In this document: positions 1 to 37,159 of the stretch, piece by piece
Layout of the letters: each line of letters opens with the position of its first letter
How positions within the stretch are numbered: position 1 is the first letter of the stretch
Virus record (IMG/VR): IMGVR_UViG_3300011113_000379
Span: 1-37,159 of that record
DNA length: 37,159 nt
Direction: 5' to 3' (one strand)
From: a virus
Made by a program: the position numbers and the translations under genes
Notes under the pieces: generated by a model
The model's input: only the letters and a program-made list of their open reading frames with translations
What the model was told of the DNA's origin: nothing
The model's database searches: none

Positions 1-12
1 GTCCGCATTACC
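1..12. repeat. Left copy of 12-bp terminal repeat, candidate cos end
   Basis: GTCCGCATTACC opens the window and recurs as its last 12 bases. When the ends are joined the 12-mer is flanked symmetrically (GCG on the left, CGC on the right), a small dyad at the presumed nick positions. Lambda has 12-base 5' cohesive ends just upstream of Nu1; here the repeat lies 65 bases upstream of the Nu1-like gene. Filling in 5' overhangs during library preparation would give exactly such a repeat. An assembly overlap is the alternative. Confidence 0.55.
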
Positions 13-67
13 CGCAGTGGGAAGTGTGTGGAGGGACCCAATACGGGGGGGGTGGGTGCTGGCTTGT

Positions 68-811
68 TCATTTGGCATTGGCCAGCGCCTTGGCCAGCTC
101 CATATCGAATGCGGCTTGGAATGTCTTGCCCACCACATCGTTGCCAACCTTGTCGAGGTCTACAAACTTGCGGTAGCTCTTTGGATCCACGAACAACAGC
201 ATGGGCATGATGGTGCTGGTGGCGCCGGTCTCTATGCGCTTGTAAACGCCAGGCTGTTTGCGGCCCTTGTCGCCCGGCAATATCACAAAGTAGCCCACAG
301 CCTTTTGCGCCTTGCCAGCACCAGTGTGACGGAACACGCGCAGGTTAGGGCGCTGGGTGCCTAGCACGCCCAGCATTTCGCTGAGGGTTCCCCTGCGCAT
401 GTTGCCGTAACCGTCCAAGGGCATGCCTGCACCAGGCACAACACTCAGGCCAGCAGGCAACAGGCGACGGCCACGCAGCCAGCCCTCCAGCTTTTTGTAT
501 CGGCGCTGGCCGCCAGTGAACAGGTGGCCCAATGCCTTGGCGTACTGGGTGCCACCCTCTGGCGTATCGGTGCGCAAGTTCACCATGGCAGTCAGGCTGA
601 CCTTGTCGGCCTTGACCACCTTGAAGGCGCGCAGGGTGTAAGGGGTAGCACCACCGGCAAAGGTGGCGCTCATGTCTTTCTTGAGCTGGTCGTTAATGGC
701 AAACGCTGTGGTGTTCAGCGCACGGCTGGCGGCGAATGCGGCTTGCTTGGCTTGGCTTCCCAGTTGCGCCTGCACTTCCTTGATGCCGGTGATTTGGATA
801 TCGATCCTCAT
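68..811 (-). CDS. Putative phage structural protein (gpZ / HK97 gp10-like tail completion)
   Basis: This encodes a 247-residue soluble protein without a signal peptide or membrane segment. The N-terminal part (about residues 1-60) is helical and contains an ASRALNTTAFAINDQLKKD stretch. Such 'array of alanine-rich helices, then basic loop' starts occur in minor tail protein Z and gp10-like tail-completion proteins, and the rest is beta-rich with many basic residues. The start overlaps the upstream gene as ATGA. It is the last gene before the cos end, so on the circular genome it lies immediately upstream of the small terminase gene and could be the first gene of the late transcript. Assignment to the Z/gp10 class rests on general resemblance, not on a diagnostic motif. 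Confidence 0.5.
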   Translation of the reverse strand: MRIDIQITGIKEVQAQLGSQAKQAAFAASRALNTTAFAINDQLKKDMSATFAGGATPYTLRAFKVVKADKVSLTAMVNLRTDTPEGGTQYAKALGHLFTGGQRRYKKLEGWLRGRRLLPAGLSVVPGAGMPLDGYGNMRRGTLSEMLGVLGTQRPNLRVFRHTGAGKAQKAVGYFVILPGDKGRKQPGVYKRIETGATSTIMPMLLFVDPKSYRKFVDLDKVGNDVVGKTFQAAFDMELAKALANAK

Positions 812-1047
812 CGCACCACCTCTGGCGTGGCCATGAATGCAGCAAACTTGCAGCCTGTGAACAAGGCAAACCCTTGATAACGGCTGATGGGATCAGTGGC
901 CGGAAACGGTGTACCCAGCACGTGGCCATTCTCCATGGCGTAGAAGCGGCCAGGGGTGCCAGCCAGCGATTGCTTGATGCAGGAATTGACAAACTCTGCC
1001 CCAAACTCTTTTCGCTTGGAATCCACAAAAACCGCTGTTTCTGGCAT
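808..1047 (-). CDS. Hypothetical phage protein
   Basis: This encodes 79 residues beginning MPETAVFVDSKRKEFG. The start at 1047 was chosen because AAGG lies about 7 bases upstream; an in-frame ATG at 1095 would give 95 residues but lies inside the repeat-rich intergenic region. The protein has no recognised domain. It overlaps the next gene by ATGA, so the two are translationally coupled. Its place, after the primase gene and before the structural genes, matches the slot of a late-gene regulator in lambdoid phages, but no DNA-binding motif is visible. Confidence 0.6.
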   Translation of the reverse strand: MPETAVFVDSKRKEFGAEFVNSCIKQSLAGTPGRFYAMENGHVLGTPFPATDPISRYQGFALFTGCKFAAFMATPEVVR

Positions 1048-1081
1048 TTGAGACCTTAAATTCACTGGTTTACTACTTACT

Positions 1082-1215
1082 TCCATACCTTCCATACCTT
1101 ATAGTTGGGTTGTACACGGGCACGCACACACACGCACCCGCCCGCTCGCACCCTCGTGTGTGCAGGTGTGCACGCCTACACGTGCAAGGGCAAAACGAGG
1201 TGTGGAAGGTATGGA
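1082..1215. repeat. 13-bp perfect inverted repeat flanking an inner CA/TG dyad
   Basis: TCCATACCTTCCA (1082-1094) is exactly complementary to TGGAAGGTATGGA (1203-1215). The left arm is itself a partial direct repeat of CCATACCTT. Between the arms lies a second inverted pair, CACACACG (1127-1134) and CGTGTGTG (1155-1162), in CA/GT-rich sequence. No gene covers 1048-1250, so this is the structured part of a non-coding gap next to the primase gene. It could be an origin element, a protein-binding site or an RNA structure in the late leader. Confidence 0.6.
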
Positions 1216-1234
1216 GCCCTGATTGTTAATAAAC

Positions 1235-1293
1235 CGTGGATAAGTAGCTTTCATATCGGCATTCCTGAATAGTTATCAACATACTTATCCACA
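1235..1293. other. DnaA-box cluster, candidate replication origin
   Basis: TTATCCACA at 1285-1293 is the exact consensus DnaA box. TTATCAACA at 1273-1281 differs by one base. The reverse complement of 1235-1243 is TTATCCACG, also one mismatch. Three boxes within 60 bases, beside an AT-rich stretch (about 1221-1234), the inverted repeats at 1082-1215 and the 3' end of the primase gene, suggest a host-DnaA-assisted phage origin. Two of the boxes lie inside the primase coding region. Function is inferred from motif and position. Confidence 0.5.
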
Positions 1294-3533
1294 GATTTTG
1301 TGGATGTAGAAATTTCTGCCTTTGCGGGTTTTTTGTACAAAAAGCGGATTGGCCCAGTCCGCTTCTCATGCCGCTCGCAGCCCAGCTTCGCCAACGCCTG
1401 GCCCACGCGGGTCTGGATATCGCGGGTGATCGACTTGGCGTCGATCTTTAGCCCGGCCATGATGGCGGTGCTGATGCTGAACTCACTTTCAGCGCCCAAG
1501 GGGCTGTCCAGCCACTGAGCCAGAATTTCTACATACGCCTCAGAGGCTTCGCGGATCAGCTGTACCGGGTCAAATATTTCGCGCTGTTCATCTGCCGTGG
1601 GCCAGTAGCGCTCATCAGCCAGGGCCAGGGCATAGGCCTCAGCCAGCAAGTTGTCACGCTCCAGCGCCAAGCCTGCCACGTTGATCTCATCGGGAATCGT
1701 CACAGGCCAAAACCTGCGGCCGCCTGTTGGGTCTTTGTTCCATTGCCATTCATTTGTTGTGCCCGCGAACACAAGCTGGCGCGGGCAGCGAATCTCTCGC
1801 CTGCCGTAGCTGGGCCGGAACTCATCCACCTGGCGTGACAGGAAAGACTTTTGCCGCATGCTCTCCGTGCGGGCAATAGAACCCATTTCACCAAACTCAT
1901 GCAGCCAATGCCCACGGATGGCGCTCATTGCGTCTTTGTGGGCCAGATCCAGCTCGGTATCGCTAAACCACTCACCAGCCAATGCGCGCAGGGCTGATGA
2001 CTTCATGCGGCCCTGCTTACCCTCCAGCACCAGGCAGTAATCGAACTTGCAGCCGGGCTGAATAACCCGCTTGCACATGCCCACCAGAAACCAGCGGCTC
2101 ACCAGGCGGGTGTATTCGGTGTCTTCCACATTCAGGTGGTCCACCATCCAATGGTCTATACGCTTGACGCCATCCCACTTGAGGCCCTGCAAATACTCCA
2201 GCACGGGGTGGAATGCGTTGTGCCGCGCCACCACCTCTACCGACTCTGCCACCAGGCGGCTGGATGGCGCAAAGCCCTCATGCTTGCTCATCCACACCTG
2301 AACGCGGGTATCGTCCACATCAGTCCATTCCTCGCCAACAGCAAAGCGCTGCAGCGTCTCATAGGGGGCGGGCTTGCGCTTTACCACCTTTTGGCTGAAC
2401 TCATCAAACGCGATCACGCCCAGCCAGTCTGGGTGGTGGCGCAACACTGCAATCACATTCGGCACGCACTCACGCAAAGCACCGCGGGCCCACACCAGCG
2501 CATCGCGCCATGTGTCATCCACTTCGGTAATCACGCCATCGGCGTCAACGCTTTCGCCGCCAGCCCGCGCGAGCCCAGGTCGCGCCGGTTTGGCTGGTGT
2601 TGCTGTGCGGGCCTTGCGTGGGGCCTTCCAGCCTGCATCCATAGCGCGGGCAAAGATCACGCCCACCGCATCGTCTGCGCTGCGCCCGTTGCTGGTAAAA
2701 CTGCGCCAATGGGCTTGCAGATCACCATCGCCCTGGTATTTGGCGCTGCGTGCACTCCACGCGCTCCACAGACCAAAGCCAAAGTCTCCAAACGCATCGC
2801 GCAGGGCCCAGCCAATGGCGATCCAATCGTTGTAACCAATGTCGGGGCTAATGGCCTGCAGCGCACTCTCCACCCGCGCGCGAAGATCAGCTGCGCCCGC
2901 CACCTGAGCCGATGCTGCGGGGGTTGGTGTGGATCCAGTAGCACGGCTGGCCTTGTGCGCTTGCTTGGCAGCGTCCACCGTAGTGTGCAGGCGGGCCAGC
3001 ACGGCCGGCGCAATCTGCTCCACCGTGGTGGGGGTGCCTGCCCAGTGGTTGCCGGTAAAGGTGAAATACTGCCGGCCACAAAACACCTCCAGCCCAATCT
3101 CGTTGCTTTTGTTGGTGATGGTCTCACCCTGCACAATGATGTGCACACCTTTGCCGCTGGGTGAATACTCGGTGTAACTGTTTACCGCCTGAATGATGTT
3201 TTTCAGCCGGTCGGTAATGTCGCCCGTTTCGGGGTTGATGGCGCCATCAATGTCAATGCCTATCAAGCCATCACCAGGCAAAAAGGCAAAGCCAATGCCG
3301 GTGTAACCACCGCGTTCATACACCAGCTTCACAGCGGCCAGCGTGGCCAGCTTGCTGCGGTCTTTCTCGCCGCCCTGCTCTCCACCACGGCGGGCGCCGG
3401 TGGTCCAGTAGGGAACCTTTAGCGGCTTGGTCTGACCCTCTTTGGCCTCATAGCGCCACAGCAACCACTGGGCACGGTGGGCCAGCAGCTCGGGAATACC
3501 TGCCCAGTTGGGCGCGGGGATCGTTGGAATCAT
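1251..3533 (-). CDS. Phage primase/helicase: AEP-type primase, PriCT and VapE (VirE) domains
   Basis: This 760-residue replication protein is read from the ATG at 3533. A longer in-frame reading exists, but it would only overlap the upstream gene out of frame. Residues about 15-170 look like an archaeo-eukaryotic primase/polymerase core with GIDIDGA (92-98) supplying the metal-binding D-x-D and SPSGKGVHI (124-132) the S-x-H element. Residues about 215-300 resemble the PriCT-2 primase C-terminal domain. From about 445 the VirE/VapE P-loop ATPase domain follows, with LEGKQGRMKSS (503-513) as Walker A and TGGRRFWPV further on. The protein probably unwinds and primes the phage origin and is the functional counterpart of lambda O and P. 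It follows the CII-like gene by 16 bases, and its 3' end carries DnaA boxes. Confidence 0.9.
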   Translation of the reverse strand: MIPTIPAPNWAGIPELLAHRAQWLLWRYEAKEGQTKPLKVPYWTTGARRGGEQGGEKDRSKLATLAAVKLVYERGGYTGIGFAFLPGDGLIGIDIDGAINPETGDITDRLKNIIQAVNSYTEYSPSGKGVHIIVQGETITNKSNEIGLEVFCGRQYFTFTGNHWAGTPTTVEQIAPAVLARLHTTVDAAKQAHKASRATGSTPTPAASAQVAGAADLRARVESALQAISPDIGYNDWIAIGWALRDAFGDFGFGLWSAWSARSAKYQGDGDLQAHWRSFTSNGRSADDAVGVIFARAMDAGWKAPRKARTATPAKPARPGLARAGGESVDADGVITEVDDTWRDALVWARGALRECVPNVIAVLRHHPDWLGVIAFDEFSQKVVKRKPAPYETLQRFAVGEEWTDVDDTRVQVWMSKHEGFAPSSRLVAESVEVVARHNAFHPVLEYLQGLKWDGVKRIDHWMVDHLNVEDTEYTRLVSRWFLVGMCKRVIQPGCKFDYCLVLEGKQGRMKSSALRALAGEWFSDTELDLAHKDAMSAIRGHWLHEFGEMGSIARTESMRQKSFLSRQVDEFRPSYGRREIRCPRQLVFAGTTNEWQWNKDPTGGRRFWPVTIPDEINVAGLALERDNLLAEAYALALADERYWPTADEQREIFDPVQLIREASEAYVEILAQWLDSPLGAESEFSISTAIMAGLKIDAKSITRDIQTRVGQALAKLGCERHEKRTGPIRFLYKKPAKAEISTSTKSVDKYVDNYSGMPI

Positions 3534-3549
3534 TCTTGTGCTGGTCCTG

Positions 3550-3948
3550 TCAAGCTGCAACCCGCAGATCACGGAACAAGCGGCGCTCCACTTCGCGCTC
3601 TTGCTGCAAGCGGGCAATGGTTTGCTCTGCCTCGCGCAGCTTTCGCTCCACTTCGCTCTCGCGTTTGCGCAGGCTTTCCAGGTCATAGCCGCGCTGGTGC
3701 AGCATCCACAGCAGGGGTGCGTCGTTGCCGCATTCGTCCATAAGGCGGGCAAACTTGGGCCACACGATGCCCTCTTGGCCACTGGTCCAGCGGCTGAACT
3801 GGGCCTTGTCTACGTCCAGGCGCTGCTGTAGTTCTTTGTCCAGGGAGAAGCCGGCCAGCTTGGCGCACAGCTGTATCGCGTCGCCCAGGCTTTTCTCACG
3901 GGCCAGCTCGGCTGGGCGTATTTCAGAGGGGATAGCTATTTGGTTCAT
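3550..3948 (-). CDS. Helix-turn-helix DNA-binding protein in the CII position
   Basis: This encodes 132 residues. The ATG at 3948 has GAGG four bases upstream; a TTG at 3960 is in frame but unlikely. Residues about 35-60 (LQQRLDVDKAQFSRWTSGQ) form a helix-turn-helix with the 'sampling a serine-tryptophan' recognition helix found in CII-like and XRE-type phage regulators. Residues about 90-130 are a charged coiled coil, probably for oligomerisation. It follows a tR1-like terminator and precedes the primase gene, which is exactly where lambda cII sits between tR1 and O. It may activate lysogeny promoters, but that is inferred from synteny. Confidence 0.75.
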   Translation of the reverse strand: MNQIAIPSEIRPAELAREKSLGDAIQLCAKLAGFSLDKELQQRLDVDKAQFSRWTSGQEGIVWPKFARLMDECGNDAPLLWMLHQRGYDLESLRKRESEVERKLREAEQTIARLQQEREVERRLFRDLRVAA

Positions 3949-4041
3949 GTGACCTCGCAACCTTGTTGAGCGCTGTTGAGTGGCTTAAACAGCCAAAAAA
4001 AACGACCATTAGTGCCATGGACACCAACACCACCACGAAAC
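3949..4041. promoter_or_regulatory. Intergenic leader with tandem TGTTGAG repeats
   Basis: Just upstream of the CII-like gene, TGTTGAG occurs twice three bases apart (about 3964-3980), followed by GGCT-TAAAC-AGCC, a short hairpin. The spacing of the direct repeat (10 bases, one helical turn) resembles a CII-type tandem binding site. I see no convincing sigma-70 promoter here. Confidence 0.3.
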
Positions 4042-4078
4042 AAAAAAGGCCTGCCCTGTGCGCTAACACGGGGCAGGC
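4042..4078 (-). terminator. Rho-independent terminator, tR1-like
   Basis: On the minus strand a 12-bp stem (8 perfect G/C-rich pairs, 4049-4056 with 4071-4078, extended by four pairs including one G-U) closes a 6-base loop and is followed by C and six T. It lies between the cro-like and CII-like genes, as tR1 does in lambda. Expression of the replication genes may therefore depend on read-through. Confidence 0.85.
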
Positions 4079-4162
4079 TAAGGGCCAACTTGCGGAAGGC
4101 ACCACGAAACGCGGGGCGGGCGGCCCACGTCACTACACTGGCGGTCTCTACTCCAACCAGCT

Positions 4163-4489
4163 TCATGAAGGGACCACCCATGACATCGAACGAGCCACCA
4201 CTGCACACGGACCCTGCATATCTTTGGGCACAGATGCTGGCAACACAGCGGATGTGCCTGGCACTTGCCCAGGGACTTGGCGTAGTGCCAGAGTGGCGGC
4301 AGCAAAGCACAGCGCAAATACAGCAACTGCGAGACCTACTGCTGAACAGCAGCGCCCCAGACGGCGCAATGAGCGGGCTCGACGCCGCGCTGGCGTATCT
4401 TGCAGCGTTGCAAGACCCGCCTGTATAGAGCGCAAGTCCGCGAGCCTTTCGGCTTGGGTGTACGGGACGAAGTTCCATGCGTTAGACAT
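4163..4489 (-). CDS. Possible small membrane protein downstream of cro
   Basis: This encodes 108 residues from the ATG at 4489, with AGAGG at good spacing. It overlaps the 3' end of the cro-like gene by 8 bases. A basic stretch (about residues 34-47) leads into a hydrophobic segment (about 48-70, GLAVAVFALCFAAATLAL) that could span the membrane. Transcription from the cro promoter must cross this stretch to reach the terminator at 4042-4078. It competes with a plausible plus-strand gene at 4180-4428, and one of the two may be spurious. A membrane protein here could serve superinfection exclusion, but that is speculation. Confidence 0.45.
   Translation of the reverse strand: MSNAWNFVPYTQAERLADLRSIQAGLATLQDTPARRRARSLRRLGRCCSAVGLAVAVFALCFAAATLALRQVPGQVPGTSAVLPASVPKDMQGPCAVVARSMSWVVPS
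4180..4428 (+). CDS. Possible small hypothetical protein, antisense to 4163-4489
   Basis: This encodes 82 residues from ATG 4180, with AAGGGA nine bases upstream. Composition is ordinary for a soluble helical protein (PAYLWAQMLATQRMCLALAQ near the N-terminus) and codons favour CTG and CAG as in neighbouring genes. It would be divergent from the CII-like gene and convergent with the cro-like gene. Its leader contains the hairpin at 4049-4078. It lies wholly opposite another plausible reading frame, so confidence is limited. Function is unknown. Confidence 0.45.
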   Translation: MTSNEPPLHTDPAYLWAQMLATQRMCLALAQGLGVVPEWRQQSTAQIQQLRDLLLNSSAPDGAMSGLDAALAYLAALQDPPV

Positions 4490-4856
4490 TGGTGAACCTC
4501 TTATCCACAGCAACATGCTCGCGGCGGCCGCCTTGACGGCGCGGGGCACTGATGGGCAGGCACTCGGGCGCGGGGGTTGCTGCGGTTTCTGTAGCTACGT
4601 GGCCAATGCTTGCGGGGGCTTGGGCTCCAAAGTCCAGAGCAGACCGGAGATAGGCCCAATCCAGATCTGGCCGCACATCCTCTGGCCGTACCGCCTTGTT
4701 GGATTCAGCGCTCAACTTCGCAACAAGGTCCACGCCCAAAAGTTGCTTCTTAGAACACGCCTTGCGCAGATAGCCCACAGTAGTACCGCACCGCATTGCA
4801 TAGAGGGCTTGATCCTTTGCGGCAAGGCTGTTGATGTACGCTAATAGTTTGTCCAT
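4482..4856 (-). CDS. YdaS-like Cro-type transcriptional regulator
   Basis: This encodes 124 residues. Residues 1-65 match the YdaS/Cro-like phage HTH family: an N-terminal MDKLLAYINSL helix, then CGTTVGYLRKACSKKQ as the helix-turn-helix, then the family's ending PEDVRPDLDW (about 58-67). The remaining 55 residues are low-complexity and unrelated to the domain. It is divergently transcribed from the CI-like gene, with three operators between. It is expected to be the lytic Cro that represses the CI promoter. A sigma-70 promoter (TTGTCT, 17 bases, TATATT) sits directly upstream and overlaps operator 1. Confidence 0.8.
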   Translation of the reverse strand: MDKLLAYINSLAAKDQALYAMRCGTTVGYLRKACSKKQLLGVDLVAKLSAESNKAVRPEDVRPDLDWAYLRSALDFGAQAPASIGHVATETAATPAPECLPISAPRRQGGRREHVAVDKRFTNV

Positions 4857-4863
4857 GCACAGG

Positions 4864-4892
4864 AATATACCTCAAGGTATATGCAAAGACAA
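4864..4892 (-). promoter_or_regulatory. PR-like sigma-70 promoter of the cro operon
   Basis: On the minus strand TTGTCT (-35, 4887-4892) and TATATT (-10, 4864-4869) are separated by 17 bases. The first operator covers the spacer and -10 box, so repressor binding would block RNA polymerase. The start codon lies only about 8 bases past the -10 box, leaving a very short or no leader. Confidence 0.7.
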
Positions 4893-4922
4893 TACCTATA
4901 GGGCGTTTACCTCTGGGTATTT
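4865..4922. promoter_or_regulatory. Operator cluster 1 (three sites) between cro and cI
   Basis: Site 1 (4865-4882) is the perfect palindrome ATATACCT-CA-AGGTATAT. Site 2 (4890-4907, CAATACCT-AT-AGGGCGTT) and site 3 (4905-4922, GTTTACCT-CT-GGGTATTT) are degraded versions. Centres lie 25 and 15 bases apart. The same perfect palindrome recurs in cluster 2 at 6013-6030. This is the OR-type control region of a CI/Cro switch. Confidence 0.8.
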
Positions 4923-4941
4923 GATGGACAGAATCCCGGCC

Positions 4942-5418
4942 ATGCCTGAATTCACCAACTACCAACTGCTTTTGATGCAGTTACGCGACACCCGCTGCGG
5001 TGGAAGCGCCGCCGAGTTGGGTCGTCAGATCGGAAAAGATGGAACTTATGTTCACAGGTTGTTTTACCCCATAGGCAAGAAAGGCGGCAAAGGCATAGGA
5101 CTAGCCATCATGGACGCCTGCAATAAGGCGTTTGGCTTGCCCGCTGGTTACTGGGACTCCCCGCCAACCATTGCGCCGCCTCTAGGCGCCAAGGTACGGG
5201 CCTTATACGAATCATCCCCATCAACTACCCATCATGTTGGTGAGCCAAAAGCGCAAAGCCTGGCGTTTTGGCCATTTGAAGATGTGACCCAGGAGCAATA
5301 CAACCATCTGACCAGCGCACAAAAAGCGCATGTCGAATCCGGTATTCTTTTGATGCTGGACACTGGAAACACCGCCACAAAACAGAAGGCGCCCGCAAAT
5401 AAATCCCACAGTGTTTAG
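4942..5418 (+). CDS. CI-like phage repressor without an S24 peptidase domain
   Basis: This encodes 158 residues from ATG 4942; ATG 4924 is an alternative and neither has a strong ribosome binding site. Residues about 8-62 form the HTH typical of Burkholderiales phage repressors (AAELGRQIGKDGTYVHRLF followed by a GKKGGKGIG wing and FGLPAGYWD). The usual LexA/S24-type autoprotease is absent. Instead there is a short tail with FWPFEDVTQEQYNHL (about 110-125) and a lysine-rich end. It should bind the palindromes on either side of it and hold the lysogenic state. Without an autoprotease, induction must work some way other than RecA-stimulated self-cleavage. Confidence 0.75.
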   Translation: MPEFTNYQLLLMQLRDTRCGGSAAELGRQIGKDGTYVHRLFYPIGKKGGKGIGLAIMDACNKAFGLPAGYWDSPPTIAPPLGAKVRALYESSPSTTHHVGEPKAQSLAFWPFEDVTQEQYNHLTSAQKAHVESGILLMLDTGNTATKQKAPANKSHSV

Positions 5419-5461
5419 GCAAAGGAACCTGTTTGGTGCAGATATCTACTGCTTAGAAGAC

Positions 5462-5490
5462 TTCAGAAACAAAAGCAGGCGGGCTATAGT
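5462..5490 (+). promoter_or_regulatory. Possible promoter of the secreted-protein gene
   Basis: TTCAGA (5462-5467) and TATAGT (5485-5490) are separated by 17 bases, about 35 bases before the start codon at 5525. The -10 box is good and the -35 weak. Independent expression from the prophage would fit a lysogenic-conversion gene. The rest of the 5419-5524 gap shows nothing else. Confidence 0.4.
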
Positions 5491-5524
5491 CGTTGGAACC
5501 CCTTAAAACTCACTATGGAGCAAT

Positions 5525-5938
5525 ATGGCACCAACATTTCTCGGCAAACTAAAGCTCGCACACGGCCACATCAAATTTCCCCTAGCTTTGTGTGCAGGCG
5601 CTTTGCTTGCATGCACGCCACCTTTTGCAATTGCAAAAAATGACCTTACGTGCGCGCAAAACAGTGTCACGCAAGCCTATATGTGCTTCCCAGACAATAA
5701 AGTGCGAGTAAATGGCGAAGTCCGGGCCGCACCTTTTTACAAGGGAGGGCCGAAGGGTGCCGACGATACTGGCTTCACTGCCAGGGTTCACTGCGCTTCT
5801 CAGGTTCTGGAACTTACCGATCGACAAGGCGTTGCATTCATCAGGAACAAACCCACTGAACAGGTAGGCAAAGATTTTGTGCGGTTTCTTTGTGCACACA
5901 CGACGCTTAAGAAAGATCCAAAGCTAAACACCAATTGA
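5525..5938 (+). CDS. Secreted cysteine-containing protein, candidate moron
   Basis: This encodes 137 residues with GGAG upstream. A basic N-terminus is followed by a hydrophobic core (about 17-35, PLALCAGALLACTPPFAIA) and an A-I-A/K site, giving a Sec signal peptide with cleavage near residue 37. The mature part of about 100 residues has four cysteines (in DLTCAQN, YMCFPD, VHCASQ and FLCAHT), suitable for two disulfides in the periplasm. It stands alone between the repressor gene and operator cluster 2, with its own promoter candidate, and its codons are more AT-rich than the genes downstream. Such genes are often expressed in lysogens to alter the cell surface or exclude other phages. No family is recognised. 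Confidence 0.75.
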   Translation: MAPTFLGKLKLAHGHIKFPLALCAGALLACTPPFAIAKNDLTCAQNSVTQAYMCFPDNKVRVNGEVRAAPFYKGGPKGADDTGFTARVHCASQVLELTDRQGVAFIRNKPTEQVGKDFVRFLCAHTTLKKDPKLNTN

Positions 5939-5966
5939 CGCAGGGCACCTGAACACAGCCCACCAC

Positions 5967-6030
5967 AAAAGCCTCAAGGTAAATAAATTTACCTTGAGGT
6001 ATTGCACTAAATATATACCTTGAGGTATAT
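5967..6030. promoter_or_regulatory. Operator cluster 2 (three sites) at the accessory-operon promoter
   Basis: Site 3 (6013-6030, ATATACCT-TG-AGGTATAT) is the reverse complement of site 1 in cluster 1, base for base. Site 2 (5987-6004, ATTTACCT-TG-AGGTATTG) and site 1 (5967-5984, AAAAGCCT-CA-AGGTAAAT) are weaker. Neighbouring half-sites also form the palindrome AGGTAAAT-AA-ATTTACCT (5977-5994). It is the OL-like counterpart of cluster 1, about 1.1 kb away, and looping between the two is possible. Confidence 0.8.
5988..6017 (+). promoter_or_regulatory. PL-like promoter of the plus-strand accessory operon
   Basis: TTTACC (-35, 5988-5993) and TATATA (-10, 6012-6017) have an 18-base spacer and lie wholly within the operators. 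Repressor bound at sites 2 and 3 would cover both boxes. The expected start is near 6024. Confidence 0.55.
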
Positions 6031-6068
6031 TCACTCCATACCTGCCGTTTAGCGCGGGTTTGGAGTGA
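6031..6068 (+). promoter_or_regulatory. Leader inverted repeat that could hide the ribosome binding site
   Basis: TCACTCCA (6031-6038) pairs perfectly with TGGAGTGA (6061-6068). The right arm contains GGAG (6062-6065), the Shine-Dalgarno sequence of the TTG start at 6072. In the mRNA from the promoter just upstream, this hairpin would limit translation of the first operon gene. Confidence 0.5.
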
Positions 6069-6071
6069 AAA

Positions 6072-6380
6072 TTGCAAACCACATCCCAAGAGACGCAAGC
6101 TCTCACAGCCGCCGAACAGGCAGCACGCGAAAAACGCCACGAATTCATTTACCTGATCTGCTTTCTTGAGGCAGATGAGCACGCCCACGCGCTTACTCAG
6201 CAGCAAAAGGCCATTTGGAAGCGCAATGGCTTCCGCAATACCCCTTACACCGAAGCGTTGTCGCATGCCAGATATGCACTGAACGACATTGCGGCAGAAC
6301 ACGCCCGCAAACTTACACGCGATGGCAAGCTGCTGTTTGCCTTTCAAGGCACCACAGTGTTGCAAGGCTGCGCAGCATGA
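6072..6380 (+). CDS. Hypothetical protein, first gene of accessory operon (TTG start)
   Basis: This encodes 102 residues, helical, charged and soluble, with no recognised domain (N-terminal part rich in A, E, Q; then HEFIYLICFLEADEHAHAL). Translation appears to start at TTG 6072, because GGAG lies six bases upstream and no ATG follows anywhere in the frame. It overlaps the next gene as ATGA. Position directly after the PL-like promoter is that of early accessory or anti-host genes, but no function can be assigned. Confidence 0.7.
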   Translation: MQTTSQETQALTAAEQAAREKRHEFIYLICFLEADEHAHALTQQQKAIWKRNGFRNTPYTEALSHARYALNDIAAEHARKLTRDGKLLFAFQGTTVLQGCAA

Positions 6381-7258
6381 GCCGCCTTCGCCGCTTTGCC
6401 ATAACCACCTGCCTGGCCCTGCTGGAGTCTGGTTGTGGTGGCCAGGTGGCTGCAAAGCCTGCAAACATTTGCATGCAGCCATCGGATCGGGTGATTGCCA
6501 TGGCCAACTGCGATGCCGTGCTGCAGCCGCTTGGCGAGACTGACCCGGTTAAATCGGCAGCTGCGCAGGCCGCACTAGGCCCCAATGTCATTGGCTGGAC
6601 CCTGGGCGAAGTGCCCAGCAGCGACAAGGTGCGCGCGCAGGGTGCTATTACTGATGACATGGTGGCACGTGCACCGGCCTTGCTGGCTGAAATGGCGAAG
6701 TACCCAAATATTCAATGGGTTTTTGTTGCCGATGAGCTGGGCTGGTGCGATACCCGCACATGCCTTTATGACTACCTGCCGCAACTGCTCTACAAAGCAC
6801 GGCTGGCGCGGGCGGCTGGCAAAAAGGTGCTGATCTCCATGCAGCCCGGCATCTTGACCCAGTACCCCGATGCAGTGGTCGACGGCATCAACGAGGTGGA
6901 CGGGATTGTCTTTGACATTTACCCCTCGATTCCCTTCGCCGCCAACTTTGGCAATTGCAAGCTCAACGATAACCCCTACTCCACAGAGTTGCATTGCGCA
7001 GTGGAGCGCGTGCGGCGCATGGGTTTTAAGGGTGCGATTGTGTATGCCGCCCAAGGCTTCAAGCTGACCAGCGATACCGATGCATGGCTGCATGCCCAGC
7101 TTGTTTTGCAGCAGGAAACACTGCGCAGCGCCAAGACCCTGGGCGCTGATGCTGTAGTCATTTTTGGCTGCCACCGCGATGCGTACTTGCAACGCGTGGT
7201 GCCCAACTTGGTGCCCCTCTGTGGCACTGCTTATGAACCACTTGTAACCCCCAACTGA
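6377..7258 (+). CDS. Exported, possibly lipid-anchored protein with TIM-barrel hydrolase look
   Basis: This encodes 293 residues, starting at the ATGA overlap with the previous gene. The N-terminus has two arginine pairs and a hydrophobic core ending ALLESGCGG. Cys-20 could be a lipid attachment site, although E at -3 departs from the usual lipobox. The mature part alternates beta strands and helices as a TIM barrel does: VIGWTLGEVP, IQWVFVADELGW, KKVLISMQP, VDGIVFDIYPSIP, KGAIVYAAQGF, ADAVVIFGC. The acidic residues at strand ends (ADELGW, FDIYP) would fit a glycoside hydrolase active site. Six or more cysteines suggest disulfides outside the cytoplasm. An envelope-modifying or exclusion role is inferred. 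Confidence 0.65.
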   Translation: MSRLRRFAITTCLALLESGCGGQVAAKPANICMQPSDRVIAMANCDAVLQPLGETDPVKSAAAQAALGPNVIGWTLGEVPSSDKVRAQGAITDDMVARAPALLAEMAKYPNIQWVFVADELGWCDTRTCLYDYLPQLLYKARLARAAGKKVLISMQPGILTQYPDAVVDGINEVDGIVFDIYPSIPFAANFGNCKLNDNPYSTELHCAVERVRRMGFKGAIVYAAQGFKLTSDTDAWLHAQLVLQQETLRSAKTLGADAVVIFGCHRDAYLQRVVPNLVPLCGTAYEPLVTPN

Positions 7259-7269
7259 AAGGCCAAGCC

Positions 7270-7557
7270 ATGAACACCACCACCCTCACCAACTGGGCGC
7301 TGGCCCTGGCCATTGTGGCCCTGTACGCAGGCATGCAGCACCTAGACGGCCCCACCGACGCGCAGGCGCAGTGGGACCAGTCTGCGGCCTTGCAGGACGC
7401 TATCAAAACCGAAGCACAAACCGCAAGGTTTGCGGGGGCTGCGGGGCAAATTTGCGGTAACGGCAACTGGAGCCAGGACGCTGATGGCGCGGTGGTGTGC
7501 CATGTGCGCAAGCCGCGCGGCGCTGGGGTGGTGTTGACCAAGATGGAGGGCAAGTAA
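7270..7557 (+). CDS. Small membrane-anchored hypothetical protein
   Basis: This encodes 95 residues. A single hydrophobic segment (about residues 8-22, WALALAIVALYAGMQ) anchors a soluble C-terminal part that contains two cysteines (ICGNGNW and VVCHVRK) separated by about 18 residues. It follows the exported protein gene by 11 bases and overlaps the next start as TAATG. It is probably inserted in the inner membrane with the cysteine pair in the periplasm. No family is recognised. Confidence 0.7.
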   Translation: MNTTTLTNWALALAIVALYAGMQHLDGPTDAQAQWDQSAALQDAIKTEAQTARFAGAAGQICGNGNWSQDADGAVVCHVRKPRGAGVVLTKMEGK

Positions 7558-7904
7558 TGGCTGAAAACAAATACAGCGGTGAACCTGCGCCACATTTTGT
7601 GACCATCGACCCCTTGGACCAGCCGCGCCGTGTGATGTGGCTGGACAAGGAAGACCAGCCCTATGCTGCGCCCTTTCAATACAGCTGCCAGGCGCTTGGC
7701 ATCTGCCAAAACCGCTACCCAGATTGCGGCCGGTGCGATGACTACCACCCCGAAGATGAGTCAGAAACGCTGACCCCGATGGACCATATATACGCATGGT
7801 GCATATCAGGCGCGATTGTCCTGGCCGCTTTTATTGGCGTGTGCGTGTTAGCCCTATCTGCTGGGTGGATTGTTCATCTGGTTGCAAAGCTGTGGCCACT
7901 ATGA
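7557..7904 (+). CDS. Small protein with cysteine knuckle and C-terminal membrane helix
   Basis: This encodes 115 residues from the ATG that shares a base with the preceding TAA. The middle carries four cysteines (SCQALGICQNRYPDCGRCDDY, arranged C-x5-C-x6-C-x2-C), a likely metal-binding or disulfide knuckle. The last 35 residues form one strong transmembrane helix (about 83-107). It is coupled to both neighbours by overlapping starts and stops, making 7270-8203 one translational unit. Function is unknown. Confidence 0.7.
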   Translation: MAENKYSGEPAPHFVTIDPLDQPRRVMWLDKEDQPYAAPFQYSCQALGICQNRYPDCGRCDDYHPEDESETLTPMDHIYAWCISGAIVLAAFIGVCVLALSAGWIVHLVAKLWPL

Positions 7905-8203
7905 ACACCATCAACACCCTGCCGCCCGTGACCGACGCGCACCGCCAGGCCGCCTTTGCCGCCATGCGCTGGACCAGCTGCACTTATGCCCAGGCGATGG
8001 CCTGCACGGTCAAAAGCCGCGTGATCGAGTGCCGCGCCGCCCAGCTGCGCACCCAGGAGTGGGAGCGCACCACCAAACGCACCGTGGTGCCCGTTCGCCG
8101 CGTGCGCCTGGGGGCAGATGGCCACCCGATGGGCTGGTGCACGCAGCTGGCGCCGGGGGCGCGGGTGAGCACGCCGCAAAACGATTTTTTTAACCACTTG
8201 TAA
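7901..8203 (+). CDS. Hypothetical phage protein
   Basis: This encodes 100 residues, starting at an ATGA overlap. It is basic, with a helical N-terminal half (AHRQAAFAAMRWTSCTYAQAMACTV split across two helices) that may form an HTH-like pair, and an arginine-rich centre (RTTKRTVVPVRRVRLG). Small basic proteins of this kind in early phage operons often bind DNA, but no definite motif is visible. Confidence 0.65.
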   Translation: MNTINTLPPVTDAHRQAAFAAMRWTSCTYAQAMACTVKSRVIECRAAQLRTQEWERTTKRTVVPVRRVRLGADGHPMGWCTQLAPGARVSTPQNDFFNHL

Positions 8204-8216
8204 CTGGATTCGGAAC

Positions 8217-8609
8217 ATGACAACCACTCTCACCTCTATTTCACTGAACGCCCTGCCCGCCATCGGCGCAGACCTTGACAGCGGCACCTTTGCCGGCCTG
8301 ACCACCCGCAAAGACGGCACCCACTGCGCGGTGGTCTTGCTGCCCACCAAACCCACCAAGATACTGGCATGGAAACCCGCCATGACCTGGGCAAAGAAGC
8401 AAGACGGCGAGCTGCCCACCCGCCCCGTTGCCGCCCTGCTTTTCGCCAACGTCAAAGACAAGCTGGAGCCCACCTGGCACTGGACCAGCGACGAAGACGA
8501 CGCTTCCTACGCCTGGACCTGCTACTTCTACTACGGCAGCCAGTTCAACAGCCACAAGAGCTACGAGGGCTCGGTTGTTGCCGTCCGCCTGATTCCACTC
8601 ACCGCTTAA
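8217..8609 (+). CDS. DUF1566/C-type-lectin-like protein, copy 1 (putative variable protein)
   Basis: This encodes 130 residues, with GGAA upstream and no signal peptide. The second half has the DUF1566-like arrangement: a G-T-H-C-A-V-V strand, a helix followed by GELPTRPVAALLFAN, then EPTWHWTSDED, an aromatic-rich segment and SYEGSVVAVRLI as the last strand. This C-type-lectin-type fold is used by variable proteins of diversity-generating retroelements. Its final third is nearly identical to the paralogue downstream, except for seven hypervariable codons (see the repeat features). It sits in the early accessory operon, not among the tail genes, so an intracellular ligand-binding role is more likely than receptor binding. 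Confidence 0.75.
   Translation: MTTTLTSISLNALPAIGADLDSGTFAGLTTRKDGTHCAVVLLPTKPTKILAWKPAMTWAKKQDGELPTRPVAALLFANVKDKLEPTWHWTSDEDDASYAWTCYFYYGSQFNSHKSYEGSVVAVRLIPLTA
8499..8588 (+). repeat. Variable-region-like repeat, copy 1
   Basis: Aligned with 9000-9089, 23 of 30 codons are identical in all three bases. The other seven, at 8508, 8517, 8523, 8529, 8544, 8547 and 8550, read TAC, ACC, TAC, TAC, TTC, AAC, AGC here and differ at 12 first or second positions and never at the third. All are NNC, the products expected from AAC template codons. The last 36 bases (8553-8588) are invariant and could serve as the initiation-of-mutagenic-homology end. Upstream of 8499 the two genes diverge at silent sites too. 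Confidence 0.7.
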
Positions 8610-8639
8610 TTCTTCAATCCTTTTCTACCGGAGCCAACC

Positions 8640-9110
8640 ATGCAAGCCATCACCCTTGAAGCCATTGACGCCAAACAGGTCGAACTAAACCTGCTCATTG
8701 CAAAATTTAAAGAACAAGCAACCCAGACCACCGTACACACGTTTGCACAGGTAGACATAACCCTGCGCCCTGGTGACCAATACGCTGGCCCAGTGCTGGA
8801 CGCATCTGGCAAGGTTCTGCACCACCTGGTGATGATGGACGAACGCCCCGCTAACAAACTGAACTGGCAAGCCGCAAAAGACTGGGCCGCAGCCATCGGT
8901 GCAAACCTGCCCACGCGCCAAGAACTGGCATTGATCTACGCCAACTGCAAGCCGCACCTACAGCCTACGTGGCATTGGTCCTGCGAAGAGCACGAAGAAG
9001 ACGCTTCCTTCGCCTGGTACTGCAACTTCAGCTACGGCAGCCAGGACTTCTACCACAAGAGCTACGAGGGCTCGGTTGTTGCCGTCCGCCGCATTCACGT
9101 CAGCGCTTAG
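8640..9110 (+). CDS. DUF1566/C-type-lectin-like protein, copy 2 (putative variable protein)
   Basis: This encodes 156 residues, a paralogue of the preceding gene with a longer N-terminal part: a helix EAIDAKQVELNLLIAKFKEQ, then a beta region. The shared domain covers about residues 70-156 and includes the LPTRQELALIYAN helix, QPTWHWSCEEHEEDASFAW, and SYEGSVVAVRRI as the last strand. The genes are only 30 bases apart, and both are followed by TTCAATCCTTTT, so they arose by tandem duplication. Exposed residues in the variable segment are mainly Y, F, S, N, D, typical of a binding surface. Confidence 0.75.
   Translation: MQAITLEAIDAKQVELNLLIAKFKEQATQTTVHTFAQVDITLRPGDQYAGPVLDASGKVLHHLVMMDERPANKLNWQAAKDWAAAIGANLPTRQELALIYANCKPHLQPTWHWSCEEHEEDASFAWYCNFSYGSQDFYHKSYEGSVVAVRRIHVSA
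9000..9089 (+). repeat. Variable-region-like repeat, copy 2
   Basis: Counterpart of 8499-8588. Variable codons at 9009, 9018, 9024, 9030, 9045, 9048 and 9051 read TTC, TAC, AAC, AGC, GAC, TTC, TAC. The invariant 3' part is 9054-9089. No third copy, template-like copy or reverse transcriptase gene was seen anywhere in the window. Confidence 0.7.
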
Positions 9111-9142
9111 TCCTTCAATCCTTTTGACTTGAGCCACCCCAC

Positions 9143-9610
9143 ATGGCATACAACACATTGTCACTCGCCGAAAAGATCAGCACCAAAACCGCCAAAGCTG
9201 GTGATTGCTTGATTTGGCAAGGCCAAAAAGATAAACGCGGGTATGGCCGCCTGCGTTTGAATGGCCGCATGCAACGTGCCCACCGCATTGCCTTTGAGCT
9301 TCGCCATGGGCCAATCGGCAGCGGCATGGTGATCTTGCATTCCTGTGACAACCCGAGCTGCGTCAACACCGACCACCTCTCTACGGGAACCCAGCTTGCC
9401 AACGTGCGCGACATGCTCGACAAAGGCCGTGCAAACAAGGCAACCGGCGCAAGGAATGCCAAGACCAAGCTGACACCCGATCAGGTTGCGGCAGCACGCG
9501 CCAAACACATACCAGGTAAGTATGGGCACGGCTCCCACGCGCTGGCAAAGGAGTTTGGAATCTCCAAACCCGCCATGCGTGCCATTTTGCTGGGAAAGGC
9601 GCACAAGTGA
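9143..9610 (+). CDS. HNH homing-type endonuclease
   Basis: This encodes 155 residues. The HNH_3-type core spans about residues 44-80: RAHRIAFELRHG, then the zinc/active-site string with H66, C68, D69, N70, C73, N75 and H78 (LHSCDNPSCVNTDHLS). The C-terminal 50 residues contain an HTH-like segment (SHALAKEFGISKPAMRAILLG) for target recognition. Free-standing genes of this type move between phage genomes by homing and often sit, as here, between unrelated accessory genes. An SD-like GAG lies before the start. Confidence 0.85.
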   Translation: MAYNTLSLAEKISTKTAKAGDCLIWQGQKDKRGYGRLRLNGRMQRAHRIAFELRHGPIGSGMVILHSCDNPSCVNTDHLSTGTQLANVRDMLDKGRANKATGARNAKTKLTPDQVAAARAKHIPGKYGHGSHALAKEFGISKPAMRAILLGKAHK

Positions 9611-9678
9611 ACGCTATCACTTCAATAGCTACTCCAGCATATTCCTCGGGGGCTAGGTGCCAATCTGACTATATGCGT

Positions 9679-9708
9679 TTGACGCCAGCCAATTGCTTCG
9701 GCTACACT
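9679..9708 (+). promoter_or_regulatory. Sigma-70 promoter of the immunity-RNA locus
   Basis: TTGACG (9679-9684) is followed after 18 bases by TACACT (9703-9708). The predicted start is near 9715, at the foot of the first leader hairpin. A promoter standing here, just after the HNH gene and 255 bases before the next start codon, shows that the gap makes its own transcript. Confidence 0.6.
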
Positions 9709-9711
9709 CCG

Positions 9712-9767
9712 CCCGTCAGCGCAAAAAAAGCGCTGATCGGGTTTGGAAGCCCGTTGAAGCTCTGCGA
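9712..9767 (+). promoter_or_regulatory. Leader hairpin and upstream antisense target (seqA-like)
   Basis: CCCGTCAGCGC (9712-9722) pairs with 9730-9741 across a seven-A loop, one base bulged. Then come two target elements: GGGTTTGGAAG (9739-9749) and GAAGCTCTGCGA (9756-9767). These are complementary, each with one bulged base, to 9883-9892 and 9865-9877 in the multibranch RNA downstream. Pairing would therefore be local or in trans, as between P4 seqA and the CI RNA. Confidence 0.6.
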
Positions 9768-9770
9768 TGA

Positions 9771-9806
9771 AAGCCGCAGCCACCGCACAGGAATTGCGGC
9801 TTTTTT
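9771..9806 (+). terminator. Terminator between seqA-like target and immunity RNA
   Basis: AAGCCGCA (9771-9778) pairs with TGCGGCTT (9795-9802) and runs into TTTTTT (9801-9806). The loop is long (16 bases). In P4, pairing of the CI RNA with seqA promotes termination in the leader; a terminator in this place fits that scheme. Confidence 0.65.
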
Positions 9807-9825
9807 GTTCGTGCCTCCATTTTTT

Positions 9826-9904
9826 GGCGGCTCGGACGGGAGGCCAGCAATGGCCTGCCGGTTCTCGCAAGAGCTTCCCGGTCTTCCAACCCGTTCGAGC
9901 CGCC
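9826..9904 (+). ncRNA. P4 CI / P1 C4-like antisense immunity RNA
   Basis: The outer stem pairs GGCGGCTCGGACGGG (9826-9840) with 9890-9904 over 15 bases with a single G-U. Inside are two hairpins with GCAA tetraloops: AGGCCA-GCAA-TGGCCT (9841-9856), and CCGG...CTC-GCAA-GAG...CCGG (9858-9881). Unpaired or weakly paired CAAGAGCTTC (9868-9877) and CTTCCAACCC (9883-9892) are complementary to targets both upstream (9739-9767) and downstream (9913-9953). A multibranch RNA complementary to seqA- and seqC-like sites on its two sides is what defines the P4 CI and P1/P7 C4 family of immunity RNAs. Membership is inferred from structure, not from an alignment. Confidence 0.7.
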
Positions 9905-9910
9905 GCCATC

Positions 9911-9957
9911 GTTTGGAAGCGAGGGCGACGGTTTTTGCAAACCGAAGCTCTTGGAGG
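9911..9957 (+). promoter_or_regulatory. Downstream antisense target (seqC-like) covering the RBS
   Basis: TTGGAAG (9913-9919) is complementary to 9883-9889. GAAGCTCTTG (9944-9953) is a perfect 10-base complement of 9868-9877 in the RNA. The second element abuts and overlaps by one base the ribosome binding site GGAGG (9953-9957), six bases before the ATG at 9964. Pairing should therefore block translation of that gene, release the terminator, or both. Confidence 0.65.
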
Positions 9958-9963
9958 CCACAC

Positions 9964-10422
9964 ATGGCTACTTCTTTCACGCCCGAACTGGGCATTCGCA
10001 TCCGTTTTTCAGAATACAAAGCCGACTGGTGGGGCACCCGCGCCCAGCTTGAAGCCGAAGGCTTTATTCCCGATGGCACTCTATGGCCAGAGGGTAAAAG
10101 GTGTACCCGCGTTGACACAGCCACCGCGTGGTTTTGCATTTACCGCATCGGCGGCGATGCCACAGAGCCCAGCAAAAACACGCTGTACCGCGTGCACCAC
10201 TACTCCCAGAAGAACGATTGGCGACAGCGCCATTTCAATAAAAAGCTGCAGGAGGCGTTGGATATTGCAGCCATCGGGGGTGCTGCTTGGACGGAGGCAA
10301 AACAAAAACACATCGCTACCAGCCGCGATAGCGCTTTTCAGGAATTCAAAAACAAACTATTGGGACTGAAAAAGCGCGGGCGCAAGCCAGTCGCACACAT
10401 TGAGCCTAAGGAACAGGCATGA
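9964..10422 (+). CDS. Unknown early protein under antisense-RNA control
   Basis: This encodes 152 residues from ATG 9964, set by GGAGG at ideal spacing. The frame stays open upstream to 9607, but that part is the structured RNA and is not believed to be coding. The protein is basic (LLGLKKRGRKP near the end) with a beta-rich first half (GIRIRFSEYKADWWGTRAQLE, YRVHHYSQKNDWRQRHF) and a helical second half. I do not recognise the family. By analogy with P1 ant/icd or P4 kil/eta genes it should be a function that harms lysogeny or the host if expressed, which would explain the RNA brake. It overlaps the next gene by ATGA. Confidence 0.7.
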   Translation: MATSFTPELGIRIRFSEYKADWWGTRAQLEAEGFIPDGTLWPEGKRCTRVDTATAWFCIYRIGGDATEPSKNTLYRVHHYSQKNDWRQRHFNKKLQEALDIAAIGGAAWTEAKQKHIATSRDSAFQEFKNKLLGLKKRGRKPVAHIEPKEQA

Positions 10423-11081
10423 ACCAAATCGGCAACATCAAGCACGGACAGCACGGGACGCTGACCTATCGCCGCTGGAAGTCAATGCGCCAGCGCTCAG
10501 CAAAGGTCGACGGCTACTACGCCGCCGTCATATGCTGCGCGCGTTGGGCTGAATTCAAAGCATTCTTGGCTGACATGGGCGAATGCCCAATAGGCCACAC
10601 CTTGGATCGCATTGACAACCAGCGTGGCTACGAACCTGGGAATTGCCGCTGGGCTACTGTCGCTAAACAGAACGCCAATCGCACTTCTGTCGTGTTGCTT
10701 AACCATGCCGGTGTATGCAAGTCCGTAGCCGACTGGGCGAATGATCTTGGTATCAGCGCAAACACGATTCGCCAACGCCTCTACCTGGGTTGGGATGCGA
10801 CACAGGCACTAATGACGCCGGTCAAAAGCAATTCCACCAAGATTTACCGTAAGAAAGCAAAAACCACCATGCCAGACCCAATCATCAGCCGCGAGCGCCT
10901 GGAGCGCGAAGCCCGCGCCGCCGCCAAGACCTACGACAACATCAACGACGCCTGCCCTTACCCGTTTGGCACCGACGCCGCGCGCATCTTTGCGGATGAA
11001 TTTAAACGCGCCCGCGCTGTCATCAACTTGGCCAATTACAGCAACACCAACGTGCCACCAGCAGCAAAGGCCACCCCATGA
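10419..11081 (+). CDS. HNH-type endonuclease-like protein with appended small phage domain
   Basis: This encodes 220 residues. The N-terminal 100 residues resemble phage HNH/AP2-type homing endonucleases: TYRRWKSMRQRS, then CPIGHTLDRIDNQRGYEPGNCRWAT (the D-R-I-D-N...G-Y-E-P-G-N-C-R-W signature, about 60-85), then an HTH (ADWANDLGISANTIRQRL, about 105-122). From residue 151 (MPDPIISRERLEREAR) the style changes to an acidic helical domain found alone in other phages. An internal ATG at 10869 could start a separate 70-residue protein, but its ribosome binding site is weak. It may be a fusion formed by homing insertion upstream of a small gene. Confidence 0.7.
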   Translation: MNQIGNIKHGQHGTLTYRRWKSMRQRSAKVDGYYAAVICCARWAEFKAFLADMGECPIGHTLDRIDNQRGYEPGNCRWATVAKQNANRTSVVLLNHAGVCKSVADWANDLGISANTIRQRLYLGWDATQALMTPVKSNSTKIYRKKAKTTMPDPIISRERLEREARAAAKTYDNINDACPYPFGTDAARIFADEFKRARAVINLANYSNTNVPPAAKATP

Positions 11082-11740
11082 CCTGGCTCCTAACCCACAC
11101 CGGCCGCGAGCACTACCTGTGCGGCCCCAGCTCCACCCACCCTGACAACGTGCCGTCCTTGAGCGAGATTGCCCACGCACTGGCCCACATCAACCGCTAC
11201 ACCGGCCACGCCGCCCGCGCCTACAGCGTGGCAGAGCACAGCCTACTCTGTGCAGACATAGCCCGCAGCGTGTTTGACGCAGACGCTGGCGGCCAGCTGG
11301 CCGCCTTGATGCACGACGCGCACGAATGCATCACCGGCGATGTGGCCAGCCCAATCAAGCAAGTGCTGGGCACCATATGGGCGCAGTTTGAAGACCTGCA
11401 CGAGCACCAGCTGCGCACGCACTACCAGCTGCTGGGCCTGTACCGCCAGCACAGCGCCATGGTGAAGCAATGCGACCTGATTGCACTGGCCACAGAGCGG
11501 CGCGACCTGATGGCGTTTAACCGGATCACCCACAAGCCATGGCCAATCATCGACACACTGCAGCGCGGCCATCTGCCGCTGGTCATACCGTGGCGAGAGG
11601 TCAACCTTATGCACGCAGTGCGCGCCAACCAATCCCCCAGCAACTGGGCGCTGATGTTTGAAGACCGTGCCCACGAACTGCTGGCCCGCACCCAAAACCT
11701 GCGCAACAACCTAGACCACACACCGGAGCAAACCGCATGA
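11078..11740 (+). CDS. HD-domain phosphohydrolase
   Basis: This encodes 220 residues of the YfbR-like/HD phosphohydrolase class common in phages. Metal ligands are visible: H54 in SVAEHSLL, then the doublet H79-D80 in ALMHDAHECITGD, and a later D in the CDLIALATERRDL helix. YfbR-type enzymes dephosphorylate deoxynucleoside monophosphates, so a nucleotide-pool or nucleotide-signal role is likely. It overlaps the preceding and following genes by ATGA, in the middle of the early plus-strand operon. Confidence 0.85.
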   Translation: MTWLLTHTGREHYLCGPSSTHPDNVPSLSEIAHALAHINRYTGHAARAYSVAEHSLLCADIARSVFDADAGGQLAALMHDAHECITGDVASPIKQVLGTIWAQFEDLHEHQLRTHYQLLGLYRQHSAMVKQCDLIALATERRDLMAFNRITHKPWPIIDTLQRGHLPLVIPWREVNLMHAVRANQSPSNWALMFEDRAHELLARTQNLRNNLDHTPEQTA

Positions 11741-11979
11741 CCAAAAAGAAATCCACCCGCACCAAAGCCGCCGAAGACGCCCGCCGCAACGCCTGGGCCG
11801 CCGGTGCCGATGCTTGCGCACCCGTTGAGGCCATGCCGCAAGTGGCCCAGCCCATGCGGATCTGCAATGCCAGCGTGCGCGGCGTTGCCTACTTTACAGG
11901 GTATGGCGAAGTGCACCAGCCGCTGCGCGCGGGGGCCGGGCAGGCTTTGCTGGTGCCTAGCCGCGGGTACAGCACTTAA
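11737..11979 (+). CDS. Hypothetical phage protein
   Basis: This encodes 80 residues: a very basic N-terminus (MTKKKSTRTKAAEDARRNAW), then a mostly neutral tail with VRGVAYFTGYGEVHQPL. It is coupled to the HD-hydrolase gene by ATGA. There is no domain I recognise. Small size and location suggest a dispensable early gene. Confidence 0.6.
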   Translation: MTKKKSTRTKAAEDARRNAWAAGADACAPVEAMPQVAQPMRICNASVRGVAYFTGYGEVHQPLRAGAGQALLVPSRGYST

Positions 11980-12002
11980 ACCAACACCAGGGGCAGACCA
12001 TC

Positions 12003-12536
12003 ATGCGCAAAACCTCCACCTACTCCACCAAACGCCGCCAAGCCACGGGCGACTACTACAACGGCGCCGCCTGGCTGGCCACCCTGCAGCGCTGCCAGCC
12101 CTACAGCGCAGAGCCCGTGCTGGGCGGCTTGGCGTTGCCAACACAAAGCGCGGCAGACAAGGCCATGATTATCATGCGCGACGCCTTTGTGACCATCAAG
12201 ACCGGCAAGGCAGATCCGCACGACAGCCGCGAGGTTGACCTGCTGGCGCACGCCCTGGGCATCACGTATCTGCGCGCCTGCGACATTGCTGGCACCGATT
12301 CGTTTGACAACCCGATGTTGCCCATTTGGAGCGCTGGCAACGAGGCCCTGCGCCGCTGCCGTGACCGGTACAACAAACTCCACCGCTGGGGATTTGACGG
12401 CCCCGCGCTGGATGAGCTGGACGCTGCGCTGGAGCTGTACGAGACGATCTTGCAAAGCAGCTCACCGGCGCAGATGGACGATGCGAGCGTGCGCAGGCTG
12501 GAGATTTTGGCGGCTCGGGCTAAGGGGGTTGCATGA
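12003..12536 (+). CDS. Hypothetical phage protein
   Basis: This encodes 177 residues, soluble and largely helical (DLLAHALGITYLRACDIAG, LDELDAALELYETILQSS). The pattern 'strand-poor, arginine pairs, no signal' suggests a cytoplasmic early protein. It is annotated in many Burkholderiales phages only as hypothetical as far as I can tell. The gene ends in AAGGGGGTTGCATGA, in which the purine-rich run serves as ribosome binding site for the overlapping next gene. Confidence 0.65.
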   Translation: MRKTSTYSTKRRQATGDYYNGAAWLATLQRCQPYSAEPVLGGLALPTQSAADKAMIIMRDAFVTIKTGKADPHDSREVDLLAHALGITYLRACDIAGTDSFDNPMLPIWSAGNEALRRCRDRYNKLHRWGFDGPALDELDAALELYETILQSSSPAQMDDASVRRLEILAARAKGVA

Positions 12537-12823
12537 ACAACACACTACAAACAGCAGGCGCTGCCATGGAATCTGCCGATGCACTGAAGGAGCTTATTGC
12601 TCGGCAGGCGGTGGAGATTGAGACGCTGCGCGAGAAGGTGGCCCTTGCTTACGGGTACCTTTGGCACGTCAACAATGAGCCGATGGCCCCCATTCCGCTA
12701 CGTTCACCTGAGAAGGCCGCATACGAAGCCAGAAAAATTTTGCGGGAGACGTTAAGCCAAAAAGAGCGCGGCGAGGCAATCAACAAAGTGCAAGCCGCAA
12801 TACAAAAGGAACTGACACCATGA
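12533..12823 (+). CDS. Hypothetical coiled-coil protein
   Basis: This encodes 96 residues. The first 45 (LKELIARQAVEIETLREKVALA) form a clear coiled coil. The rest has a proline-rich turn and a second charged helix ending in NKVQAAIQKE. It is coupled on both sides by ATGA. Similar small coiled-coil proteins accompany Ea22-like genes in lambdoid early left operons. No function is known. Confidence 0.65.
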   Translation: MNNTLQTAGAAMESADALKELIARQAVEIETLREKVALAYGYLWHVNNEPMAPIPLRSPEKAAYEARKILRETLSQKERGEAINKVQAAIQKELTP

Positions 12824-12987
12824 CCTACACCCTAACTCTTTGCCTTGGTATGTTCCTCGCCATCTGCGGAAGCACACAGAAGTTTGAATTTCCGACGAAA
12901 CAAGAATGCGAAGAAGCACGCTCAAAAGTCAACCCAAAATCAATTGGCGATGGCTTTGCTGTGTGTGCACCAACAAAAAGGAACTGA
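12820..12987 (+). CDS. Very small exported protein
   Basis: This encodes 55 residues, MTYTLTLCLGMFLAICGS at the start forming a signal peptide or membrane helix, followed by a hydrophilic tail with two cysteines (QECEEARS and FAVCAP). It begins at the ATGA of the preceding gene and is followed two bases later by the next ATG (GGAACTGACATG). It is short enough to be missed by size cut-offs, but spacing and coupling support it. Possibly periplasmic with one disulfide. Confidence 0.6.
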   Translation: MTYTLTLCLGMFLAICGSTQKFEFPTKQECEEARSKVNPKSIGDGFAVCAPTKRN

Positions 12988-12988
12988 C

Positions 12989-14173
12989 ATGACCGACACA
13001 CAAGACCTGATAGCGCGGCTGCGCGAGCATGACCCCGCGGACGGCATGTATGCAGAGGTGCATACAAGCATGTTAGAGCAAGCCGCCGACGCGCTGGAGG
13101 CTGCGCAGGCTGAGATTGAGCGGTTGTGCAATGAAAAAAGCGGACCATACTTCGGCCACTATCAAGACGCACTTGGGAAAATTACACGGCTTGAAGGCCA
13201 CATCAAACACATCGGCAACGACGCCTTGCGCACTGAGAATGCAGAGCTACGGGCGCGGCTTGCTGAGTTGGAGAAGCAGGAGCCGATTGAGATTCGCTAT
13301 CGCAGTCACTACCCAAGCGGGCCAGCAGATGGTACGCGCCGCATCGGAGACTGGAAGCACATTGACTACTGCGCCAAAAACTACGGAAACAACCCAGCAG
13401 CGGTGGGTGGCGCTGATGCGGTAGAACACCTGTACGCAGCAGCAGGCGCATCCCCTGAACCGTCAGCGTTGCAAGCCGAAAACGCCAAACTGATAACCGC
13501 CCTTGCTGCATGCCGTGACGCCTTCCCGGTGCCTGATGCTGGCTCAAGGCTGGATGACTGGTATTGCACTGCAATGGCTGACCCGCTGCAAGTGCCCGAG
13601 TACGTGAAGGCTTGTGTAGGCGCATCCCCTGTGCAGCCAGAGCGCACGCTGCTTGAGCAATATGACCTTGACCAGTCGTCAGAGTACCGCAAAGGGTACG
13701 AGGATGGGAGGCTGCGTGGGTTTGAAGTTGGCCAGCGATACGCCAAGGAACAGGCTGTGCAGCCAAGCCAAGGTCTGCAATCAGTAGCCGACGCGCTGAC
13801 TATTGAGCAGCTTAACGACAAGGTTGAGCGGTTGATGGCAGCGCAGCCAAGCCAAGCGGGGTTGAGTGACGAGGAAATAATAGAGTTGAAGCGGGGCGTA
13901 ATACCGTTGGCGTACCCAGCGGAGAACGACGATTTGATAGAGTTTGCACGCGCCATCATCGCAGCCATCAACGCCAAGGCAGTGCAGCCAAGCCAAGCGG
14001 GGGAGTTGAGCGATACAGAAGCGCTGAACTTTATGGAGCTAGATCGCGGCAATCGGGTGCTGTCTATTGGCACTGGCTGGTACAGCAGGTCATCTTATGG
14101 CAAACCCCTTAAACGATTCGGCAACTTGCGTGACGCCATCATCGCAGCCATCAATACCAAGGGGGTTTCATGA
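12989..14173 (+). CDS. Ea22-like modular phage protein
   Basis: This encodes 394 residues from ATG 12989 with AAGGA upstream. It is built of repeated modules: coiled-coil blocks (LRTENAELRARLAELEKQ, SALQAENAKLITALA), spacers with GASP or VQPSQ, and the refrain AIIAAIN(A/T)K followed by VQPSQ or GVS (about residues 320-332 and 383-394). This mosaic layout matches the Ead/Ea22 family encoded in early left operons of lambdoid phages, whose function is unknown. The repeats make recombination between modules likely. The gene ends in the same AAGGGGGT run used as ribosome binding site for the next gene. Confidence 0.7.
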   Translation: MTDTQDLIARLREHDPADGMYAEVHTSMLEQAADALEAAQAEIERLCNEKSGPYFGHYQDALGKITRLEGHIKHIGNDALRTENAELRARLAELEKQEPIEIRYRSHYPSGPADGTRRIGDWKHIDYCAKNYGNNPAAVGGADAVEHLYAAAGASPEPSALQAENAKLITALAACRDAFPVPDAGSRLDDWYCTAMADPLQVPEYVKACVGASPVQPERTLLEQYDLDQSSEYRKGYEDGRLRGFEVGQRYAKEQAVQPSQGLQSVADALTIEQLNDKVERLMAAQPSQAGLSDEEIIELKRGVIPLAYPAENDDLIEFARAIIAAINAKAVQPSQAGELSDTEALNFMELDRGNRVLSIGTGWYSRSSYGKPLKRFGNLRDAIIAAINTKGVS

Positions 14174-14373
14174 TTCGCTTAACACCCGAACAAAAACTTA
14201 CATGGGGTTTGCGTGAGATTGCGCTAGTCAATCAGACAAGGCCAAAGTCACACGAAGCCGTAATGGCAAAAATTGATGGGCAAAGAATACGCCGCGACGC
14301 TATTGGCGCAACTAACGCCGAAGTAAAACAGTTGATGGAGGCCGCAGCCATCAATGCCAAGGGGGTCAAATGA
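13952..14373 (+). repeat. Repeated AIIAAIN-K module ends
   Basis: GCCATCATCGCAGCCATCAA followed by (C/T)(G/A)CCAAGG occurs near 13952 and 14138. A shorter form (GCAGCCATCAATGCCAAGG) ends the next gene near 14345. Where a gene ends, the repeat carries AAGGGGGT, which is the ribosome binding site of the overlapping next gene. The module thus travels with a ready-made coupling signal. Confidence 0.55.
14170..14373 (+). CDS. Short protein sharing the C-terminal module of the Ea22-like protein
   Basis: This encodes 67 residues from an ATGA start with AAGGGGGT upstream. Residues 1-30 (IRLTPEQKLTWGLREIALVN) are helical. The end (AAAINAKGVK) copies the module ending of the preceding gene (AAINTKGVS). 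It looks like a split-off or shuffled piece of the same mosaic family. It is coupled to the next gene by ATGA. No function is known. Confidence 0.6.
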   Translation: MIRLTPEQKLTWGLREIALVNQTRPKSHEAVMAKIDGQRIRRDAIGATNAEVKQLMEAAAINAKGVK

Positions 14374-14897
14374 CACAGCGCCTATACATTGAAGACATCG
14401 CCAGCCGCCTAGAGGCTAGGCCAGATGTGTACGTGACTGCCGCAGCAGAACTGTTGCGGTCTTTGGCTAAGGACATTGACACCACGAAGCAAGCGAAAGA
14501 AGACATTGCAGCCGCATGGGTAGCAGGCTACTACCACGCCGGGTACACATATGACGGTGCATATGCCGACAAAATGTCTGACGAGTTTGCAGCGGAGTGG
14601 TGCAAGAAGGCAGCACAGCCGTACACCGTTGCAGACCGCAAGGCGTCCGAAGCGAAGTGGGCTAAGAAGATTGATGCACACGCAATCGACACAGCGCCGG
14701 GACGTGTCGAAAAACAGGCGGGGAATGTACAGGTGCCGGAAGGCTGGAAGCTGGTGCCGGTGGAGCCTACGGAGGCGATGATTGCCGCTGGAGAAGCTGC
14801 CGACGATGACAGCATCATTGAACACCCGTTCTATGTAGCAACGAAAATTTACAAAGCCATGCTATCCGCAGCACCCAGCACAAAGGAGGGGTCATGA
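14370..14897 (+). CDS. Hypothetical early phage protein
   Basis: This encodes 175 residues. The N-terminal helix pair (YIEDIASRLEARPDVYVTAAAELLRSL) is followed by a tyrosine-rich stretch (AWVAGYYHAGYTYDGAYADK) and a typical phage refrain VPEGWKLVPVEPTEAMIAAG leading to IYKAMLSAAP. That last block recurs in many otherwise unrelated phage hypothetical proteins and is another shuffled module. The gene ends in AAAGGAGGGG, a strong ribosome binding site for the overlapping excisionase-like gene. Confidence 0.65.
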   Translation: MTQRLYIEDIASRLEARPDVYVTAAAELLRSLAKDIDTTKQAKEDIAAAWVAGYYHAGYTYDGAYADKMSDEFAAEWCKKAAQPYTVADRKASEAKWAKKIDAHAIDTAPGRVEKQAGNVQVPEGWKLVPVEPTEAMIAAGEAADDDSIIEHPFYVATKIYKAMLSAAPSTKEGS

Positions 14898-15115
14898 CAG
14901 ACGAACTACTAGATTTGGATGATATTGCGCAGCTCTATCGATGCACTCGCCGCCATGCACGGGACGTGACCACAAAGCTGGTTGGATTCCCGGAGGTGGC
15001 CCCGGGATCGACGGCCAGGAAACCGCTGTATTTGCGCGTCGAGGTGCGGGCTTTCATGCACAGAAAACCCGCAAAGCCCCGCGCAAATCCCGCATTTGAG
15101 CACGCCGCCCAGTGA
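14894..15115 (+). CDS. Small HTH protein, likely excisionase / recombination directionality factor
   Basis: This encodes 73 residues with AGGAGG upstream. A MerR/AlpA-type winged helix is recognisable: LLDLDDIAQLYRCTRRHARDV as the helix-turn-helix and a wing KPLYLRVEVRAFM. Small proteins of this class next to an integrase usually bend the attachment site and favour excision. It is the last gene of the overlapping early operon and lies 139 bases before the integrase gene, with a terminator between them. Confidence 0.65.
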   Translation: MTDELLDLDDIAQLYRCTRRHARDVTTKLVGFPEVAPGSTARKPLYLRVEVRAFMHRKPAKPRANPAFEHAAQ

Positions 15116-15254
15116 GTTATGTTCCGGCCCCGGGCACCAGATGCGTGCATTTAAGAGCTGTTACGTTACAGCTACACTACGAGCCTCCCCAGTGGAGGCT
15201 TTTTTGTTTCCCCCATCTCCACGCATTTTTCCCGCTTAACAATCCCGCACGCCC
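15116..15254 (+). other. Non-coding gap between xis-like and int genes, possible attP
   Basis: The gap holds a small dyad GCTGT-TACGTT-ACAGC (15157-15172), a TACACT box (15173-15178) without a convincing -35, and the terminator below. Integrase-adjacent gaps commonly contain attP. Without the host junction the core cannot be named. GGGCACCA near 15131-15138 resembles a tRNA 3' end, but there is no T-arm before it. Confidence 0.3.
15183..15205 (+). terminator. Rho-independent terminator upstream of int
   Basis: GCCTCC (15183-15188), loop CCAGT, GGAGGC (15194-15199), then six T. It would end the early plus-strand transcript 50 bases before the integrase start. Integrase would then need its own promoter or antitermination. 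Confidence 0.8.
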
Positions 15255-16184
15255 ATGGCCTATATCCGGAAATACAAGGACAAATGGCGGGCCGAAATTG
15301 AACGCAACGGCATCCGCTCCAGCAAGGTCTGTGACACCAAGCGGGAAGCCCAGGCTTGGGCCCTGGAGCAGGAGGCCAAGGCCAAGCGCGCCCGCAGTGG
15401 CGGCAATAAGACATTTGGCGACGCCGTTGACAAATATAAGCAGGACGTATCCAGCAAGAAGGACGGCGAGGTCTGGGAGGTCCGGCGACTGGACGCCATG
15501 CGGGAATACTTCGGCACCGATGCGGGATTGCTGGAGATCGACACCCCGCAGATCGCCCAATGGCGCGATGACCGGCTCAAGGTAGTCAGTGCCAGCACAG
15601 TGGTGCGCGAGGCAAACCTGCTGCGGAACCTGTTCAATATCGCCCGCAATGAGTGGCGTTGGATGGATCAGGAGCCATTCCGGGGGGTGAAGCTGCCAAA
15701 GGAGAATGCCCCGCGGCACCAGGTATGGACCTGGCAATTGATCAAGCGGGTGCTGCGCGCCGAGCGCGTGGGCAAGACCAAAGAAATGCAGGCCGCTTTC
15801 CACATTGCGCTACGCACCGGCATGCGCCTAGCTGAAGTACTGGCCGCCCCGGAAAACTTCGACACCCAGCGCCGGGTGGTCACCCTCAAAACCAAGACCG
15901 AGGCGCGGGCCCAGATCCCCATCGGGCGGATTGCTGCCAAGCTGTTGGTCCGTCCGGCGTTCGAAGTAGGTGCCAATGAAGGCTCCACGCTGTTCAGTAA
16001 GCTGTGCAAAGAGCTGTTGATCGATGGTCTGACTTTTCATGACACCCGGGGAACCGCCCTCACCCACCTATCCAAGAAGGTCGACGTGCTTACCCTGGCA
16101 AAGATCAGTCGGCACAAGGACCTGAGTTTGCTGTCCAACGTCTACTACCGCGAGACACCCGAGAAGATCGCTGGCAGGATATAG
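15255..16184 (+). CDS. int: Tyrosine integrase
   Basis: This encodes 309 residues with the standard layout: an N-terminal arm-binding strand region (MAYIRKYKDKWRAEIE...), a SAM-like core-binding domain (about 53-140) and the catalytic domain. The active-site set is complete: R191 in RTGMRLAEV, K near 212-214, H262 and R265 in FHDTRGTALTH, H287 in SRHKDL, and the nucleophile Y297 or Y298 in NVYYRETPE. It inserts the circular genome into the host chromosome at attB. The start has no strong SD, and a terminator precedes it. It converges on the late operon, with a shared hairpin beyond its stop. Confidence 0.93.
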   Translation: MAYIRKYKDKWRAEIERNGIRSSKVCDTKREAQAWALEQEAKAKRARSGGNKTFGDAVDKYKQDVSSKKDGEVWEVRRLDAMREYFGTDAGLLEIDTPQIAQWRDDRLKVVSASTVVREANLLRNLFNIARNEWRWMDQEPFRGVKLPKENAPRHQVWTWQLIKRVLRAERVGKTKEMQAAFHIALRTGMRLAEVLAAPENFDTQRRVVTLKTKTEARAQIPIGRIAAKLLVRPAFEVGANEGSTLFSKLCKELLIDGLTFHDTRGTALTHLSKKVDVLTLAKISRHKDLSLLSNVYYRETPEKIAGRI

Positions 16185-16187
16185 ACG

Positions 16188-16221
16188 AAAAAAATCCCCT
16201 CAAGCCCGAAGGCCCGAGGGG
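16188..16221 (-). terminator. Terminator of the late operon
   Basis: On the minus strand, CCCCTC (16216-16221) pairs with GAGGGG (16196-16201), enclosing a nested GCC-TTCG-GGC hairpin (UUCG tetraloop), followed by A and seven T (16188-16194). It lies between the convergent int and Rz1 genes. It may weakly stop int transcription too, but no T run follows on the plus strand. Confidence 0.85.
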
Positions 16222-16253
16222 TGTGATTTCTACGGTGATCGCGTGGCTGGTGA

Positions 16254-16481
16254 CTACTTCACCCCAGCTGCAGCCCGACATTCGTAATACTGCGCTGTCA
16301 CCTCGACCAGCTTGTCAGTGACAGCGCCAAAGGTGTCATCGCTCAGCGGCGTCAGTTCCGGGCAACTTGCCGTCACCAGCGGGCTGGGCCCCACGTCCAC
16401 CGGTGAGAGCCTGGTTAACGAGCCGCAGGCTGTCAGCAGGCAGCTTGCAATCAGCAAAGACAGTATTTGTGCGGATTTCAC
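16254..16481 (-). CDS. Rz1-like outer-membrane spanin lipoprotein
   Basis: This encodes 75 residues from GTG 16481, chosen because GAGGTG lies just upstream; an ATG at 16529 would add 16 polar residues before the signal peptide. The signal ends in the lipobox LTAC (Cys-19), and the mature protein is proline/serine-rich as in Rz1. The first 146 bases are embedded out of frame in the Rz gene, the classic nested arrangement. It acts in the last step of lysis by fusing inner and outer membranes with Rz. Confidence 0.8.
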   Translation of the reverse strand: MKSAQILSLLIASCLLTACGSLTRLSPVDVGPSPLVTASCPELTPLSDDTFGAVTDKLVEVTAQYYECRAAAGVK

Positions 16482-16689
16482 GTTGCACCTCGCTTTTGAT
16501 CGTTGTGTATTTGGGCTTGATGGCGGCAATGGCCTGGGCTGATGTTTCGGTGGCAGCTTTCACGGCCGCCGCCACTACTTCGGTCTTGTCGACCTGGTTG
16601 GCTTTTTCGTGGTCTACGCCCAGCGTGAAGCCCCCATAGCCAGCGCCGGCCACGGCCAGCAAGGCGGCGATGATCAAGTATGGGTTCAT
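16336..16689 (-). CDS. Rz-like inner-membrane spanin
   Basis: This encodes 117 residues. One N-terminal membrane helix (about 3-22, YLIIAALLAVAGAGYGGFTL) is followed by an alanine/glutamate-rich periplasmic helix (EVVAAAVKAATETSAQAIAAI), as in i-spanins. The start overlaps the preceding gene as ATGA. The 3' half encodes Rz1 in another frame. The pair completes the lysis cassette. Confidence 0.8.
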   Translation of the reverse strand: MNPYLIIAALLAVAGAGYGGFTLGVDHEKANQVDKTEVVAAAVKAATETSAQAIAAIKPKYTTIKSEVQREIRTNTVFADCKLPADSLRLVNQALTGGRGAQPAGDGKLPGTDAAER

Positions 16690-17129
16690 GGCTGGCCTGC
16701 ATGGTTGGTGATTTCGATGGTCACCAGCTCGCCCCTGGCGATGGCCCGCTGCACTTCCCCCTTGACCAGTGCAACTGCCGGGCGGCTGGTGCCTCCAATT
16801 AGACTTGCCTCGGTCGCCTGCATTCCCAACAGAGGGCAACCCTCGGTGTCGGCTGCGGTATTGCCGGCGTGCATACGGATGTACTGGAAGCCCGGCACGT
16901 TGTTGATAGTCAGGGTGTCTGGGCCAAAGCGGCTGGAGTGCTCCAGCGTGACGCGGTAGGTTCCTGCAGGGATGGCCGTGGCCCCGTGCACCTTCCAGCT
17001 CTCCACGGGCTGGCCAGGAACCTCGCGCACCTGGTCTTCAAGTGCGTAGCAAGCGAATATCCCGTCGATGCTCAATTTGCCGATCGTGGCACCAGCACGG
17101 CTAAGGGCGCGATTCAGAGTGATTTTCAT
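16686..17129 (-). CDS. DUF5675-like protein, candidate endolysin
   Basis: This encodes 147 residues, without signal peptide. The sequence has the DUF5675 look: TIGKLSIDGIFACYALEDQVRE at the front, TAIPAGTYRVTLEHSSRFG in the middle, and the block from FQYIRMHAGN (H87, G89, N90) to TEGCPLLG (G97, C98). The H-x-G-N...G-C spacing resembles the active site of L,D-transpeptidases. It sits between two small membrane proteins and Rz/Rz1, where lambdoid phages keep the endolysin, and no other endolysin is present. A peptidoglycan role is therefore likely but not shown. Confidence 0.6.
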   Translation of the reverse strand: MKITLNRALSRAGATIGKLSIDGIFACYALEDQVREVPGQPVESWKVHGATAIPAGTYRVTLEHSSRFGPDTLTINNVPGFQYIRMHAGNTAADTEGCPLLGMQATEASLIGGTSRPAVALVKGEVQRAIARGELVTIEITNHAGQP

Positions 17130-17437
17130 GTTGCATCCGTTGCCCTGCGCTTTGGCCGGTGTTTATCTTGGGTGAACTGAAACGGCACGCCCTGGCCCCA
17201 TGCACGGGCCATGACGCCTTGCATAAACACCACGGCCAGCACAATGCAGAGCACCACCAGGTCGGGGGCCCATCCGTAGACCGGCGCAGCCATGCCAACC
17301 ATGGCAGCCACACCCATGAGTAACAGCGACAGGCGCACGCTCCAGCGGGTGGTTTGGTCGGTCAACACCGAGCGGCAAAACACCGACCAGAACAGCGCCA
17401 GGCAAGTAATCTCCCATACCAGCATCAGTTTGCTCAT
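17126..17437 (-). CDS. Small membrane protein, putative holin or antiholin
   Basis: This encodes 103 residues with three hydrophobic segments (about 5-22, 33-52, 57-77) and a basic, arginine/lysine-rich tail (DKHRPKRRATD), a layout typical of holins. It overlaps both neighbours by four bases. With the preceding membrane protein it could form a holin/antiholin pair that times release or activation of the DUF5675-like lysin. Confidence 0.6.
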   Translation of the reverse strand: MSKLMLVWEITCLALFWSVFCRSVLTDQTTRWSVRLSLLLMGVAAMVGMAAPVYGWAPDLVVLCIVLAVVFMQGVMARAWGQGVPFQFTQDKHRPKRRATDAT

Positions 17438-17817
17438 GGCTTTGGCCCTCCTGCTGTGGAGATGAGAGCCTGTACGCGGGTCTTTACCGCTTCAATAATG
17501 TCTTGCCAGCGGTTGCCCAGCATGCCGATCACAAAGCTGACCACGGCATAAGCCTCGGTTACCTTAATGTCGAACCGGGCCTCTACCGCGCTGGCCACAG
17601 CAGCGGTCAGTACCACGGCGGTGGTTATGCAGCGCAGCATGAGCCAGGCGCCCTCCATGCGCGTCTGCATGGGCGTGCCACTCAGCGCCCAAAGGCCGCC
17701 AGCAATACTGCCTAGCAGGATGACGATGTAGGGCCCAGCGAGCGGGCCGAATAAGGCTACGGCCAGGGTCATCAGTGACACGCTGGACACAGCAGTTTGT
17801 ACGGGTTCAGGCATCAC
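17434..17817 (-). CDS. Membrane protein, putative holin
   Basis: This encodes 127 residues. Hydrophobic segments near 13-32 (SLMTLAVALFGPLAGPYIVILLGS), 35-48, 58-76 and 92-104 suggest three or four membrane spans, followed by an amphipathic end (ALISTAGGPKP). It is coupled by ATGA to both neighbours in the lysis cassette. Phage holins with this pattern are common in Burkholderiales prophages. Which of the two membrane proteins forms the lesion cannot be told from sequence. Confidence 0.6.
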   Translation of the reverse strand: MMPEPVQTAVSSVSLMTLAVALFGPLAGPYIVILLGSIAGGLWALSGTPMQTRMEGAWLMLRCITTAVVLTAAVASAVEARFDIKVTEAYAVVSFVIGMLGNRWQDIIEAVKTRVQALISTAGGPKP

Positions 17818-18101
17818 GGTTGGCCCTTATGGTTGGTGGTGTCGATGGTGGCAAATGCCTGGTATTCATCGGGGTACTGCACGCGGGCAATCTCCTTCAG
17901 GTACGCATTGCGGCAATGGTTTGGGCCTTGCCACCAAAACAGCAGGTCAATGACAGGCATCATGAAACCCCAGAACCTGCCGTCGCGGTGCATGCGGTAG
18001 CTGGCTGCGCTCATGGTTTCATCGGGCGAACCGTTGCACAGGACCACGTTGGCCAGCTGGTCCAGCGCCAGCAGGGTGCGGATGATGTAGTGGGCTTGCA
18101 T
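17814..18101 (-). CDS. Hypothetical phage protein at tail/lysis boundary
   Basis: This encodes 95 residues, soluble. It contains MSAASYRMHRDGRFWGFMMP and LFWWQGPNHCRNAYLKEI. This block is familiar from small proteins just before holin genes in several siphophages, where it remains uncharacterised. It lies three bases after the preceding stop and overlaps the holin-like gene by ATGA. Confidence 0.65.
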   Translation of the reverse strand: MQAHYIIRTLLALDQLANVVLCNGSPDETMSAASYRMHRDGRFWGFMMPVIDLLFWWQGPNHCRNAYLKEIARVQYPDEYQAFATIDTTNHKGQP

Positions 18102-18104
18102 GGC

Positions 18105-18545
18105 TTAGAAGTAGAGTTTGCGAAGAGCCAGGTTTTCCTCTGGCGCCACGGGCGTGCTGAGGATGGCGGTTTGCAGCGTGGCGTCTACCGCGGGCACCTT
18201 GGTGCCAATGTAGGCCAGGCTGGTGGCCACGTCTGTGCGCTGCAGGTCGATCCACTTGCGCACTTGCACATCGCTCAGAATGGCTTTTACACCCGCGTCT
18301 GCGCTGGTGAGCACGGCCATCTTGGCCGCGCCAAAGCGGTCGAAGAATGGGCCAATGTCGATCAGGTGGGCGCACGGATCTGCCGGCGGTGTTGGCGGCG
18401 CAGGCGGTGCAAATGCGTTACCGTCAAACGTCCAGCCCGGGCCTGCGTCGCCGCATGCAACCCATTGGCCGTTGATGCCGTCTGGGTCGGTTTCGCAATC
18501 AATCACCACGTCGATGGTGTTGTCTACCAGTTTTCCGTATCTCAT
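18105..18545 (-). CDS. Tail-tip-associated hypothetical protein
   Basis: This encodes 146 residues. The N-terminal part has the 'G-x-x-W-x-F-D-G-x-x-F-x-P-P' segment (GPGWTFDGNAFAPP) common in tail-fibre-associated proteins, then a proline hinge (PAPPTPPADP) and a helical C-terminal half. Position directly after the glycine-rich adhesin suggests a fibre assembly chaperone or capping protein. It overlaps the adhesin gene by ATGA. Confidence 0.6.
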   Translation of the reverse strand: MRYGKLVDNTIDVVIDCETDPDGINGQWVACGDAGPGWTFDGNAFAPPAPPTPPADPCAHLIDIGPFFDRFGAAKMAVLTSADAGVKAILSDVQVRKWIDLQRTDVATSLAYIGTKVPAVDATLQTAILSTPVAPEENLALRKLYF

Positions 18546-19225
18546 GTTCGTGCTCCATAGTCATAAATGCGGACAAGGCCGGGGGAGCCCGCCCGGAAGT
18601 AGCCGCCGCCTGCGCCGTAGGCTGTGGCCACGGGGGCCACGTTGGAAGGGTTGCCCTTGCCGAAGAAAGAATCCCCACCAGAGCCAACGGCCTGACCGTT
18701 GTTGTTGGCGTAGTCGCCAAAGCCAAGGGCGGGCGATGCCACTACATTGCAGTTGGCTGGGAATCCCACCAGGTTGCCCGCGTTGGTTGCGTTGCCACCA
18801 GCGCCGCCGGGGTATGCGTCGGGTATGCCAGCTGCTGCCAGCGTGGCGTTGCTGCCGTTGGATGCCCCGGCAATTGCGCCCACCAAGCCGCCCGCACCCG
18901 ATAGCCGGTCGGTAGTGCTGGAGCCTGCCTTGCCGCCCTGTGCAGACATGGTGCCAAATGTGGCTTTGCCGCCGTCTGTGTTGACTGCGCCGCCTGCGGG
19001 CACGGTGTATGCCAGGCCAGCAATGGGCACGCGGACCCAAAAACCGATTTTTGCCCCGCCACCACCAGCAGCCACCACGCTATTCGAGCCGCCACCGCCG
19101 CTGCCCTGCAACTCCACGTAGCACAAGGCGTTGTCTACGCTGGGCACGTGCGTGCCGGTTCCTGTTGTGTACGAGGTTACAAGCGGCTTTGTACCCGCTG
19201 CGCCAAAAAGTTCATTCATGCTCAT
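18542..19225 (-). CDS. Glycine-rich tail-tip adhesin candidate
   Basis: This encodes 227 residues. From about residue 45 it is dominated by glycine-rich motifs separated by short loops (GSGGGGSNSVVAAGGGGAK, AGGLVGAIAG, YPGGAGGNATNAGN, AVGSGGDSFFGKG, AYGAGGGYFRAG), ending in GLVRIYDYG. This resembles polyglycine-type receptor-recognition domains such as gp38 of T-even phages. The short N-terminal part (MSMNELFGAAGT) would attach to the tail. As the last large tail gene it is the best candidate for host recognition. Confidence 0.65.
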   Translation of the reverse strand: MSMNELFGAAGTKPLVTSYTTGTGTHVPSVDNALCYVELQGSGGGGSNSVVAAGGGGAKIGFWVRVPIAGLAYTVPAGGAVNTDGGKATFGTMSAQGGKAGSSTTDRLSGAGGLVGAIAGASNGSNATLAAAGIPDAYPGGAGGNATNAGNLVGFPANCNVVASPALGFGDYANNNGQAVGSGGDSFFGKGNPSNVAPVATAYGAGGGYFRAGSPGLVRIYDYGART

Positions 19226-19228
19226 GGT

Positions 19229-19894
19229 CTATATCCACCCGTCGGTGGCCCCGCTGTCTGTGAGGGTTGCTGAAAACGGCGCATCGATAGGCTGCGAACC
19301 TGATGCGCCGCGTGTTTTGTCGGACCCTGCGGGCGCGAAGATGGCACCCGTTACACCGGGCAACACTTCAATACCAAACTGTTTGCGGTTGCCGGTGATA
19401 GCCGGGGCCGTGAGCGTGCACGCGCCGTAAATGACGTACCGCACGTTTGGCACCGCCGTGGTGTTGCTGTTGATACGCTGGGTTGGGAATGCCCCACTAA
19501 CCCACGCCCAATCGCCCGTAACGCCGGGCTGGCTGGTGGTCACGTCTGCCAGGTTGTTCAGCAGCGCCCAGATGGCCCCGTTGTGGCTAACTGCAGCGGG
19601 CTTGGCTATGGCACCGGTCTGGCTGGCCCATGTGCCCTTGATGTTGGCGGTGGCGGCGGCGTTGGCTTCGCTCAGGGCTGCGGCGTTTTTGCTGGTTAGA
19701 GCACTGGTGGCGCTACCCTGCGCGTCCAGCGCGTTGTCGTAGCTGGCGTTGGCCAAGGCCAGCGTGTCGGGGGCTAGTTGGTTTACCTCCCAGTCAAGAA
19801 TAGACAGCTTGCGGGCGGTGAATGTGGCGCGGTCGCCCGGGTCGGGCAGTGGTAGCGATGGCGGGGTGACGGCCACGGGTACGGTGATGGTCAT
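19229..19894 (-). CDS. Tail fibre/tip protein
   Basis: This encodes 221 residues. Residues about 5-50 (PSLPLPDPGDRATFTARKLSILDWEVNQLAP) form a compact attachment segment seen at the start of short phage fibres. A helical alanine-rich stalk (about 50-90, ASYDNALDAQGSATSALTSK) and a beta-rich head follow (GAIWALLNNLADVTTSQPG, VRYVIYGACTLTAPA). It overlaps the preceding gene by four bases and precedes the glycine-rich adhesin by three. A trimeric fibre is inferred. Confidence 0.65.
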   Translation of the reverse strand: MTITVPVAVTPPSLPLPDPGDRATFTARKLSILDWEVNQLAPDTLALANASYDNALDAQGSATSALTSKNAAALSEANAAATANIKGTWASQTGAIAKPAAVSHNGAIWALLNNLADVTTSQPGVTGDWAWVSGAFPTQRINSNTTAVPNVRYVIYGACTLTAPAITGNRKQFGIEVLPGVTGAIFAPAGSDKTRGASGSQPIDAPFSATLTDSGATDGWI

Positions 19895-20814
19895 ATGATG
19901 CCTCTTACTTCAAGGGAAAGGGTTGCCAGGTCGCCTGCGGTTATGTCTGCCGACATGAGGCCAAAGGCGCTCAGGTAGTCAAAGCCGGGCTCTGTGGTGA
20001 TAACTACTGCGCAGGGCACGCCCAGCAGCTGGTAGACCACGTCTGCCACGGCCTGCGCTTCATATGCGGTGGTCATGACGCATTGGCCGCTGATGTTTTT
20101 CGCGGCCAGGCCGCGCACAATGGAGACCTCGCCCGTTGCGGTGTCGGTGTTGATGCGGCTGTAGTCCACCGGGCTTGCCTTAAAGCCTTTTTCTGGCAGG
20201 CCCAGGTCGTTAAAACTGCCCAGCGCCAGAATGCCGATCTGCGCCCAGCCGGTGATCACGCTGGCGGTAAGGGTGATTTCTACCTGGGCATCATCGGGGT
20301 ACAGGCCGCTCACGCGCAGGCTGTCCTGCTGGCGCGGGGTGCCAAACCAAAATTCCCACTCCAGATCCCCACTGAGGTAAAGGCTCAGGCTGGTGGTTAC
20401 ATCGTAGTAAGCGACCAGGCTGGTGGCGTTTTTGAGGACGATGCGGATGCTGTCGCCCACCAGGCCAAACAGGCTCAACCCGGTGATGATGCCGGGGCGT
20501 AGCGTGAGGGTGAGCGTGCCGTTTCTGCGGATGGCAGTGCTGCGGTACAGGTCAAACGCGGCCCACTTGTTGGTGGGGCGGGTGTCGCGCCAGCGGGTGG
20601 GGGTGGCCTCTGGCAGGCCTGCGTCTACGCCAGCAGCCAGTGCGGTGTATACGCGGTGGGTGCCGGTGCGGATGACTTCATTGCCAATGGAATAACTGGT
20701 GGCGGCGTTCCACACGGCCTCTGCCGGGCTGAGCGCGGTGTCAGGCTCGGCCACATTACTGGCCGTGAACATGGCATTGGTGATGGTGATGGGGGCTAGT
20801 ACCTGGGCTTTCAT
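19891..20814 (-). CDS. Tail-tip protein with carbohydrate-binding-like segment
   Basis: This encodes 307 residues, immediately after the tape measure (overlap ATGA), where distal tail or hub proteins belong. Residues about 33-80 carry W-N-A-A-T-S-Y-S-I-G-N-E-V with H-R-V-Y-T-A, a pattern like carbohydrate-binding module 5/12, followed by DTRPTNKWAAFD. The C-terminal half is beta-rich. This type occurs next to the tape measure in several siphophages lacking a gpJ-size fibre. It may be the main structural protein of a small tail tip. Confidence 0.7.
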   Translation of the reverse strand: MKAQVLAPITITNAMFTASNVAEPDTALSPAEAVWNAATSYSIGNEVIRTGTHRVYTALAAGVDAGLPEATPTRWRDTRPTNKWAAFDLYRSTAIRRNGTLTLTLRPGIITGLSLFGLVGDSIRIVLKNATSLVAYYDVTTSLSLYLSGDLEWEFWFGTPRQQDSLRVSGLYPDDAQVEITLTASVITGWAQIGILALGSFNDLGLPEKGFKASPVDYSRINTDTATGEVSIVRGLAAKNISGQCVMTTAYEAQAVADVVYQLLGVPCAVVITTEPGFDYLSAFGLMSADITAGDLATLSLEVRGII

Positions 20815-23800
20815 GTAATAACCTTTGTGCCGATGGGCTGGCCGCCTTTGCTGGCGGTGTCTAGCACCTGGGCGGTCTTGTTGCTGCTGGCGGCTATGCT
20901 GTTGTTGCTGGCGCGTATGCCCGCCATCTCTTCACGCAGGGCGCGCAGCTCTTCCAGCACGGCGGGGTCTGTGCTGCCGCCCAGCATGCTGCGGGTGTCG
21001 TTGGCGTTGAACACGCGGGCGCTGGGCATGTTGACCAGCTCGGGGCCCTCTTCGCCCACAATGGCCCAGCCGCCGCGGTGGTAGCCGCCGGCCGCAAAGC
21101 GGGGAATGGTCAGATTGGCACCCGCGCCGCCCACGCCTGCAACCTCGCCCAGGCTTTGGATGAGTCGGGCTATGAACAGGTCGCGCTGCACGCCGCTGGT
21201 GAATTGGTCTTTGCTGGCGGCCGATAGGCTGCGCACCAGCTCGGGCAGCTGCTGTGCGGCGGCCACGTTGCCGGCCTTGGCGCTGGCGGTTTCAATGACG
21301 AACTGTGCTTGCAATTTGGCAAAGCTGTCGGGGCCAGAGTCCAGCAGGGTGACGCGAAGGTCGCGCATGGCGTCCACAATGGCGGCTGTGGCTTCTTCCC
21401 ACGCGGTCAGGGCGGTGTCTGTTGCGTCCACGTAGGGTATGCCGCCGCTTTGGGTGGCGCCTGGCAGTGGGGCCACGGTGGGCGCGGCTTGCTGGGCCAC
21501 GGTTTCTACAGGCTTTACGCTGGCCAGCGTGTTGGCCGCGCGCACTGCGGCGGCGTATTGGGCGGCGCCCTGCTCTGTGCTGGTGTTGCCTGCAAGGCCG
21601 TCTACCGCGGCGCGTATGTCAGCGCGGGTGGCGCTGCGCAGTTGCTCGGTGGTTAGGTTGATGCCAGCGTTGGCCAGGTCGGCCTGCACTGTGCGATAGG
21701 TGTTGGCCTGCTGTTCGTCTTGGCTGTAAAAGTTTTGGTAGAAGCTGCCAAGCTGGGCCTGTGCGGTTTGCAAGTTACCAAACGCGGATACCAACGTAGA
21801 AGCGGCATTCGCCCCGGCCACCGACACATCAAACAGCGTGTAGCCCAGGTCGGCAAACATGGAGTTTGTGCCGGTAAGCTCTGTGCCCAAGCGCTGCAGG
21901 GTTTGGGCGGTGGTTTCGCCAACTCGCGCTACGCCGGTCAGCGCATTTCCATAGGCGGCGGCGGCTTGCTCGGCTTCAAAGCTAGATAGAGCTTCGTCAA
22001 TTGCGCGTTTTTGGCCCGCTGCGTCCAACCCGGTCAGGCTGACTTCAATATTTTTGGTAAAGCTGTTGATGGACTCGCTAGACAGGCCAAGCGCGTCTGC
22101 ATAGGCGCGGTTGCTGGCGGTGATGCGCTGCACGTTGCCGGCGATGTAATCGGCAACACCCTGGTCGGCAACGGACCAATCACGATTGATGGTGTTGCCA
22201 CCGCTCAAAATGCCACTGCTCGTCTGCGCGAACTCGTTATAGCGGCCCACGCTTCCGGAAGGTAAGCCGCTCGCGCCCCCAATTGTGGCGGTGAGGCCGT
22301 TGCCGCGTGACTCTACTTTGTAGCTTGATAAGCTGCTAAGTAGCCCAACGCCCAAGGCGATGGGGCCAAGCGCACCCGCAATAGACCCGAGACCCGAAGC
22401 GATCGACGCCGCAGTGCCCTCAGCAATAGAGGCTAGCCCACCTTCAATGGACAGGCCAATGGTGGAGCCAAAGCTGCTAACGGTAGCGCCAAAGTTCGCC
22501 GATGCAGCGCTACCAAACGCGCCAAAGGCAGAGCCAAAACCGGTGCCAGTGCCAAAGACGCTGCCGTCAAACAACCCTCCTGATCCGCCGAACCCACCGA
22601 AGCTACCGCCTCCAGCGGCTTGCAAAGCGGACGCTGCACCACCAGGAGGCCCGCCCACAACACTTGTGTATATCGGGAGTACCAGCTTCTTGATGGTCGC
22701 CTCATAGATCGCCGACAGCAGCGCCTTTTTCAGCGTGTCGCCAATCTTTTGCGCGGCGTTTCCGCCATCTGTGGCCCAGCTGGTGAACACGTCGCGGGCA
22801 ATGCGGTCGGTTTCTTCCCAGCCGCGTTTACGCTCATCGGCCTCGGCCTTGGCCGCCTCTATTGCCGTTTCTTTGGCCGCACCAGTGCGCAGCAGGGCAG
22901 CGCGCTCGCGCAGGGCTTTGGCCTCGGCCTTTATGGCTTCTGAGTATTCGCCGCTCAGGTCGATCTCATCGGCCGCCAGCAGTGCGCGCTCTTTGGCAAT
23001 GGCCATCTCCTCGAGGCGGGCAGCGCCCAGCTCGGCCACTGCTTCGGTACTGAGCCCAATGGCGGCCACGCGGTCGCGTTCTTTTTGGGTTTCGTCTTCG
23101 GCGTTGGCGGCGCGCTTTTGCTGTGCCTCTATCACATCGGCCAGCTTGCCCATGGCTTCCAGGGCAATATTGGCCTCATAAGCAGCCTTGACCATCTCGT
23201 TCATGGCCGGGTTGGTCTTCTCGTTGATGGCCGCCGCTGCGGACTCCATGTAGACCTTGAGGTCGGCCTGCGATTTGCTCAGATCCTGATTTTTTGCCAC
23301 CAGGTCTTGGCTGGCTTTGCCTGCGGCCTCCAGGGCCTTGGCCCATTCCTTGGCGGCCTCTTGCTCGCCGCGGAACTCGTTGCCCTTTTCTTTTTCAGAT
23401 CCACCCGCGCCGCTTGGCTTGGATATGGCAGCCGCTGCGGCCCTGATGGCGGCGCTGCTGGTGGTGGGCTTGGGCTTGTTGTCGGCTTCGGCCTTTTTGG
23501 CGTCTGCCTCCAGCATGGTGCGGTAGTTTTGAGTGACTTGCACCTCCTGGCGGCGCAGCTCTACAGCTTTTTCAAGCCGGGCAATGCGGGCCGTGTCGCC
23601 GGCGGCGCGGGCTTTGTCCAGCGCGCTCTCGGCTGCCATAAGCAGCTCCACGCCCTTGACCATCTCCACGTTGGCTTTGTAAAGGTCATCACCCGTGAGT
23701 AGGGTTTGAATGCCGGCCATGACGGCGGCAAACTTTCCACCTTCAATAGAAGCCTCGGCCATAGCCTTGACGGTAGCACCCAGGCCTTTGACCAGGTCAC

Positions 23801-24497
23801 CAGCCAGGGTTACAAACAGGCCTTGGCCTGCAAGGTTGATCTTGGCAATGTTGTCGTTGAACTCTTCGGCGTTCTTTGCAAAATCTGCGCCCAGAACGAT
23901 GCCGAGTTTTTTGGCCTCGTCTCCCATTTCGCCCAAGCCTTGTGCGCCGGCGTTGAGAAGCGGTATCAGATCAGCGCCGGCCTTGCCAAAAGCAGCCACC
24001 GCAATGGCGTTTTTATCGGCGTTGTCGCCACTCTCGGCAAAGCGGTCGGCCAGCTGGGCCAGCACTTTGTCTGCGCTGACTACGTTGCCCGCTACGTCTT
24101 TTACGCTGATACCAAGGGACTTAAAAAGCGCAGCCTGCTCTGCGCTGCCATTGGCGGCGGCGCTGATGTTGAGGTTGAGCTTTTTGAGGCCGGTGGCCAG
24201 TGCCTCGGTAGACACATCAGACAGGCCGGCCGCGTAGTTGAGCTTGCTTAGCGACTCTACAGCCACGCCGGTTTTCTGGCTGAGCTTGTTGAAGCTGTCG
24301 GCCAGGTCAATGGATTCTTTGATCTTGGCACCGAAGCTGATGACAGACAAGCCCGCCACCGCTGCGCCACCCAGGGCGGCAAAGCCTGCGCCAACAGAAG
24401 CCACGGAGCTTTGCAGCTTGCCGGCCTCTGATGCAACCTTGCCAAAGACGCTGCTTGCCTCGTCGGTGGCCTTGATCTTGATGCCTATGTCAGCCAT
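20811..24497 (-). CDS. Tail tape measure protein
   Basis: This encodes 1228 residues, by far the longest gene, starting 12 bases after the GT stop. The N-terminal third has tape-measure features (GIKIKATDEASSVFGKV, then a glycine-rich hydrophobic segment GAGFAALGGAAVAGLSVISFG). Long charged helices follow at about 300-600, and a hydrophobic glycine-rich region at about 640-760 may insert into the host membrane during DNA entry. At the usual 1.5 angstrom per residue the tail would be about 180 nm. The C-terminal end has FAAGGYHRGGWAIVGEEGPEL, a block found near the end of many tape measure proteins. Confidence 0.9.
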   Translation of the reverse strand: MADIGIKIKATDEASSVFGKVASEAGKLQSSVASVGAGFAALGGAAVAGLSVISFGAKIKESIDLADSFNKLSQKTGVAVESLSKLNYAAGLSDVSTEALATGLKKLNLNISAAANGSAEQAALFKSLGISVKDVAGNVVSADKVLAQLADRFAESGDNADKNAIAVAAFGKAGADLIPLLNAGAQGLGEMGDEAKKLGIVLGADFAKNAEEFNDNIAKINLAGQGLFVTLAGDLVKGLGATVKAMAEASIEGGKFAAVMAGIQTLLTGDDLYKANVEMVKGVELLMAAESALDKARAAGDTARIARLEKAVELRRQEVQVTQNYRTMLEADAKKAEADNKPKPTTSSAAIRAAAAAISKPSGAGGSEKEKGNEFRGEQEAAKEWAKALEAAGKASQDLVAKNQDLSKSQADLKVYMESAAAAINEKTNPAMNEMVKAAYEANIALEAMGKLADVIEAQQKRAANAEDETQKERDRVAAIGLSTEAVAELGAARLEEMAIAKERALLAADEIDLSGEYSEAIKAEAKALRERAALLRTGAAKETAIEAAKAEADERKRGWEETDRIARDVFTSWATDGGNAAQKIGDTLKKALLSAIYEATIKKLVLPIYTSVVGGPPGGAASALQAAGGGSFGGFGGSGGLFDGSVFGTGTGFGSAFGAFGSAASANFGATVSSFGSTIGLSIEGGLASIAEGTAASIASGLGSIAGALGPIALGVGLLSSLSSYKVESRGNGLTATIGGASGLPSGSVGRYNEFAQTSSGILSGGNTINRDWSVADQGVADYIAGNVQRITASNRAYADALGLSSESINSFTKNIEVSLTGLDAAGQKRAIDEALSSFEAEQAAAAYGNALTGVARVGETTAQTLQRLGTELTGTNSMFADLGYTLFDVSVAGANAASTLVSAFGNLQTAQAQLGSFYQNFYSQDEQQANTYRTVQADLANAGINLTTEQLRSATRADIRAAVDGLAGNTSTEQGAAQYAAAVRAANTLASVKPVETVAQQAAPTVAPLPGATQSGGIPYVDATDTALTAWEEATAAIVDAMRDLRVTLLDSGPDSFAKLQAQFVIETASAKAGNVAAAQQLPELVRSLSAASKDQFTSGVQRDLFIARLIQSLGEVAGVGGAGANLTIPRFAAGGYHRGGWAIVGEEGPELVNMPSARVFNANDTRSMLGGSTDPAVLEELRALREEMAGIRASNNSIAASSNKTAQVLDTASKGGQPIGTKVIT

Positions 24498-24509
24498 GGC
24501 GCAGCCTTA

Positions 24510-24890
24510 TTAACGTGGGGTGTTGGCGCGCTCTTGCTCGGCAAGCTCTGCCCTGGCTTCAAGCGTGGCGCGCTCGGCTGCGCGTATGCAGGCATAGACC
24601 TCGCGGCGCTCTTCGCCATCAAGGCCCAGCTCGTCCAGATGGGCGCGCACGCCTGCGTAATCCAAGCCCGTGGGCCCGCCCATGCCGTGGCGCCACTGGC
24701 TTTGAAGGTCGCACCAAATGCCCCATGCGGCAACATTGCAGGGCCACAGATACACCAGCTCATCAGGCTCGGCCTCTGGAGACGAGGCGGCAATGATGGC
24801 GGCGATAAACGGGTTGGCCTGGTCATTCGCTTGGGGTTGGTTCTTTGGTTTTTGCAGTGCCAGCGCTCGGGCGAGCGCGGCTAGTTTTTT
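24510..24890 (-). CDS. T-domain (DUF1799-like) of tail assembly chaperone GT, made by -1 frameshift
   Basis: This frame has no good start of its own. Read from the slippery site it adds about 124 residues (LAALARALALQKP... to the end) to gpG, making a GT protein of about 237 residues. The segment ELVYLWPCNVAAWGIWCDLQSQWRHGMGG is typical of DUF1799-like proteins that occupy the lambda T position. GT brings tube subunits to the tape measure during tail assembly and is not in the virion. It overlaps gpG by a few bases and precedes the tape measure gene. Confidence 0.8.
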   Translation of the reverse strand, partial: KKLAALARALALQKPKNQPQANDQANPFIAAIIAASSPEAEPDELVYLWPCNVAAWGIWCDLQSQWRHGMGGPTGLDYAGVRAHLDELGLDGEERREVYACIRAAERATLEARAELAEQERANTPR

Positions 24891-25222
24891 GCGCGCACTC
24901 CAGACTGCTCGCGGTAGCACTTGTAGGTGACGTACAGCAGGCCGGAAATCTTGTTGCAGCGCTCTTCAAACTCGTCTTGCGAGAATGGGACCACGGTGCC
25001 TGCGTCATCTTTGACCTTGGACCAGTCTGTGGCGACGGACAACATGAAGCGCATGATGCTGGGGGCGCTAAAGTCGTTGTTAAGCGCTTCATCTGCCTCA
25101 TCGCCGGTTAGGCGTTTGCAGTTGAGCAGGAAGTCGATATCTTTTGCGACGCCGTGCTCATCGTTGTAAACGCCCTTTACGTTGACGCCTACGATGTTGC
25201 CGATAGTGGATTTGAGTGCCAT
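24881..25222 (-). CDS. Tail assembly chaperone gpG-like
   Basis: This encodes 113 residues, acidic and helical (LTGDEADEALNNDFSAPSIMRFML, EEFEERCNKISGLLYVTYKCYREQ), between tail tube and tape measure, as lambda G. The reading frame ends AAA-AAC-TAG, where a -1 slip continues into the T frame. In lambda-like phages G is needed in excess over GT; the frameshift fixes that ratio. Confidence 0.85.
   Translation of the reverse strand: MALKSTIGNIVGVNVKGVYNDEHGVAKDIDFLLNCKRLTGDEADEALNNDFSAPSIMRFMLSVATDWSKVKDDAGTVVPFSQDEFEERCNKISGLLYVTYKCYREQSGVRAKN
24884..24890 (-). other. Programmed -1 frameshift site A-AAA-AAC
   Basis: On the minus strand the end of G reads GCA-AAA-AAC-TAG. A-AAA-AAC is a canonical X-XXY-YYZ heptamer, placed directly before the stop. 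The overlapping T frame is exactly -1 relative to G (frame offset checked from coordinates). Conserved G/GT frameshifting is known across long-tailed phages. Confidence 0.85.
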
Positions 25223-25351
25223 GGAAATGCCCGATCTTTAAAAAACGGCCCGATGTTGATAACGACTAAAGGGGCGCACGGCGTGCCAAGCTCGGGCAAA
25301 ACCGGGCGGGTGGAAAATAGTGGAAAACCACCCTGCCGTGCGCTTGCTCGG
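25223..25351 (-). other. Structured intergenic spacer between tail tube and G genes
   Basis: GCGCACGGC (25274-25282) is a perfect 9-bp inverted match of GCCGTGCGC (25335-25343). Inside it, GGGTGG (25308-25313) pairs with CCACCC (25328-25333). On the minus-strand mRNA this gives two nested stems between the very highly expressed tube gene and the low-need chaperone. No T run follows, so it is more likely a processing or partial-attenuation element than a terminator. Confidence 0.45.
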
Positions 25352-25999
25352 TTACGTTGCGTAGCTGATGGAGCGGCCCAACACGGTGACGGCTGCGTCT
25401 ACGGTGTTGACCTGGTTGTTGTTGAGCTTGGGATACTCGCTGACGCTCATATAGCCGTAGCCATATGTAGTGCCGCCACCAGAAATGACCTGCTTAATGG
25501 CAACCTTGGACAGCGCGCGGCTGATGCCCACCATGGTGATAAACGCGGCTTGCGATGCGTCATGCGCCAGCGACAATGTGACGCTGGTGGCGTTGAAGCC
25601 TGTTGGCACGTTGACGGCGTTGCGCTTGGCCAGGGGCGTGACGGTGGTGAACCGTGTGTCGCCACCCGATGCGGAAATGGTCAGCACTTGCGGGATGGCC
25701 GTAAATGCGCTGAGCTTTTGCGTGGTGCCGGTGCCGGTGCCCGCTGGGTAAAACGAGGTGCTGGATGCGTCCAGGCCTTGCAGGCTGAAGCTGTTGGCGT
25801 CGATAACGGTGACGCGGTACACGCTGTCTGTGGCGTCTTCCCAGCCGCTGGTAAAGAGGACTTCATCATTGGTGACGTAGCCGTGGGCGGTGCTGGTGCA
25901 AACCGCTGGGTTTGCGTTGGTGACGGCAGTGACAGTCTTGGCGCTGGCCAAGGTGTTGGAAAACTGGATCGACGATCCCTCTGCAAAAAAATAAGCCAT
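25352..25999 (-). CDS. Major tail tube protein
   Basis: This encodes 215 residues, starting MAYFFAEGSSIQFSN, with GAG upstream. It is a beta-rich protein with an inserted domain (about 30-90: TAHGYVTNDEVLFTSGW, a Big/Ig-like or ubiquitin-activating-like 'H-G-Y-V-T-N-D-E-V' fold often found in tube proteins). The C-terminal part has the tube hallmark of strands with small polar residues (SVTLSLAHDASQAAFITM; GYGYMSVSEYPKL). It forms stacked hexamers around the tape measure. The order terminator-tube-G-GT-TMP is the standard lambda/HK97 order. Confidence 0.8.
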   Translation of the reverse strand: MAYFFAEGSSIQFSNTLASAKTVTAVTNANPAVCTSTAHGYVTNDEVLFTSGWEDATDSVYRVTVIDANSFSLQGLDASSTSFYPAGTGTGTTQKLSAFTAIPQVLTISASGGDTRFTTVTPLAKRNAVNVPTGFNATSVTLSLAHDASQAAFITMVGISRALSKVAIKQVISGGGTTYGYGYMSVSEYPKLNNNQVNTVDAAVTVLGRSISYAT

Positions 26000-26026
26000 G
26001 GTAGTGGGCTCCTGTGTGGGGTTTGG

Positions 26027-26464
26027 TTATGAAAACGTGGCGCCCGTGCTGCGTTGCAGGGCGTTGAATACAAAGGTGGCGCAGGCGGTTTGCTCGGCGT
26101 CGGCGTCAAAATCCCAGGTGAGTGACTGCGCCTGCAGCGAGACCACTACCCCGCCAAGGGTGGGGTCTGCCATGAGGCGGGCATACACTGCCTCTACCAA
26201 TGAGTCCACCGCCAGATCGGGCGTGGTGGCTGCGCTTGTCCGGGCGTAGCACTCCACGGCAATGGCGCTGGTCCAGCTCACCGGTAGATTGGGATTGAGG
26301 GCCGGGGCCGATGCCTCTGACTGCAGCGGGCGAACCACTACAGCCAAGGGCTGGGCCTGGGCGATGGGGCGCAGGCGCACGCGGGCGATCTGCGTGCACA
26401 CGGGTGTGCCACTGCTGAGGGCCGCCACTATGGCGGCCACTGCGGCGCTCACCCGCGTGGTCAT
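26027..26464 (-). CDS. Tail terminator protein (gpU-like)
   Basis: This encodes 145 residues. The mixture of an N-terminal helix (VSAAVAAIVAALSS), beta strands and the segment LAVDSLVEAVYARLMADPTLGGVV (about 85-108) resembles gpU-type tail terminator proteins, which cap the tube and bind the head connector. It lies directly before the tube gene and overlaps the preceding connector gene by ATGA. Confidence 0.7.
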   Translation of the reverse strand: MTTRVSAAVAAIVAALSSGTPVCTQIARVRLRPIAQAQPLAVVVRPLQSEASAPALNPNLPVSWTSAIAVECYARTSAATTPDLAVDSLVEAVYARLMADPTLGGVVVSLQAQSLTWDFDADAEQTACATFVFNALQRSTGATFS

Positions 26465-26766
26465 GCTGCAAGCTCCAGCACCAGCATGCTGATGCCACTG
26501 CCGTCTGGCTGGTGCTCTGCTACCAGGTAGCTGCCCAGGCCATGGCCTGCGGTGATGACCACTGCGGTGCCAACAGGGTCGGCAGGCACGGCGGTGTCTG
26601 GCAGGGTGATGGATGGCTGGCTGCTGGCCATGCCCAGTGCGCCAACATTGCCCGGTGCATAAGGGCCTGAGTATTGAACACCCACACCCGCAACGCCGCC
26701 CACGGTGGCGATGCTCACGCCAACGCTTTCAGCGCTGAAAAAGGGTGTAAGGTCTTCAACAAACAT
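26461..26766 (-). CDS. Head-tail connector protein (gpFII-like)
   Basis: This encodes 101 residues, beginning MFVEDLTPFFSAESVGV, a start shared by head-tail joining proteins of the lambda FII class (short beta barrel of about 100-115 residues). A second half with GTAVVITAGHGLGSYLVAEHQPDG fits strands of the barrel. It is encoded between capsid and tail terminator, the usual position for the stopper. Confidence 0.75.
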   Translation of the reverse strand: MFVEDLTPFFSAESVGVSIATVGGVAGVGVQYSGPYAPGNVGALGMASSQPSITLPDTAVPADPVGTAVVITAGHGLGSYLVAEHQPDGSGISMLVLELAA

Positions 26767-26775
26767 GGCGCTTGC

Positions 26776-27144
26776 TTAGACGGATTTAGGTACGCCAGAC
26801 ATGGTGACGCCAACCACCTGCGGGCCAGTGACCACGGTGCCCAGGTAGCGCACGTAGCGGCGCACTTGCTTGCTCTGGAAAACCAGAGTTTTTGTGTCTG
26901 CCGTGGTGGTGCTTTGGGTGAACGTGAGGCCTGCCACATCGGCAAAGCTGGAGTTGTCTGCGCTGTCTTGGATCTTGCCGTCCAGCGTGCCAGTGCTTAC
27001 GCCGTGGTTTTGCGTGACCAGCATGGGGCCTTCATATGCCAGCAGGTCGACACCGGTGCCGGTAGCGGCGGCGGTGTTGGCGGCAGATACGGCGGCCAGT
27101 AGGGTGGTCGTTGTAGAGTTGCCGGGGAAGTTGAATTGGCTCAT
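26776..27144 (-). CDS. Structural protein downstream of capsid, possible decoration or connector
   Basis: This encodes 122 residues, serine/threonine-rich and beta-rich: NFPGNSTTTTLLAAVSAANT at the front, QVRRYVRYLGTVVTGPQVV near the end. It resembles capsid-cluster proteins of unknown role in Burkholderiales phages. Possible roles are head decoration or a connector subunit. It overlaps the preceding small gene by ATGA. Confidence 0.6.
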   Translation of the reverse strand: MSQFNFPGNSTTTTLLAAVSAANTAAATGTGVDLLAYEGPMLVTQNHGVSTGTLDGKIQDSADNSSFADVAGLTFTQSTTTADTKTLVFQSKQVRRYVRYLGTVVTGPQVVGVTMSGVPKSV

Positions 27145-27371
27145 GGGGTTGTCTCCTCGGTGGCCTTGGGTTTCTTGGCTGCGGGTTTGGTGGGCTCGGC
27201 GGCGGGCTCGCCTGGGGTGACCTTGTTGGCGGCCAGCAGGGCGGCGGCTTCGGCCTTGGTGAGCTGCACTGCGGCGCCCACTGCCACTACATCACCCGCC
27301 CAAAAAAATGCGCGGGTGACGGTGTAGGGCGCAGGGGTGTCGGCTGCGGTGGGGTTTTTGGTGACTGCCAT
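27141..27371 (-). CDS. Small head protein
   Basis: This encodes 76 residues from ATG 27371 (upstream in-frame extension overlaps the capsid gene and is rejected). A compact part FWAGDVVAVGAAVQLTKAEAAALLAANKV with a LTKAEAAALLAANKV helix is followed by a lysine/proline tail (KPAAKKPKATEETTP). Small proteins of this size and design follow the capsid gene in many HK97-like phages and are probably head-completion or accessory head proteins. Confidence 0.65.
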   Translation of the reverse strand: MAVTKNPTAADTPAPYTVTRAFFWAGDVVAVGAAVQLTKAEAAALLAANKVTPGEPAAEPTKPAAKKPKATEETTP

Positions 27372-27441
27372 TGCGGTGTGTCCTTGGGTTGGCCTGTGGG
27401 CGCTGCACGGGCCTGCCTTGCGGCTGGCCCGGTGCGGTGCT

Positions 27442-29325
27442 TTAGGTGATGGACGTTGCGCGGCTGAAGGCTGCGGCCTGGCGCACACCCACATCCACGC
27501 TCTGGATGGCGCGGATGCCGGTGATGGCTGCGGCAAACGATGCGTAGGGGTTGAGCGCAATTTCCAACATGCCCCAATCACCGATGACCACTTGGCTAAA
27601 GTCGCCAAAGATCATGCTGCCAGCTGTGAGCTGTGTGGTTGTGCTGGCGCGGTAGCCGTCCACCTGGCCGTCCAGCACGTTGCCTTCCCACAGGCACCGG
27701 CTGTCGGTGCTGGAGATGCGTGCGCGGCCTTTGAGCAGGCCGGCCACTGTGGGTGTAGTCACGTAAGCGCTGCCGGTGGCCAGCGCGTTGGCGGCTGCCA
27801 CGTCTGTCTGGAACTCGATAACACCCGCCAGGGCCAGCGATGTGCCGGTGACTGAGCCGATGCCGCCGGTGTTGCTGATGCCGGTAGGCTGGCCGGATGC
27901 GCCAGAGCCTTCAAAGCCTGCCAGGTCGATGGCCAGGGCCAGCACCTTGGACAGGTCGTTCATGACCATGGCTTCGGCAGCGGGTGTGCTTTGCAGCATC
28001 AGCAAGCGGCTCAGCTCGGTGTAGGCGCCCAGGGTCTTGGGGGCCAGGGCCAACTGGCCGATGGTCTGCTGGCTTTCGGTGATGGCGGTGGCCTCGTTCG
28101 TCAACCAGTAGGCTGTGGCAGCGCCGGTCAGCTTGGGGATGGCAACGTTGCCCACCAGGCCGGGCAGCATGGTGGCACCCAGCTGGGCCAAGAGGCTGCG
28201 AGCGCGCAGCAGGTCGATAAAGCTGCTGGCCTGCAGGTCTGTGGCCACCAGGTTGCCGCCGGCTGTGGGTGTGCCAACGGTCAAGTCACGTTTCTGGATA
28301 TCCAACGGCATGTAGAAGCCACCGTGGATGGCCTCTTGCAGGCCAGTGCGCTTCAAAATTTCGCTGTGGCATTCTTGCTCAAACTCGGCACCCTTCCAGC
28401 TCTTGTCTGTCAAGGCGCGAATGGCCTTGAAGACGCTAAACTTGCGTGTTTCTTTGGCAGACAGGTCCAAGTTGGTGACTGGCGTTTTTTGCGCTGCGGT
28501 CATGGCGTTCATGACCAGGCCGCGCAGTTGGTCGACCGATTGGCCTTGCTCGATGGCTTGGTTGGCCAGGGCAACACCGCCAAAGCGTTCAAATTGTTGA
28601 CCGATGGCATACATCTCTTGAACGGTCTTGCGCTCTGCGGCCGCTTGGGCGCGCACGGCTTCGGAAGTGATGGCGGGGGCAGCGGGTGCGACTACTGGGT
28701 CGATAACTGGTGCGTTCATGGTGGAAAGTTCCTTGATAAAACTGGGGGTTGTTGGGGTGGTTACGGCCAGGGGCACCACGGGGGATTGGTCTGTGCGGTC
28801 AGCGCTGCGGCCTACGCCTACGGATGCGTCGGCGGGCACGCTTACCAGGCTGACCTCGTACGGCTCCCAATCGCTCACGCGGTAGGTGTCCTGGTCGTCG
28901 TCGTTGGTCTCTACCAGCACGGCGTTGTGGATCTGGTAACCCACGCTGACGTTGCGGCGGATGCCGTCGACTACATCGCGGAAGACTTCCTCGGCCCGCG
29001 CGCTTTTTCCAAAACGCACCACGGCGCGGGCAACCCTGTCCGCACCGATCTGGACTGACTCAATCACTCCGATTTGGTCTCTTGTGTCGTGGTCGCACAG
29101 CAGGGGGCCACCGCTGGTGAGGCGGCCAGCGCGCATGGAGGTGGCTGTGCAATCCAAAATTTCTACACCCCACCAGCGGGCATAAGGTGTCTCAGAGGCA
29201 AAGGCCAGCTCTACGGTGCGGTCCTCTTCATTGACGGCGCTGCGCTCCACGCTGAATGCGCGGTGCAGCTGTGTGCCGGGCTTGAGGGTGGTGGGTGCCT
29301 TGGTGGTGGCAGCTGGTGCTTTCAT
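27442..29325 (-). CDS. Prohead protease fused to HK97-fold major capsid protein
   Basis: This encodes 627 residues. Residues about 18-170 are an HK97-type (U35-like) serine protease: LLCDHDTRDQIG supplies H79, RRNVSVGYQ supplies S127, and WEPYEVSLVSVPAD (E157) completes the family signature. Residues about 203-310 are helical, like the capsid delta/scaffold domain. From about 315 the HK97 capsid fold follows (GGFYMPLDIQKRDLTVG, AYWLTNEATAITESQQTIGQ, GASGQPTGISNTGG, IFGDFSQVVIGDWG). The protease would remove itself and the scaffold after prohead assembly. An internal ATG at 28719 with AAGGA ten bases upstream could give a separate 425-residue capsid protein. Confidence 0.9.
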   Translation of the reverse strand: MKAPAATTKAPTTLKPGTQLHRAFSVERSAVNEEDRTVELAFASETPYARWWGVEILDCTATSMRAGRLTSGGPLLCDHDTRDQIGVIESVQIGADRVARAVVRFGKSARAEEVFRDVVDGIRRNVSVGYQIHNAVLVETNDDDQDTYRVSDWEPYEVSLVSVPADASVGVGRSADRTDQSPVVPLAVTTPTTPSFIKELSTMNAPVIDPVVAPAAPAITSEAVRAQAAAERKTVQEMYAIGQQFERFGGVALANQAIEQGQSVDQLRGLVMNAMTAAQKTPVTNLDLSAKETRKFSVFKAIRALTDKSWKGAEFEQECHSEILKRTGLQEAIHGGFYMPLDIQKRDLTVGTPTAGGNLVATDLQASSFIDLLRARSLLAQLGATMLPGLVGNVAIPKLTGAATAYWLTNEATAITESQQTIGQLALAPKTLGAYTELSRLLMLQSTPAAEAMVMNDLSKVLALAIDLAGFEGSGASGQPTGISNTGGIGSVTGTSLALAGVIEFQTDVAAANALATGSAYVTTPTVAGLLKGRARISSTDSRCLWEGNVLDGQVDGYRASTTTQLTAGSMIFGDFSQVVIGDWGMLEIALNPYASFAAAITGIRAIQSVDVGVRQAAAFSRATSIT

Positions 29326-29392
29326 GGCACCTATGGTCTGCGTTTGGGCGCTTTGTGTTCAGGCCCAAATTGGCACAACTGCTGCCGTTTTG

Positions 29393-31018
29393 TTATGCGG
29401 TTGGCGAGCCGTTGGCGGCGGCGGCTTTGCCTGCGGCTGCGGCCAGTGCGGCGGCCTCGCTGGCAAGGGTTATGCCAAGCTTTTTGCGCAGGTCTTCGGC
29501 TTGCTTAATCTCTATGAGCACGTCTTCATAGTCGCCACCCATTTTGCCGACCACGCTCTGTGGGCTCTTGAGTCCTGCGTTGATAGCGGATAGGTCTGCC
29601 TCAATGTCTGCGCGTGGATCCACCCACTCCCAGCGGCGGCCAATGAAGGTGTGGGCGCTGAACTTGTCAATCTTGCCCAGTGGTAATGTGGCGCCGTTGG
29701 GCAGGGCGATCTGGCCAAAGCCCAGGGCGGCCTGCATAAACTCGGCATGCACGCGGTCCAGAAAGCTGCTGCAAAACCACTCTTGAATCAGCATCCAGCT
29801 GTCGCGCTCTTCCAGCGTGCCAGAGCGAATGCTGCTAAAGCTGACGCCCTCCAGGTCATTGGCCAGCGCGTGGTATGCCACGCCAAGCCCGCTGGCAATG
29901 CCGCGCAGGTTGGCCTTGACAAAATCGGCATACATGGCGGCCGGGTAATCGGGGTCGAAGGCTTCAAACTTGACGCCGCTGGGCAGGCTTTGAAAGCTGC
30001 CGGGGTCTGCATCCATAACCAGGCCGCCATCTGCGGTGCCGTCATCGGTGCCGGTGCTGACAATTTCGCCCTGGCCGTCTTCGGTGGTAAAGAACCCCAT
30101 TTTGCTGGCGCCTACGCGCGCGGCAATAACTGCAGCCTCTTCATAGCCGCCCAGGTTGTTTAAGCGCACCATGGCCGCATGGGCCCATGGCACGCCGCGC
30201 ACTTGCTCAGGGCGGTCGCAAACAAAGTCGTGAATGATGTCTGCAGCGGGCACCACCACGTGGGTGGACTCTGCCCGGCCGGTGGTGCTGTTGTAGACCT
30301 CACCCGGGTGCTGGGTGCGCAGGTGGTAGTTGATGGGGCGGCCGTATTCGTTAATCTCCACGCCCATGCGGATGGTGTTAACGCCGGGGCCGCCTGCGCG
30401 GTTGAGGTTGGTGTCTAGCCGGTCAATGTCTAGCACGCGCAGGGCCAGGCCAAAGGGGTTGTCTGCGCCCTTGCCGCGGACAATTTGCACCAGGTATTCG
30501 CCATCGCGCGCGACGGCCTTGATGAGCAGCTGGCACATGGTGGCCAGGGTCATTTTGCCGGTTATATCTGCCACGCCTTTTTTGCCGAAGCGCAGCCATG
30601 CGGACTCGATAGCATCGTTGGCCAGTGTGTCCGGGCTGCCTGGCTGGTCATACACGCGGGCCTGGAAGCGAAAGCCCACGGGGCCCACCACGTTGGTCTC
30701 CACCATCTTGAGCCATTTTTTGACGTACTCGTCATCCATGGCCAGCTTGCGGCTACGGGCGCGCAGGGCGTCTAGGCTGCGGAATATGTCGGCATTGGCG
30801 CTGGCGCTAATGGTGCTCCAGCCTTGCGTCAAGCGGTTGACCTGGGCTGCGGCGTAGTTGCGTTTATGGCCGCCGGCGGTGGGGAGCATGCGCACGGGGG
30901 TAAGGCCCGCACGGTCTATGGCGCCGGGGCGCTGCTGGAGCCACTTGCCCAGCACTACGCTGCTTTTGGTGGAGACGTTGCGCGCGTTGTACCAGGTGGG
31001 CAATGTTGCTGTGTTCAT
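29393..31018 (-). CDS. Portal protein (lambda gpB-like)
   Basis: This encodes 541 residues. Family features: DALRARSRKLAMDDEYVKKWLKMVETNVVGPVGFRFQ near the N-terminus (about 85-125), DRPEQVRGVPWAHAAMVRLNNLGGYEEAAVIAARVGASKMGFF (about 265-310), and YHALANDLEGVSFSSIRSGTLEERDSWM (about 395-425). This is the lambda-type portal, a dodecamer through which DNA enters. The C-terminal 60 residues include a possible embedded alanine tail (EAAALAAAAGKAAA). It overlaps the gpW-like gene by four bases. Confidence 0.92.
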   Translation of the reverse strand: MNTATLPTWYNARNVSTKSSVVLGKWLQQRPGAIDRAGLTPVRMLPTAGGHKRNYAAAQVNRLTQGWSTISASANADIFRSLDALRARSRKLAMDDEYVKKWLKMVETNVVGPVGFRFQARVYDQPGSPDTLANDAIESAWLRFGKKGVADITGKMTLATMCQLLIKAVARDGEYLVQIVRGKGADNPFGLALRVLDIDRLDTNLNRAGGPGVNTIRMGVEINEYGRPINYHLRTQHPGEVYNSTTGRAESTHVVVPAADIIHDFVCDRPEQVRGVPWAHAAMVRLNNLGGYEEAAVIAARVGASKMGFFTTEDGQGEIVSTGTDDGTADGGLVMDADPGSFQSLPSGVKFEAFDPDYPAAMYADFVKANLRGIASGLGVAYHALANDLEGVSFSSIRSGTLEERDSWMLIQEWFCSSFLDRVHAEFMQAALGFGQIALPNGATLPLGKIDKFSAHTFIGRRWEWVDPRADIEADLSAINAGLKSPQSVVGKMGGDYEDVLIEIKQAEDLRKKLGITLASEAAALAAAAGKAAAANGSPTA

Positions 31019-31572
31019 CGGCTGTTAAACCTGACTTGGATCTGGTTGCGGGGGGCCAGGCCTGCGGCCAGGCGGGCGGCGTTGTCTTCGCGGGCTACCT
31101 CTGCGATGAGCTTGCTGCGAAAGGCCATGAAGTCGCCAGGGGTGTGGAAGTGCTGTTTGCGGCCGTTGATTTCGTAGCTCTGCATGTAGGCCTTGGCGCC
31201 ATAGGTCTCCAGCGCGGTGTTGACGGCCTCCAGCGCTTTTTTTGCGCTGGTGCGGGTGTCAAACGTGGCGGCGGCTGCCAGGTTGGGGGCGATGGTGACA
31301 GTGCCCTGGCCTACGGTGTAGCGCTCTGCAGCCTTGGTGACAGTGGCCACCCATGTGTAGGTGCCTGCAACCCAGTTGGCGGTGGTGGCGGCCAGCACGG
31401 TGACCAGATGGTCATCGCCGCTGGCGGCTGCGGTAATGCTGATCTTGCCCGCGGCGTTGATGAGCGTGTAGGCCAGCACCCAGCTGGCGCTGGCGGGGTA
31501 TTCGGTAAGGGTTTTGGCCCAGGTGACGGTGTCGCCAGCGGTGAGGCGGGTGGGTTCTGATGTGGCGGTCAT
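31015..31572 (-). CDS. gpW-like head completion protein with N-terminal beta domain
   Basis: This encodes 185 residues from ATG 31572. Residues about 1-95 are a beta-sandwich-like domain (GDTVTWAKTLTEYPASASWVLAYTLIN, WVAGTYTWVATVT). Residues about 105-185 look like gpW: a helix AKKALEAVNTALETYG, then YEINGRKQHFHTPGDFMAFRSKLIAEVARE. It sits immediately before the portal gene as W does before B in lambda, though ordinary gpW has only about 68 residues. The extra domain is unusual and could decorate the neck or be cleaved. Confidence 0.65.
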   Translation of the reverse strand: MTATSEPTRLTAGDTVTWAKTLTEYPASASWVLAYTLINAAGKISITAAASGDDHLVTVLAATTANWVAGTYTWVATVTKAAERYTVGQGTVTIAPNLAAAATFDTRTSAKKALEAVNTALETYGAKAYMQSYEINGRKQHFHTPGDFMAFRSKLIAEVAREDNAARLAAGLAPRNQIQVRFNSR

Positions 31573-31647
31573 GCCACGATGGTGACCGTGTAAAGGCTGG
31601 CAGTTCAGTCCCAAATTGGCACGCGGGCCCAACGGAGACGGCAGCAG

Positions 31648-31827
31648 CTACCAGCGGCGCTTTTTGACCATGCGGGCGGCCATGCGGCTGATGGCGGGGT
31701 CTGGGTAGCGAATGCGCCCGGCGTTGGCCAGGGCGGCGCGGTAGTTAAACCGGTCGGCCTGCAGTGGCACCGGTGGGGGTGGCACGTAGGGGCCGGTGGG
31801 GGTTCTGAGCAGTAGCAGCAGGGTCAT
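31648..31827 (-). CDS. Very small late protein
   Basis: This encodes 59 residues: a hydrophobic-then-proline-rich start (MTLLLLLRTPTGPYVPPPP) and a basic end (ISRMAARMVKKRRW). The start shares one base with the preceding stop (TGATG), so translation is coupled. It is below common length cut-offs. Its basic tail suggests nucleic acid or membrane contact, but no family is recognised. Confidence 0.6.
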   Translation of the reverse strand: MTLLLLLRTPTGPYVPPPPVPLQADRFNYRAALANAGRIRYPDPAISRMAARMVKKRRW

Positions 31828-33524
31828 CAGTTGGGCAGGTAGATGTATTGCACGGCGGTGATGGTGAACGATGGGGTAGTGCCCCCTATGGTCCAGACCA
31901 TGCGCCAGGTCCTGGGTATGACCATGCTGGTGGTGGCGGTGGTGCCGGTGGTGGCCACGCCTGCGGTGGTGGCAACGCCGGGGTATATGGTGATGCCGTA
32001 TTGGCCGGTGGCGGTAATAGCGGCGGTGTTGGCGCCGGGTACGTCATACCAGGTGGTGCCTGCGTCTGTGCTGCCTTGCACCTTGAACACGGCGGTGGGT
32101 GTGGTGCCGCTGACCACGCCCATGTTGATAAGGATCTGCACGCCCTTGTTGCCGATGTTGGTGATGGTGGCGCCGTTGCCGGTGGCTACCTTGGCACCGG
32201 TGTCGCCCGTGGTGAGTGCGGTGGACATGCCGCGCACGCGGTCCCAGGTGGTGCCGTTGAATACGAGGCCCGTGCTGTCTACCTTGGTGACGGTGGGGTT
32301 GGCCAGGGCATCGGCGCTGGCGGCGGCGGTGGGGTAGCCGGTAACGGTGGCCGTGGTCTGCATGTTGGCAGCGGTGTTGCTTGCCACCAGGGTGGCAGAG
32401 GGCGTCCACGGGTCTGTGCCAATGCGGGTAAACGCTTGCACGCTGCCGCCGGTGAGCGTGGTGGCAATGCGAAGGCGAACCAGGTTGCAGCGCAAGGGGA
32501 AGCTGTAGATGATGGCGCTGGCGCTGGCGGTGATGGCTGCAGTAATGGGCACGCCGGTGACCAGCACGCTGTTGAACACGGGCAGGGCAATCCAGTTGGT
32601 GCCGTCGTTGCTTTGCTCAAAAATGAAGGTGCCGGCGGTGGCGGTGCTGACCACCTGGACGGATGCCGTGCGATAGCCTGAGACGGCCAGGCCGGTGGAG
32701 CCTGCGGCGGGGCCCAGAATGTTGTTGACGGTGGCGGTTTGCGCTGCGGCGCCGGTGAGCACCAGGGGCAGCTCGGTCACGGGCATGATGCCGCCTGATT
32801 CGCTATCACCCAGGTCGCCATAGGCGGTGTTCAGGCTGAACGTGGTGGTTGTGGACGCGCCGGTATTGGTGGCGGTGACCTGCACATAGTTGCCATTGAG
32901 CGTGAAGGACCGGGCAAAGCCAAGATTGGCAGCGACGTAAAAAACAATATCTGGCACAGCACGGGTGCCGCCCACATCAATAAACTGCTTGACGGTGAGG
33001 GTGATGGGCTGGTCACTGGTCATCAGCAGCGAAATGCTGGGCTGGTCCAGCGCGGTCTCGATAGCGCCGGGGAACGTGGCAGCGGCCGCCAGCTGGGCGG
33101 TGCTGGTGTTGTTGGTGCTGAACTGGAATATGGTGGCGTTTTTGCTGGTGGGCAAATTACTTGCAGCACTGACTGGCTGGGTAACCGGCCAGAATGTTCC
33201 GCTGACTGGCACGGCGGTGGCGCGCAGCTGGGCATCTGTTAGGCCCTGGGCGACCATGTTGCTGACTGCCACGGTGCCGGCCACTGCGCCGGTGTTGATG
33301 GCGGTGGCTTTGGCGTCTAGCGACTCGGCGGCGGCCTTGATGGCGTTGGCGGCGGTGAGCAGTGCGGCCACCGTAGTCTGGGTGGCAAAGTCGATGGGGG
33401 TGCCGGTTGTGGGGTTGACCACTGCAACGGCTTGTGTCTCTACCGTGTCGGGGCCCTCGGTGCGCTGGAAGGTGTCAATCTTGCGCGTGGCGTCGGCCGC
33501 GTCTTTGATGGGTACAGTGCTCAT
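31827..33524 (-). CDS. Large beta-rich structural protein in the head cluster
   Basis: This encodes 565 residues. Residues 1-90 (DAADATRKIDTFQRTEGPDTVETQAVAVV, then a helix of alanine-rich repeats) look like an attachment region. The rest is threonine/valine/alanine-rich with repeated folds of the 'F-x-Q/G-S-x-D-G-T-x-W' kind (FEQSNDGTNWIALPVF near 305-320; KVQGSTDAGTTWYDVPG near 490-505), like sugar-binding or Ig-type phage surface domains. It lies between TerL and portal, so it may be a head fibre or surface decoration. No precise family is recognised. Confidence 0.6.
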   Translation of the reverse strand: MSTVPIKDAADATRKIDTFQRTEGPDTVETQAVAVVNPTTGTPIDFATQTTVAALLTAANAIKAAAESLDAKATAINTGAVAGTVAVSNMVAQGLTDAQLRATAVPVSGTFWPVTQPVSAASNLPTSKNATIFQFSTNNTSTAQLAAAATFPGAIETALDQPSISLLMTSDQPITLTVKQFIDVGGTRAVPDIVFYVAANLGFARSFTLNGNYVQVTATNTGASTTTTFSLNTAYGDLGDSESGGIMPVTELPLVLTGAAAQTATVNNILGPAAGSTGLAVSGYRTASVQVVSTATAGTFIFEQSNDGTNWIALPVFNSVLVTGVPITAAITASASAIIYSFPLRCNLVRLRIATTLTGGSVQAFTRIGTDPWTPSATLVASNTAANMQTTATVTGYPTAAASADALANPTVTKVDSTGLVFNGTTWDRVRGMSTALTTGDTGAKVATGNGATITNIGNKGVQILINMGVVSGTTPTAVFKVQGSTDAGTTWYDVPGANTAAITATGQYGITIYPGVATTAGVATTGTTATTSMVIPRTWRMVWTIGGTTPSFTITAVQYIYLPN

Positions 33525-33608
33525 GGCACCGATGTTGGGGCGCGGCCTGCGATTTGTTCAGGCCCAAAATGGCACGCGGTGGGAGGCTCGAGCTTAGAGC
33601 CCCCTGCC

Positions 33609-33881
33609 CTACTTGCTGGCCAGCAGGCGATACCCGGTGCGGCGGCTGACACCGGCCATGGCAAAGACTTCGCCCAGCGGGCGCTGCTGGCGCAGGCCTT
33701 TGGCGATGAGGCTGGCGCGGGTTACGCGGCTGAGTTGCTTTGCCACATAGAGTTTATTGCCTCCCCACTCGCTACGCACTTCGCGCTCCAGCGTGGCGCG
33801 CACCTCGGGCGGGGTGTTGGGGATGTGCTTTTCCAGGCGGGTCAGAAAGTCATCAACGATATCTACCATGAGGGTCACCAC
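33609..33881 (-). CDS. Mor-like helix-turn-helix protein
   Basis: This encodes 90 residues (an alternative start lies at 33869). It contains VRSEWGGNKLYVAKQ followed by a helix-turn-helix (LGEVFAMAGVSRRTGYRLLA, about 68-87). The 'E-W-G-G-N-K-L-Y-V' then HTH pattern is that of the Mor/C transcription activator family of Mu-like phages. It overlaps the TerL stop by seven bases. A transcription factor within a terminase-portal interval is unexpected, and it could feed back on late transcription. Confidence 0.6.
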   Translation of the reverse strand: MVTLMVDIVDDFLTRLEKHIPNTPPEVRATLEREVRSEWGGNKLYVAKQLSRVTRASLIAKGLRQQRPLGEVFAMAGVSRRTGYRLLASK

Positions 33882-36019
33882 TTCTTGATCCAGCCACCTC
33901 CTTTGCGTGGAAGTGCTGGCAGCTTGCTTGGCCGCGCCTGTGCCGGGGGGCGCACGGGTGCGGGGGTAGCGTCTGCTGGTGACTGGGGCGGCTCGTTAAC
34001 CGCCTGGGAGTGTTGTGGGTTTTCATCCACCGCGACAGGGGCTAGTGTCGCAGAGTTTTTGTCAACTGGCAAGGTGAGATTTTGCGGCTCAGCAACGGCG
34101 TCCAGCATGTCGCGCTGGCGCAGTCTGGCCTCAACCTTGGCCCAATGGTGATCTGCATATTTGGGCACGCCCAAATAGTGCTCACAGACCAGGCTGTACA
34201 CCGTGCAGTCCAGCGCTTCATTGCGTCGGCCGGTGGGCTTGAGCCATTCCAGCTTGGGGCGGCCTTTGTGGTAGCGGGTAACTAGGCGCTCAGCGGTGAG
34301 CTGGTCATACACGTAGCTTGGCGTATGGCGGCTAAAGTGCCGGTAGCCTGGCCCCACCTGCAGCACACGCAGCTCGCTGTAGATGATGCTCTTGGCGGTG
34401 TCGGTGCCAACGGGCCACACGCGGGCGCCGCGCTTGATGCGCTGGCCTTTGTAGTTCACCTCGATATCGGTGGGCTTGCCCAGCACCGGCTTGTTGGCGA
34501 TGCTGCTGCCCTTGATGGCCAGCACGTGCTCACCCTGGTGGCGCCGGGCGTAGCGGTAGACCTGCTGGGTGTGGTGGCCGCCGGAGTCCACCGCGGTGGC
34601 GCTCACGGGCAGCAGCGCGCCGCTGGCGTGGGTGTATTGGGTGCGGCGCACCTCGGTCAGGGTTGCCCATGGGCTGTTGGGCTGATCCTCTGGCACGCTG
34701 GGGTCACCGTAGATGATGCGATGGTCTACCAGCCAGCGCTCATTTTGGCGGCCCACGGCCCAGGCGTAATACTCCAAGCGGTCGCCCTGCGTGTCCACCC
34801 CGGCGGTGATGACCAGGCCACCCCATGGCACGGTGGTCAGCGCGTAGTCTTCGGCGCGGCGGGCCAGCTCGTGGGTGGCGATCTTGTCACCCTGCTCTTC
34901 CCAAGTCTCGGCCAGCACGGTGTTGGTAAAGGTCTTGAGCTTGGATATGTCGCCCATCTTGGCAGCGTGGGCGGCCTCGGTGAACTGTTGCACCAGGTCG
35001 GCCCAGCTCACCCAGCCCAGCGGGGCATACAGCGCGTTCAGGTGGTAGCCGGTGAGCTTGCCGGGGCGCGAGCTTTCGCGGGTGTTGATCCACCGGCCAC
35101 CGGTCAGCATGGCGGGTTTTTGGTGCTCCAGAATCTCGCAGCCATGGGCAGCGCACACATAGCGCACGGTGCCCAGCAGCGGGGCGCCCACATCGTCACG
35201 GTCCCAGCGCAGGCCGTGGGGTTTGTCGGTGCCCCACTCCAGCGGCTGGTGCTCTCCACAGTGCGGGCACGCCACATGGAAGCGGCTGGCGGTGCTGGTG
35301 TCGTAGGCCGATTCAATGCGGCTGAAATCTTTGGTGGTGGGGGTGGAGACCTTGAGCACCTTTTTGCGGGCAAAGGTGCTGGTCCGCTTTTCGGCCAGGG
35401 CAACGGGGTCGCCCTCGCCATCCACGTCCAGCGGGTAGGCGTCGATCTCGTCCAGGAACAGGTAGCGCACCGGCATGGAGCGCAGGCTGGCCGCGCTGTT
35501 GGCGCCAGACACCACCAGCACGCCACCGGCAAAGTCTTTCATCAGGGTAGTGTTTGCATCATCGCGGCTGCGGTTCTCGCGCACCTTGCGGCGCAGCACC
35601 GGCGTTTCTTCCAGCATGGGCGTGATCCGCTGGCGGCTAAAGCGCTTGGCCATGTCGGTGGTGGGCTGCACGATCATCACCGGCCCGGGCTCGTTGTCGA
35701 TGATGTAGCCCAGCCAATTGTTGCCAGTCTCAGACTTGCCCAGCTGCGCGGCGAACATGACAACCACCTCTTGCACGGTCGACCTGGCAGACAAGTCATC
35801 CATGATCTGGCGCAGGTACGGCGTGCGCTCAGTGCGCCACGGCCCCGGCTCGCTGGAGGCCTTGCCCGAAAGCATGCGATTTTTATCAGCCCACTGGCTC
35901 ACTGTGAGGTTTGCCGGCGGCTTGAAAAACTCAGCCCACATGGCATCCACCAGCGTGGCCGCACGCGCGTAATCGTCGGGGAGGTCTCGGTGGCCCATGG
36001 TTATTTGTTTCTCATGCAT
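33875..36019 (-). CDS. terL: Large terminase subunit (gpA-like)
   Basis: This encodes 714 residues; ATG 35998 seven codons in is an alternative start. The N-terminal ATPase has a Walker-A-like AAQLGKSET (about 90-98), Walker B YLFLDEID (186-193) and the PTTKDFSRIESAYD coupling segment. A zinc-knuckle-like CPHCGE (about 255) occurs before the nuclease domain, where D residues of ITAGVDTQGDR and AVDSGGHHT are metal ligands. The gpA family (terminase large subunit of lambda) cuts cos sites, which agrees with the short cohesive-end candidate at the window ends. The C-terminal 70 residues are proline-rich and variable. Confidence 0.95.
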   Translation of the reverse strand: MHEKQITMGHRDLPDDYARAATLVDAMWAEFFKPPANLTVSQWADKNRMLSGKASSEPGPWRTERTPYLRQIMDDLSARSTVQEVVVMFAAQLGKSETGNNWLGYIIDNEPGPVMIVQPTTDMAKRFSRQRITPMLEETPVLRRKVRENRSRDDANTTLMKDFAGGVLVVSGANSAASLRSMPVRYLFLDEIDAYPLDVDGEGDPVALAEKRTSTFARKKVLKVSTPTTKDFSRIESAYDTSTASRFHVACPHCGEHQPLEWGTDKPHGLRWDRDDVGAPLLGTVRYVCAAHGCEILEHQKPAMLTGGRWINTRESSRPGKLTGYHLNALYAPLGWVSWADLVQQFTEAAHAAKMGDISKLKTFTNTVLAETWEEQGDKIATHELARRAEDYALTTVPWGGLVITAGVDTQGDRLEYYAWAVGRQNERWLVDHRIIYGDPSVPEDQPNSPWATLTEVRRTQYTHASGALLPVSATAVDSGGHHTQQVYRYARRHQGEHVLAIKGSSIANKPVLGKPTDIEVNYKGQRIKRGARVWPVGTDTAKSIIYSELRVLQVGPGYRHFSRHTPSYVYDQLTAERLVTRYHKGRPKLEWLKPTGRRNEALDCTVYSLVCEHYLGVPKYADHHWAKVEARLRQRDMLDAVAEPQNLTLPVDKNSATLAPVAVDENPQHSQAVNEPPQSPADATPAPVRPPAQARPSKLPALPRKGGGWIKKW

Positions 36020-36561
36020 CGGGTTGCAAGTTCAACCAACCAAACGGCCAGCTGGGGGGGGGTATGCTCGCGCTCGGCCTTGGTGATGTGTGGCCGGTAG
36101 TCCTCGCGCTTTCTGCTTTGCACCACGTGCGTGGCCTCGGCCATCACATAGGGTAGGTCCGGCTGGTCGCGTGGCTCGCAACCGACAACATAAAACCACG
36201 TCTCCTTTTCTGCCTTGTGGCCCCACCACTTTTGCGGTGCTGCCAACGTCCACCCACCAAACGCATCGCGCTCGCCAGGGTGTGGCAGTCTCTGAGCTGG
36301 CCAGAGCGAGCTGCCTGCGGGGTGCTCCAGCACGCCGCCATATTCACGCACCAGGGCAACCGCCAAGCGGGCCAGGTTGCGCTCATCGGGGCGCGGGTTG
36401 GCAAATGTGCGCAGCCGTCCCCATGCACGGCACGGAGGGTGCGCAACTACTGGGTGCGGGCCATCGTAGGTGCGGGCATCCCGGGCCATGTCGTAAACGT
36501 CGCACTGCGGCAATGTTTTGTAATGGCTGTCCTCTCGGGCAAAAAGTACGGCGACTGTCAT
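36001..36561 (-). CDS. Putative C5-methyltransferase-like protein between TerS and TerL
   Basis: This encodes 186 residues, overlapping TerS by ATGA. It contains VVAHPPCRAWGRLR (about 38-51), a PPC motif like motif IV of cytosine-5 methyltransferases, and VLEHPAGSSLWP (about 77-88), at the place of the E-N-V of motif VI. GKETWFYVVGC-like and YVMAEATHVVQSRKREDYRP blocks follow. An AdoMet site at the N-terminus (AVLFAREDSHYK) is not typical, so activity is doubtful. The conserved place between terminase genes suggests a role in packaging or protection of DNA. Confidence 0.5.
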   Translation of the reverse strand: MTVAVLFAREDSHYKTLPQCDVYDMARDARTYDGPHPVVAHPPCRAWGRLRTFANPRPDERNLARLAVALVREYGGVLEHPAGSSLWPAQRLPHPGERDAFGGWTLAAPQKWWGHKAEKETWFYVVGCEPRDQPDLPYVMAEATHVVQSRKREDYRPHITKAEREHTPPQLAVWLVELATRCMRNK

Positions 36562-37082
36562 GCGGCAGCCTCCACCGTGCTTAGCTCAGCCAGTGCCTGG
36601 CGCAGCTCATCCTCCAGCAGGGCAGTGACGCGCACCAGATCAGTCTCGGCGGCCAGCACCGGGGCGATCCGGCTGGGTATCTGCAGCAACGCATCGCGGG
36701 CGCCGGTAATCTTGGCGGCCCAGGCGCTGCGCACGGCATCGGCAAGGATCAGCTTGCCTTCCATTTCCGCCTGTTTCATTTCTGCCAGGTTGGCCTCGGC
36801 AGTCTCCCGCCGGCGGCGGGCCTCTTCATAGCTGGTGGCGCCGCCCACTTCATGCGCCACGATCACGGCGGGCGCTGTGGCCACCACTGCGGCGCTGCTG
36901 CTGTCCACCCGGGCGCGGGTGTTGCTCTGCCATTGGATATCTGCCACCGCCACCTCGATCAGCTCGCGGCCGTCAATCTGGATCGTGGTAATGCGCCCCT
37001 CTTTGATGGCCCGCGTCACCGCGCTGGGCGCACATCCGCGCAGCTTGGCGTATTCTGATTTGGTGACTCTGTTGGGTTTCAC
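36558..37082 (-). CDS. terS: Small terminase subunit (Nu1-like)
   Basis: This encodes 174 residues. A winged helix-turn-helix occupies about 5-50 (TKSEYAKLRGCAPSAVTRAIKEGR, then a basic wing ITTIQIDGRELIEV). A long charged helix (about 83-115) follows, and a helical end (LLEDELRQALAEL) that in gpNu1 contacts gpA. TerS binds cosB and positions TerL; here the putative cos lies 65 bases upstream of its start. Confidence 0.9.
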   Translation of the reverse strand: MKPNRVTKSEYAKLRGCAPSAVTRAIKEGRITTIQIDGRELIEVAVADIQWQSNTRARVDSSSAAVVATAPAVIVAHEVGGATSYEEARRRRETAEANLAEMKQAEMEGKLILADAVRSAWAAKITGARDALLQIPSRIAPVLAAETDLVRVTALLEDELRQALAELSTVEAAA

Positions 37083-37147
37083 TTTGGGTGCCTGTTTAAC
37101 GGTCTACTTCACTTTTTCAAACTTTGGCTCACTAGCGTTTTTTCGCG
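37083..37147. other. Gap between terS and cos end
   Basis: This AT-richer stretch lies where TerS is expected to bind (cosB in lambda). I see no perfect repeats that could be named R sites. GTTTAACGGTC and TTTTTCAAACTTTGG are the only patterned parts. No gene fits here. Confidence 0.35.
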
Positions 37148-37159
37148 GTCCGCATTACC
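37148..37159. repeat. Right copy of 12-bp terminal repeat, candidate cos end
   Basis: Identical to positions 1-12. In TerS orientation it reads GGTAATGCGGAC, comparable in length to the lambda cohesive end. See the left copy. Confidence 0.55.

Follow-up and report, generated by a model that had tools for sequence, protein, structure and literature searches.

The window, i.e. the whole stretch of DNA analysed here, comprises the 37,159 nucleotides of the IMG/VR virus record IMGVR_UViG_3300011113_000379. The genome is that of a temperate, siphovirus-like phage and encodes an integrase, primase/helicase, repressor, terminase, portal, capsid and tape-measure protein. Two tandem genes end in closely similar segments, designated variable regions (VRs) 1 and 2. 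These genes, and two features bearing on the nature of the genome, are as follows.

8217..8609, plus strand: target gene 1 (P0001, 130 aa), Lcl_C/DUF1566-like and ending in VR1 (Lcl_C in Pfam at E 0.0068, under the cut-off)
8499-8588, plus strand: VR1, the 3′ part of target gene 1
8640..9110, plus strand: target gene 2 (P0002, 156 aa), Lcl_C/DUF1566-like and ending in VR2 (Lcl_C in Pfam at E 6.4e-7, bit score under the curated cut-off)
9000-9089, plus strand: VR2, the 3′ part of target gene 2
15255..16184, plus strand: integrase (phrog_1, E 2.9e-40), marking a temperate phage
37148..37159, no strand assigned: GTCCGCATTACC, a cos-like end, identical to window bases 1-12 and adjoining the terminase small-subunit gene

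As read from the sequence, the window appears to be an essentially complete genome with cos-like ends, and a reverse transcriptase (RT) on a missing piece is therefore unlikely.

VR1 and VR2 were aligned over 90 bases (30 codons). Twenty-three codons are identical, synonymous positions included, and the other seven, all NNC, read TAC/TTC, ACC/TAC, TAC/AAC, TAC/AGC, TTC/GAC, AAC/TTC and AGC/TAC. The 12 differences occupy six first, six second and no third codon positions, and an identical 36-base run closes both VRs (8553-8588 and 9054-9089). A first-pass annotation made from the letters alone had reported these counts and this invariant 3′ part, and both were reproduced on recounting. The codons flanking the VRs are far more diverged than the VRs themselves. 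The VR pattern occurs twice in the window and was absent from shuffled sequences. No third VR copy or template repeat (TR) was found in the window, where any further match carries 32 or more mismatches, and no RVT_1 reverse transcriptase was detected in the whole record, in agreement with the earlier statement that both RT and TR are lacking.

The first-pass annotation had also assigned the two proteins to a DUF1566-like C-type-lectin fold. Similarity to Lcl_C, the former DUF1566, was recovered, and a profile built from P0002 and its relatives aligns with the C-terminal domain of Lcl, the collagen-like protein of Legionella (8q4e, E 9e-4). The Lcl_C match of P0001 is weak; that protein shares 50-73% identity with VR1-type genes of 11 viral records. 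In the AlphaFold model the VR has low confidence, and the best Foldseek matches are C-type lectins, although weak ones (best E 0.013, TM-scores mostly 0.2-0.4). A C-type lectin fold is thus supported by these models and profiles, but not proven. Inspection by eye revealed no obvious signal peptide in the small targets, and their genes map to the early region, away from the tail genes; the targets may consequently not be classical receptor-binding proteins.

Intact cassettes in related phages

Searches with both target proteins and with a degenerate VR/TR pattern yielded approximately 40 records of phages or prophages; where a host is named, it mostly belongs to Burkholderiales. RVT_1 was present in 10/13 and 22/28 records. 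The usual order of the cassette, a diversity-generating retroelement (DGR), is VR1, VR2, avd (bAvd, PF22296), TR and RT, with the machinery directly after VR2. In the intact loci tested, the Rfam RT-15 RNA (RF03018) spans the stretch just 5′ of the TR. It covers the avd 3′ end and the spacer directly before the TR in L001 (10851-11042), L005, L006, L013 and L044, and its position suggests that RT-15 is the 5′ part of the DGR RNA in these cassettes.

When 30 VRs were compared with their own templates, 295 of 744 template adenines were found to be changed, as against 3 of 1866 other bases; i.e. VRs agree with their own TR at 1863/1866 non-A sites. The DGR adenine mutagenesis that had been proposed from the window alone is thus corroborated in its relatives. 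At the VR 3′ end in these phages, the TR and VR flanks part right after GTCCGC.

All 12 differences between VR1 and VR2 fall on adenine sites of a template of the relatives' type (24 A sites among 87 bases), an outcome with a probability of 1.5e-8 under random placement, and the expectation that changes would be confined to template adenines is borne out. The suggestion that every variable codon derives from AAC holds as regards the adenine rule, but not for the first variable codon, which is TAC in the templates of intact relatives. Unaltered adenines in the shared codons (TAC-GGC-AGC-CAG and CAC-AAG) had been counted against an unrestricted process. The 30 VR/TR pairs of the intact systems show no change at the A of CAG or at the second A of AAG, and one change at the first A of AAG; as such adenines are normally spared, that objection falls away. 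The codons equivalent to TAC (8532) and AGC (8538) are AAC in intact-system templates and are often changed, so that in the window VR1 and VR2 probably underwent the same alteration at each of the two.

Given that 12 of 12 differences lie on template adenines, and that relatives carrying a TR and an RT display A-only change, comparison at the sequence level establishes the window VRs as DGR-written. It might be argued instead that no DGR was involved, duplication or conversion having kept the 3′ ends identical while positive selection altered seven ligand-contact codons. Variable codons do coincide slightly more often within the VR pair of one phage than after shuffling (35/2000 shuffles were as high), and some exchange is possible. 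Nevertheless, the absence of any third-position or non-A difference, together with A-only change in close relatives that have a template and an RT, makes this explanation exceedingly improbable. The codon sharing may reflect exchange between VRs or the use of one cDNA twice. In L001, L045, L059 and L106, the paired VRs have several neighbouring altered codons in common close to the 3′ end; TAC-GAC-TTC, for example, is present in both L001 VRs.

Several other features of the relatives were recorded. L002 (8772-10154) has three tandem VR genes, the first with one extra VR codon, as has VR2 of L007; these extra codons suggest occasional slippage in homing. In L010 (11745-13184) the RT frame is split into two ORFs, possibly a decaying DGR or a sequencing error. 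The synonymous C of the variable TGG-NNC-TGC codon was considered as a mark unique to RT-less phages and was ruled out, since the template of the intact G019 also has AAC there; a C at this position means only that the lost template had AAC.

Sequence in place of avd, TR and RT

Neither avd (tblastn) nor an RT-15 leader (Rfam) was found in the window. Homology to the intact locus L001 (blastn) extends from 8283 to 9148 and includes VR1, VR2, the spacer and ATGGCA. The latter constitutes the first six bases of avd, and no further avd codons are left in the window. The features that follow VR2 are listed below.

9111..9148, plus strand: conserved VR2-avd spacer and ATGGCA, with the apparent 5′ replacement junction at the avd start codon (L001 blastn alignment ending at 9148; spacer comparison)
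9143..9610, plus strand: HNH1 endonuclease gene, its start coinciding with that of avd in relatives (Pfam HNH_3 E 1.8e-11; PHROG endonuclease)
9702..9910, plus strand: C4 antisense RNA region (C4 9820-9910, a1/b1 target 9702-9757, isrK-like element 9715-9806)
9964..10422, plus strand: ORF between C4 and HNH2, without PHROG or Pfam match
10419..10820, plus strand: HNH2 endonuclease, phrog_3377 type, its ORF reading on to 11081
10836..10857, plus strand: probable RT 3′-end scar, encoding the C-terminal RT motif TKIYRKK at 10836-10856, 20/22 bases (91%) identical to L001 (blastn E 0.028)
10869..11081, plus strand: small gene (MPDP...), joined by read-through to HNH2 and the RT scar

The C4 RNA scores 58.7 bits with Rfam RF01695 (cut-off 45). 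The a1/b1 target upstream of it, at 42.2 bits with RF03163, is just under the cut-off of 46.7, and RF01394 is also below its cut-off. Homologues of the MPDP... gene are separate genes in L005, L007, L044 and L073. The RT scar is the best window match of an RT-3′-end profile (nhmmer E 0.078); at only seven codons it is not significant alone, and its weight derives from its position, which is where two other RT-less phages, G002 and G027, keep longer RT tails. The end of homology at the avd start and the match to the RT 3′ end indicate that avd-TR-RT was probably replaced, with the avd start and the RT end as the two limits. This replacement by HNH and C4 sequences had not been noticed in the first-pass annotation. 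With RT, TR and Avd all looked for and absent, the window is to be regarded as an orphan pair of DGR targets and not as a complete DGR.

A single viral record could also be a chimeric assembly, in which DGR targets were joined to an unrelated HNH/C4 region, and VR repeats can break assemblies (e.g. L043/L045). The joins in the window, however, are at the avd start and the RT end, outside the repeats, the same type of join was found independently in four other records, and the matching 12-base ends suggest a whole genome. An assembly artefact is thus very unlikely.

Those four records (G002, G027, G454 and G458) are RT-less phages with an HNH gene at the avd-TR-RT place and remnants of avd and/or RT. 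G027 retains avd codons 1-56, followed by a C4 RNA, an HNH2-family gene and an RT tail; the set of C4, a1/b1 target and isrK-like element is also present there (L068 1565-1761), before the HNH gene. G002 carries a C-terminal piece of HNH2 together with an RT tail that is 90% identical over 68 residues. In G454, which has three VR genes and no RT, avd codons 1-31 are fused to HNH2; it was the top match of the HNH2-relative search and, having been found via its HNH gene, should be left out of a strict association count. In G458, where no RVT_1 was detected anywhere in the record, avd persists beside a NUMOD4-HNH_3 gene and an RT tail. The DGR at L294 (2158-3168, minus strand) has its avd intact, a NUMOD4-HNH_3 gene where the TR and the RT body would be, and a C-terminal RT remnant.

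HNH genes of two types thus occupy the former avd-TR-RT place in five phages, the window included, and relatives of four HNH queries were found in none of 34 intact-cassette segments (142.6 kb). A further phage, G006, has avd codons 1-46 without an HNH gene. The RT-less L007 (8643-11860), in which avd is cut after codon 46, has joined sequence that seems to be present also upstream of VR1 as a direct repeat; this junction seems to be another kind of deletion scar. Records ending near or at the VR genes (G016, G018 and G028), or with a single VR and no RT (G013 and G029), were not counted as losses.

In trees of the target genes, from which the VRs were excluded, the VR2-type gene of the window groups with RT-bearing phages (support 97/94). 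The RT-less phages are scattered among RT-bearing ones (five changes), and several independent losses of the RT are therefore likely; the alignments were short, and the rough bootstraps had not settled.

Origin of the orphan targets

No third-position differences were observed within the VRs of the window, G002, G027 or G454. VRs this fresh imply recent loss of the machinery, service in trans, or recombination with RT-bearing siblings. A template acting in trans would be expected to agree with the VRs at non-A sites. Each of the 18 distinct TRs compared departs from the window VRs at some non-A site, the closest, that of Curvibacter G039, having two non-A mismatches. The exact 30-base VR 3′ end was absent from all viral contigs searched, and the 33-base VR end, with one mismatch allowed, from 401 family genomes. 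A degenerate pattern in which TAC and AGC were held fixed had no match in viral or genome contigs; as these codons proved to be variable sites, the pattern was widened, and the wider genome scan revealed no fitting TR. Nor did any sister phage turn up that combines an intact cassette with an exact template match, and the records of the nearest phages by terminase (81-85%) contain no VR genes. L043, from a Hydrogenophaga metagenome-assembled genome, was considered as an orphan VR served in trans and was dropped because it sits at a contig end.

These results bear on the possibility that a host DGR or a co-resident prophage still supplies a TR and RT that rewrite the VRs in trans, the phage being a non-autonomous user. 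The window VRs are identical at all non-A sites despite the missing RT, and all of the RT-less VR sets look fresh. The VRs of L008 and L046 lie kilobases from their RT cassette, and use of distant TRs has been reported for Thiohalocapsa loci in which the RT is replaced by MITE-like repeats (PMC10907252). Against this stand the failure of all 18 TRs to fit, when VRs match their own TRs at 1863/1866 non-A sites, the absence of the VR 3′ end from the sequences searched, and the replacement scars in cis. Continued service in trans is considered unlikely. Of the two outcomes allowed earlier, namely that mutagenesis is supplied in trans or has ceased, cessation is favoured by the scars at the avd start and RT end, and supply in trans is the less supported.

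A mixed population is somewhat less likely still. RT-bearing siblings would diversify their VRs in cis, and the RT-less allele would share them by recombination. Intact and disrupted DGR variants do coexist in Thiohalocapsa, as seen in long reads (PMC10907252), and RT-less phages are scattered tips among RT-bearing ones, but no near-identical RT-bearing sibling was found, and the closest phages by terminase lack VR genes. Both this arrangement and service in trans are retained at low probability because each has been shown in that bacterial case (PMC10907252).

The reading considered probable is that the two genes are orphan targets of a former cis DGR, the machinery of which was recently replaced. 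The phage lineage would once have carried a cassette in the order VR1-VR2-avd-TR-RT. Its RT would have copied the TR with errors at adenines, and the cDNAs would have overwritten the ends of both lectin-like genes, as VR/TR comparison shows for the relatives. Later, the segment from the avd start codon to the last RT codons would have been replaced by the HNH/C4 block, most likely through recombination close to, or at, a site of HNH cutting or insertion; this route is preferred because the arrangement recurs in other phages. That VR1 and VR2 have so far gained no non-adenine difference suggests a recent replacement. The two variants held by the phage would now be frozen, unless a fitting TR and RT come in trans.

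A broader proposal is put forward more tentatively, as possible but doubtful: HNH genes may recurrently invade phage DGRs and displace their avd-TR-RT core, by cutting the RT-bearing allele followed by gene conversion, and so turn autonomous cassettes into frozen or helper-dependent targets. HNH homing as the cause of DGR loss is a hypothesis. If it is correct, a selfish nuclease repeatedly strips phages of the capacity to diversify. The recurrence of HNH genes at the avd-TR-RT place makes it a testable question whether homing endonucleases drive the loss of hypermutation.

DGRs are usually detected via their RT, and target genes without one therefore escape surveys. Such orphan targets can be recognised by the pairing of their VRs, and the loss of phage DGRs leaves readable scars.

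Comparison with known systems

What is new here is that HNH genes recurrently replace the DGR core; no account of this was found in the literature searched. A related case is Thiohalocapsa PB-PSB1, in which incomplete DGR loci have the RT or TR replaced by mobile-element sequence, in an IS/MITE-mediated manner (PMC10907252). As in the window, targets with DGR-type VRs remain at loci from which the machinery has been replaced; those loci, however, lie on a bacterial chromosome, and fitting TRs exist in trans for some of them (PMC10907252). The window and its RT-less relatives are instead temperate phages in which HNH endonucleases, accompanied or not by C4 RNA, are present, and the search for a fitting TR was negative.

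Burkholderia phage Magia (MT701587) has an annotated DGR cassette consisting of a lectin-fold target, a second target-like gene, an Avd-like protein and an RT. Its gene order is the same and its small lectin-like targets are homologous (42.6% identity to P0002), but it has kept avd and RT where the window has HNH and C4 genes. The intact Burkholderiales cassettes (e.g. L001/G001, Limnohabitans lacus L044 and Curvibacter L047) have targets mostly 55-73% identical and the same VR frame and post-VR2 spacer; they possess bAvd, RT-15 RNA, TR and RT, whereas the window is without all four. G002, G027, G454 and G458 differ from the window in their break points, and G458 also in its HNH type (NUMOD4-HNH_3) and in having kept avd, but they share with it orphan VR genes, an HNH gene at the avd-TR-RT place and, as its ATGGCA and RT scar may be, remnants of avd and/or RT.
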